The translations under genes and the position numbers were made by a program. Source: a virus. From it: a stretch of DNA of 40,173 nucleotides. Positions 1 to 40,173 of this stretch are shown here, one piece after another. Below the pieces are notes generated by a model. The model saw only the letters and a program-made list of their open reading frames with translations, made no database searches and had not been told where the DNA came from. The DNA is taken from IMG/VR virus record IMGVR_UViG_3300030419_000291, positions 1-40,173 of that record. One strand, given 5' to 3'. Numbering within the stretch: position 1 is the stretch's first letter; each line of letters opens with the position of its first letter.

Positions 1-39
1 GTGTAGATTTATCAAAACAAGGGTTAATATTTACATAAA

Positions 40-333
40 ATGGCACACGAGAATAGAAAAGCAGCTTTGTTAAAGAAGCATGGGTTAAGTGGAGTCAATA
101 AAGCAAAACGTACACCTAATCATAAAACAAAGTCGCACATAGTCCTTGCACAAAAAGGGCATAAGATAAAGCTAATAAGATTTGGTCAACAAGGTGTGAA
201 AGGTGCAGGTAAGAATCCTAAGACTGCAAAAGATAAAGCACGTAAGAAATCTTATTATGCTAGACACTCAGCACAAGACCCTAGTCCAGATATTTTTTCT
301 GCTAGGTATTGGGCTCACAAAGTAAAATGGTGA
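40..333 (+). CDS. Small basic conserved phage protein
   Basis: 97-residue, Lys/Arg-rich protein with no membrane segment or signal peptide. The C-terminal third carries an aromatic and basic signature (KKSYYARH, then SARYWAHKVKW at the end). From memory this resembles the ARH...ARYW..W ending of small marine phage proteins, but I cannot name a function. It is the first gene of a tight plus-strand series; the next gene starts 7 bases after its stop. The 39 bases before it contain only the end of something upstream and a weak AAGGG element. The high positive charge suggests nucleic acid binding, which is inference. Confidence 0.75.
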   Translation: MAHENRKAALLKKHGLSGVNKAKRTPNHKTKSHIVLAQKGHKIKLIRFGQQGVKGAGKNPKTAKDKARKKSYYARHSAQDPSPDIFSARYWAHKVKW

Positions 334-340
334 TTTAAAA

Positions 341-982
341 ATGGTTAAAAATAGTAAAACTTCTGCTCAAATGGGTAGAGAAAATAGACAAAAGATTATC
401 AACGCACTTAAAAAAATATTTCGTTTTGATAAAAATATAACAAAAGCGTTAAAGGATAGTCCAAAAGAAACAGTTAAAAAGTTAGCAGATGGAACATTTG
501 ATAAAGGGGTGAGTACAAAACAAAAAACTAATAGAGTAATTAATGACATAGTAAGTAAAGATAAAAAAGAAATGCCTATAAAGGACCAACTTTCAAGTAT
601 ATTTTCTACAAGTAGAAACCCAAATGTTGCAAAGGACTTGACACCAATAGCAAAAAAACCTAAAGTAAAATCTTCAATGACACAAAAAGAAGCTGCTAGA
701 AAAAGAAAAAGCCTTTTACAAACAAGCAGAAAAACTCCTAATGTAAGTATAACGATTGCTTCTATAGGTATTCCAAAAAGTAGACCCGAAAAACCAAAAT
801 CTAAAAAACTAGAAAAGAAAAAAACCCCAACTAAAAAAACACAAACGCTAGTGTATTTAAAATCAGGCAAAAAAGGAACAATCGCACAACGATTGGCAGA
901 GTTAGATAAAGAGAAAGCATTAGAAAAAGTAAAAAAATTAGCACAAGCATCTCTTAAAAAGAAAAAAACGAGGAAGGCATAA
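341..982 (+). CDS. Lysine-rich hypothetical protein
   Basis: 213 residues, extremely rich in lysine, with low-complexity Lys/Pro/Thr/Ser stretches in the second half (for example KKKTPTKKTQT near residues 154-164) and a C-terminus of charged helix ending in KKKKTRKA. No recognised domain. The composition resembles the 346-residue protein at 6121-7161, which also has KTPTK-type repeats. Its stop overlaps the next start by one base (TAATG), so the two are probably translationally coupled. A long hydrophobic open frame on the opposite strand is the complement of AAA codons and is not a gene. Function unknown; DNA or RNA binding is inferred only from charge. Confidence 0.7.
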   Translation: MVKNSKTSAQMGRENRQKIINALKKIFRFDKNITKALKDSPKETVKKLADGTFDKGVSTKQKTNRVINDIVSKDKKEMPIKDQLSSIFSTSRNPNVAKDLTPIAKKPKVKSSMTQKEAARKRKSLLQTSRKTPNVSITIASIGIPKSRPEKPKSKKLEKKKTPTKKTQTLVYLKSGKKGTIAQRLAELDKEKALEKVKKLAQASLKKKKTRKA

Positions 983-1290
983 TGGCAAAAGTAGAAGAAG
1001 GTGAAATTGTTAATACAGTAGAAGAAGCAAAAACTGTTTTAAGAAATCCTGATAAATATAGTGTACAACAAGTAAAAGATGCAAAAAACCTTATGGATAG
1101 GTTTGCTACACTTAACCAAGAATCCAATAGAACAAAAATGGCTGATGGTGGCATGGCAAGTGGAAAGAAACATATGTATTTAAACGCAGGAGCTGCCGTA
1201 GTGGATAATTTACCAAATAAAGGTACAAGAGCATTAGCTAAAACAGCGAAAGGCAGAGAAGCATTAAAAAATATGGGGTTACTTAAATAA
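982..1290 (+). CDS. Hypothetical protein with GGM motif
   Basis: 102 residues. The first half is a charged, probably helical segment. The second half begins with the motif KMADGGMASGKK (about residues 52-63), followed by a more conserved-looking region ending KGREALKNMGLLK. The GGM/GGL-A-K motif recurs in other proteins of this window (the 50-residue peptide at 2348, and the proteins at 11280 and 23277). The start shares a base with the previous stop; GAGGAAGG lies just upstream as a Shine-Dalgarno sequence. I do not recognise a family with a known role. Confidence 0.7.
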   Translation: MAKVEEGEIVNTVEEAKTVLRNPDKYSVQQVKDAKNLMDRFATLNQESNRTKMADGGMASGKKHMYLNAGAAVVDNLPNKGTRALAKTAKGREALKNMGLLK

Positions 1291-1545
1291 GTGACATATA
1301 AAAGAAACTATCAAAAAGAGTATGCGAATGAAACACCTGCACGTAGACAAAAACGTGTAAACAGAAACTTTGCTAGAAAACAAGCTATGAAGCAAGGACT
1401 TGTAAGAAAAGGTGATGGAAAAGATGTACACCATGTAGGAGGTAACGCATTAAATAGAAATAGTAAACTTAAAGTTGTTCCTGCATCTGTAAATAGGTCA
1501 TTTAGTAGAACAAAAACTGCTAGAAAAAGATTTGCGTTTTCATAA
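1291..1545 (+). CDS. Small basic protein with HNH-like core
   Basis: 84 residues with a GTG start directly abutting the previous stop. Residues 46-70 contain an HNH-like core: VHH at 46-48, then GN, N55, S58, L-x-V-V and N68-R-S. This spacing matches the His-His...Asn...Asn pattern of small HNH nucleases such as the HNH_3 type. The flanks are very rich in Arg and Lys. The usual second zinc-binding Cys pairs are absent, and the domain is shorter than a typical HNH endonuclease of about 100-150 residues. It could be a minimal HNH nuclease or a DNA-binding derivative. Its place upstream of the lysis and packaging genes fits the HNH proteins often found near phage terminases. Confidence 0.65.
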   Translation: MTYKRNYQKEYANETPARRQKRVNRNFARKQAMKQGLVRKGDGKDVHHVGGNALNRNSKLKVVPASVNRSFSRTKTARKRFAFS

Positions 1546-1847
1546 TGAGAAGAGTACCTAGAAAAAAAGGACAACCAAGAAAGTCTAAAAAGCATAGCGA
1601 CCTTTATACAGATGAAGACCCAAAAGGCACAATACATGGATTAAAGTTTGCTACAGTAAAAGATGCTAAAGAATCCGTAGCAAAAATAAAAAGGTCAAAT
1701 AGAACACACGCACATAAAACACAAGCTGCGATTGCAATGGAACAACGAGCAAAAGCTGCAGGTAAACTTAAAGCAGCAGCAGTGTATAGAGCATTTATAG
1801 AAGAACAGAAAAAGAAAACAAAGAAACGTGCATCCAATAGAAGTTGA
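1545..1847 (+). CDS. Small basic conserved phage protein
   Basis: 100 residues beginning with a Lys/Arg-rich tail, then the block HSDLYTDEDPKGTIHGLKF (about residues 18-36) and a helical segment with AHKTQAAIAMEQRAKAAGK. I recall this HSDLYTDE-PKGTIHGL plus AHK-QAAIAM-QRA combination as a recurrent small protein of marine phages and other viruses, without a known function. The start overlaps the previous stop by one base (TAATG). The compact domain with conserved His and acidic residues is unlike the low-complexity neighbours, so it probably has a defined fold. Confidence 0.75.
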   Translation: MRRVPRKKGQPRKSKKHSDLYTDEDPKGTIHGLKFATVKDAKESVAKIKRSNRTHAHKTQAAIAMEQRAKAAGKLKAAAVYRAFIEEQKKKTKKRASNRS

Positions 1848-2442
1848 TATTAGAAATTGGTCTAAAAACTTTTTAGAAATACCAAGTGATAAATTAAATG
1901 GATTACCTCCTTGTCCTTATGCAAAAGATGCTTGGTTAAAAAATAAAGTAAAGTTTGATATTAACACTGGGTTTGAAGGTTTAACAAAACAAATTAAAGA
2001 GTTTGATAATCACAAGTATGATATTGTAATATGGGCTTGTGATGAAGATATACCTGAAATGCAATATCTTGACGGATATTGTGACGGAATCAATGAGGTT
2101 TTGTCTGTACTAGGCAAAGATATGCACTTGATGGTATTTCATCCTGACTTTGACGCTATTACTGCAGGGTTAGAGTTTTTGGATGATGGTGGCATAACTA
2201 ACCAAGAGTTAGAGTATGCAATGGTGTTTGTGCAGAGATTATCCACACTTGATGATGCTGCACTTAGTTTGGAAAAGTCTGGATATTATCAGTATTTTCC
2301 AAAATGGATATATCAAAGTCTAGTAGTAGATAGAAGGAGATTAAGAAATGCCGGGTCACAACAAGAAAGCAAAAATGGCAAAGAAAATGCGTGGAGGAGG
2401 AATGATGAAACCCAAAAGAATGATGGGTGGTGGTATGGCTAA
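1828..2442 (+). CDS. CPYA-motif conserved protein (DUF1415-like)
   Basis: 204 residues from a GTG start that overlaps the previous gene by 20 bases. Visible features are LPPCPYAKDAW (about residues 26-36), an acidic core with WACDEDIPEMQ, and LMVFHPDFDA near residue 112. The CPYA...FHPDF combination weakly resembles the LCPFA...FHPDY pattern of DUF1415 proteins, so a related fold is possible. It is the one acidic, globular-looking protein in this cluster. The last 30 or so residues are low-complexity and overlap a different open frame (2348-2500) that looks more gene-like, so selection on this tail may be weak. Function unknown. Confidence 0.7.
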   Translation: MHPIEVDIRNWSKNFLEIPSDKLNGLPPCPYAKDAWLKNKVKFDINTGFEGLTKQIKEFDNHKYDIVIWACDEDIPEMQYLDGYCDGINEVLSVLGKDMHLMVFHPDFDAITAGLEFLDDGGITNQELEYAMVFVQRLSTLDDAALSLEKSGYYQYFPKWIYQSLVVDRRRLRNAGSQQESKNGKENAWRRNDETQKNDGWWYG

Positions 2443-2500
2443 AATGGCTAAAAAGAAAAAGATGATGCGTATGGGTGGTATGGCTAAAAAGAAAAGATAG
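2348..2500 (+). CDS. Met/Gly/Lys-rich 50-residue peptide, overlapping gene
   Basis: 50 residues reading ATG at 2348 to TAG at 2500, in a different frame from the 204-residue gene whose last 95 bases it shares. By direct translation it has 13 Met, 15 Lys, 4 Arg and 9 Gly, and no acidic residue. The pattern is repeated GGGM, GGGMAKMAKKKK and GGMAKKKR. The same GGM-A-K motif appears in other proteins here. It resembles the Met/Gly/Lys-rich C-terminal tail of the SRP protein Ffh, but low complexity makes that weak. The stop overlaps the next GTG start by one base. The ordered run of starts and stops supports a real gene. Confidence 0.6.
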   Translation: MPGHNKKAKMAKKMRGGGMMKPKRMMGGGMAKMAKKKKMMRMGGMAKKKR

Positions 2501-2610
2501 TGCCGAAACTTGTTCGTTCAACATATATTCCCAAGAAGCGTATTCGCAGACCGGGAAGACATAAAAAGAAGGTTAATAAACGTGATAAAGTTAAAACACA
2601 TTGGGCATAA
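2500..2610 (+). CDS. 36-residue very basic protein
   Basis: GTG start at 2500 shares one base with the TAG of the preceding peptide (TAGTG). The product contains VRSTYIPKKRIRRPGRHKKK followed by VNKRDKVKTHWA. I recall the pattern STY-PK--I-RPGRHKK as a recurring very small protein in marine phages. It is almost entirely Lys, Arg and His plus a short conserved aromatic segment, suggesting nucleic acid binding or a virion peptide (inference). It is shorter than most gene finders report. A longer open frame across the same bases (from 2510) is likely only real from the GTG at 2582. Confidence 0.6.
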   Translation: MPKLVRSTYIPKKRIRRPGRHKKKVNKRDKVKTHWA

Positions 2611-2731
2611 GCTATCAAGAAAGTTTATTTATTATCTTGGATTAACCTTCTTGTATATGGGAAAACCTTTTTCAAAAATAGGTAATTGGTTTTGGAGAAA
2701 GCACAGAGATATACTTGACACATTAGACTAA
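2582..2731 (+). CDS. 49-residue hypothetical protein with hydrophobic segment
   Basis: The open frame runs from 2510, but the best start is GTG at 2582, because the gene at 2500-2610 occupies the upstream part and AAGAAGG lies 9-10 bases before this GTG. The product is MIKLKHIGHKLSRKF, then a short hydrophobic aromatic stretch (IYYLGLTFLYMG), then GNWFWRKHRDILDTLD. The hydrophobic segment is short for a transmembrane helix; the protein may bind a membrane surface. It overlaps the previous gene by 29 bases and the next gene starts 17 bases later behind a GGAG site. I do not recognise a family. Confidence 0.45.
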   Translation: MIKLKHIGHKLSRKFIYYLGLTFLYMGKPFSKIGNWFWRKHRDILDTLD

Positions 2732-2748
2732 CGGAGATAATATATAAA

Positions 2749-3234
2749 ATGGTAGTCGCAGAAGTTTTGACAGGAATAGCTTTAGTAAAACAGGCTACCG
2801 ACTTTATCAAACAGAATATAGAAACTGCAAGAGATATAGGCGATATTGCAGGAGAAATAGATAACTTGATAAAGGGAGAGTCCGAAGCACAAAAAGCAAG
2901 ATTTAAAAAATCAGGAGGGTTTTCTAATTTTGATACAGAATCTGTAGCACAAGAAATCATAGACGCTAAGCTAGCTGCCGAGAAGCTCAGAGAGGTGGCT
3001 GTAATGGTGGACCTCAGATTTGGAAGTGGAACGTGGGCTGGTATTTTGGCAGAACGAAAGAAAAGAATAGAAGAACAAAAAAGAATACTTGCCGAAGAGA
3101 AAAAACAACGAGCAATAGAAAGACAAGAGAACATAGATTTTTTTAAGATGATAGGTGGAGTAATAGGATTAGTATTAATTGTTTTAAGTTTAGTTGCCGT
3201 TATGATATTAGTAATGTCTAAACCTGCATTATGA
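2749..3234 (+). CDS. Coiled-coil protein with C-terminal membrane anchor
   Basis: 161 residues. The N-terminal 40 residues are an amphipathic helix with AEVLTGIALVKQATDFIK. Residues 98-128 form a strongly charged coiled coil (ERKKRIEEQKRILAEEKK). Residues 133-156 are one transmembrane helix, with a short SKPAL tail. There is no signal peptide, so it is likely a tail-anchored cytoplasmic protein. ACGGAGATAA provides the ribosome binding site. I recall similar proteins near lysis genes of marine phages but no assigned role. An inner-membrane virion or lysis accessory role is possible; a spanin is less likely because the anchor is C-terminal. Confidence 0.7.
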   Translation: MVVAEVLTGIALVKQATDFIKQNIETARDIGDIAGEIDNLIKGESEAQKARFKKSGGFSNFDTESVAQEIIDAKLAAEKLREVAVMVDLRFGSGTWAGILAERKKRIEEQKRILAEEKKQRAIERQENIDFFKMIGGVIGLVLIVLSLVAVMILVMSKPAL

Positions 3235-3380
3235 TAGAAAAAATAGCAACATACTTTTTACATTTTTGTACTATTATTGTAACATTATATCTTATATATG
3301 CAATAGGAATGGCAACATTAAATACAATATGTGATTGTGCAAGAGATTATAATAATTGGTGGGAGTTTAAATGGCTTTAA
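3231..3380 (+). CDS. 49-residue single-span membrane protein
   Basis: ATG at 3231 overlaps the previous stop as ATGA, and the gene ends 10 bases inside the next one. The product has one hydrophobic span (TYFLHFCTIIVTLYLIYAIG, residues 7-26), then NTICDCARDY with two Cys, and ends NNWWEFKWL. GTGGGAG inside its 3' end provides the ribosome binding site of the following gene. The ATGA coupling to another membrane protein and the tight packing make it a credible gene despite its size. It could be a lysis accessory protein; nothing in the sequence assigns a function. Confidence 0.6.
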   Translation: MIEKIATYFLHFCTIIVTLYLIYAIGMATLNTICDCARDYNNWWEFKWL

Positions 3381-3610
3381 AAAGTCCTCAAATAAGTTTA
3401 AAAAAATGGTCAAACCAAAAATGGAGAACCAAGTCAGGTAAACCTTCTGCTAAAACAGGAGAAAGATATTTACCTGAAAAAGCTATCAAAGCATTAAGTC
3501 CTGCAGAGTATGCTGCAACAACAAAAGCAAAACGAGAGGGTACAAAAAAGGGTAAACAATTTGTAAAACAACCTAAAAGTATTGCAAAGAAAGTAAGGAG
3601 ATTTAGATAA
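3371..3610 (+). CDS. Basic protein with TGERYLP block (half of a DUF5872-like pair)
   Basis: 79 residues, basic. Contains KKWSNQKWRTKSGKPSAKTG then ERYLPEKAIKALSPAEY, followed by TTKAKREGTKKGKQFVKQPK. I recall this block as the C-terminal part of a small protein in many viruses (DUF5872-like), where it follows a GGKPGQWSARKAQ block in one chain. Here the QWSARKAQ block is a separate gene, placed after this one (3610-3894). The stop overlaps the next start by one base (TAATG), so the two halves are probably made together. Function unknown. Its start lies inside the end of the preceding small membrane protein gene. Confidence 0.75.
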   Translation: MALKSPQISLKKWSNQKWRTKSGKPSAKTGERYLPEKAIKALSPAEYAATTKAKREGTKKGKQFVKQPKSIAKKVRRFR

Positions 3611-3894
3611 TGGCAACAATAAAAGCAAAAAGAACAATTAAAAAAGTTGCAGGTAAATTAAAAAAAGCTAGTAAGGCACACGCAGGTCAAGCAAAAGCAT
3701 TATCTAGTTTAAAGTTAAATAGAGGTGGTAGCACAGTAAATAAAGCAGGTAACTATACAAAACCTACTATGCGTAAAAATTTATTTAATAGAATTAAAGC
3801 AGGTGGTAAAGGTGGTAATCCGGGTCAATGGTCTGCTAGAAAAGCACAGATGTTAGCACAACAATATAAAGCAAAAGGTGGAGGATATAGATAA
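3610..3894 (+). CDS. Basic protein with QWSARKAQ block (partner half)
   Basis: 94 residues. The N-terminal 45 residues are a lysine-rich tail. The C-terminal half holds NYTKPTMRKNLFNRIKAGGK, then GGNPGQWSARKAQMLAQQYK, ending GGGYR. In related proteins, as I remember them, this block precedes the W...TKSGKPS...ERYLP block within one protein; here the blocks are in separate, coupled genes in reversed order. The chain ends just after GGGY, the point where the fused version would continue. The GGTGGAGG at its 3' end also serves as ribosome binding site for the LysM gene. Function unknown. Confidence 0.75.
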   Translation: MATIKAKRTIKKVAGKLKKASKAHAGQAKALSSLKLNRGGSTVNKAGNYTKPTMRKNLFNRIKAGGKGGNPGQWSARKAQMLAQQYKAKGGGYR

Positions 3895-3895
3895 A

Positions 3896-4342
3896 ATGAA
3901 AAAGGGAAGAAATACACAAAAAACAAAACTAAAAGATGATGAAAAGGCAAAAAGAAAATCACCATCAACATCTCAAAGCACAGGAGCTTTTTTTAGTGAC
4001 CTTATTAAAGCAATTAAGGGTGGAGGTGCAAGTAAATTAACAAAAAATTATAAAGTAAAAAAAGGAGATACTGCTAGTGATATTGCTAAAAAAGCAGGAA
4101 TAACTTTACTACAACTTAAAAAATTAAACCCTAAATTAAAAACAGGTCAAGGTGGAACACCTCCTAAAGGAACAGTTGCACAAAAAACAATGCAAGTTGG
4201 TTCTATTATTAAACTACCTGACCCACAAAGTTTTAAAAATTTTAGGTTACAAGATATAAAAAGAAAAAAACCTGTGTATAAAGGTGTTACAAAAACACAA
4301 TTTGAAGAGATGAATGTTCCTATAAAAAAGAAAAAGAAATGA
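3896..4342 (+). CDS. LysM-domain protein of the lysis cassette
   Basis: 148 residues from ATG 3896; an ATG at 3878 is in frame but lies inside the previous gene's end, and GGAGG fits 3896 better. Residues 1-50 are a Lys-rich tail. A LysM fold follows from about 51: NYKVKKGDTASDIAKKAGIT then LLQLKKLNPKLKTG, and after a Gly/Pro/Thr-rich insertion VGSIIKLP at 101-108. LysM domains bind GlcNAc of peptidoglycan. There is no signal peptide or membrane span, and the C-terminus is again lysine-rich. Its place directly before holin and lysozyme genes suggests a cell-wall role, perhaps as a virion or lysis accessory protein. The gene ends ATGA into the holin gene. Confidence 0.8.
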   Translation: MKKGRNTQKTKLKDDEKAKRKSPSTSQSTGAFFSDLIKAIKGGGASKLTKNYKVKKGDTASDIAKKAGITLLQLKKLNPKLKTGQGGTPPKGTVAQKTMQVGSIIKLPDPQSFKNFRLQDIKRKKPVYKGVTKTQFEEMNVPIKKKKK

Positions 4343-4722
4343 TACAAGCATTAATAGGTCCTATATCTAGTTTAGCGTCAACATGGTTGGAGGGTAAAGT
4401 TGAAAAAGGTAAAGCAAAAGTTAAAGCAGATGTGGCAAAAGCTGAAGCAGAAGCTATCGTTATGCAAAAGAAAGCTACAGGAGAAATTGACTGGGATTTG
4501 GAAATGGCTAAAGGTTCTCATAACTCGTGGAAAGACGAATGGTTAGTTGTACTTTTTTCAATACCTTTAATTTTAGCCTTCATTCCGGGTATGGAAGGAA
4601 TTGTACAAAATGGATTTGAACAGTTGGAAAAAATGCCAGAATGGTATCAATACAGTCTTGGGGTCATTGTTGCTGCTTCCTTTGGGGTTCGCAGTGCTAC
4701 TAAGTTCTTTGGTAAAAAATAA
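4339..4722 (+). CDS. Holin, 3TM GTA-type family
   Basis: 127 residues. The N-terminal 60 residues are a charged, Ala/Lys-rich amphipathic helix. Then SWKDEW (63-68) leads into one transmembrane helix (about 68-85), the linker EQLEKMPEWYQY, and a second helix at about 104-121, ending in FFGKK. The SWKDEW-x-FSIPL...FIPG...PEWYQY arrangement matches the 'holin of 3TMs, gene-transfer release' family (PF11351) as I know it. Holins make inner membrane lesions that let the lysozyme reach the wall. Start ATG overlaps the LysM stop as ATGA; the stop overlaps the next ATG (TAATG). The lysozyme gene follows two genes on. Confidence 0.8.
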   Translation: MIQALIGPISSLASTWLEGKVEKGKAKVKADVAKAEAEAIVMQKKATGEIDWDLEMAKGSHNSWKDEWLVVLFSIPLILAFIPGMEGIVQNGFEQLEKMPEWYQYSLGVIVAASFGVRSATKFFGKK

Positions 4723-4943
4723 TGGCAGAAGAAACTTCGGACTTAATACCAGACAAAGCAACGTATCAAAAGAACAGAAGGTACATGGCATGGGCTGCAC
4801 TTGTAATGATGATGGTAGCGACTGTGGCTGTGATTGTGAGTCCAGAGAGGTTTGCAAGTGCCGAAGCAATCCTAATGATGATGTATGGTAGTTTGTCTGC
4901 ATTAGTTGCAGCATACTTTGGGTTTAGTGGAAAGAAAAAATGA
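4722..4943 (+). CDS. Two-span holin-like membrane protein
   Basis: 73 residues with a soluble N-terminus (KATYQKNRRYMAW), two hydrophobic helices (about 22-40 and 48-68), and a basic KKK end. Placed between a 3TM-family holin and the lysozyme, with one-base overlaps on both sides. A small, two-span, basic-tailed protein in this position is a good candidate for a second holin, antiholin or pinholin. I recall similar 'NRRYM-WAAL' proteins in marine phages and gene-transfer-agent-like clusters without confirmed function. A cysteine-rich reading of the same DNA in another frame is a shadow. Confidence 0.7.
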   Translation: MAEETSDLIPDKATYQKNRRYMAWAALVMMMVATVAVIVSPERFASAEAILMMMYGSLSALVAAYFGFSGKKK

Positions 4944-5449
4944 AGTATAGTAGAAAACAATTTATAGAAAAATTAATTGAACATGAGGGATGCGTTCTAA
5001 CTGTATATCAAGATAGTTTAGGAATAGACACTATTGGTATCGGTAGAAATTTACAAGATAGAGGAATATCTCCTGAAGAACTTGCACAGATGGAAACATC
5101 TATAGAGGATATTCACGACAAAGGTATTACAGAAGCAGATGCAATATATCTTGCAGAGAATGACGTACAGATTGTTGAAGATGAACTTTCTAAAGCACAT
5201 CCTTGTGTGGAAAGGTTAGATGCTGTACGTCAGCTTATACTGATGGATATGGCTTACAACATGGGTGTACCAAGATTATGTAAGTTTAAAAATATGTGGA
5301 GGAATATTCACAAAGCAGTAGAAGCTGATATTAAAAAAGAAAAGTTTTTTCGTGCTGCATCACTAGAGATGTTAGACAGCAAATGGGCAAGACAAGTAAA
5401 AAGCAGAGCAAAGAAAATGGCAATCGCTATGCGAAGTGGAGAGTTTTAA
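4940..5449 (+). CDS. Endolysin, T4-type lysozyme (glycoside hydrolase 24)
   Basis: 169 residues. The N-terminus LIEHEGCVLTVYQDSLG then IDTIGIGRNL aligns with the T4 lysozyme active site. The catalytic triad Glu11-Asp20-Thr26 of T4 corresponds to Glu16-Asp25-Thr31 here. VRQLILMDMAYNMGVPRL (about residues 94-111) is the second conserved block of the fold, and SKWARQVKSRAKKMA near the end matches the C-terminal W-x-x-Q...R conserved helix. It cleaves the MurNAc-GlcNAc bond of peptidoglycan. No signal peptide or signal-anchor is visible, so it depends on the adjacent holins for export. ATGA overlap with the upstream holin-like gene. Length is close to T4 lysozyme's 164. Confidence 0.95.
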   Translation: MKYSRKQFIEKLIEHEGCVLTVYQDSLGIDTIGIGRNLQDRGISPEELAQMETSIEDIHDKGITEADAIYLAENDVQIVEDELSKAHPCVERLDAVRQLILMDMAYNMGVPRLCKFKNMWRNIHKAVEADIKKEKFFRAASLEMLDSKWARQVKSRAKKMAIAMRSGEF

Positions 5450-5450
5450 T

Positions 5451-5612
5451 ATGACTGAACCTAAAAAATTAACAGTAGAAGAAGCAAGAAAAAAGGGAAT
5501 AATATTGAAGAAGAAAAAAATTAAAGAAAATAATACTGTATATTTTAAAACAGGTACACCTCCTAAAAAGAATAAAACTGGATTCTTTGATTTTTTTACA
5601 GTATTTAGGTAG
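5451..5612 (+). CDS. 53-residue basic hypothetical protein
   Basis: ATG at 5451, one base after the lysozyme stop. The product MTEPKKLTVEEARKKGIILK continues with a lysine run, then TVYFKTGTPPKKNKTG and a Phe-rich end (FFDFFTVFR). It fills the gap between lysozyme and the small terminase exactly, leaving 8 bases to the next ATG. No recognised family. The C-terminal FFDFF is too short for a membrane helix but could insert into a membrane or a protein groove. Accepted mainly on position and on the absence of any competing frame. Confidence 0.5.
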   Translation: MTEPKKLTVEEARKKGIILKKKKIKENNTVYFKTGTPPKKNKTGFFDFFTVFR

Positions 5613-5620
5613 TAAAAATA

Positions 5621-6010
5621 ATGACTAGACAATTAACAGAAAAACAACAAAAGTTTCTTAGTGTATTATTTGATGGAGCTAATGGAGATATTATTCTTGC
5701 TAAAAAATTAGCAGGATATTCTGATTCATCATCTACATCTGATGTTATTAAAGGTTTAAAAGAAGAAATACTAGATGCAACACAAACTTATATGGCTAGA
5801 AATGCACCAAAAGCTGCAGTAGCTATGGTGGGTGGAATTAATGACCCAACAGAATTAGGCATAAGAGAAAAGTTAAATGCAGCAAAAGAGTTATTAGATA
5901 GAACAGGATTAATAAAAACTGAGAAGATGCAAGTAGAAGCTACAGGTGGAGTTGTTTTAATGCCACCAAAAAAAGGTGATAGTGATGAGGAATATACGAA
6001 AAATGATTAA
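5621..6010 (+). CDS. terS: Terminase small subunit
   Basis: 129 residues. The N-terminus LTEKQQKFLSVLFDGANGD with AKKLAGYSDSSSTSDVIKGL matches the helix-turn-helix DNA-recognition part of phage small terminases. Then come the central ARNAPKAAVAMVGGINDPTE block and KLNAAKELLDRTGLIKTEKM, the usual oligomerisation region. A Gly/Val segment and an acidic tail follow. It should recognise the packaging site on concatemeric DNA and regulate the large terminase, whose gene lies 1.5 kb downstream after three intervening genes. No clear Shine-Dalgarno sequence. Its last bases overlap the ATG of a 37-residue gene. Confidence 0.85.
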   Translation: MTRQLTEKQQKFLSVLFDGANGDIILAKKLAGYSDSSSTSDVIKGLKEEILDATQTYMARNAPKAAVAMVGGINDPTELGIREKLNAAKELLDRTGLIKTEKMQVEATGGVVLMPPKKGDSDEEYTKND

Positions 6011-6116
6011 ACCTATTAATCCTATTGCTAGAGCTATGTTAATGTCAAGAAGACGCTTACAGGTTATTCCTAATAAAAAAAAGGAACATCCTAGAAAAAA
6101 TAAATATAAAGGATAA
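6003..6116 (+). CDS. 37-residue basic conserved peptide
   Basis: ATG at 6003 overlaps the small terminase stop by 8 bases. The product starts MIKPINPIARAMLMSRRRLQ and continues VIPNKKKEHPRKNKYKG. The NPIARAM...R-R-QVIP-KK pattern is one I recall as a tiny conserved protein near terminase genes of marine podoviruses, with no function assigned. It is followed 4 bases later by the next gene. Basic charge and location suggest a packaging or DNA-binding role, which is inference. Confidence 0.6.
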   Translation: MIKPINPIARAMLMSRRRLQVIPNKKKEHPRKNKYKG

Positions 6117-6120
6117 TATT

Positions 6121-7161
6121 ATGAGTAAATTCAGTAAACTTTTTAAAACATCAAAAAGTATGGGAGAGTTTTTAGCAACTTTAAATAAAGAGCAAAGAGA
6201 ACAGTTTGCTAATATGATGTTAGACCAAGAAGCTCTAAAAAAACAAAAGTTTGATAAAAGTTTAAAAAAAGAAGTTGATATAATGGAGAAAAGGCAAAGA
6301 GAAACTTCTGCTGGAATTTTAGACGCAGGAAAACAAATAGGTAAGACTAAACAATTTGTAGAGCAACCTATGAGTAAAGGAGCAGCAGGTCGTGGTGTAA
6401 GTCTTACAGCCAAAGAATTAAAACAAGTAAAAAATTTACCAAATACGTCTTCTTCATTAGATAAGATAATGAAAAAAAGACAAACAGCAAAAACTCCTTT
6501 GCAAAAAAAGAAAATGGATTTAATGTATGCTTTTAAAAAGAATCAAATAGATGCAGAGTCTAAATTAAAAAGAGCAAAAATAAAACAAGTAAGAGATGTA
6601 GAGGATAAAAAGAAAAAACCAAAAACAGTAACCCCTAAAACACCAACTAAAAATAAAGTAACCCCTAAAACACAAACTAAAAATAAAGTAACTAAGGTAA
6701 GTAGAGGAGATAGGAAAAAACCTACAACTAAAACTCCTACAACTAAAACTCCTACACCTAAAACACCAACTAAAAATAAAATAACTAAAATAACTAAAGT
6801 AAGTAGAGGAGATAGAAGAAAAAAACCTACAATTAAAACTCCTACACCAAAAACAAAAGCTCAAGTTAAAAAGGAAACTATAACTCCATTTAATTTAAAA
6901 ACATATAAGATATCAAAAGAAGTAAAAGATATTACAAAAGATAAAAAGAATCCTATGAATATAAGATTTAATCTAGCTAAAGATAAAACACAAGCTATGC
7001 AATTACAAACAGCTCAAAATAATATTCTTGAAAAAGCAAAGAATAGAAAAGTTAAAGGTAAAATAAAACCAACAACAGCAAAATTATATAGAAGAAATAA
7101 TCCTAATGACCCTGATGTAAAAGCATATAATGCAATTATGAAAGCTAGAGGTAAATTATAA
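6121..7161 (+). CDS. Lys/Pro/Thr-repeat protein between terminase genes
   Basis: 346 residues, highly basic. The N-terminal 100 residues look globular or helical (MGEFLATLNKEQREQFANMM; KQFVEQPMSKGAAGRGVSL). The middle (about residues 160-250) is low-complexity with TPKTPTKNK and two copies of KVSRGDR, resembling the tails of histone H1-like proteins. The C-terminus has a charged, ordered-looking part ending DPDVKAYNAIMKARGKL. AAAGGAT precedes the start and the stop overlaps the next ATG (TAATG). No family recognised. It may bind DNA during packaging or be a virion protein; both are inference. The repeats make copy-number variation between relatives likely. Confidence 0.7.
   Translation: MSKFSKLFKTSKSMGEFLATLNKEQREQFANMMLDQEALKKQKFDKSLKKEVDIMEKRQRETSAGILDAGKQIGKTKQFVEQPMSKGAAGRGVSLTAKELKQVKNLPNTSSSLDKIMKKRQTAKTPLQKKKMDLMYAFKKNQIDAESKLKRAKIKQVRDVEDKKKKPKTVTPKTPTKNKVTPKTQTKNKVTKVSRGDRKKPTTKTPTTKTPTPKTPTKNKITKITKVSRGDRRKKPTIKTPTPKTKAQVKKETITPFNLKTYKISKEVKDITKDKKNPMNIRFNLAKDKTQAMQLQTAQNNILEKAKNRKVKGKIKPTTAKLYRRNNPNDPDVKAYNAIMKARGKL
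6640..6865 (+). repeat. Imperfect tandem repeats in the Lys/Pro/Thr gene
   Basis: The DNA has several short near-repeats of the form ccaactaaaaataaa(g/a)ta and actaaaactcctaca. The approximately 30-base segment around gtaagtagaggagatag occurs twice (near 6699 and 6799), each followed by an AAACCTACA block. The two larger units are about 100 bases apart and encode TKNK(V/I)TK...KVSRGDR(R)KKPT. The pattern is coding-frame compatible throughout, so units could be gained or lost without frameshift. Confidence 0.7.
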
Positions 7162-7568
7162 TGCGTAGTGCTGGTAAATGGAAATTACCACAACCTACAG
7201 ATATTAAAGAAGATAATGAGTGGATTTCAATACCTCGTATTGCTAGGAGTATTCCTTTTGGTTATGAAATAGATAAAGAAGATTCTGCTATTTTAAATCC
7301 TATACCCCAACAATTAGATTTATTAGAAAAAGCAAGACAACATATAAAACAATATTCTTTTAGACAAGTAGCAAATTGGCTAACAAAAAATACAGGTAGA
7401 GAAATATCTCACGTAGGATTAAGAAAAAGATTACTGCATGAAAAACAACGTAAGAACAAAATTAAAAGCATTAGCATCTGGGCAGAGTATGCGAAAAAAG
7501 CGATACAAAAAGCCGAAGAACTTGCAACACAAAGAACAGGTGCAAAAAGAAAAATTAGCAATACCTAA
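7161..7568 (+). CDS. HTH-like protein preceding the large terminase
   Basis: 135 residues. Begins GKWKLPQPTDIKEDNEWISI and contains IPFGYEIDKEDSAILNPIPQ, a spacer helix, then YSFRQVANWLTKNTGREISH-VGLRKRL (about residues 71-98), a helix-turn-helix of the resolvase or recombinase Hin type. The C-terminus is a charged helix. I recall the same arrangement immediately upstream of large terminases in related marine phages. It may be an accessory small-terminase-like DNA-recognition subunit, or a fragment that is an N-terminal extension of TerL in relatives. The 3' end overlaps the TerL open frame. AGAGGT lies upstream of the start. Confidence 0.75.
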   Translation: MRSAGKWKLPQPTDIKEDNEWISIPRIARSIPFGYEIDKEDSAILNPIPQQLDLLEKARQHIKQYSFRQVANWLTKNTGREISHVGLRKRLLHEKQRKNKIKSISIWAEYAKKAIQKAEELATQRTGAKRKISNT

Positions 7569-8991
7569 TATAGTATTAGAAAATATTGAAGAACACGCAA
7601 ATGTTTTGTTTAAACCAAACGAAGGACCTCAAACAGAATTTTTAGCAGCAAGTGAAAGAGAAGTTCTATATGGGGGAAGTGCAGGTGGTGGCAAATCATT
7701 TGCCATGTTAGCTGACCCATTACGATATATGACACATCCTGCATTTAGTGGATTATTATTAAGGCATACAACAGAAGAATTAAGAGAACTTATTTTTAAA
7801 TCTCAAGAATTATATCCAAAGGTGTATCCTAAAATAAAATGGTCAGAAAGAAAGATGCAGTGGACAGCACCATCTGGGGCAAGGTTGTGGATGTCCTATC
7901 TCGATAGAGATGAAGATGTCTTGCGTTATCAGGGTCTAGCGTTTAGCTGGATAGGGTTTGACGAGCTTACACAATGGTCCACACCATACGCATGGAATTA
8001 TATGCGTTCTCGTCTAAGGTCCACTGCACCTGATTTACCTGTATTTATGAGAGCAACAACAAATCCGGGTGGAAGAGGTCATGGTTGGGTTAAAAAAATG
8101 TTTATTGACCCTGCACCTTATAATAAATCTTTTTCTGCTACAGATATTGACACAGGAGAGATTTTAAAGTATCCTGCAGGACACAGTAAAGCAGGCACAC
8201 CTCTATTTAAAAGAAGGTTTATACCTGCTAGACTATCTGATAATCCATATTTATCTGAACAAGGTGATTATGAAGCAATGCTTTTATCATTACCTGAACA
8301 ACAGAGAAAACAATTATTAGATGGTGACTGGGATATTAAAGAAGGTGCAGCATTTACAGAGTTTAATCGTGATGAACACGTAATTGAACCTTTTGAAATT
8401 CCTAGTAATTGGGTTAAGTTTAGAGCTTGTGATTATGGATATGGTTCTTATAGTGGGGTATTATGGTTTGCTGTATCTCCAGCAGAACAACTTATAGTTT
8501 ATAGAGAACACTATGTATCAAAAGTCCTTGCTACAGATTTAGCTGAACAAATATTGGAGCTAGAGTATGGAGATGGTAATATTAAATACGGGATATTGGA
8601 CAGTAGTCTTTGGCACAAGCGTGGCGACACTGGTCCTTCTTTGGCTGAACAAATGATAAGTAAAGGTTGTCGTTGGCGACCCTCCGATAGAAGTAGAGGT
8701 AGTCGTGTTGCAGGTAAAAATGAAATACACAGACGATTACAAATAGATGAGTTTACAGAAGAACCTAGATTAGTAATTTTTAATACTTGCACAAATTTAA
8801 TTTCACAACTTCCAGCGTTACCTTTAGATAAAAGAAATCCTGAAGATGTAGATACAAAATCAGAAGACCACTTGTATGATGCATTACGATATGGTATAAT
8901 GTCAAGACCTAGATTTAGTGTATTTGATTATGACCCAATGGGCAGACCAACTACAGGTATGCCAATAGCAGACACAACCTTTGGATATTAA
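7540..8991 (+). CDS. terL: Terminase large subunit
   Basis: About 483 residues from GTG 7540; in-frame ATGs at 7438 and 7489 would overlap the previous gene by 131 and 80 bases, so the start is uncertain. ATPase part: Walker A GGSAGGGKS (45-53), Walker B with FSWIGFDE (acidic pair near 141-142), coupling motif ATTNPGG (172-178). Nuclease part: first Asp in FRACDYGYGS (298), second in YGILDSS (354), third in KSEDHLYDALRYG (443-447). It translocates DNA into the prohead using ATP and cuts concatemers. The fold is the P22/T4 gp17-type terminase. The portal gene follows after 3 bases. Confident identification. Confidence 0.95.
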   Translation: MQKEKLAIPNIVLENIEEHANVLFKPNEGPQTEFLAASEREVLYGGSAGGGKSFAMLADPLRYMTHPAFSGLLLRHTTEELRELIFKSQELYPKVYPKIKWSERKMQWTAPSGARLWMSYLDRDEDVLRYQGLAFSWIGFDELTQWSTPYAWNYMRSRLRSTAPDLPVFMRATTNPGGRGHGWVKKMFIDPAPYNKSFSATDIDTGEILKYPAGHSKAGTPLFKRRFIPARLSDNPYLSEQGDYEAMLLSLPEQQRKQLLDGDWDIKEGAAFTEFNRDEHVIEPFEIPSNWVKFRACDYGYGSYSGVLWFAVSPAEQLIVYREHYVSKVLATDLAEQILELEYGDGNIKYGILDSSLWHKRGDTGPSLAEQMISKGCRWRPSDRSRGSRVAGKNEIHRRLQIDEFTEEPRLVIFNTCTNLISQLPALPLDKRNPEDVDTKSEDHLYDALRYGIMSRPRFSVFDYDPMGRPTTGMPIADTTFGY

Positions 8992-8994
8992 AAT

Positions 8995-11151
8995 ATGGCA
9001 GAAGAAGAAATAAATATTGAAGATGATGCTATTGCACTAGAAGACAGTGATGATAGTACAAAAGACGATTATCAAATTTCTAACGCAGTAGACTATGTTC
9101 AACAAAGATATCAAAGAGCTTATGATTATAGGTATCAAGATGAACAAAGATGGCTTACTGCATATAGAAACTATAGAGGGTTATATGGTCCTGATGTACA
9201 ATTCACTGAAGCAGAAAAATCAAGAGTATTTATTAAGATAACAAAAACAAAAACATTAGCAGCATATAGTCAAATTGTAGACGTATTGTTTGCTAATAAT
9301 AAATTTCCATTAAGTATTGAACCTACAACTTTGCCTGAAGGTGTGGTATCAGATGTACATTTTGACCCACAAGAACCTCAAGAATTAAGAGATATGCAAG
9401 AAGAACCTAACCCTTATGGTTTTGCAGATGATGGTAAAGACTTTCCAAAAGGTGCAACAGAAAAATCATTATTAGAAAAAACAGGAGCATTAGAACAAAA
9501 GCTAGAACCTGTAGAAGAAAAATTAAAAGAAGGACCTGCACAAACTCCAACAGCAATAGAATTTAGTCCAGCTATGGTTGCTGCAAAAAAGATGGAAAAG
9601 AAAATACATGACCAACTAGAAGAGTCTAGTGCCAATAAAGGATTAAGAAGTAGTGCGTTTGAAATGGCATTATTTGGAACAGGTATAATGAAAGGACCTT
9701 TTGCTTTAGATAAAGAGTATCCTAATTGGAATGATGGTGGAGGATATGACCCATTGTTTAAAACTGTTCCACAAGTTTCTCATGTATCTGTTTGGAATTT
9801 TTACCCTGACCCTGATGCAAATAATATGGATGAAGCACAGTTTGTAATTGAAAGACATAAAATGTCTAGGACACAATTACGTAATTTAAAAAAACGACCC
9901 TACTTTAGAGCTTCTGTTATTGATGAAGTTATTGACATGGGAGAAAACTATACTAAAAAGTATTGGGAAGATGACTTATCAGATTATGCACCCGAACATG
10001 GAGTTGATAGATTTGAAGTTTTAGAATATTGGGGTCAAGTAGATACTTCTATTTTAGAAGAACAAGGTATAGACATTCCTAAAGAATTAAAAGCATTTGA
10101 TGAATTGCAAGCAAACATTTGGATTTGTAACAGTAAATTATTAAGAATGGTTTTAAATCCATTTAAACCTGCAACAATTCCATATGCTGCTGCACCTTAT
10201 GAATTAAATCCATATTCATTTTTTGGTGTAGGTATAGCAGAAAATATGGATGATACACAAACATTAATGAATGGATTTATGCGTATGGCAGTAGATAATG
10301 CTGTATTATCAGGTAATTTATTAATTGAAGTAGATGAAACAAACTTAGTGCCGGGTCAAGATATGTCAATTTATCCCGGTAAAATATTTAGAAGACAAAG
10401 TGGTGCTCCGGGTCAAGCAATTTTTGGTACAAAGTTTCCAAATGTATCTAATGAAAATATGCAGTTGTTTGATAAAGCTAGAGTATTAGCAGATGAAAGT
10501 ACAGGGTTTCCATCTTTTGCACATGGACAAACAGGTGTAATGGGAACAGGTAGAACTGCTAGTGGCATATCTATGTTAATGAACGCAGCACAAGGCAGCA
10601 TTAAAACAGTTATTAAAAATGTAGACGATTATTTATTAAAACCATTAGGAGAAGGTTTATTTCGTTTTAATATGCAGTTTGACTTTGACCCTGAAATAAA
10701 AGGCGATTTAGATATTAAAGCTAGGGGAACAGAAAGTCTAATGGCTAATGAAGTAAGAAGTCAAAGATTAATGCAGTTCTTACAAGTAGCAAGTGGACAA
10801 GCACTTGCACCATTTGCAAAGTTTCAATATGTAATTAGAGAAATAGCAAAGTCATTAGGATTAGACCCTGATAAAGTTACAAACAATATGAGTGAAGCTG
10901 CATTACAAGCAGAATTAATGAAGCAGTTTCAACAACAACAGCAACCTCCTCAACAACAGCAAGGACAAGGTGTTCCTTCTATTCAAGACCCAACAGGTGC
11001 AGGTGGTGCAAATATAGGCACAGGACAAGTTCCTGTTCCGGGAGAACAAGGATTTAGTGGTAATGCCCAACAGCAAGGACAACAGCAAAGCAGCCCTCAA
11101 CAAGCTCAAGCCAATGTTGAACAATCCCCTACAGTGGGAAGCGTTCAATAA
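8995..11151 (+). CDS. Portal protein
   Basis: 718 residues. Starts with an acidic tail, then YVQQRYQRAYDYRYQDEQRW and the KSRVFIKITKTKTLAAYSQI clip/wing region. The core has GSIKTVIKNVDDYLLKPLGE and the P22-type order of wing, stem and crown. The C-terminus is a long Gln-rich tail (QQQQQPPQQQQGQG near residue 648, then QQGQQQSSPQQAQ), unlike the rest of the protein. It forms the dodecameric DNA channel at the capsid vertex and binds TerL. Its position between terL and the scaffold and capsid genes supports the call. No strong Shine-Dalgarno sequence precedes the start. The last 38 bases overlap the next small gene. Confidence 0.9.
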   Translation: MAEEEINIEDDAIALEDSDDSTKDDYQISNAVDYVQQRYQRAYDYRYQDEQRWLTAYRNYRGLYGPDVQFTEAEKSRVFIKITKTKTLAAYSQIVDVLFANNKFPLSIEPTTLPEGVVSDVHFDPQEPQELRDMQEEPNPYGFADDGKDFPKGATEKSLLEKTGALEQKLEPVEEKLKEGPAQTPTAIEFSPAMVAAKKMEKKIHDQLEESSANKGLRSSAFEMALFGTGIMKGPFALDKEYPNWNDGGGYDPLFKTVPQVSHVSVWNFYPDPDANNMDEAQFVIERHKMSRTQLRNLKKRPYFRASVIDEVIDMGENYTKKYWEDDLSDYAPEHGVDRFEVLEYWGQVDTSILEEQGIDIPKELKAFDELQANIWICNSKLLRMVLNPFKPATIPYAAAPYELNPYSFFGVGIAENMDDTQTLMNGFMRMAVDNAVLSGNLLIEVDETNLVPGQDMSIYPGKIFRRQSGAPGQAIFGTKFPNVSNENMQLFDKARVLADESTGFPSFAHGQTGVMGTGRTASGISMLMNAAQGSIKTVIKNVDDYLLKPLGEGLFRFNMQFDFDPEIKGDLDIKARGTESLMANEVRSQRLMQFLQVASGQALAPFAKFQYVIREIAKSLGLDPDKVTNNMSEAALQAELMKQFQQQQQPPQQQQGQGVPSIQDPTGAGGANIGTGQVPVPGEQGFSGNAQQQGQQQSSPQQAQANVEQSPTVGSVQ

Positions 11152-11296
11152 CTATATAGATATTTTAATATCACAACAACAAGTAGCATTAGAACAATCT
11201 GATAATGTTATTCTTATGCATAGGTCGCAAGGTTCAATTACAACACTTAGACGATTAAAACAAATAAGGGATATTGTAAATGACAAAACCAAATGA
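11114..11296 (+). CDS. Small conserved protein following the portal
   Basis: 60 residues from ATG 11114, which lies in the Gln-rich end of the portal gene in another frame. The open frame extends upstream to 11057 but the first 19 residues are a low-complexity shadow of the portal tail. The product is MLNNPLQWEAFNNYIDILIS, then QQQVALEQS, then LMHRSQGSITTLRRLKQIRD. I recall this L-NP--WEAF--Y-D...HRSQG----LR-LK--RD pattern as a small protein encoded directly after portal genes of marine podoviruses. It is a helical hairpin by eye and could be a portal-associated or packaging protein. Its 3' end overlaps the next gene by 17 bases. Confidence 0.7.
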   Translation: MLNNPLQWEAFNNYIDILISQQQVALEQSDNVILMHRSQGSITTLRRLKQIRDIVNDKTK

Positions 11297-13046
11297 ACAA
11301 ATGGAGATGTTTGAAATTAAAAAAGATGAAGCATCAAAAAAATTAGATAAAGGTGTTTCTGATTTAAAAAAAGAACGTAAATTTACATTTGATAAAATGA
11401 CAAAAATGTTAGAGTCTGGCGAAGTTAAAAATTTATCACAAGAAGATAAACAAAAATTTGTTGAACTATATAAACTATTAAAACAACATCATGGATTTCA
11501 AGAAGGTGGACTTGAACAAGATGGGGGTACACAAGACCCTGTATCAGGTAATGAAGTACCTACAGGTTCATCACAAGCAGAAGTAAGAGATGATATTCCA
11601 GCAATGTTAAGTGAAGGTGAATTTGTATTTCCAGCAGATGTTGTACGTTTTATAGGTTTAGAAAAACTTATGCAAATTAGACAAGAAGCAAAAGCAGGAC
11701 TTAAACGTATGGAAGATATGGGTCAAATGGGTAATAGTAGTGAAGCTACAATACCTGATGATGTTCCATTTACTGTAGATGATTTAGAAGTTGAGGATGC
11801 ACCAAAAGAAATGTTTGTTGGTGGATTATTACCTCCACTTACAACTATGCCCGTATCACAACAACAACAACAAGTTACTCCTATGCCACCATATGGATTA
11901 TTACCTCCTAATGAAAATAGGTTAAATTTAAATCCAAATCAACTTGGTGGACTTTTTGGATTTCAACCACAACAAGCACAAACACCTGTTACACCAACAG
12001 CAGCACCTGCATATAATGTACAAGGTCAACAAACAAATCAATTATATAATGTTCCAACATTTACACCACAACAAGCTGTAGGAACTTTTGAAACTTTAAC
12101 AGGTGATAAGCCCGGAGAATTTGGACAACCTGACGTTATTAAAACATATGTAAATGAAGATGGTATGGAACTTAGAATACCATTTAAAGGAGGTAGTCCA
12201 ATTTATGATGTACCACCGGGTTACACAGAAAAGAAAGAAGAGAAAACACAAGAAGCTATTAAACCAAAAGATACAGCAGTAAAAACAACACAAGTTACAG
12301 GTACAAGACAAGATGAAGGGGAGTCAATAAGACAACAACAACCTATAGATGCTAAAATATCTGAACAAAAAGATAGATTTAATATTACATCATCAAGAGG
12401 TTTTGATGTTTTAAATCTGCTTCCGGGTGCTGGAATAGCTAAATTTTTTAAAGATGTAGTAGGGGTTCAACCTACAGGAAAAGGTATTGTAGGTGCATTA
12501 ACTCCTAAACAAACAGAAGAGAAAAAAACTTTTAATGAGTATGTAGATACTTTAACTGGTGATAAAAAACGAAGGCATGACAGGTATGAAAGTCTTTTAC
12601 GTACTCCAATTACAGGATTTGTAGGAAATAAAAAAGGAGATTTAGACCCTGCAACAGGTGGAGTTTTTGATAGGAAAGGTATTGCTAGAAATGAGGATGG
12701 TTCAGATGCAACAAATGAATTTGGTACTCGTTCTTATGCATCCTTTGCAGATTTTAAAGAAGATAGAGCAGCAGGTAAACAATCAGGTTGGCAAGGTGGT
12801 GCTATTAGTAAATCAAGTTATGATAAATTAAGTGATACAGGAAAAGCTAATTATGATAAATATTCTGAAATAAGAGGTCTTGATACAGGTCCTGAAGACG
12901 AAACATCTCAGGTAGAATCTGATGCACAGGGTTTTGCTGAAAATCCTCAAGATGATGCTGATGCATTTGCTTTTAATAAAGGTGGACTTGCATCTAAGTC
13001 TAAACCTAAAAAGATGAAGCGTGGTGGGTTAGCTTCTAAAAAATAA
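11280..13046 (+). CDS. Virion-associated protein between portal and scaffold
   Basis: 588 residues. The N-terminal 60 are a charged helix. Then come QEGGLEQDGGTQDPVSGNEV and the highly conserved-looking block AEVRDDIPAMLSEGEFVFPA with DVVRFIGLEKLMQIRQEAK and MEDMGQMGN (about residues 99-155), which I recall from many marine podoviruses. The middle is Gln/Pro/Thr-rich and probably disordered. The C-terminus has NKGGLASKSKPKKMKRGGLA followed by SKK, two copies of the GGLASK motif. Function not known to me; position suggests a capsid or connector-associated protein. AAGGGAT precedes the start. The 67-base gap after it holds an inverted repeat. Confidence 0.75.
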   Translation: MTKPNEQMEMFEIKKDEASKKLDKGVSDLKKERKFTFDKMTKMLESGEVKNLSQEDKQKFVELYKLLKQHHGFQEGGLEQDGGTQDPVSGNEVPTGSSQAEVRDDIPAMLSEGEFVFPADVVRFIGLEKLMQIRQEAKAGLKRMEDMGQMGNSSEATIPDDVPFTVDDLEVEDAPKEMFVGGLLPPLTTMPVSQQQQQVTPMPPYGLLPPNENRLNLNPNQLGGLFGFQPQQAQTPVTPTAAPAYNVQGQQTNQLYNVPTFTPQQAVGTFETLTGDKPGEFGQPDVIKTYVNEDGMELRIPFKGGSPIYDVPPGYTEKKEEKTQEAIKPKDTAVKTTQVTGTRQDEGESIRQQQPIDAKISEQKDRFNITSSRGFDVLNLLPGAGIAKFFKDVVGVQPTGKGIVGALTPKQTEEKKTFNEYVDTLTGDKKRRHDRYESLLRTPITGFVGNKKGDLDPATGGVFDRKGIARNEDGSDATNEFGTRSYASFADFKEDRAAGKQSGWQGGAISKSSYDKLSDTGKANYDKYSEIRGLDTGPEDETSQVESDAQGFAENPQDDADAFAFNKGGLASKSKPKKMKRGGLASKK

Positions 13047-13057
13047 CACACATTAGA

Positions 13058-13099
13058 GTTGGCTACCTATCCCCCCATTTGGCTACGGATAGCCCTAAC
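13058..13099 (+). other. Inverted repeat upstream of the scaffold gene
   Basis: In the 67-base gap between genes. CTATCC (13067-13072) pairs with GGATAG (13087-13092), and GTTGG (13058-13062) can pair with CCTAAC (13094-13099) with one wobble, giving a stem with a C/A-rich internal loop and a loop of about 14 bases. TTGGCTAC is also repeated directly (13059-13066 and 13079-13086). There is no T-tract after the stem, so it is not a standard terminator. It may be an RNA processing site or translational control element for the scaffold gene. Confidence 0.4.
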
Positions 13100-13113
13100 G
13101 AAAGGAAAAGAAA

Positions 13114-13986
13114 ATGGCTGAACAAGCACAACAAGTACAAGGTAATGTAGAACCTGTTAAAAAAACTGCATTTATGGCTAAACCTTATTCAAAAGAAGAT
13201 AAGATACAAAAAGATGAAGAAGAGTTAGAGCAATTATTAAAGGAACAAAGGGATGACAATAACTCCAAAACAGAGGGCGATAATGAGGAGAGTCCAGAGG
13301 AGAAGACCTTTAAGAAACGCTACTCTGACTTACGAAGACACCAACAAAAACAAGCAGAAGATTTTAAAAAAGAAATAGAAACTTTAAAAAGTCAATTATC
13401 TGATGCAACAAAAAAAGAAATGAAACTGCCTAAGTCAGATGAAGATATTGAAGCGTGGGCAAAAGAGTACCCTGACATTGCAGGAATTGTAGAATCAATC
13501 GCTATAAAAAAAGCTGATGAAAAAGCTAAAGCATTAGAAGATAGAATGAAAGAAATAGATGAAGCACAGTATAATGCAACAAAAGAAAAAGCTGAAGCAG
13601 AATTATTATCATTTCATCCAGACTTTACTGAGATACGTGAGAGTGATGATTTTCATAATTGGGTTGAGGACCAACCTCAATGGGTACAAAAAGCATTATA
13701 TGAAAATGATAATGATGCAAAATCAGCAGCAAGAGCCATTGACCTTTATAAATCAGATAAGGGAAAAAGCGAAAAGATACCGAGTAGAAGTAATAAAGAT
13801 GCTGCTAAAGCAGTTAGTACAAAAAGTAAAAGGAATACTCCTCAAAGTGATGAGAGTTTAAGCTATCTAAAAGAATCAGTAGTAGAAAAAATGTCTGCTA
13901 AAGAGTATGAAAGAAACTCAGAAAAGATTATGGAAGCTATCCGTAGTGGTAAGTTTATCTATGATGTATCTGGTTCTGCTAGATAA
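13114..13986 (+). CDS. Capsid scaffolding protein
   Basis: 290 residues, highly charged and helical with no cysteine. Notable blocks: EEKTFKKRYSDLRRHQQKQA then EDFKKEIETLKSQLSDATKK (about residues 62-101), a coiled coil typical of scaffolds; LLSFHPDFTEIRESDDFHNW; and a C-terminal VVEKMSAKEYERNSEKIMEA...RSGKFIYDVSGSAR, the small helical capsid-binding end. Its location between portal-side genes and the major capsid gene is the standard place for a scaffold. It directs prohead assembly and leaves before DNA fills the head. AACGAAAGGA precedes the start. A promoter for the capsid gene follows. Confidence 0.8.
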   Translation: MAEQAQQVQGNVEPVKKTAFMAKPYSKEDKIQKDEEELEQLLKEQRDDNNSKTEGDNEESPEEKTFKKRYSDLRRHQQKQAEDFKKEIETLKSQLSDATKKEMKLPKSDEDIEAWAKEYPDIAGIVESIAIKKADEKAKALEDRMKEIDEAQYNATKEKAEAELLSFHPDFTEIRESDDFHNWVEDQPQWVQKALYENDNDAKSAARAIDLYKSDKGKSEKIPSRSNKDAAKAVSTKSKRNTPQSDESLSYLKESVVEKMSAKEYERNSEKIMEAIRSGKFIYDVSGSAR

Positions 13987-13992
13987 TTTAAG

Positions 13993-14020
13993 TTGACAAG
14001 TTATAATTTTTACATATAAC
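13993..14020 (+). promoter_or_regulatory. Sigma70-like promoter upstream of the capsid gene
   Basis: TTGACA at 13993-13998 is a perfect -35 consensus. After a 16-base spacer comes TATAAC at 14015-14020, five of six matches to TATAAT. Transcription would start near 14026, giving a leader of about 140 bases before the capsid ATG. It lies in the longest gene-free gap of the plus strand (13987-14166, about 180 bases). Use of a host sigma70 promoter fits with no phage RNA polymerase gene being visible in the window. Confidence 0.6.
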
Positions 14021-14166
14021 TATAGTCAATCGGCAAACACGATAGTTTGACGGAATACCTGAAAAAATGTAGCCCAAGATGTACACTTGCACCTACATAA
14101 GTATCAGCCCCAGAAAATATTAGAGGTTTGCATCTGTAAATGTGCTATAACATAGGGAGAAGTAAC

Positions 14167-15243
14167 ATGGCATTTTCAACAGCGTCAGGTTATGGTAATC
14201 TACCTAATGGTAACTTTAGTCCTGTTATTTACAGCAAACAGGTGCAACTTGCATTTCGCAAGGCATCAATCACTGAGCAAATTACAAATAGTGATTATTT
14301 TGGTGAGATTGCTAATATGGGGGATAATGTTAAGATTATCAAAGAACCTGAAATCACAGTTAAGGCATATGCTCGTGGTACAACTATTACACCACAAGAC
14401 CTTGATGACGAAGACTTTAACCTTACTATTGACAAAGCTAACTACTTTGCATTTAAGGTTGATGACATTGAAGAAGCTCATTCACACGTAAACTTTCAAC
14501 AGTTAGCAAGTGATAGAGCTGCTTATAGACTAGCTGACCAGTTTGACCAAGACGTACTTGGTTACTTGTCAGGATTTAAACAGTCTGCACTACATTCTAA
14601 TGCAGATACTGTTAATGATACTGTTAATGGTTCAGTAGCTGTTTCAACAGCAGGAACTGATGAACTTTTATCAACAATGAAGTTAGATGCTTCTGACTTT
14701 ACTGATGGTTCAGGAACAGCAGGTTCTGCAAGTGCAGGTATTGCAATTCAACCTCGTATGCCGGGTGCAACTGATGCAACTCCAGCAGCAGGTGATACAT
14801 TTCCATTAACTTTGATTGCTAGAATGGCTAGACTATTAGACCAACAAAATGTTGACACTAATGGTAGATGGCTCGTTTTAGACCCTGTATTCATTGAAGT
14901 TTTAAAAGATGAAGATTCAAGACTCTTCAACGCAGACTTCGGTGGTTCTGGACTACAGAATGGTTTGATATTAAATAATGTACATGGATTTAAAGTGTAT
15001 ATGTCTAATAACTTACCTTCAGCAGGAACAGGCTCTTCATTTGCAGGTGCTAATAGCACAAGTAACTTTGGAGTGATTGTTGCAGGACATGAATCTGCTG
15101 TAGCAACTGCAGAGCAGATTAATAAGACAGAAACATATCGTGACCCTGACAGCTTTGCTGATATTGTTCGTGGTATGCATCTATATGGCAGAAAGATACT
15201 ACGACCTGAAGCGATAGTAACTGCCAGATATCACTTAGCGTAA
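14167..15243 (+). CDS. Major capsid protein
   Basis: 358 residues from ATG 14167, which follows AGGGAGAAG; an in-frame ATG at 14140 lacks a ribosome binding site. N-terminus MAFSTASGYGNLPNGNFSPV then YSKQVQLAFRKASITEQITN. Central VKAYARGTTITPQDLDDEDF and a large, Gly/Ser/Ala-rich loop; late LDPVFIEVLKDEDSRLFNAD and the ending SFADIVRGMHLYGRKILRPE. This fits the HK97-fold major capsid proteins of T7-like and HMO-2011-like podoviruses, which are 340-400 residues. The scaffold gene lies upstream and a probable decoration gene downstream. It has its own promoter (13993-14020), consistent with the high dose needed. Confidence 0.9.
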   Translation: MAFSTASGYGNLPNGNFSPVIYSKQVQLAFRKASITEQITNSDYFGEIANMGDNVKIIKEPEITVKAYARGTTITPQDLDDEDFNLTIDKANYFAFKVDDIEEAHSHVNFQQLASDRAAYRLADQFDQDVLGYLSGFKQSALHSNADTVNDTVNGSVAVSTAGTDELLSTMKLDASDFTDGSGTAGSASAGIAIQPRMPGATDATPAAGDTFPLTLIARMARLLDQQNVDTNGRWLVLDPVFIEVLKDEDSRLFNADFGGSGLQNGLILNNVHGFKVYMSNNLPSAGTGSSFAGANSTSNFGVIVAGHESAVATAEQINKTETYRDPDSFADIVRGMHLYGRKILRPEAIVTARYHLA

Positions 15244-15255
15244 GGGAGGACAACT

Positions 15256-15747
15256 ATGGCAACAGTAGCTTTAGCAAATTCAGCTAGAGGAAACTCAGCT
15301 AGAGGAAGACAACCTTATCTAATTCAAAACGAAATCAACTTCGCAACTGCTGCATCTTCAAAAGGTACAGCACTAGCAGCATCTGATGTGATTACTGCAC
15401 TTACAATTCCAGCTAACACTATGATTATGACAGCAGGATTTGAAGTAACAGAAGCACACGCAGGTACTTCAACAGACACAGCTTTTGACTTTGGTGTCAC
15501 AGGTGGTGATGTTGATAACTTTGTAGATGGTTTTGATTTTGATGGTGCATCTGTAGGTGACTATGCTTTTAAAGCAGGTCAAACTCCAGTTATGGTTGGT
15601 GGAACAGCAGATACTATTGATATCTTGCTTCAAGCTATGACAGGAACTACCACAGGTGGTAAGGTCAGATGTTTCGCAGTCTGTATGGATGTTGACGATA
15701 CTGGCACATTAAGTGCTGATGAAGTTGACAGAGATACATTAGACTAA
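15256..15747 (+). CDS. Probable capsid decoration protein
   Basis: 163 residues, Ala/Thr/Gly/Asp-rich, beta-strand-like, with little charge in the core: LTIPANTMIMTAGFEVTEAH and FDFGVTGGDVDNFVDGFDFD. The N-terminus has a repeated NSARGNSARGR. It directly follows the major capsid gene behind GGGAGGACAAC and ends at a terminator, so the two form one transcription unit. Decoration or head-fibre proteins occupy this place in many podoviruses. The family cannot be fixed by eye, and a head completion role is possible. Acidic surface composition fits an external capsid protein. Confidence 0.65.
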   Translation: MATVALANSARGNSARGRQPYLIQNEINFATAASSKGTALAASDVITALTIPANTMIMTAGFEVTEAHAGTSTDTAFDFGVTGGDVDNFVDGFDFDGASVGDYAFKAGQTPVMVGGTADTIDILLQAMTGTTTGGKVRCFAVCMDVDDTGTLSADEVDRDTLD

Positions 15748-15764
15748 GCGTAACTCTTCAAAGT

Positions 15765-15798
15765 AAGGGGGAACAGGGATAGCTTGTTCCCTCTTTTA
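15765..15798 (+). terminator. Rho-independent terminator after the capsid/decoration genes
   Basis: AAGGGGGAACA (15765-15775) pairs with TGTTCCCTCTT (15785-15795) to make an 11-base-pair stem with one G-T pair and a 9-base loop, running into a short T-tract (CTCTTTT). It lies 18 bases after the decoration gene stop and 15 bases before the next start. It separates the capsid unit (promoter at 13993) from the tail genes, so partial read-through would set the capsid-to-tail ratio. Confidence 0.75.
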
Positions 15799-15812
15799 AA
15801 GGATTTTTATTA

Positions 15813-16532
15813 ATGGCATATACATATTTAGATGTTACAAACGAGGTACTAAATCGTTTTAATGAAGTGGAACTCACCTCTAGTGGTTTTGGAAATGCTA
15901 GAGGTTTTCAAATTCAATGTAAAAATGCAGTAAATGATGCTATTAATTATATTTATCAAAGAGAGTTTGGATGGTCATTTAGTCATTCTTTACAAACAGA
16001 AACTTTGGTAGCAAGTACAACACGATATACAATATCTAGTTCTGTATATCACACAGATTTTGAAACATTTAGAATAGAAAAAAGTGATAGTTTAGGTGTT
16101 GATGGTGTTAGTTTAAGAATATTAGATTATAAAGAATACGTAGATAAGTTTATAGACCAAGAAAGCACAAGTGATGTGGGAGGTGTTCCTTTATATGTAT
16201 TTAGAACTCCTGATAATAATTATGGTTTATATCCATATCCTGATAAAGCATATACATTAAAGTATGATGCATTTTCAAAACCAACAGCATTAAGTGCTGC
16301 AACAGATGTTCCATCTATACCTGAACAATTTAGACAAGTTATTGTAGATGGTGCAACAGCGTATGGGTATCAGTATAGAGGTGAAGCACAACAATATGGA
16401 ATTAACTTTGCAAGATTTGAAGAAGGTATTAAACAAATGCAATCTTTATTATTAAATAGAAATGTTAGTTATATTAGGTCAACTTATATTCCACGTTCAC
16501 AATATTATGGTACATCTATTGGTAAGTATTAG
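15813..16532 (+). CDS. Tail tube protein A (T7 gp11-like adaptor)
   Basis: 239 residues. N-terminus YLDVTNEVLNRFNEVELTSS then FGNARGFQIQCKNAVNDAIN matches the helical ring of T7 gp11 and P22 gp4 type adaptor proteins. Later VPSIPEQFRQVIVDGATAYG and RFEEGIKQMQ complete the helical bundle; the region between (FRIEKSDS...GLYPYPDKAYTLKYDAF) is the beta insertion. It attaches beneath the portal to close the head and begin the short tail. T7 gp11 is 196 residues, so this one carries a moderate insertion. AAAGGAT precedes the start, which lies 15 bases past the terminator. Confidence 0.85.
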   Translation: MAYTYLDVTNEVLNRFNEVELTSSGFGNARGFQIQCKNAVNDAINYIYQREFGWSFSHSLQTETLVASTTRYTISSSVYHTDFETFRIEKSDSLGVDGVSLRILDYKEYVDKFIDQESTSDVGGVPLYVFRTPDNNYGLYPYPDKAYTLKYDAFSKPTALSAATDVPSIPEQFRQVIVDGATAYGYQYRGEAQQYGINFARFEEGIKQMQSLLLNRNVSYIRSTYIPRSQYYGTSIGKY

Positions 16533-16541
16533 GGGTAATCA

Positions 16542-18077
16542 ATGGCTGATGAATCTCAACTTAGCCCATTTACCTTTCCATTGCAAGGTGGTTTAGTTTT
16601 AGACCAATCACCTTTTTCAATGCAACCGGGAATGGCATTAGAGTTAGAAAACTTTGAGCCTTCTGTTACAGGTGGATATAGAAGGATAAATGGATTTAGT
16701 AAATATGTAACTGCGATTGTACCTCAAACTTCTGCTAGTACAGAAGATGTTTTAATGGTTACTTCTTTTGCAGGAAAAGTTATGGCAGCAAGAGGAGAAA
16801 AGATATTTTCAGCAGATGTAGGTGGTAGTAGTTGGACAGAAAGAGATAATAGTAGGTCAAACGCAAAACGCTATACATTTGAAAAGTTTAACTTTGATGG
16901 TAATGATAAGATAATTGTAGCTGACCAAGCAAATGCACCAACAGTATTTAATACGTCATTTGCTGCAACAGATGTAACGTCAGCAGGTACTGGTGAAGTA
17001 TCAACAGCAGTAACAGGTGCTAAGTTTGTAGTTGCATTTAAAGACCATATGTTTTATGCAGGTATGGCAAGCACACCACAAGAAATAGTTTTTAGTGAAC
17101 CTTTTGATGAAGATGATTTTGATACATCAGATGGTGCAGGAAGTATAAAAGTTGATGATGATATTACAGGATTAAAAGTATTTCGTGATGCACTATTTAT
17201 ATTTTGTGAAAGTAGGATATTTCAATTAACAGGAACAAGTAGTTCTAACTTTGCAATAACACCAATCACTAGAAATATAGGATGTGTAAATGGATTCACA
17301 ATTCAAGAATTTGCAGGAGATTTAATCTTTCTAAGTAAAGATGGTTTAAGAACTGTAGCAGCAACAGCTAGAATTGGTGATGTAGAATTAGGAACAATTA
17401 GTAGACCTGTTCAAAGTTTATTCTCAGGTGAAACAGACGTAGATGAGTTTGTAAGTTTAGTTATTCCTGAAAAAACACAGTATAGAATATTCTTTGCAAA
17501 TTCAGATTTGACAGAAGCAAACACAAAAGGTATAATATGTGTTCGTAAAGACAGTGGTTATGAGTTTAGTGAGATAAAAGGAATACAACCAAACTGTACA
17601 GATACGTCAATCGTTTCAGGCGACTCTGTTATTTTACATGGAGGATTTGGTGCTAACTCTTATGTATTTAGACAAGAACAAGGTTCACAGTTTGATAGCA
17701 CAACTATAATAGGAAAGTATCGTTCACCTGATTTAACAATGGGTGATGCAGGAATTAGAAAGAACTTTCAACGTGCAATTATAAACTATTCACCTGAAGG
17801 TGCTTTAAATACAGATTTATTTTTAAGATATGATTATGATTCACCTGATGTTGCAAATCCTGCAGCATATCCGTTTGACAGTTCAAAAGTTGTAGCAATA
17901 TATGGTTCAGCTACATACAATACTTCAACATATGGTGGTCAATCTACACCACTTACAAGACAACCAATAGAAGGAAGTGGGTTTGCAATAGCATTAAAGA
18001 TTGTAGATAATGCTGTTTCACTTCCATACGCACTAAAAGGATTTCAATTAGAATTTGATGTAGGAGCAAGGAGATAA
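16542..18077 (+). CDS. Tail tube protein B (T7 gp12-like nozzle)
   Basis: 511 residues, mostly beta strands. Starts FTFPLQGGLVLDQSPFSMQP then GMALELENFEPSVTGGYRRI, the typical beginning of T7 gp12 and P22 gp10-type tail proteins. The centre has repeated blade-like segments (DHMFYAGM, LKVFRDALFIFCESRIFQLT, QEFAGDLIFLSKDGLRTVA) consistent with a beta-propeller. It ends with SLPYALKGFQLEFDVGARR. It forms the hexameric nozzle of the tail and holds tail fibres. T7 gp12 is about 794 residues, so this is a short version, as in other marine podoviruses. It starts 9 bases after the tube A gene. Confidence 0.85.
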   Translation: MADESQLSPFTFPLQGGLVLDQSPFSMQPGMALELENFEPSVTGGYRRINGFSKYVTAIVPQTSASTEDVLMVTSFAGKVMAARGEKIFSADVGGSSWTERDNSRSNAKRYTFEKFNFDGNDKIIVADQANAPTVFNTSFAATDVTSAGTGEVSTAVTGAKFVVAFKDHMFYAGMASTPQEIVFSEPFDEDDFDTSDGAGSIKVDDDITGLKVFRDALFIFCESRIFQLTGTSSSNFAITPITRNIGCVNGFTIQEFAGDLIFLSKDGLRTVAATARIGDVELGTISRPVQSLFSGETDVDEFVSLVIPEKTQYRIFFANSDLTEANTKGIICVRKDSGYEFSEIKGIQPNCTDTSIVSGDSVILHGGFGANSYVFRQEQGSQFDSTTIIGKYRSPDLTMGDAGIRKNFQRAIINYSPEGALNTDLFLRYDYDSPDVANPAAYPFDSSKVVAIYGSATYNTSTYGGQSTPLTRQPIEGSGFAIALKIVDNAVSLPYALKGFQLEFDVGARR

Positions 18078-18078
18078 C

Positions 18079-20535
18079 ATGGGAGCAACCTATACAAGAC
18101 AATCCACATACTCTGATGGAGATACAATTACAGCAGCACACAGTAATGATGAATTTAATCAATTACTAGCTGCTTTTGCTTCAGGTACAGGTCATACACA
18201 TGATGGTACAACAGCAGAAGGTGGACCTATTACTAAGTTACTTGGAACTGCTATTACAATCGGTGATGGCACAACAGGTACAGATATTGCTGTAACATTT
18301 GATGGTGAAACAAATGATGGTGTTCTTACTTGGATGGAAGATGAAGACCACTTTAAATTTAGTGATGATGTAGTTATTGATGGTACAAAAAGATTATACT
18401 TTAATGACGAGGGTGGAGAATATATACATGGTGATGGCACTGACCTTAATTTAGTTTCAGGTGCAGATATTAATATTCCTGCAAACATTGGATTGACATT
18501 CGGTGATGATGGAGAAAAGATTGAGGGTGATGGAACTGATTTAACCATTACAGGTAATAACATTAATCTTACAGCAACAGCAGATGTAAATATACCATCA
18601 GGTGTAGGATTAACTTTTGCTACAGCAGAAAAGATAGAATCAGATGGAACAGACTTAACTATTACTGTTGGGTCAAATGGTGATATAAATATACCTGCAA
18701 ATATTGGATTAACATTTGGAGATGATGGAGAGAAGATAGAAGGTGATGGAACTGACCTAACAATCACAGGTAACAATATTAATCTAACTGCTACTGCTGA
18801 CGTAGTTATTCCTGCAGATGTAGGGATTACATTTGGTAGTGGTGAAAAGATTGAAGGAGATGATACTGACCTAACAATTACATCAGGTGCAAAGATTAAT
18901 TTAACTGCAACATCAGATGTACACATACCAAACAATGTAGGTATTGTATTTGGTGGTGATAGTGAAAAGATTGAAGGGGATGGTACAGACTTAACTATCT
19001 CTGCTAATAATCTTACAGTAGATGCTGTAGCTGATATTATCTTAGATGCAGGTGGTGCAGATGTTATCCTAAAAGATGGTGGCACACAATATGCTTCATT
19101 AACAAACTCTAGTGGTGAGTTAATTATTAAATCAGGTTCTACTACTATGCTAACAGGTAGTGGTGCTAATGCAACTTTTGCAGGTAATGTAACTGTAGAT
19201 GGTAATTTAGATGTAACAGGCACATTTGATTTAAGTGATTCTAACTTTACTAATGCAGGTGATATACAATTAGATAGCATTACAGGTGATGGAGATACAA
19301 ACACAAGTATTACATTTAGTGGTTCAGATGTAATTACAATTAAAAATGCAGGTACAAATCAAGTAACATTTAATGATGGTTCAATTCAACCTGTAACAGA
19401 TGATGATGTAGATTTAGGTGCAAGTGGTAAAGAGTTTAAAGATTTATATATTGATGGTACAGCAAATGTAGATGCTATTAATTTAAATGGAACTGCAATT
19501 AGTGCTACTGGTGCTGAATTAAACTTAATGGATGGTGATGCAACAGTAGGAACAACAGCAGTTGCAGATGGTGATGGTATTGTAACAAATGATGCAGGAA
19601 CAATGCGACAGACTACTGTACAAACATTTGCTACATATTTTGGTTCTGAAATTAGTGAGATGTCTAACCTTGTAACAACAGGAGCTTTAAATAGTGGTTC
19701 TATAACAAGTGGTTTTGGTTCTATTGATAATGGTTCTTCTGCAATTACAACTACAGGTACAATTACAGGTGGTGCATTAACTGTAGATGATGTAGGTGTG
19801 AATGGTAAAGTTATAACCATGACAGGTTCTACTGACGATACTGCAACTTTTACAGTAGGAACTAATGGAACACTAGATATTGTTACAACTGATGATAATG
19901 CTGCAGCAGCAAATATACAAATTACGGCAGATGGAACAGCCGAACTTGCAGGAACGACAGTTACGTTAGATTCAGAAGGAGATATAGTTCTTGATGCAAA
20001 TGGTGCAAATGTAACATTTAAAGATGATGGAACATCTATTTTAGATATTGCAAACAACAGTACAGATGTTGAATTAACAGTTAGTACAGCAGATAAAAAC
20101 TTTAAGATTAAAGGTACAGATGGTTCATCAGCGATTACTGCTTTAGATATTGATATGGCTCTTGCAGGTAAAGCAACATTTAATGGTGATGTTGTTGTAA
20201 CAGGGGATTTAACAATCACTGGTGATGATTTGTTTATGAATACAAATACAGCGGGGCATATTCTTGTAGGAGATGATACAAACTTTAACCCTGTTGCTGT
20301 ATCAGGTGATGTAACAATGGATTCATCTGGAGCAGTTACAATAGCAAATGATGCAGTAGAAAGTGGTATGTTAAATGATAATGTTATTTCTGGTCAAACA
20401 GAATTAGCAAGTGGACTTGCAACAACAGACGAGTTGTTAGTAAGTGATGGTGGCACAATAAAAAGAATGGATGTATCTGTATTACAAGCAGTAACAGATG
20501 ATTCAGCTACAGCATTAGCAATAGCTTTAGGATAG
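18079..20535 (+). CDS. Large repeat-containing tail fibre protein
   Basis: 818 residues rich in Asp, Gly, Thr, Asn. The N-terminus YTRQSTYSDGDTITAAHSND then FNQLLAAFASGTGHTHDG is a tail-attachment type I recall from marine podoviruses. Residues about 131-318 are five beta-repeat units (IPxxxGLTFG...EKIEGDGTDLTIT...). The rest has phage fibre phrases such as GNVTVDGNLDVTGTF, KDLYIDGTANVDAINLNGTA and ISATGAELNLMDG. There is no autocleavage or lyase motif that I can see. It should bind the host surface. AGCAAGGAGATAAC is a strong ribosome binding site. Long open frames on the other strand are artefacts of its codon pattern. Confidence 0.85.
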   Translation: MGATYTRQSTYSDGDTITAAHSNDEFNQLLAAFASGTGHTHDGTTAEGGPITKLLGTAITIGDGTTGTDIAVTFDGETNDGVLTWMEDEDHFKFSDDVVIDGTKRLYFNDEGGEYIHGDGTDLNLVSGADINIPANIGLTFGDDGEKIEGDGTDLTITGNNINLTATADVNIPSGVGLTFATAEKIESDGTDLTITVGSNGDINIPANIGLTFGDDGEKIEGDGTDLTITGNNINLTATADVVIPADVGITFGSGEKIEGDDTDLTITSGAKINLTATSDVHIPNNVGIVFGGDSEKIEGDGTDLTISANNLTVDAVADIILDAGGADVILKDGGTQYASLTNSSGELIIKSGSTTMLTGSGANATFAGNVTVDGNLDVTGTFDLSDSNFTNAGDIQLDSITGDGDTNTSITFSGSDVITIKNAGTNQVTFNDGSIQPVTDDDVDLGASGKEFKDLYIDGTANVDAINLNGTAISATGAELNLMDGDATVGTTAVADGDGIVTNDAGTMRQTTVQTFATYFGSEISEMSNLVTTGALNSGSITSGFGSIDNGSSAITTTGTITGGALTVDDVGVNGKVITMTGSTDDTATFTVGTNGTLDIVTTDDNAAAANIQITADGTAELAGTTVTLDSEGDIVLDANGANVTFKDDGTSILDIANNSTDVELTVSTADKNFKIKGTDGSSAITALDIDMALAGKATFNGDVVVTGDLTITGDDLFMNTNTAGHILVGDDTNFNPVAVSGDVTMDSSGAVTIANDAVESGMLNDNVISGQTELASGLATTDELLVSDGGTIKRMDVSVLQAVTDDSATALAIALG
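18466..19035 (+). repeat. Five beta-repeat units in the fibre gene
   Basis: Units of 39, 33, 39 and 39 codons, then a fifth, each marked by an IPxxxG(L/I)(T/V)FG element followed by EKIE(G/S)D-TDLTI. Unit 1 (18466-18588) and unit 3 (18682-18804) encode the same 41 residues without a single change but differ at 21 of 123 bases, all silent. The other units are more diverged in protein. Confidence 0.85.
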
Positions 20536-20545
20536 GAGATAAAAG

Positions 20546-20905
20546 ATGGCTAATACATTTAAGGTTGTTTCACATGACGTTATGCCAGCGAGCAGTGGAA
20601 CTCCAGAAGATTTATATACAACTCCGGGTTCTACTACTACAGTTGTTTTAGGTATCATGGTGGCTAACGTACATTCATCACAAGTAACTGCTAGTGTAAA
20701 ATTAGTATCAGATACAAGTGGTGGTGGTAGAGCAGCAACAAACACAACAACATTTTTAGTAAAAGATGCACCTATTCCTGTAGGTTCAAGTTTAGAACTG
20801 TTATCAGGAAATAAAGTTGTATTAGAAACTACAGACAAAATTCAGATAGATTGTTCTGTAACAGATAAAGTTTCAGTTACAATGAGTATAATGGAGATAA
20901 CATAA
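20546..20905 (+). CDS. Small fibre-associated structural protein
   Basis: 119 residues, beta-rich. Contains LYTTPGSTTTVVLGIMVANV, ASVKLVSDTSGGGRAATNTT, and SLELLSGNKVVLETTDKIQI followed by VSVTMSIMEIT. I recall similar short proteins next to fibre genes of T4-like cyanophages and marine podoviruses; the VLSG-KIVLE--D-I pattern is shared. A single beta-sandwich domain is likely. It sits between two fibre genes, starts behind GGATAGGAGATAA, and overlaps the next gene by one base. A fibre-connector or virion decoration role is inferred. Confidence 0.7.
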   Translation: MANTFKVVSHDVMPASSGTPEDLYTTPGSTTTVVLGIMVANVHSSQVTASVKLVSDTSGGGRAATNTTTFLVKDAPIPVGSSLELLSGNKVVLETTDKIQIDCSVTDKVSVTMSIMEIT

Positions 20906-21582
20906 TGGGTTATGTAGGAGTACAACCAGTAGAATTTTTAACAACAAGTTCAGGTTTTGATTTAAATGGAACAGATTTAATTCTTGACTCAGATGATGAT
21001 ACAAAAATATCTGCAGGTTCAGATGACGTTATTAGTATAGAAACAGGTGGTTCTGAAAGGTTTAAAGTAGATTCAACAGATGTAACTGTTGCCACAGGTA
21101 ATATTGTATTTGGTGGAAGTAACAAAGGTATTTATTTAGGTGTAACAAGTGCAACTGCTGCAAATCTTCTTGATGATTATGAGGAGGGTGTCCATGATGC
21201 AGTAATTACTACTACAGATGATACCTCAAGTGGTTTAGGTATTAGTGGAGAAGATGCTTTACAATATGTTAAAATTGGTGGCATGGTTTATATTCATGGT
21301 TCAATAGCTGCAGGGGGTGCATCCTCAACTGGAGCTATTAGAGTAAGTTTACCTTTTGCTCCTACAAGTTTAAGTGAAAAAGCAGATATTTCATATTTTA
21401 ATGTAACTTTAGATGGAGGAGATGGTTTAGCAACGGGTCAATTTGTTGGCGAAGTTAATGGTGCTGTAGGTGCAGAAATAAGAGTTTATGCCACAGACCA
21501 AACAACTTTTCAAAGTGATTCAGCAGGGTCAATGGATGCAAGTTGTTCAATAGGTATTTCTGGTTTTTACTATTCAGCATAA
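20905..21582 (+). CDS. Tail fibre protein 2
   Basis: 225 residues. N-terminus GYVGVQPVEFLTTSSGFDLN, followed by an LDSDDDTKISAGSDDVISIE element that also occurs, slightly changed, twice in the protein at 21885-23027. A short VFGGSNKGIYLG bridge leads to a C-terminal beta domain (LQYVKIGGMVYIHGSIAAGG ... SCSIGISGFYYSA) of the kind at the tip of receptor-binding fibres. The shared N-terminal element suggests both fibres dock to the same place. It starts one base inside the previous stop, with GGAGATAAC upstream. Confidence 0.75.
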   Translation: MGYVGVQPVEFLTTSSGFDLNGTDLILDSDDDTKISAGSDDVISIETGGSERFKVDSTDVTVATGNIVFGGSNKGIYLGVTSATAANLLDDYEEGVHDAVITTTDDTSSGLGISGEDALQYVKIGGMVYIHGSIAAGGASSTGAIRVSLPFAPTSLSEKADISYFNVTLDGGDGLATGQFVGEVNGAVGAEIRVYATDQTTFQSDSAGSMDASCSIGISGFYYSA

Positions 21583-21593
21583 GGAGAAAAAAA

Positions 21594-21881
21594 ATGGCAA
21601 TAACAAAGACAGTAACAGAAGATAAAATAGAAGTTGTAAATGGTGGTCATGCTATACAGATACGAAATAAAGTAGTTATAAAGGAAGATGATGCTGTTAT
21701 TTCTAGTTCGTATAATAGAAGAGTAATACATCCATGTGTAAAAACAGGAAACACTTGGGCTGATTATAACACATCAAGTGAAAGTGATACAATAAAAGGT
21801 ATTTGTAATACTGTTTGGACAGATGCAGTAAAAACATCTTACAAGACAAATTATGATGCTGCTTTAGCAGATAGAGGATAA
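21594..21881 (+). CDS. Small conserved protein between fibre genes
   Basis: 95 residues from ATG 21594, which follows AAGGAGAAAAA; the frame extends upstream to 21543, but those residues overlap the previous gene. The product has TKTVTEDKIEVVNGGHAIQI, KVVIKEDDAVISSSYNRRVI, and ESDTIKGICNTVWTDAVKTS near the end. I recall this IKEDG-ELS-S..R..I.P....W..VK pattern as a small protein among fibre genes of cyanophages and marine podoviruses. Possibly a fibre assembly or structural protein; function not established. Confidence 0.7.
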   Translation: MAITKTVTEDKIEVVNGGHAIQIRNKVVIKEDDAVISSSYNRRVIHPCVKTGNTWADYNTSSESDTIKGICNTVWTDAVKTSYKTNYDAALADRG

Positions 21882-21884
21882 ATT

Positions 21885-23027
21885 ATGCCATATTTAGGAA
21901 AACAATTAGGATTTACAAATCTAGCAGGAGATGAGTTATTTCTTGACGCTGACTCTGATACTTCTATTACAGCTAGTACAGATGACCAAATAGATATTAA
22001 AATAGGTGGTGCAGATGACTTTGCGTTCAAAGCAAATTCGTTTGAGGTGCAAGGTAGTTCTAACATAGATATGAATGGTCAAGAATTAATTCTTGATGCT
22101 GATGGCGATACATCCATTACGGCAGATACAGATGACCAAATAGATTTTAGGATAGGTGGTGCAGATATTTTCAATATTACACAGTCAAGTAATATATCAG
22201 TATTTACAAATGTTGTTGATGATGCAGACATGATTTTTAGAGTAAGTGATGGAGGAAGTGCTGTAGATGCAATACGAATTGATGCAAGTCTTGAAGGGTT
22301 TGTTGGCATAAATACTGCTTCTCCTACTAATCAACTTCATGTTACTGGTAGCAATGCGACAGCAAGAGGAATAGCAATTACAAATTCAGAAAATAGTAAA
22401 TCTTGTGATTTATCTGTTCTTGGTAGTAGTTATGGGGCACATGGAGCAAGTGCTGGCGAGGTATGGTTATATAATGCTGATGGTGTTACTCTTGGTTCTG
22501 CAACAGGAAATAGTGGTGGAGTAAAATTAGTTGCAGGTGGAAGTTCAAGATTAACAGTTGCGTCAAATGGTAATGTTACGATTGGTGGTGCTTTATCAAA
22601 AGGTTCAGGTTCATTTAAAATTAATCATCCTTTAGAAAGTAAAAAAGATACACATTATTTAGTACATTCATTTATAGAAGGTCCACAGGCAGATTTAATA
22701 TATAGAGGAACAGCAACATTATCATCAGGCACAGCAACAATAAATATTGATACTGTAAGTGGCATGACAGATGGAACTTTTGTTGCTTTAAATACAGGCG
22801 TTCAATGTTTTACAAATAATGAAAGTGGTTGGACAGCAGTGAAAGGTAGTGTAAGTGGAAACACATTAACAATTACAGCACAAGATAATTCATGTACTGA
22901 TACAATATCTTGGATGGTTATTGGTGAAAGACAAGACCCACATATAAAAGATAGTGGTACAGATTGGACTACAGCAGAGGGCAAACCTATTTTAGAACCT
23001 GAAATACCGGAAGAATTAAGACCATAA
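21885..23027 (+). CDS. Tail fibre protein 3
   Basis: 380 residues. The N-terminus contains two copies of LDADxDTSITAxTDDQIDxx-IGGAD (about residues 20-46 and 69-95). Then comes a VGINTASPTNQLHVTGSN element common to phage fibre shafts. The C-terminal third (from about residue 245) has GSFKINHPLESKKDTHYLVH then SFIEGPQADLIYRG and VSGNTLTITAQDNSCTDTIS, a module I recall at the C-terminal ends of many marine phage fibres. It ends with a Pro/Glu-rich tail. The product would bind host surface polysaccharide or protein; no catalytic motif is visible. Confidence 0.75.
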   Translation: MPYLGKQLGFTNLAGDELFLDADSDTSITASTDDQIDIKIGGADDFAFKANSFEVQGSSNIDMNGQELILDADGDTSITADTDDQIDFRIGGADIFNITQSSNISVFTNVVDDADMIFRVSDGGSAVDAIRIDASLEGFVGINTASPTNQLHVTGSNATARGIAITNSENSKSCDLSVLGSSYGAHGASAGEVWLYNADGVTLGSATGNSGGVKLVAGGSSRLTVASNGNVTIGGALSKGSGSFKINHPLESKKDTHYLVHSFIEGPQADLIYRGTATLSSGTATINIDTVSGMTDGTFVALNTGVQCFTNNESGWTAVKGSVSGNTLTITAQDNSCTDTISWMVIGERQDPHIKDSGTDWTTAEGKPILEPEIPEELRP

Positions 23028-23039
23028 GGATAATAACCA

Positions 23040-23273
23040 ATGGAAATATCCCCAATGATATTTTGGAATGTTGTTCTAACGCTGATTATAGCTCCTGCGT
23101 TTTGGACATTTCGTGCATTAGTATCTGAAGTAAAAAGAATAGATATATTATTAAATAAAACAAGAGAAGAATATGCTACTCGTGGTGATATGCATAATGA
23201 AATGCAACAAGTCATGGAAGCATTACATAGACTAGAAGACAAACTAGATAGAGCATTACAAAAGGATAAATAA
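23040..23273 (+). CDS. Small protein with N-terminal anchor and coiled coil
   Basis: 77 residues. One hydrophobic helix (about 5-26: PMIFWNVVLTLIIAPAFWTF), then a charged coiled coil (ALVSEVKRIDILLNKTREEY ... EALHRLEDKLDRALQKDK). The topology (N-terminal anchor, soluble helix) is like that of i-spanins or of holin-associated proteins, but no overlapping lipoprotein o-spanin gene is present. It lies after the fibres, far from the other lysis genes. It may be a structural protein of the ejection apparatus. No catalytic residues. Start follows a GGATAA. Confidence 0.6.
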   Translation: MEISPMIFWNVVLTLIIAPAFWTFRALVSEVKRIDILLNKTREEYATRGDMHNEMQQVMEALHRLEDKLDRALQKDK

Positions 23274-23276
23274 TAG

Positions 23277-25292
23277 ATGGCAATGTTTAGAGCATTTAAA
23301 CCTGAAGGGTTAAATAAGATTGCTAAAGCTATGGGTTATCAAGGTGATATGAAAGAGTTTGGAACTTTCTTAGAAGAAAATCCTGATAAGCAAGAGCAGA
23401 TGCAAAGATATACAAATACAGCTATGCGAATGGCTCAAGGTGGTTTAGCATTTCAACAAGGTGGAACACCACCTAATTTAGAACTAACCACTCCTGCTTC
23501 ACCTAGACCTGTAAATATTCCTCAAACAGGTGTAACACCGATTGATACACCTACAACTTCAATGACTAGACCTACACAAGCTCCTGTGCCTGTAGCTAGT
23601 CCTAACCCTAATCAAACTATTGGTCAAGTAACAGCACAACAAATGGTTAATCCTGCTTTAGCTCAAGGTGCAGTAACACAAGCATCTTTAACTCCTACTG
23701 AAGCAGGACAATATGTTAATCCTCAAGGAGGACAATTAGTAGGCACTATACAAGCTCCTACTTCTATAGCTACCACAGCACAAGTAACTCCACAAGCAGA
23801 AACACAAGCAAATATTTTAGAAGCTGTGCAAGCAACACCTGCTATAAATCAAGCGTTGCAAGCTACACAAGCTTCTCAAGCTAATCCTGATGACCCTAGA
23901 GTTAAAGTTACAGCAGCTCAACAAACTGCTTCAAGTGTTGGTAATTTACAAGCTGCTCAAGGGCAAGCTACCCTTATAGATAATCCTATTCAAAGACAAA
24001 TACAAGAAGGTGAATTAATATCTTCTGCTGCTAATGCACAAACAGCAAGTAATTTTACAGAACAAGTACAAGCTGCAACAGCAACACCTTCTGAAAAAGC
24101 AACAGTGCAAGGACAGCTTGCAAGTTTAACTGCTAACTTTGATGCAACAAATCCCCCTGCATGGGCTGCAGGTGCATTAAGAGGGGTACAAGCACAGATG
24201 GCACAAAGAGGTTTAGGTGCTTCATCAATGGCAGGGCAAGCTATGGTTCAAGCAGTATTAGAATCAGCACTTCCTTTAGCACAAGCTGATGCACAGTTAC
24301 AAGCATCTTTTGAAACACAGAATTTATCTAATCGACAGCAACGAGCAATGTTAGCTGCTCAACAGAGAGCAACATTTATAGGACAAGAGTTTGACCAAGA
24401 GTTTCAAACGAGAGTACAAAATGCTGCAAAGATAGGGGATATCGCTAATCAAAACTTTACTGCTGAACAACAAATAGAAATAGAAAATTCTAGGTTAGCT
24501 AATACTATGAATTTAAATAATCTATCTAATAGACAAGCACTTGTTGTTGCAGAAGCAAGTGCATTAGCTAATATGGATTTATCTAATCTTAATAATAGAC
24601 AACAAGCTGCTGTACAAAATGCACAATCATTTTTACAAACAGATATGGCTAATTTATCTAATAGACAACAAACAGATTTATTTAAAGCCCAACAAAGAAT
24701 ACAATCTTTGTTTACTGACCAATCAGCACAAAATGCCGCTAGACAATTTAATGCAACAAGTCAAAATCAAGTTGACCAATTCTTTGCTAATTTAGGTACA
24801 CAAGTTTCACAGTTTAATGCATCACAATCTAATGCACAAGCACAGTTTAATGCAGGGCAAGCAAATACGATTGATAGATTTAATGCTGAATTAAATAATC
24901 AACGTGACCAATTTAATGCACAGAATCAAATTGTAATTGCACAGAATAATGCTCAATGGAGAAGGCAACTTGCAACAGCAGATACAGCAGCAATTAATCG
25001 TGCTAATGAAATAAATGCTGCAGCAGTTTTAGGTTTATCAAAAGAAGCTTATCAAAACTTGTGGCAGTATTATGGTGATACAATGGAATGGGCTTGGACT
25101 TCTGCTGAGAATAATGCAGAAAGATTAACACAAATGGCTGTAGCAGAATTAGATGCTAAAGCTAGAAAAGATTTAGGTAAACTACAAGTAGATGCAAATG
25201 CTAGTGGAGCTATCGGTGGTTTTATAACAGATGTATTTACAAGTCCAATGACAGGAACACTGTTAGGTAGTATTCCGGGATTAGGAGGATAA
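23277..25292 (+). CDS. Probable internal virion protein, Ala/Gln/Asn-rich
   Basis: 671 residues. The N-terminus FRAFKPEGLNKIAKAMGYQG then MKEFGTFLEENPDKQEQMQR followed by MRMAQGGLAFQQGG is a block I recall in marine podovirus virion proteins. A Pro/Thr/Gln-rich linker follows. The C-terminal half is helical, with four NLSNRQQ-like repeats, then FNA repeats (QFNA at short intervals, about residues 485-560), and ends in a Gly-rich stretch TGTLLGSIPGLGG. Long Ala/Gln-rich helical proteins here match the position of T7 gp14/gp15-type ejection proteins. No catalytic domain recognised. The gene starts 3 bases after the previous stop. Confidence 0.7.
   Translation: MAMFRAFKPEGLNKIAKAMGYQGDMKEFGTFLEENPDKQEQMQRYTNTAMRMAQGGLAFQQGGTPPNLELTTPASPRPVNIPQTGVTPIDTPTTSMTRPTQAPVPVASPNPNQTIGQVTAQQMVNPALAQGAVTQASLTPTEAGQYVNPQGGQLVGTIQAPTSIATTAQVTPQAETQANILEAVQATPAINQALQATQASQANPDDPRVKVTAAQQTASSVGNLQAAQGQATLIDNPIQRQIQEGELISSAANAQTASNFTEQVQAATATPSEKATVQGQLASLTANFDATNPPAWAAGALRGVQAQMAQRGLGASSMAGQAMVQAVLESALPLAQADAQLQASFETQNLSNRQQRAMLAAQQRATFIGQEFDQEFQTRVQNAAKIGDIANQNFTAEQQIEIENSRLANTMNLNNLSNRQALVVAEASALANMDLSNLNNRQQAAVQNAQSFLQTDMANLSNRQQTDLFKAQQRIQSLFTDQSAQNAARQFNATSQNQVDQFFANLGTQVSQFNASQSNAQAQFNAGQANTIDRFNAELNNQRDQFNAQNQIVIAQNNAQWRRQLATADTAAINRANEINAAAVLGLSKEAYQNLWQYYGDTMEWAWTSAENNAERLTQMAVAELDAKARKDLGKLQVDANASGAIGGFITDVFTSPMTGTLLGSIPGLGG
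24320..24965 (+). repeat. NLSNRQQ and FNA repeats in the internal virion protein gene
   Basis: Four NL(S/N)NRQ(Q/A) copies begin near 24322, 24519, 24588 and 24651. At least five FNA copies (as QFNA or RFNA) follow between about 24745 and 24925. The spacing of the last NRQ units is about 66 bases. This suggests a helical repeat that packs lengthwise, for example in an ejection tube. Confidence 0.6.
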
Positions 25293-25294
25293 AC

Positions 25295-25531
25295 ATGACA
25301 ACAAATAATTTTAAAGAACCTGCAAGATTGTCTATGCCTTATTTTAGAAAAATGGTAGACAATATAAATTTACAACCAAAAGAACAACCAAAAAAAAGAG
25401 GATTACTTGCTCCTGTAAGTATGTCTATGAATAATGTAGAAACTAGAACAAATAGTCCTTTACTAAAAGCTGCTCGATATGCAAGGCAGATAAGAGATGA
25501 ATTTGAAAGTAAAATAAATGGCATTTCGTGA
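25295..25531 (+). CDS. Small structural protein, hypothetical
   Basis: 78 residues, basic, with RLSMPYFRKMVDNINLQPKE, KKRGLLAPVSMSMNNVETRT and a helical end YARQIRDEFESKING. The KKRGLLAP segment resembles the GGL-type motif and KPKGLMARK of the next protein. No family with known function recognised. It lies between two internal virion protein genes behind GGAGGATAAAC and overlaps the next start by 14 bases, so it is probably made with them. Confidence 0.65.
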   Translation: MTTNNFKEPARLSMPYFRKMVDNINLQPKEQPKKRGLLAPVSMSMNNVETRTNSPLLKAARYARQIRDEFESKINGIS

Positions 25532-26045
25532 AGTAGATAATTTTGATGCACCAATAGCAGGTATGAGTTTAACACATGAGCTAGGGGCTCGTGCTTGGCA
25601 AACTCCACCTGAACTTGCTACTTTAGATGAAGCAATCGGTTTTTATATCCCTAGATTGTCAGATAAAAACTTTGCAAACAAAGCTTTAGATATTATAGAA
25701 TCTGGAGTTCCTATAACCTCTTTAGCAGAAGTTTTAACTCTAGGTGGTGTAATGGAAGGATTGCATACGATTGATGTTGCTGTATTAATTAATCCTATAT
25801 TAGTAGAATTTTTAGAAGGCATGGCAAAAATAACAGATACAAAATATACATTAGGAGATGTAGATGGTGAAGAAATACCTGATAGGTTATTATTAAATAA
25901 AGCAATGCAAGAGCTTAAAGAAGAGGAAGATACTTTTGAAGATATAAAAGAAGAAAGAAAAAATGAACCTATTGAAGAAGAAGAAGAACAAGAAGAAAAA
26001 CCAAAAGGTTTAATGGCACGTAAAGGAGAACAAGATGAGCTTTAG
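25518..26045 (+). CDS. Conserved virion-associated protein
   Basis: 175 residues. The N-terminal part AGMSLTHELGARAWQTPPEL then ATLDEAIGFYIPRLSD and the middle DIIESGVPITSLAEVLTLGG with VMEGLHTIDVAVLINPILVE form a compact helical domain that I recall in many marine podoviruses and cyanophages. The C-terminal 45 residues are very acidic (EEEEEQEEKPKG) and end GLMARKGEQDEL. Function unknown to me; its place among ejection protein genes suggests a virion component. Overlaps the neighbouring genes at both ends by 11-14 bases. Confidence 0.7.
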   Translation: MAFREVDNFDAPIAGMSLTHELGARAWQTPPELATLDEAIGFYIPRLSDKNFANKALDIIESGVPITSLAEVLTLGGVMEGLHTIDVAVLINPILVEFLEGMAKITDTKYTLGDVDGEEIPDRLLLNKAMQELKEEEDTFEDIKEERKNEPIEEEEEQEEKPKGLMARKGEQDEL

Positions 26046-27975
26046 TTTATTTCATGCTGTTGCAGGTGGTGCAAAAAGAATGTCAGAAAGACTTAATACT
26101 TTAGAAAAAGACACAAAAGACTTGGTTAAAACAAGTGCAGGTCGTATTGCTACAGAGATGGCAAACAATAGAAAAGAAAGAATAAAGAATCGTACAGATT
26201 ATAGAGAAGCTGCAAATAAATTAAAGAGCTTAGGTTTGGGTAATGCACAGATTGAAACAGTTTTACAGGGTGGTTTAGGTGAAGCAGATGCTTTTCTACA
26301 AACTGTGCAGGTTGGTGCAACAAAAGCTGCTTTAGAAAATAAACAATTTAATCAAGAAAATTACATCCAAAATTTATTTAGTGTTAAAGAATTTGGAGAG
26401 GGTAGAACTATTGATGAGCAAGCAGAAGCATTTGCTCAACAGGTTTCACCAATTTCAGTAGATTCTATTACAGATACTGCTAAAAAAATGTCTGCAGGTA
26501 CAAAGTCTTTACTTGGTCAAGTTCCTCAAAATTATTTTGAAAATCAATTAGGGGCTCAAGTTACTGCAATGGGTGGGATTACTCCTGCATCTTACACAGG
26601 TAAGAAGTTTGGTGAGTTTGCAGAAGGAACATATAGAAAAGAACTTGTTACACCAGAATCAATTATAGCTCTTAAAACAGCAGAAGCTAAAGGACAGAAA
26701 GCAGCAGCAGAAGCAAAGGTAGCAGTAGGAACTATAGCCGATAAAATTAGTGCAGAAAAATTACGTAATGATAGAGAAAAGGGAGAAATACGTAAATTAG
26801 AAGAATATACAAAATTCATAGGTGAACAAACACTAACTGAAAGGACATCTAGGTTATTAACTAAATCTAAAATAGCAACAGAAAATATGAATGTAAAATA
26901 TATAGGTGCAAAAATTGATGATATAAATAAAGGAATAGAAAAAACAGATGCAGTAATAGAACAAATAGGGATAGAGAATAATCTTTCTCAAGAAAAGATA
27001 AATATGTTAAAAGCCCAAATAGATGGACAGATAGTTGATAATGATTTAAATAAACTAATTTTAGAATCAAAACCTGAAGAATTAAAAATTAAATTAGAAG
27101 GAATGGTAACTCAAAATGAATTAGTTTCTAAACAAATAGAAAAATTAGATTTAGAAAATCAAAACATTCCAGAAGAAAACCGATTAAATAATGAGTTAAT
27201 ATTATCTAAAATTGAAAATATAAAGTCTGATACTTTTATGAAAGAGATAGAAGGAGATTTATTACAGAAGTATGGTGCTGAAAAAGAAGAGTTAGCGTTA
27301 CGACAAATAGAGTCAGTAATTCTAAAGAACAATAGGTTTAGTGATTTAGAAGAATATCAAACTGCATTATATGTAGCAGCACAAAATGAAACCAATCCTG
27401 AAAGAAAAGCAATGCTAGAGGGAAGAGCAGATAACTTACATAATATTATTAATAAACCCGATGGTTTAAAACCTAATCAATTAAGTCCAGCTTATAATTC
27501 TTTACTTAAGAACTCTCTAACTGATGCTGGTTTTGAAATAGATTTTCAAAATATGGAAGAAGCATTAGTAAAGATTAAAGAAGGAAATCAACCAGAATAT
27601 TTTGCAGCACTTGCATCAACAATTAGACAATTTGAAAGTATCCATGCTCCTACTAATCAAGAAACTCGTAGTAAAAGATTTGTTAGAGCAAAGAAAAAAC
27701 AATATAATAATTTATTAAAAGCGTTTTCTACGGGGAAGGTTGAGTATTCAGGTCAAGAAGAATCAAGAAATGCAGGTCAGTTTCAACTAGATGCAAATAA
27801 TAATTTAGTAAATATGGATGGAAGTAAAGTTAGTGATGAAGATGCTAAAAAATTTGATGGGAAAGTTGGGTTTATAAAATACAGTGATGACAGTGGGCAA
27901 GAGATTGAAGTATATGGTATCTTTAAAGATGGTGATTTTCTTTCTCAAAGTGTAGAGGATTTAATGGAATATTAA
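26035..27975 (+). CDS. Long coiled-coil internal virion protein
   Basis: 646 residues, almost wholly helical and charged. N-terminus FHAVAGGAKRMSERLNTLEK then an Arg/Lys-rich helix. A long coiled coil lies at about residues 245-450 (with INKGIEKTDAVIEQIG; SEKLRND; KIKLEGMVTQNELVSKQIEK). A C-terminal globular part follows (from about residue 560: GQFQLDANNNLVNMDGSKVS, then GFIKYSDDSGQEIEVYGIF). It fits the size and position of a T7 gp15-type ejection protein, but sequence similarity cannot be claimed by eye. It starts 11 bases inside the previous gene and ends one base into the next (TAATG). Confidence 0.65.
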   Translation: MSFSLFHAVAGGAKRMSERLNTLEKDTKDLVKTSAGRIATEMANNRKERIKNRTDYREAANKLKSLGLGNAQIETVLQGGLGEADAFLQTVQVGATKAALENKQFNQENYIQNLFSVKEFGEGRTIDEQAEAFAQQVSPISVDSITDTAKKMSAGTKSLLGQVPQNYFENQLGAQVTAMGGITPASYTGKKFGEFAEGTYRKELVTPESIIALKTAEAKGQKAAAEAKVAVGTIADKISAEKLRNDREKGEIRKLEEYTKFIGEQTLTERTSRLLTKSKIATENMNVKYIGAKIDDINKGIEKTDAVIEQIGIENNLSQEKINMLKAQIDGQIVDNDLNKLILESKPEELKIKLEGMVTQNELVSKQIEKLDLENQNIPEENRLNNELILSKIENIKSDTFMKEIEGDLLQKYGAEKEELALRQIESVILKNNRFSDLEEYQTALYVAAQNETNPERKAMLEGRADNLHNIINKPDGLKPNQLSPAYNSLLKNSLTDAGFEIDFQNMEEALVKIKEGNQPEYFAALASTIRQFESIHAPTNQETRSKRFVRAKKKQYNNLLKAFSTGKVEYSGQEESRNAGQFQLDANNNLVNMDGSKVSDEDAKKFDGKVGFIKYSDDSGQEIEVYGIFKDGDFLSQSVEDLMEY

Positions 27976-30900
27976 TGGTTAAATTTGTAGATACTTTTAG
28001 TAGCTCTAGTGTTACATCATCACCACCTACCACTGCCTTATCAACTACAGATGATGTTACAAAGGAGAAACCTGTTGATGAAGATGTGCAATCTTTTGAT
28101 GACTATTTAAAAAATCAAAAAGATGAACAGAAACAAAATGAAGAATTATTATTACAAGAATATTTAGGAAGTAAAGATGCCTTTTATACTAAAGAGTATT
28201 TAAACACTTTAAAACCTAATCGTTTGTTAGATATTTTATATGAAGAGGATAGAGATTTAGTAAACAAATACATCCCTGAATCAGAAACTGCAAAAGAAAG
28301 AGAATATATAGTAAAGTCAGTTCCTTCTGCGATTGCACCTTTTGTTCGTGTAATTGCTAAAGGGTCTGGCTTTACTGTTATTAAACCCCTTGCTGAAGTA
28401 GACAACGCTATTGCAGAAGATATTGAAAAAACAATGGAAGAAATAAACATTGAAGATATATCTAAAGGAGCAGAAGCAAAGGCTCGTGATTTAACTTTAA
28501 GGGAAAAACATGAGGGGGGTGTAGCCACTCTTATTCAAAAAGTAGGACTAGCAGATAATAATTTTACAGCTAGACAAATGGCTAAAAGCGTTGTAGGTAG
28601 TACAGATGCTGATGCTAAAGCTGTGGGTATTGGGGCTGCTGATTTTGCAGGTTTAGGCAGTATATATGCTTTTCAAGAAGCTGGTCAAGAAATAGAAAGA
28701 TTACGTAATCAAAATGCTAGTGCTGTAAATTATATAGCTCCTGCTGCTGTAATGGGTTTATCTGCTTTAGAAGCGTTCCCTGCAACTAAGCTATTGGCTA
28801 GAGGTGCAAAATCTATTATTAAAGGAACACCCTTTAGAACACCTGTTAAAACGATTGATGAGATAAGAGAAGAAATAGACCTTGCTAAGGTAAGTGAAAA
28901 AGAAAAATATCGAAATGAATTATCTGAAAGAAAATATAATATAGGTTTAGCAAAAGGTGCAACAGAAAGAGTTAGATTAGAAAAAGCTGAAGTTGCTAGA
29001 AAAGAAGCATTAAAAAATCAAGACATCCTTGAAGATTTAATTGAGTCATACGAGTTTAGAAATAAAGTTGATATCTCTAAAGTAGTTGAAGGTAAAAAGG
29101 TAATTGATTATGAAAAAGCTAGAGGTGTTTCTAAATCTAGGTTACATGAATTAGATGGTTTAGATGAAGATTCAATTAGTTCTTTAGGATTTGGAGATGA
29201 AGGATATAGAAATCCTATATTAAATCCAGATAAATTAGACGCAGTTGTTGCTGCTATTGCTGATATAAAAAAAGCAAAACCTGATTCTTTCAAAGATGTA
29301 GGAAAAGGTAAAGACCAAGTATCAACAGTGGAAGCAGTATTTAGAGCAAGTGTTGAACAAGACTTTGTGCAAACAGATAAATTTAAAGACATTCTAACAA
29401 AATATAATTTATCTATGGATGATTACCTTCAGCTTGTTACAGGTTCAGGTTCTCTTGCAGGGTCTGTATTACAAAAGTTTAGAACAATAAAAAATGCTAT
29501 GGGAGTTCAAAAAACTCCAGAAGAATTGTATGAAGAAAAAGTTAGAAAAGCATTAGATGGCAGTGGTTTTAGACAGGGATTTAGAAGGTTTGAAAATGTT
29601 GTAAGAGGTGCTTTGGTATCTGCCATTGCAACTGCTGCTCGTAACTTTGAGGGTTTTCTTATTAGAGCCCCCATAGAAGGATTAACTTCTATGTTTGAAA
29701 ATGGTATTCACATGGCAGCAACAAAGGGAACAAAATTTGAATTAACAGATAATCTTGAAACAATAAAAGAAAATCCTTTTAAAAGAAGTTTTCAAATTTA
29801 TGGAGATATGTTTAGTGACCAAACTAATTTAAAAGACTACACTGATTTTATTTTAAAAAGACCCGAAGCAGGAAGAAATTATGAAAGATTTTATAACCAA
29901 GTTGCTGAGATACAACAAGGTTTAGGAAGAGGGCAAGCAAGAGAAAGACAAATTAAAAAACTTATATTAGCAGAAAAAGAATTAGCTGAAAAAGAAGGTA
30001 GAAAATTTAGTATTCCAGAAGCTAGAAAAAAAGCTGAAGAGATAGCTGATAAGACACCTACGTTTGGAAAAGTTATGGACCATACTTTAACAGAGTTAGA
30101 AGACATGGTTCACTTTTTAAATACCCCAAATAGATTTCAAGAATTTTTAGCTAGGAGAACTTTTTTTCTATCTCACTTAGAACAATTAGTTAAAAGAGAA
30201 TATAAATTAGATTTAATGCCTACACTAAATGAAGGCAAAATAATGGATTTATTTAATGGCACAAGAGGAGTTGTGCCTGAAGGTGCTAGACAGTTTCAAG
30301 AATTAGTTACAGAAGCTACAGAAAGAGCTTTAACTAATACATATGCAGCAGGACCTAAATTTGCACCTTTTAGAAGTGCATTAGATATTTTAAGTGGTAT
30401 TCCCGGCAGTACATTTTTTTTACCTTTCCCTAAATTTATGTTTAAATCTATGGAGTATATGTATGAAACCACTGCAGGACTACCTACTGCAACCGTTAGA
30501 AAAATTCTTTTTGGTAAAGATTTTGTAGGAAAAAAAGGTGAGATAACATATAATGGAGAAATGCTTGCTAGAGGAATGGCAGGTTGGTCAGTGCTTGGTG
30601 GAGCTTTCTTAGCTTCTAAAGCAGGTTTTATTCAAGATGATAATAAAGTTATTGTTAATGATAAAGCTATTGATATTACACCACAATTTCCAGCAGCACA
30701 ATTAGCATATTTAGGAAAAGCTATTGATAAATTATTGACTGGTGGTAAAGGAGATTTTGATAGATGGTTTAGAGCAAATGAATTTATTAAACTATTTTCA
30801 GGAACAAATTTTAGAGTTAATACAGGATTAGGAGATTTTGTAGATGATATCTATAGGGCACTTAATAATACAGCTAAAGTAGGTAGTCGAGAAAAAATGA

Positions 30901-31769
30901 TAAGAGATGCAGGTTCTTTTATTGCAGAAATAGGAAGTCGTCTTTTTCAACCTTATCAACAAGTTATTGATTTTGAAAGAGCAGTTGGATTACGTGATAG
31001 AAATATACGTACATATAGAAAACCACCTATATTGGAATCAGGAGAAGAGAATGTTCTTATAGATAGTCTTAGAGTTTTTGGACAAGGAATGGAAGAAAAA
31101 TTTAGACAGAAAGGTCTTATACCTCAAGAAGTATATAAAGAAGGAGATACGATACCTGAAGGTAAAAAGGTAGGAGATTTTAAAAACCCTAGAAAAGAAT
31201 ATGCTATAAAGCAAGGGGGTAGACAAATAAACTATCCAGCATATAAACTTATATTGGGTGTAAATGTAATGGATAAATATACAGAAGAAGAAGAATATTT
31301 GCATAGTCTTGGTATACAGGACTATGATATACAAAGTCGTTTAAATTTAGGTGATGATATAGACAATGCATTAAATGAAACTATAAATGGTATTATGCCA
31401 ATATTAGTTAGACAAACAAAAGCAAAGGAAGAAAGCTTTTTTAGATTTCTTAAAAATCTAAGTAAAAGAAAAAATAAAAAATTTGATGAGGACCAAGCTA
31501 GAAGTGACTCTAAAGAATTTGCTAAAAGTTCATTTGAAACAAGATTAAAGATTCTTAAAACAAAATTTAATACACAGTTTGGTAAATTTAGAGGGTCTTC
31601 TAATCCACGTTATTTTGAAGAACTTTTTAAACTTAAAAATTATTCTAAAGACGTACAAAGAAAAGGAGAAATTTTGTTTAGAAATTATAACGGCAGAACA
31701 CCTAATTTAAATGATGTAAAAGATGTAAAAGCATTAAATGACATTATTAAAAAATCAAAAGATTTATAA
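27975..31769 (+). CDS. Giant internal virion/ejection protein
   Basis: 1264 residues, the largest gene of the window and last of the structural series. A Ser/Thr-rich N-terminus is followed by helices. Two hydrophobic stretches lie at about 216-232 and 251-276 (NYIAPAAVMGLSALEAFPAT) and another at about 862-885 (GWSVLGGAFLASKAG). There are conserved-looking blocks FLIRAPIEGLTSMFENGIHM and FHLNTPN-like VHFLNTPNRFQEFLARRTFF. No lysozyme or transglycosylase motif is visible, unlike T7 gp16. Size and location fit a large ejection protein that crosses the envelope with the DNA. The stop overlaps the end of a minus-strand gene by 6 bases. Confidence 0.75.
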   Translation: MVKFVDTFSSSSVTSSPPTTALSTTDDVTKEKPVDEDVQSFDDYLKNQKDEQKQNEELLLQEYLGSKDAFYTKEYLNTLKPNRLLDILYEEDRDLVNKYIPESETAKEREYIVKSVPSAIAPFVRVIAKGSGFTVIKPLAEVDNAIAEDIEKTMEEINIEDISKGAEAKARDLTLREKHEGGVATLIQKVGLADNNFTARQMAKSVVGSTDADAKAVGIGAADFAGLGSIYAFQEAGQEIERLRNQNASAVNYIAPAAVMGLSALEAFPATKLLARGAKSIIKGTPFRTPVKTIDEIREEIDLAKVSEKEKYRNELSERKYNIGLAKGATERVRLEKAEVARKEALKNQDILEDLIESYEFRNKVDISKVVEGKKVIDYEKARGVSKSRLHELDGLDEDSISSLGFGDEGYRNPILNPDKLDAVVAAIADIKKAKPDSFKDVGKGKDQVSTVEAVFRASVEQDFVQTDKFKDILTKYNLSMDDYLQLVTGSGSLAGSVLQKFRTIKNAMGVQKTPEELYEEKVRKALDGSGFRQGFRRFENVVRGALVSAIATAARNFEGFLIRAPIEGLTSMFENGIHMAATKGTKFELTDNLETIKENPFKRSFQIYGDMFSDQTNLKDYTDFILKRPEAGRNYERFYNQVAEIQQGLGRGQARERQIKKLILAEKELAEKEGRKFSIPEARKKAEEIADKTPTFGKVMDHTLTELEDMVHFLNTPNRFQEFLARRTFFLSHLEQLVKREYKLDLMPTLNEGKIMDLFNGTRGVVPEGARQFQELVTEATERALTNTYAAGPKFAPFRSALDILSGIPGSTFFLPFPKFMFKSMEYMYETTAGLPTATVRKILFGKDFVGKKGEITYNGEMLARGMAGWSVLGGAFLASKAGFIQDDNKVIVNDKAIDITPQFPAAQLAYLGKAIDKLLTGGKGDFDRWFRANEFIKLFSGTNFRVNTGLGDFVDDIYRALNNTAKVGSREKMIRDAGSFIAEIGSRLFQPYQQVIDFERAVGLRDRNIRTYRKPPILESGEENVLIDSLRVFGQGMEEKFRQKGLIPQEVYKEGDTIPEGKKVGDFKNPRKEYAIKQGGRQINYPAYKLILGVNVMDKYTEEEEYLHSLGIQDYDIQSRLNLGDDIDNALNETINGIMPILVRQTKAKEESFFRFLKNLSKRKNKKFDEDQARSDSKEFAKSSFETRLKILKTKFNTQFGKFRGSSNPRYFEELFKLKNYSKDVQRKGEILFRNYNGRTPNLNDVKDVKALNDIIKKSKDL

Positions 31770-31919
31770 TCTAATTAATAAGTTATAAACTTCTTGTAAT
31801 TTAATACGACAAGATTCTAACAGTGCTGTTGTAGCTTTTATATCTGCTAGAATCTTATCCTTATCTACATCTTTTTTATTTTTTAGAAACTCTTTAGCTT
31901 CTTGCTCTAACTTGTTCAC
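31764..31919 (-). CDS. 51-residue coiled-coil hypothetical protein
   Basis: Minus strand, GTG start at 31917-31919 and stop at 31764-31766. The product begins MNKLEQEAKEFLKNKKDVDK and continues with LADIKATTALLESCRIKLQE, ending VYNLLIRL; it reads as one amphipathic helix pair. It overlaps the end of the previous minus-strand gene by 26 bases and the 3' end of the 1264-residue plus-strand gene by 6 bases. No recognised family. It would be the last gene of the replication operon. The ribosome binding site is weak (AAAGAAAG), so the confidence is limited. Confidence 0.5.
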   Translation of the reverse strand: MNKLEQEAKEFLKNKKDVDKDKILADIKATTALLESCRIKLQEVYNLLIRL

Positions 31920-32106
31920 GTTGTTTTACTTTCTTTAAATTTTCAAAGTAAGCTGTATTAAAACCTCTTTGCCATTCTCTATGTTGCATAGAGTTTTGTT
32001 TTAACTTACTATCTAAATTACCTCTTTTAAAGGCTTTATATCCCCACCCAAATTGAATACTTAGTGGAGCATCATACTTACTTAGATTTCTTCTCTGTGT
32101 TCTCAT
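31894..32106 (-). CDS. RMF-like small basic protein
   Basis: 70 residues, basic. Residues 20-53 show GWGYKAFKRGN, then N38, then HREWQRGFNTAY. This matches the signature of ribosome modulation factor and CrpP-like phage proteins: Gly-x-x-Ala-(x)3-Gly, an Asn before a short loop, then (R)EW-x-x-G(F/W)-x-x-A. RMF dimerises 70S ribosomes in stationary phase. The role here is inferred: it could alter host ribosomes, or bind other RNA or nucleic acid. RMF is usually about 55 residues; this one has a basic C-terminal tail of 15 extra. A strong GAGGAG site precedes the start. It overlaps the upstream gene by 29 bases. Confidence 0.6.
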   Translation of the reverse strand: MRTQRRNLSKYDAPLSIQFGWGYKAFKRGNLDSKLKQNSMQHREWQRGFNTAYFENLKKVKQREQVRARS

Positions 32107-32323
32107 CTTTACTCTCCTCTTTTTTATTAAAGTATTTCTCTAGTATTTCTATCTTGTCATGGTAATCTGCAATTATTCCAAGATGTTTTTCTATCTCTTC
32201 TTGTATATCACCATGCTCACCAATACCTGCAGGTCTACTTAACAACACCTCAACATTGGCTACTCTTCTATTTATCATACCTATATAGTATGATTTAGCA
32301 GTATTAATTAACATTTGTCGCAT
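32078..32323 (-). CDS. Small conserved phage protein
   Basis: 81 residues, helical. The core NRRVANVEVLLSRPAGIGEH then GDIQEEIEKHLGIIADYHDK matches a pattern I recall from many marine phages, NVEVLL-NP-GI-EH-DI---IE. The C-terminal 15 residues are a Lys/Glu-rich tail. AAAAAGGAGATAAAAG gives a strong ribosome binding site. It starts 20 bases inside the end of the previous gene. No function is known to me; co-transcription with replication genes suggests an early protein. Confidence 0.7.
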   Translation of the reverse strand: MRQMLINTAKSYYIGMINRRVANVEVLLSRPAGIGEHGDIQEEIEKHLGIIADYHDKIEILEKYFNKKEESKDENTEKKSK

Positions 32324-32738
32324 CTTTTATCTCCTTTTTAAAAGCTTTAATCACATCTGATGAAAACAATCTTTGTATATTTAATAGATACATACGTGAA
32401 GCATTGTTATCACCACCTTTTACACTTCGTTTATAATCAAGATTGTTGATTATTTTTTTGAGGTTCTTCGTTTCAAAAACAATCGTAGCAAATGTTTCAT
32501 CTCCAATACAAAGATTATGAAACCAATAGTCTGACTCCGTACTGTTAATTCCACTAGGTTTACCATAGCTCTCATACTCGACAGCAATATTACCCGAAGT
32601 TTGCCAAATATCTCTTTCACTTTTCACCTCTATCTTTTTATCTTGTAACATATCGACAATCATTTGTTCTCTTACTTTACCATACTTCAAATCAATGTCA
32701 AACTTTTTTCTATTATCTTTACTAGGTTCTATACTCAT
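32304..32738 (-). CDS. Predicted PD-(D/E)XK-type nuclease family protein
   Basis: 144 residues. KKFDIDLKYGKVREQMIVDM (Glu24 in the helix), then IEVKSERDIWQTSGNIAVEY (ExK at 37-39, GN at 49-50, Glu54), then GKPSGINSTESDYWFHNLCI. The ExK plus GN-hydrophobic-E and SGI-x-x-T-x-(A/S)-DYW pattern is typical of PD-(D/E)XK-fold phage proteins related to Holliday junction resolvases and restriction-type nucleases. I recall close relatives as conserved hypothetical proteins in cyanophages. The catalytic assignment is tentative. It starts behind AAAGGAGTATTCCT and lies directly after the ribonucleotide reductase gene. Confidence 0.65.
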   Translation of the reverse strand: MSIEPSKDNRKKFDIDLKYGKVREQMIVDMLQDKKIEVKSERDIWQTSGNIAVEYESYGKPSGINSTESDYWFHNLCIGDETFATIVFETKNLKKIINNLDYKRSVKGGDNNASRMYLLNIQRLFSSDVIKAFKKEIKDATNVN

Positions 32739-32760
32739 AAGGAATACTCCTTTCTGTTTG

Positions 32761-34698
32761 TTAAGTTAAATCAACGACTTCACAAGAGTCTGCTGTACAA
32801 GCTAGTTCTCTACCACCTGTGGTAGTATCTTCTCTTTCAAACTCTTGTAGCTTTGACCAATCTATATTCTTTGGCATCTTATCCATCCATTCATTATATT
32901 CTTTTTCTGTAATGTCTTGATAAGGTGCTTGCTTATAAGAGTGGTCGCTATGTGGTAAGAAACTAATGCCTGATACTTCATCAAAATGTTTATATACCCA
33001 AGCACCAACTTCCATCCATTCTTCTTCTCTAACTGTTATTGTAACAGAGGGTTTATGTTCACACCAATATCTTTGATACATCAACCATGTTTCTAATTGC
33101 CATAAAGCAGACTTATCATTTCGCTTGATAGCATTAGGTGGTGATTTCATTGGAAAACTAAACACCATAACACTTTGAGGTTTCATTACATCAGGTTCAC
33201 TAGGTATGCCTTGCTCTATCATAAACTGTGTTAGTGGGTCTTTTACATCACCTCTAACAGTTCTAATGTAATAATCATTATGTCTAGCATGAATACCACT
33301 AGCACTATCTACAAGCTGTGATACTGTGCCACTAGGTTTAACACAAGTAATAGCAGTAGATTGTGGTATTTCTAATTGCTTAGCATAAACAGCATTTGTT
33401 GTTACAGCAGTTTCTTTTAAGTTTTCTAACACACATTTTAATATATGATTATCTATACTACCATTCTTAGGAACAAGTGTAGGGCAATCTAATATACCTG
33501 TTAAAGATACTCCTAACAATCTTTCTTCTTCTGTATTATCTTTCCATATCTTTCTAATATATTTAAAGTCTGTAAGTGTAGATTGAAATGTACCTAATAT
33601 TGTAGCAAGTTCTACTTTTTCTTGTAAAGTTTCTAATGTATCATTCTCTCTTGCAACAACTTCAGATAGATTACAGAATTGATAAGGTCTTAGTATAATC
33701 TCACTACAAGGATTACAACCAAATGCAAACTCTGTATCTCTTCTACCATTCTTTTTTGCTTGTTTAACAGCAGACTTGCGATTAAAGATACCCCTTTCTC
33801 CTGACTTACTTTCTACAAGAGCCAACCATTCTCGCATAAATGTTTCCATTTGTACTTTACCTTTATAGGCAACAGAGTTATTTGCTAATGCTCGTTGTCC
33901 TTCTGTTTCCCACCAAGAACCTGACTTAGCGTGTCGCATTTGGTCATCACCAAGATTAGATAAACTAATCAGTGCTGACCTTCTAACCCCACCTACAACA
34001 ACAACTTCACCAATCTTACACATAATATCATGGCACTCTATTGGATATAATCTTCTACCTGCAGCATTTTTAAATATATCTACACAAAAAGTATATAAGT
34101 TAGCTAATGGTTCAGGACCTGATGCTCTACCACCAAACGTCTTCAACCTTGCACCTGCAGGTCTTACCCCCCAAGTATCAAATTGAGGTATCTGTCCTGC
34201 ATATAACATAGCAATTAACTCTCGTAAAGATTTAGCCCAACCGGGTCTGCTATCTCCTACCTTAATTACTGTATCAGATTCATGGAAGTCTTCATTAATG
34301 ATAGGTAGCTTGTCTACATTTTCTCGTTCTACAGAAAACCCTACACCTGTACCACACATTAATATATACATACACTCATCAAAGGCTCTAGGGCTATCTA
34401 CGGGTATATATGAACAGTTATATCCTGCAACATGACATCTATCTAAAGCAGGTCCTGATGTCATCAATGCTCGCATACTTGGCATAATCTGTTGTGAATG
34501 TATTGCATCATATAATCTACTTTTTAATTCTGCAGGTATTGTATAATCGTAGTTATTCTCTAAATGATTACTCATATAATCCATATATCTTGTTACAGTT
34601 TCTCCCCAAGATTCTCTTCTTTGTTCATCATCTTTCCATCTAGCATACCTAGATAATGCTATGAAGTTTTGGTAATCTGTTGGTAGTGCATTATTCAT
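32761..34698 (-). CDS. nrdJ: Ribonucleotide reductase, class II (B12-dependent, monomeric)
   Basis: 645 residues. Catalytic loop FGCNPCSEI: Asn329, Cys331 (thiyl radical) and Glu333 correspond to Asn406, Cys408 and Glu410 of the Lactobacillus leichmannii enzyme. Cys342 in QFCNLSEV matches Cys419, and Cys95 in AGYNCSYIPV the other active-site thiol. The C-terminal CTADSC is the redox-relay pair. CGTGVGFSVERENVDKLP is the substrate and cofactor region. It reduces ribonucleoside triphosphates using adenosylcobalamin, so the host must supply B12. It is shorter than the 739-residue bacterial enzyme, as in other marine phages. A strong CAAGGAGATTAAAT site precedes it. It supplies dNTPs for replication. 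Confidence 0.95.
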   Translation of the reverse strand: MNNALPTDYQNFIALSRYARWKDDEQRRESWGETVTRYMDYMSNHLENNYDYTIPAELKSRLYDAIHSQQIMPSMRALMTSGPALDRCHVAGYNCSYIPVDSPRAFDECMYILMCGTGVGFSVERENVDKLPIINEDFHESDTVIKVGDSRPGWAKSLRELIAMLYAGQIPQFDTWGVRPAGARLKTFGGRASGPEPLANLYTFCVDIFKNAAGRRLYPIECHDIMCKIGEVVVVGGVRRSALISLSNLGDDQMRHAKSGSWWETEGQRALANNSVAYKGKVQMETFMREWLALVESKSGERGIFNRKSAVKQAKKNGRRDTEFAFGCNPCSEIILRPYQFCNLSEVVARENDTLETLQEKVELATILGTFQSTLTDFKYIRKIWKDNTEEERLLGVSLTGILDCPTLVPKNGSIDNHILKCVLENLKETAVTTNAVYAKQLEIPQSTAITCVKPSGTVSQLVDSASGIHARHNDYYIRTVRGDVKDPLTQFMIEQGIPSEPDVMKPQSVMVFSFPMKSPPNAIKRNDKSALWQLETWLMYQRYWCEHKPSVTITVREEEWMEVGAWVYKHFDEVSGISFLPHSDHSYKQAPYQDITEKEYNEWMDKMPKNIDWSKLQEFEREDTTTGGRELACTADSCEVVDLT

Positions 34699-34700
34699 AT

Positions 34701-34865
34701 TTAATCTCCTTGTATTGTTTTTATATTTTTTATTCTAACTCCATTTATATCATACAAATGGTCTTTAATTGAGTCTTCTACTTCGCTACCAACATCCCCA
34801 TCAGCAGGTACAGCATACTCTTCATCATCTATATCTAATGTAATATATACTTTTATTTTAATCAT
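34701..34865 (-). CDS. 54-residue acidic hypothetical protein
   Basis: ATG at 34863-34865, inside the last codons of the upstream DUF3310 gene, and stop at 34701-34703. The product reads MIKIKVYITLDIDDEEYAVP and continues DVGSEVEDSIKDHLYDINGV, ending KNIKTIQGD: a beta-strand, acidic loop, helix and strand, typical of a small folded protein. Its stop lies 3 bases before the nrdJ ATG, and its end carries the AGGAG site of nrdJ. GAAGGAAC precedes its own start. I do not recognise a named family. Confidence 0.6.
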   Translation of the reverse strand: MIKIKVYITLDIDDEEYAVPADGDVGSEVEDSIKDHLYDINGVRIKNIKTIQGD

Positions 34866-35076
34866 GTTCCTTCAACACTATTAGTTTTTTGAGATACCAT
34901 TCTGCTTTTTTTAAATCTTCAATGCCACCTTTATACCTATATCTCCAAACATATTTAATAATGTTTCCTTGTAAATAATGTTCAAAACCTTCATCCGTAG
35001 CAGACTCTATTGCATCAATACATTCTATTCTACTTTTGTTATAATGTGGTGGGCTATTTACATAATCTAAATTCAT
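34858..35076 (-). CDS. DUF3310-family small protein (T7 gp1.7-type domain)
   Basis: 72 residues: VNSPPHYNKSRIECIDAIES, then FEHYLQGNIIKYVWRYRYKG and EDLKKAEWYLKKLIVLK. This is the complete DUF3310 domain (VNSP-HY...IECID...GN-IKY-WRY..KGG-EDLKKA-WYL). The domain occurs in T7 gp1.7, a nucleotide kinase acting on dTMP and dGMP, and in many small phage proteins. Here it is a stand-alone domain; nucleotide kinase activity cannot be claimed because T7 gp1.7 is longer. Location directly upstream of the reductase gene fits nucleotide metabolism. CAAAAGGAG is the ribosome binding site. Confidence 0.85.
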   Translation of the reverse strand: MNLDYVNSPPHYNKSRIECIDAIESATDEGFEHYLQGNIIKYVWRYRYKGGIEDLKKAEWYLKKLIVLKEHD

Positions 35077-35078
35077 TG

Positions 35079-35402
35079 CTAAACTCCTTTTGAAAAATTT
35101 ACATAGATAATATTATCATCTACCTTATTAGAAGTAGATTTTTTTGTCAATGTTTTTTTAGTTTTTTCTTCAGAGCTTATTACATAATCTTGTATGATAC
35201 CTCTTATATCATCATTAGATTCCATAACAGGAACAGAAGAACAAATCATTTTTACAAAGTGCATCAAAGAATAATAATCATCATCACTTAAATCATTTCC
35301 GGGTTGAGTTACAATAGACATATCTATTTGTCCTGTCCACCTACCTTTAATATCTAACATTGGTTTTATTCTAACTGTATAATCGTTTTTATCTAAATCC
35401 AT
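35079..35402 (-). CDS. Conserved phage hypothetical protein
   Basis: 107 residues. The pattern YTVRIKPMLDIKGRWTGQID then MSIVTQPGNDLSDDDYYSLM, with HFVKMICSSVPVMESND, matches a family I recall in marine phage early regions (WTG---..I....N.L.....L......ICSS.PLME). The C-terminal 40 residues are a Lys/Ser/Thr-rich linker. No catalytic residues stand out. GAAAAGGAGATGAC is the ribosome binding site. It starts 10 bases inside the endonuclease I gene's end. Confidence 0.7.
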   Translation of the reverse strand: MDLDKNDYTVRIKPMLDIKGRWTGQIDMSIVTQPGNDLSDDDYYSLMHFVKMICSSVPVMESNDDIRGIIQDYVISSEEKTKKTLTKKSTSNKVDDNIIYVNFSKGV

Positions 35403-35866
35403 AAGTCATCTCCTTTTCTTTTTATGTTAATTATCTTTGGGTATTTATCTTTACCTTTCTCTTTTAACCACTCTTTAGGTATAATTCTATTTGCAAACTT
35501 AAAGTTATGTTGTTCACACCATTTAGCATATGTTGTAGGAGAACCTCTATATAACCTATTGTTTTCATTTTGAAAAACAAATCTGATATCTAAACTAGGA
35601 TGCTGTTTTTTTATCGCTAAATGTTTCATTCTATCAGATTGTTTAAACCATCCTTTTACTTCAATAATAATACCATTGTCAAGAACAAAGTCAGGAACAT
35701 AGAGTTTTTTTCGCACTTCAAACCATGCTATTTTTATCTTTTCATATCTAAATTTTCTTTTAACTTTTTTTAAAAGTTTAGAAACATAGAACTCAAAGAT
35801 ACTTCTATATCCTGCCTTTGTTGCTTGCTCTTTTGTTAGCTTAGAAATTTCTTTAAAAAAAGACAC
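35393..35866 (-). CDS. Endonuclease I, Holliday junction resolvase (T7 gp3-like)
   Basis: 157 residues from GTG at 35866; the open frame extends to a TTG at 35911, but 157 matches T7 gp3 (149) better and overlaps the upstream gene by only 14 bases. The catalytic set of T7 gp3, Glu20-Asp55-Glu65-Lys67, corresponds to Glu25 (RSIFE), Asp59 (VPDF), Glu69 and Lys71 (IEVKG). DRMKHLAIKKQHPSLDIRFV then RLYRGSPTTYAKWCEQH and RIIPKEWLKEK align to T7 nearly throughout. It resolves four-way and branched DNA during replication and packaging and helps degrade host DNA. It lies among nuclease, SSB and polymerase genes. Confidence 0.95.
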   Translation of the reverse strand: MSFFKEISKLTKEQATKAGYRSIFEFYVSKLLKKVKRKFRYEKIKIAWFEVRKKLYVPDFVLDNGIIIEVKGWFKQSDRMKHLAIKKQHPSLDIRFVFQNENNRLYRGSPTTYAKWCEQHNFKFANRIIPKEWLKEKGKDKYPKIINIKRKGDDLWI

Positions 35867-36074
35867 TTCTGTACCTAAACGGACTCCACTCGTCTGAAGA
35901 AGTATAACCAAGAGCTTTTAGTTCTTCACGTACAGCTTTCTCTGCTTCTTTCTTTGCTTCCAAAGCAGCTCGTAAACTTGATGTACGTTTTTCTCTAAAC
36001 TCTTTTTTCTTTTCCATCAAAGTTTTTTCCATCTCTTTGATTTCTTCAGCTAACATTTCCATTTCATTATCCAT
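35853..36074 (-). CDS. Small coiled-coil protein
   Basis: 73 residues. An N-terminal continuous charged helix (EMLAEEIKEMEKTLMEKKKE, then ALEAKKEAEKAVREELKALG) is followed by the aromatic C-terminus YTSSDEWSPFRYRSVFF. The C-terminal SSDEWSPFRYRSVFF segment looks conserved and could be an interaction motif. AAAGGAGCAAATAA is the ribosome binding site. It lies between the RecB-type nuclease and endonuclease I genes; function unknown. Confidence 0.65.
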   Translation of the reverse strand: MDNEMEMLAEEIKEMEKTLMEKKKEFREKRTSSLRAALEAKKEAEKAVREELKALGYTSSDEWSPFRYRSVFF

Positions 36075-36932
36075 TTATTTGCTCCTTTCTTTTATACTAA
36101 TGTATGGCACAATCTTTTTAGTTTGTGCTTGTGAAACTAATGAAGGTAAATCTTGTAAAGATTCCCAACATTCATATCTAAATGCACAGAAGATACAACC
36201 ATCATTTAATATCTTGTTACCTGTAGGTTTACCTCTAAAGGTTTCATCAATAGGTTCAAAACATCTTTCAAATTTATTATCTTCTATTTTAGATATTGTA
36301 TTCTTAATATTGGTACACTCTTGTTCAATGTCAAGACTTGTGGCTGGTACATATTTAAAATCCCCATTGGCTTTATTAACTACCCACCAACCACCTGCCT
36401 TTTTATTGGATGCTTTAGCATAACCTGCAAGCTGTGCTATATATCCAAATCCATCAGACTCTTTTAACTTTTCAAAAGAATCAAACTTATTTATATAAGA
36501 CCAATTAGATGCTGATTTAATATCATCTACTGCATCATTAATAACTAAGTCATAAGTGCCTTCTATTTGAGTACCATCTAAATCTAACTTAACCTTATCA
36601 GAGTTTTTATATTTAACTCCTGCTTCTTTTAAAAGACCTTTAAAGATAGCTTCAATGATATCACCTATCATCATATTCATTACAAATGTAGTAGGTCTAG
36701 GTAGTGCTTTTTCAGGTTTGTTCTTTTCAAACCAAAGTTGACAACTAGGTCTACCTACATTTGACATTCTAAGTTTAAACTTATCTCGTTTAGTCCTAGA
36801 ACCAAATTGACGACTAAGAGTTTCCTCTATATCTTTAGAAACTTGTTTAATAGTTTCTTTAGACATAGAGGACTTACCCTTTGTAGCATTATCAAGGTAT
36901 TGATGCAACGCTAATTCAGCAGGGTGATGCAT
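36075..36932 (-). CDS. Cas4/RecB-type exonuclease with Fe-S cysteines
   Basis: 285 residues. Nuclease motifs: IGDIIEAIFKGLLKEAGVKY, IEGTYDLVI (Glu124, Asp128), then VDDIKSAS (Asp137, Lys139), and GYIAQLAGYA (Gln167 and Tyr171, the QxxxY motif). Cys64 and the C-terminal C246-x2-C249-x5-C255 form a four-Cys iron-sulfur cluster of Cas4 and AddB type. This family cleaves DNA 5' to 3' and would take the role of T7 gp6, degrading host DNA and making recombination ends. Overlaps the SSB-like gene by one base. The next gene downstream starts one base after its stop. Confidence 0.85.
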   Translation of the reverse strand: MHHPAELALHQYLDNATKGKSSMSKETIKQVSKDIEETLSRQFGSRTKRDKFKLRMSNVGRPSCQLWFEKNKPEKALPRPTTFVMNMMIGDIIEAIFKGLLKEAGVKYKNSDKVKLDLDGTQIEGTYDLVINDAVDDIKSASNWSYINKFDSFEKLKESDGFGYIAQLAGYAKASNKKAGGWWVVNKANGDFKYVPATSLDIEQECTNIKNTISKIEDNKFERCFEPIDETFRGKPTGNKILNDGCIFCAFRYECWESLQDLPSLVSQAQTKKIVPYISIKERSK

Positions 36933-37843
36933 TAGTCATCATCCTTCTCGATAATACCATCAAGTATTGCTCTTCCTTTATCAATAACTTCTTCATCAGA
37001 TAGTTCATCATCATCATCATCAGGAATAGCTCTCTCTGTCCAAGCATTAATGATATACTCATTATAACCTTTGACCCACTCAATAAAGTCAGCAAATCTA
37101 TCTTGTTCACCTTGAGATAGTTCAAGTGTTTTAGTAGTATTCATGCTAACTGTAGGTAGAAAAAAGCTGTTACCATTAGGTAACTTTCTTTCCATTGTTG
37201 TACCCTCTAGCATATGTTGCACTGGTAGTCGTTTCATCTTTGCTAGTTTTGCAAAGACAGTTCCAACATCTTTAAATGCATCTCTATTTTCTATCTCCCA
37301 AATAAAAGGAATATCTTTAGGTAAGTCTTTCTTATTACCTTGTTCATCCTTTGAATTGGTAAGGGTTACTGTTCCTAACATCACACGAACTCGTTTTATC
37401 TGTTTGATAAGCTCTTGAGTATCTTGAGGTAATGCTTTAAAGTCTTGTATATAACCTGCTGGTTTACCACAGTTAAATCCACCATCATTATCTTTTAAAT
37501 CCATGTTAAGATTATCAGCCATAACAGTTTTAATATAACGATTAGGTGTTTTATCTGTACCTTTAACAAATCTTTTATACATAAACCTTTGCATGAAGGG
37601 TCTTATCTCTACTTTATCTGCAAAGAAAGTTCCAAAACCTAACTCGCTACCTTCAGGTAACTCTAATTTATAAGTTCCTGCTTTAACTAAAATTTTATCT
37701 GCTCCTAAAATAGGTGCATGATTTATTCTTAGTCTAGCAAGAGTGCTTGCTTTTTTCTTTTGTGTTCCTTCAGAAGCTATGCCCATAACTTTAGCCATAG
37801 CATTAAAGTTATTAGTATCTATTGTTGTTATTTCTGTATTCAT
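36932..37843 (-). CDS. Candidate single-stranded DNA-binding protein
   Basis: 303 residues. A core with basic and aromatic patches (GTYKLELPEGSELGFGTFFA, EIRPFMQRFMYKRFVKG) and conserved-looking FNCGKPAGYIQDFKALPQDT and FIWEIENRDAFK, followed by an acidic C-terminal tail (PDDDDDELSDEEVIDKG ... IIEKDDD). An acidic tail is characteristic of T7 gp2.5 and other phage SSBs. Its place between the polymerase and exonuclease genes matches gp2.5's role. I cannot confirm an OB fold by eye, so the call stays tentative. CGAAAGGAGTAAATATATT is the ribosome binding site. Confidence 0.6.
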   Translation of the reverse strand: MNTEITTIDTNNFNAMAKVMGIASEGTQKKKASTLARLRINHAPILGADKILVKAGTYKLELPEGSELGFGTFFADKVEIRPFMQRFMYKRFVKGTDKTPNRYIKTVMADNLNMDLKDNDGGFNCGKPAGYIQDFKALPQDTQELIKQIKRVRVMLGTVTLTNSKDEQGNKKDLPKDIPFIWEIENRDAFKDVGTVFAKLAKMKRLPVQHMLEGTTMERKLPNGNSFFLPTVSMNTTKTLELSQGEQDRFADFIEWVKGYNEYIINAWTERAIPDDDDDELSDEEVIDKGRAILDGIIEKDDD

Positions 37844-37882
37844 AATATATTTACTCCTTTCGTTAAATGTTTGTTAGTTATA

Positions 37883-39901
37883 TCAAACTACATCTTTCGT
37901 GTCAAGCCAATTAATACCTATTTTTAAATCTAATTTTAGAGGAACATTAAACTTAATATCCCACTTTGATTGAATTAAATTACATAAGTCATTGTCAACA
38001 CTTTTAATTAAAAATATAACTTGCTTTTCTTCTTCGGGGTGTACATCAATTACAATCGAATCATGTACAGTATTTACAACACATGATTTTAAATGTGTTA
38101 ATAAATTATCAATATGCAATAATACTATCGGAACAATATCAGCAGTAGCAAAAGATTGTACTGGATAGTTTTTTATCTGTGTAAAGTGTGATACACTACC
38201 ATTACTTCTTCTAGTAACATGAGGAAAACTAAACTCTCTACCTGATGGTGTTTTTATTAACCTATCATTTATAGCTTCTTTAGCCAATTTGGTATGCCAA
38301 AGTTTGATTCCTTTGTATTTTTCTGTAAAGTGTTTGTAGTATTCTGCTTCTGCTTTTGTTCTTCCGTATCCTGTTGCTCCATAGAGAGGTGCGAAGGTAT
38401 GTGCTTTTGCATCTTGCCTAGAAGTCTTTTGACCTGCACTCGTAATGATATTTGCAGTGTAACTATGTACATCAAAATTATTTTTAACCTCATTGATTGC
38501 CACCTCGTCTTGTGATAAGTAGGCAGCAGTACGAAACTCTAACTGAGCAAAGTCAGCTTCGAGTATCTTGCCACCTTTAAATCGTGATACAAATACTTTC
38601 TTTACAGGAAATGTACCACCTCTAGGCATATTCTGCATATTAGGATTAGCACCACTAAACCTACCTGTCGCAGTTCTATGCTGTAATAATTGTACGTGAA
38701 GTTTACCATCACTCTTTGTATAAGCATTTATACCCTCAACAAAAGAAGATAAGTAAGAATCTACAGCACTTAATCTACGAACCTTATATAAAAAGTCTAC
38801 AGCTTTATTCATATTATGTGTCTTGGCTAATCGTTCTAATATTTCAAGATTACCTTTAGATGTAGTGAACCCATTTGCACTTGCCCATTTAGACGTTGGT
38901 GGTCTAAATTTTAATCCTGCATAATCCATAGTATCCACATATAAATAGCCAATCCCACTGCATATTTTGCATTTATTATCATTAGCGAATAATCTACCAT
39001 CTTTTCTAACCTTTCTAATTTTTCCTTTACCAAAACAAGTTTTACATTGCTTTGCTTTTGTTTTAAATAATCTTGTTGTTTGTTTTTTTATCATAGTTCT
39101 AAACTCAGAGTCAAGCATATATGGATTAATAGAGTTTGACCAAACTTCTTTGTCATTAACTTTTCTACCATATATAACCCAAGATAATTGTTCAGGACTA
39201 TTAAGATTAATAGGTGTATCTCCCATCAATTCTCGCACTTGTTCTTGTAAACTTTTTTCAAGTTCTACTTTTTCTTTTTTAAACTCCAAACATACTTCTT
39301 GTAATTTATCTTTGTCTACTTTAAATCCTCTGTGATACATTTTAGCTAAACAAATAGATACCTCATTGGTTAATAAAACTGTATTCATTAATCCCGAATG
39401 TTCTACTGTGTTTAATTTTTTGTACAACCTATCAGACAATTCATGTGTAGCTTTTAAGTCTGCTTGTAAATACTCTATTAACTCTACTCTAGGTATCTCA
39501 TCAACATTTAAACCTTTTGCAAAATATTGCTTCAAAGTATCTTGCTTTTTAGTTTCTAAGTCATACCTTTCAGCACAAGCTTCAAGAGATAGTGGTTCTT
39601 TAATACCTCGTTGAAGCACGTACTCTGCTAACATAGTATCAAACACAGGACCATCATACTTAAATCCACACTCCCATAACCAAACTAAATCATATGCAAT
39701 ATTATGACCAATTAAAATAGTTGCTTGGTCTAACAACTCTTGTAACCCAGCAAAATCATTCTTTTCGTCAAAGAGGTAATATGTATTATCTTCTTTCTTT
39801 GCACCTACTAAAACTAATCTGTTAGTAGGTTCAAATGGGTCAAGATGTTTTCTATCATCTCGTTTAGTTATTGTGTTCTCAACATCTATTGTAAGTTTCA
39901 T
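37883..39901 (-). CDS. polA: DNA polymerase I family A with DnaJ-type zinc insertion
   Basis: 672 residues. 3'-5' exonuclease: TIDVENT (Asp6, Glu8), IGHNIAYDL (Asp71), YLQADLKAT (Asp148). Polymerase motif A LEADFAQLEFR (Asp450); motif B RQDAKAHTFAPLYG (Lys499, Phe503, Tyr507); motif C VHDS (Asp614). Phe503 is equivalent to Phe762 of E. coli Pol I. An insertion at about 284-320 contains CKTCFGKG and CKICSGIG (Cys286, 289, 311, 314), the CxxCxGxG zinc module of the DnaJ central domain. A partial DnaJ domain in PolA has been described in SAR116 phage HMO-2011. No 5'-nuclease domain. It replicates the phage genome. TAGGAGTATAGGAT precedes the start. Confidence 0.95.
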   Translation of the reverse strand: MKLTIDVENTITKRDDRKHLDPFEPTNRLVLVGAKKEDNTYYLFDEKNDFAGLQELLDQATILIGHNIAYDLVWLWECGFKYDGPVFDTMLAEYVLQRGIKEPLSLEACAERYDLETKKQDTLKQYFAKGLNVDEIPRVELIEYLQADLKATHELSDRLYKKLNTVEHSGLMNTVLLTNEVSICLAKMYHRGFKVDKDKLQEVCLEFKKEKVELEKSLQEQVRELMGDTPINLNSPEQLSWVIYGRKVNDKEVWSNSINPYMLDSEFRTMIKKQTTRLFKTKAKQCKTCFGKGKIRKVRKDGRLFANDNKCKICSGIGYLYVDTMDYAGLKFRPPTSKWASANGFTTSKGNLEILERLAKTHNMNKAVDFLYKVRRLSAVDSYLSSFVEGINAYTKSDGKLHVQLLQHRTATGRFSGANPNMQNMPRGGTFPVKKVFVSRFKGGKILEADFAQLEFRTAAYLSQDEVAINEVKNNFDVHSYTANIITSAGQKTSRQDAKAHTFAPLYGATGYGRTKAEAEYYKHFTEKYKGIKLWHTKLAKEAINDRLIKTPSGREFSFPHVTRRSNGSVSHFTQIKNYPVQSFATADIVPIVLLHIDNLLTHLKSCVVNTVHDSIVIDVHPEEEKQVIFLIKSVDNDLCNLIQSKWDIKFNVPLKLDLKIGINWLDTKDVV

Positions 39902-39904
39902 ATC

Positions 39905-40027
39905 CTATACTCCTATAAAATGTATGGCAGTTGATAATATACCTAGTGCAACGATAAAGATAACAACAACCTTTAGCACTAAATCTATCTCAATACTACT
40001 TAATAAATGAAAAATTCTTCCAAACAT
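39905..40027 (-). CDS. 40-residue single-span membrane protein
   Basis: ATG at 40025-40027, stop at 39905-39907. Product MFGRIFHLLSSIEI followed by one hydrophobic helix (DLVLKVVVIFIVALGILSTA) and IHFIGV. AAAGGAGATAAATA is a strong ribosome binding site. It shares one base with the stop of the upstream oxygenase gene (TAATG), and its stop lies 3 bases before the polymerase start. No recognised family; an inner membrane association during replication is only a guess. Confidence 0.55.
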   Translation of the reverse strand: MFGRIFHLLSSIEIDLVLKVVVIFIVALGILSTAIHFIGV

Positions 40028-40173
40028 TATTTATCTCCTTTCTTTTTTGGAATCTCTAGGAAGTTCATGTTCATACTAAACGACCTACGTTCTCCTTTTG
40101 TTTTAAATGGATAGACACAATGAAATAATTGTGCAGGAAATATATAGAAATCTCCTACTCTAGGTTTCACTAA
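40027..40173 (-). CDS. 2-oxoglutarate/Fe(II) oxygenase, partial (C-terminal end)
   Basis: The last 48 codons of a gene whose start lies beyond the right edge. VGDFYIFPAQLFHCVYPFKT then ERRSFSMNMNFLEI matches the C-terminal metal-binding half of prolyl-4-hydroxylase-type 2OG oxygenases: G-D-(x)2-IFP-(x)3-H-x-V-x-P is the distal His motif and the Arg of ERRSFSMN binds 2-oxoglutarate. Such oxygenases are common in marine phages; the substrate is unknown. It ends in a Lys-rich tail and shares one base with the next gene. Confidence 0.75.
   Translation of the reverse strand, partial: LVKPRVGDFYIFPAQLFHCVYPFKTKGERRSFSMNMNFLEIPKKKGDK

Follow-up and report, generated by a model that had tools for sequence, protein, structure and literature searches.

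The window, that is, the whole stretch of viral DNA analyzed here (40,173 bases, a virus record of the HMO-2011 type), encodes at 2348-2500 a Met/Gly/Lys-repeat peptide of 50 residues, which is almost certainly the product of a genuine protein-coding gene. In the relatives of this virus the gene is obligately paired with an acidic partner gene directly upstream, and in many of them it is followed at once by a gene for a SET-domain methyltransferase. By analogy with known systems, our best explanation, which we offer as plausible but tentative, is that it might be a histone-tail-like, nucleic acid-binding late peptide that has an acidic partner and is lysine-methylated in part of the family. 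The features concerned are as follows:

1828..2352, plus strand: conserved part (residues 1-175) of the acidic partner gene, phrog_28122, directly upstream of the peptide gene
2332..2340, plus strand: Shine-Dalgarno AGAAGGAGA of the peptide gene, situated within the upstream gene at its conserved DRRRLRN codons; same motif and same spacing in relatives
2348..2500, plus strand: Met/Gly/Lys-repeat peptide gene, 50 aa; conserved ORF, dN/dS 0.12, position kept in 346/346 testable loci among the matches listed
2353..2442, plus strand: residues 176-204 and the stop of the partner frame, a derived extension by read-through that overlaps the peptide gene; around this point the frame ends in other lineages
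2500..2610, plus strand: following small gene for a basic product of 36 aa (RRPGRHKKKVNKRDK), its start overlapping the peptide stop by 1 nt
4940-5449: endolysin gene, about 2.4 kb downstream of the peptide gene

The proteins of the window match those of Puniceispirillum phage HMO-2011 and the Roseobacter CRP phages, and the portal proteins of eight relatives that share the peptide/partner gene pair are 72-82% identical to that of the window. HMO-2011-type phages are a dominant and widely spread marine phage group (PMC9038755). The peptide gene lies among small, mostly basic genes, with the endolysin, terminase, portal and capsid genes downstream. The same block includes further small basic conserved phage genes at 3610-3894 and 40-333 (phrog_17747 and phrog_7595), and on the minus strand at 32761-34698 there is a 645-residue protein that by eye resembles ribonucleotide reductase. 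A promoter and terminator scan of positions 1-5600 of the window gave sites no more numerous than in shuffled sequence.

The coordinates and composition given for the peptide in an earlier note proved exact: it contains 13 Met, 15 Lys, 4 Arg and 9 Gly and neither Asp nor Glu, with a predicted pI of 12 and a net charge of about +19 (+18.6 computed). That note had also held the gene to be real, and several lines of evidence bear this out. In its own frame dN/dS is 0.12 over 39 same-length pairs (0.124 over 19 disjoint pairs), and the comparison between frames that had been suggested gave values of about 2.5 and 1.5 for the shifted frames. In nearly all relatives, too, the ATG follows a strong Shine-Dalgarno motif of the same type. 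The peptide ORF is the single ORF of the window with at least 40 residues of which at least 75% are K, R, M or G, and no such ORF arose in 100 simulated windows of matched dinucleotide make-up. Homologues occupy the same position even in relatives with just 44-70% identity in the upstream gene, HMO-2011 and CRP-345 among them. In CRP-345 the homologue is gp77, and in HMO-2011 (NC_021864) it is an unannotated gene for a 50-residue peptide between gp66 and gp65, at 50628-50780 on the minus strand (L033 3518-3670). A peptide frame broken in relatives beside an intact 204-residue frame had been named as the pattern that would speak against a gene; the opposite is seen, the peptide frame being kept everywhere.

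The first 95 bases of the gene (2348-2442) are indeed shared, in another frame, with the 3' end of the 204-residue ORF at 1828-2442, and its stop TAG (2498-2500) overlaps the GTG (2500-2502) of the 36-residue ORF. The description of the peptide as encoded across the end of another gene thus stands as regards the overlap but not as regards its direction. Conservation of the partner runs to the motif RRRLRN, about residue 174, after which the frames of the relatives end, the upstream stop falling 1-32 nt past the peptide start for 196 of the 212 distinct pairs. The partner stop was lost in the window and its close relatives, where the frame continues for 29 codons; therefore the tail (residues 176-204), and not the peptide, is the newcomer. 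In the window clade, substitutions in the overlap leave the peptide sequence unchanged or exchange Lys and Arg in it, whereas the same substitutions alter amino acids in the tail frame (e.g. K to E); the peptide is thus the older gene and the tail a by-product. Separate stop losses are seen in a few other lineages (overlaps of 53-143 nt). This comparison of sequences indicates that the long overlap arose by loss of the upstream stop codon, not by overprinting by the small gene, and the case illustrates a trap into which the reading of overlapping genes can fall.

The viral contigs used come from metagenomes, and locus counts are samples drawn from among the matches listed. On this footing, the partner immediately precedes the peptide in all 135 loci with enough upstream DNA that were sampled by a peptide motif pattern (a set that also contains a few loci first obtained via the partner), and in 79 of 81 loci found with a second peptide pattern, the two exceptions being of a different protein family. 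In turn, the peptide is in place in each of the 346 loci that contain the partner and sufficient DNA, a set that mixes partner-, peptide- and SET-sampled loci and with which the purely partner-sampled set agrees. Both genes are present in HMO-2011 and CRP-345, and they are jointly absent from seven other HMO-2011-type isolates, where the search for the peptide covered about 50 kb of each genome of 53-56 kb (about 89% or more) and that for the partner whole records. The pairing of peptide and partner is obligate, and the only partner homologues without the peptide are very distant ones, namely those of S-SSM7 (28%) and CRP-810 (32%). In CRP-810 the gene of the distant homologue (L035 1935-3043) runs into a 2OG-Fe(II) oxygenase gene, with which it overlaps, and a SAM methyltransferase gene is close by.

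The conserved part of the partner has a pI of 4.7 and a net charge of about -11 (-10.9 computed). The protein belongs to phrog_28122 (E 1e-64) and is weakly similar to DUF6875/DUF1415, the DUF6875 score of the window protein being 12.1 bits, below the curated cut-off of 24.5; we know of no function for any of these three families. Its structure is predicted well (pLDDT 86), and a Foldseek search with the model gave no PDB match at E <= 0.001, matching only uncharacterised phage proteins. Four residues, Cys29, Asp86, His100 and His105, are invariant and could form an active site. Together with the strict adjacency in all testable loci, the opposite charges of the two products and the conservation of the partner while the repeat number of the peptide varies, such a site would suit a peptide that is the substrate or ligand of the partner, in a RiPP-like or client-chaperone relationship from which nucleic acid is absent. 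However, the enzyme family of the partner is unrecognised beyond the weak DUF6875/DUF1415 likeness and no solved fold matches, and the peptide has no leader/core layout, extra domains being found on either side of the repeats; we regard this reading as unlikely. The lack of a matching solved fold is also a point against our own best explanation.

In many relatives a SET methyltransferase gene occupies the slot that the 36-residue ORF fills in the window: among the matches listed, a SET-domain gene comes next after the peptide in 71 of 143 motif-sampled loci, and an ORF of the 36-residue type in 15 of the 143. The SET proteins are compact (roughly 116-143 residues), match the Pfam SET family above cut-off (E 1e-13 to 3e-18), and have invariant NHS..PN and C-terminal YG motifs. 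In loci sampled via the SET gene the peptide is directly upstream in 77 of 77 testable cases, with a gap of -1 or 0; these loci were taken from the best 80 of 308 matches, a rule that favours near relatives, and they come from related phages, so that the adjacency in part reflects shared inheritance. The presence of the SET gene changes at least 15 times on the partner tree, an approximate figure, since the tree was built quickly and many of its branches are weak. Among eight long HMO-type records, five have a single copy of the gene and three lack it over the whole record, and it was not found in the 40-kb window (possibly an incomplete genome), in HMO-2011 or in the stretch of CRP-345 that was searched. 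As the window and HMO-2011 lack it, the peptide should have a role without methylation. We infer from these gene arrangements that SET genes of this type depend on the peptide rather than the reverse, as would be expected of an enzyme that acts on the peptide or through it. Shared inheritance and exchange of the slot by recombination can also yield the pattern, and the enzyme could instead have host proteins or other phage proteins as its targets. Next to SET genes the K/(K+R) ratio of the peptides is just slightly raised, in a comparison that ignores kinship. The main text of a survey of HMO-2011-type phages mentions neither a SET domain nor a methyltransferase.

The peptide is built of GGGM and AKMAKKKK repeats, and Lys makes up 31% of the residues in 80 family members. 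The AF2 model of the window peptide is helical at low confidence (pTM 0.28) with no globular fold predicted, and the hydrophobic moment does not exceed that of shuffles in four family members. The peptide thus shows the traits sought in a chromatin tail, being lysine-rich and nearly free of acidic residues and lacking a globular fold. The absence of acidic residues and of any globular or amphipathic signal, along with variable repeats, fits a flexible nucleic acid-binding polycation.

Repeat number varies among relatives, free-standing peptides being mostly of 44-75 residues, and in some variants the repeats are joined to differing small N- or C-terminal domains. These extra domains (L011 2719-3111, L018 369-926, L100 and L142) belong to no known family, family searches having given nothing above chance. 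The constancy of repeats joined to different domains on either side might point to a basic tail by which proteins are incorporated into the virion or tethered there, as a head assembly or cargo tag. In the same vein, a 588-residue head-region protein of the window (11280-13046, with a DDIPAMLSEGEFV motif) ends in KKMKRGGLASKK, like the peptide C-terminus, and the Pelagibacter phage HTVC115P has a similar peptide between its portal and the following head gene. However, most copies of the peptide are free-standing, and the likenesses to the window protein and to HTVC115P are short low-complexity motifs, which makes a virion tag quite unlikely. The HTVC115P peptide (gp73, L155 2951-3088), of 45 residues, MPQGPGTYGSKKGRPPKKKMMGGGMMMKKKKMMHGGAIHKGKKKK, contains the shared motif and an AT-hook-like GRPPKKK; the partner gene was not found there.

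A strongly cationic peptide of mostly 44-75 residues encoded some 2.4 kb ahead of the endolysin gene could also be a disruptin-like lysis peptide that disrupts the outer membrane. We consider this improbable: the amphipathic moment is not above shuffles, whereas a disruptin is an amphipathic cationic helix, CRP-345 carries an annotated spanin gene as well as the peptide, and the adjacency of SET genes is left unexplained. Mimicry of the Ffh M domain in binding signal peptides or SRP RNA, which the earlier note had raised from a Met-, Gly- and Lys-rich low-complexity stretch shared with the tail of that domain (a short visual match to RMMKKMKKGGMAKMMRSMKGMM of E. coli Ffh) while cautioning that low complexity weakened the resemblance, can hardly be credited, as the alignment score lies within the range that composition alone produces (p = 0.08 against composition-matched shuffles for the window peptide, 0.24-0.43 for three relatives), profile searches of Pfam, NCBIfam and PDB returned no Ffh/SRP match and no homology was detected, and the 50 residues of repeats contain nothing like RIAAGCGMQVQDVNRLL of the helix-turn-helix that binds 4.5S RNA and are too short for such an element.

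Scans of Pfam, PHROG and NCBIfam and phmmer/hmmsearch against PDB placed the peptide in no credible family, a match to the type III secretion protein YscE (E 0.25) being judged due to chance. Searches with tblastn/blastn against phage records gave almost no matches because low-complexity filters mask the peptide, and homologues were instead sought by back-translated DNA patterns; the motif pattern had no matches in 84,980 cellular genomes. The open-access literature, when searched, yielded no relevant work on virion proteomics or on Met/Lys-rich peptides of marine phages.

For the methylation of nucleic acid-binding proteins by SET enzymes, precedents are known from archaea, from Chlamydia and from chloroviruses. 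In the archaeon Methanosarcina, the DNA-binding protein MC1-alpha is methylated by Go1-SET (PMC3980110), and a chlamydial SET protein interacts with the histone H1-like Hc1/Hc2 (PMC3089700). As is proposed for the phages, a small basic protein is the target or an interaction partner of a SET-domain lysine methyltransferase in these systems. No sequence kinship with them was found, and the phage-borne peptide differs in its Met/Gly-rich repeats, in the adjacent and overlapping peptide and SET genes of the relatives, and in a window copy that has no SET gene. The closest solved structure to the SET proteins of the relatives is PBCV-1 vSET (E 5.6e-18, full length), likewise a compact single-domain viral SET protein with NHS..PN and YG..YW motifs. 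vSET is a viral H3K27 methyltransferase acting on the histones of an algal host, whereas the hosts here are bacterial and the SET gene adjoins that of a lysine-rich phage peptide.

Under the histone-tail-like explanation, the peptide of these marine tailed phages would be an intrinsically disordered polycation resembling a histone tail or histone H1, made right after the acidic partner, probably coupled to its translation, and presumably late in expression. It may bind and neutralise nucleic acid, either phage DNA in condensation and packaging or host nucleic acid, with the partner as a putative dedicated protein that binds, holds or processes the peptide, and the downstream SET methyltransferase probably methylates the lysines of the peptide in roughly half of the relatives sampled.

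A conserved peptide of a dominant marine phage group thus has no entry in Pfam, PHROGs or NCBIfam, and even the HMO-2011 reference leaves it without annotation. The SET gene beside it in many relatives offers a concrete idea, the lysine methylation of a phage-made nucleic acid-binding peptide. The fuller proposal, in which the peptide, the acidic partner and a vSET-like enzyme that methylates the peptide form a mini chromatin-tail system, is conceivable but on balance rather doubtful. If true, marine phages would own a chromatin-tail system that tunes the binding of phage DNA or host nucleic acid.
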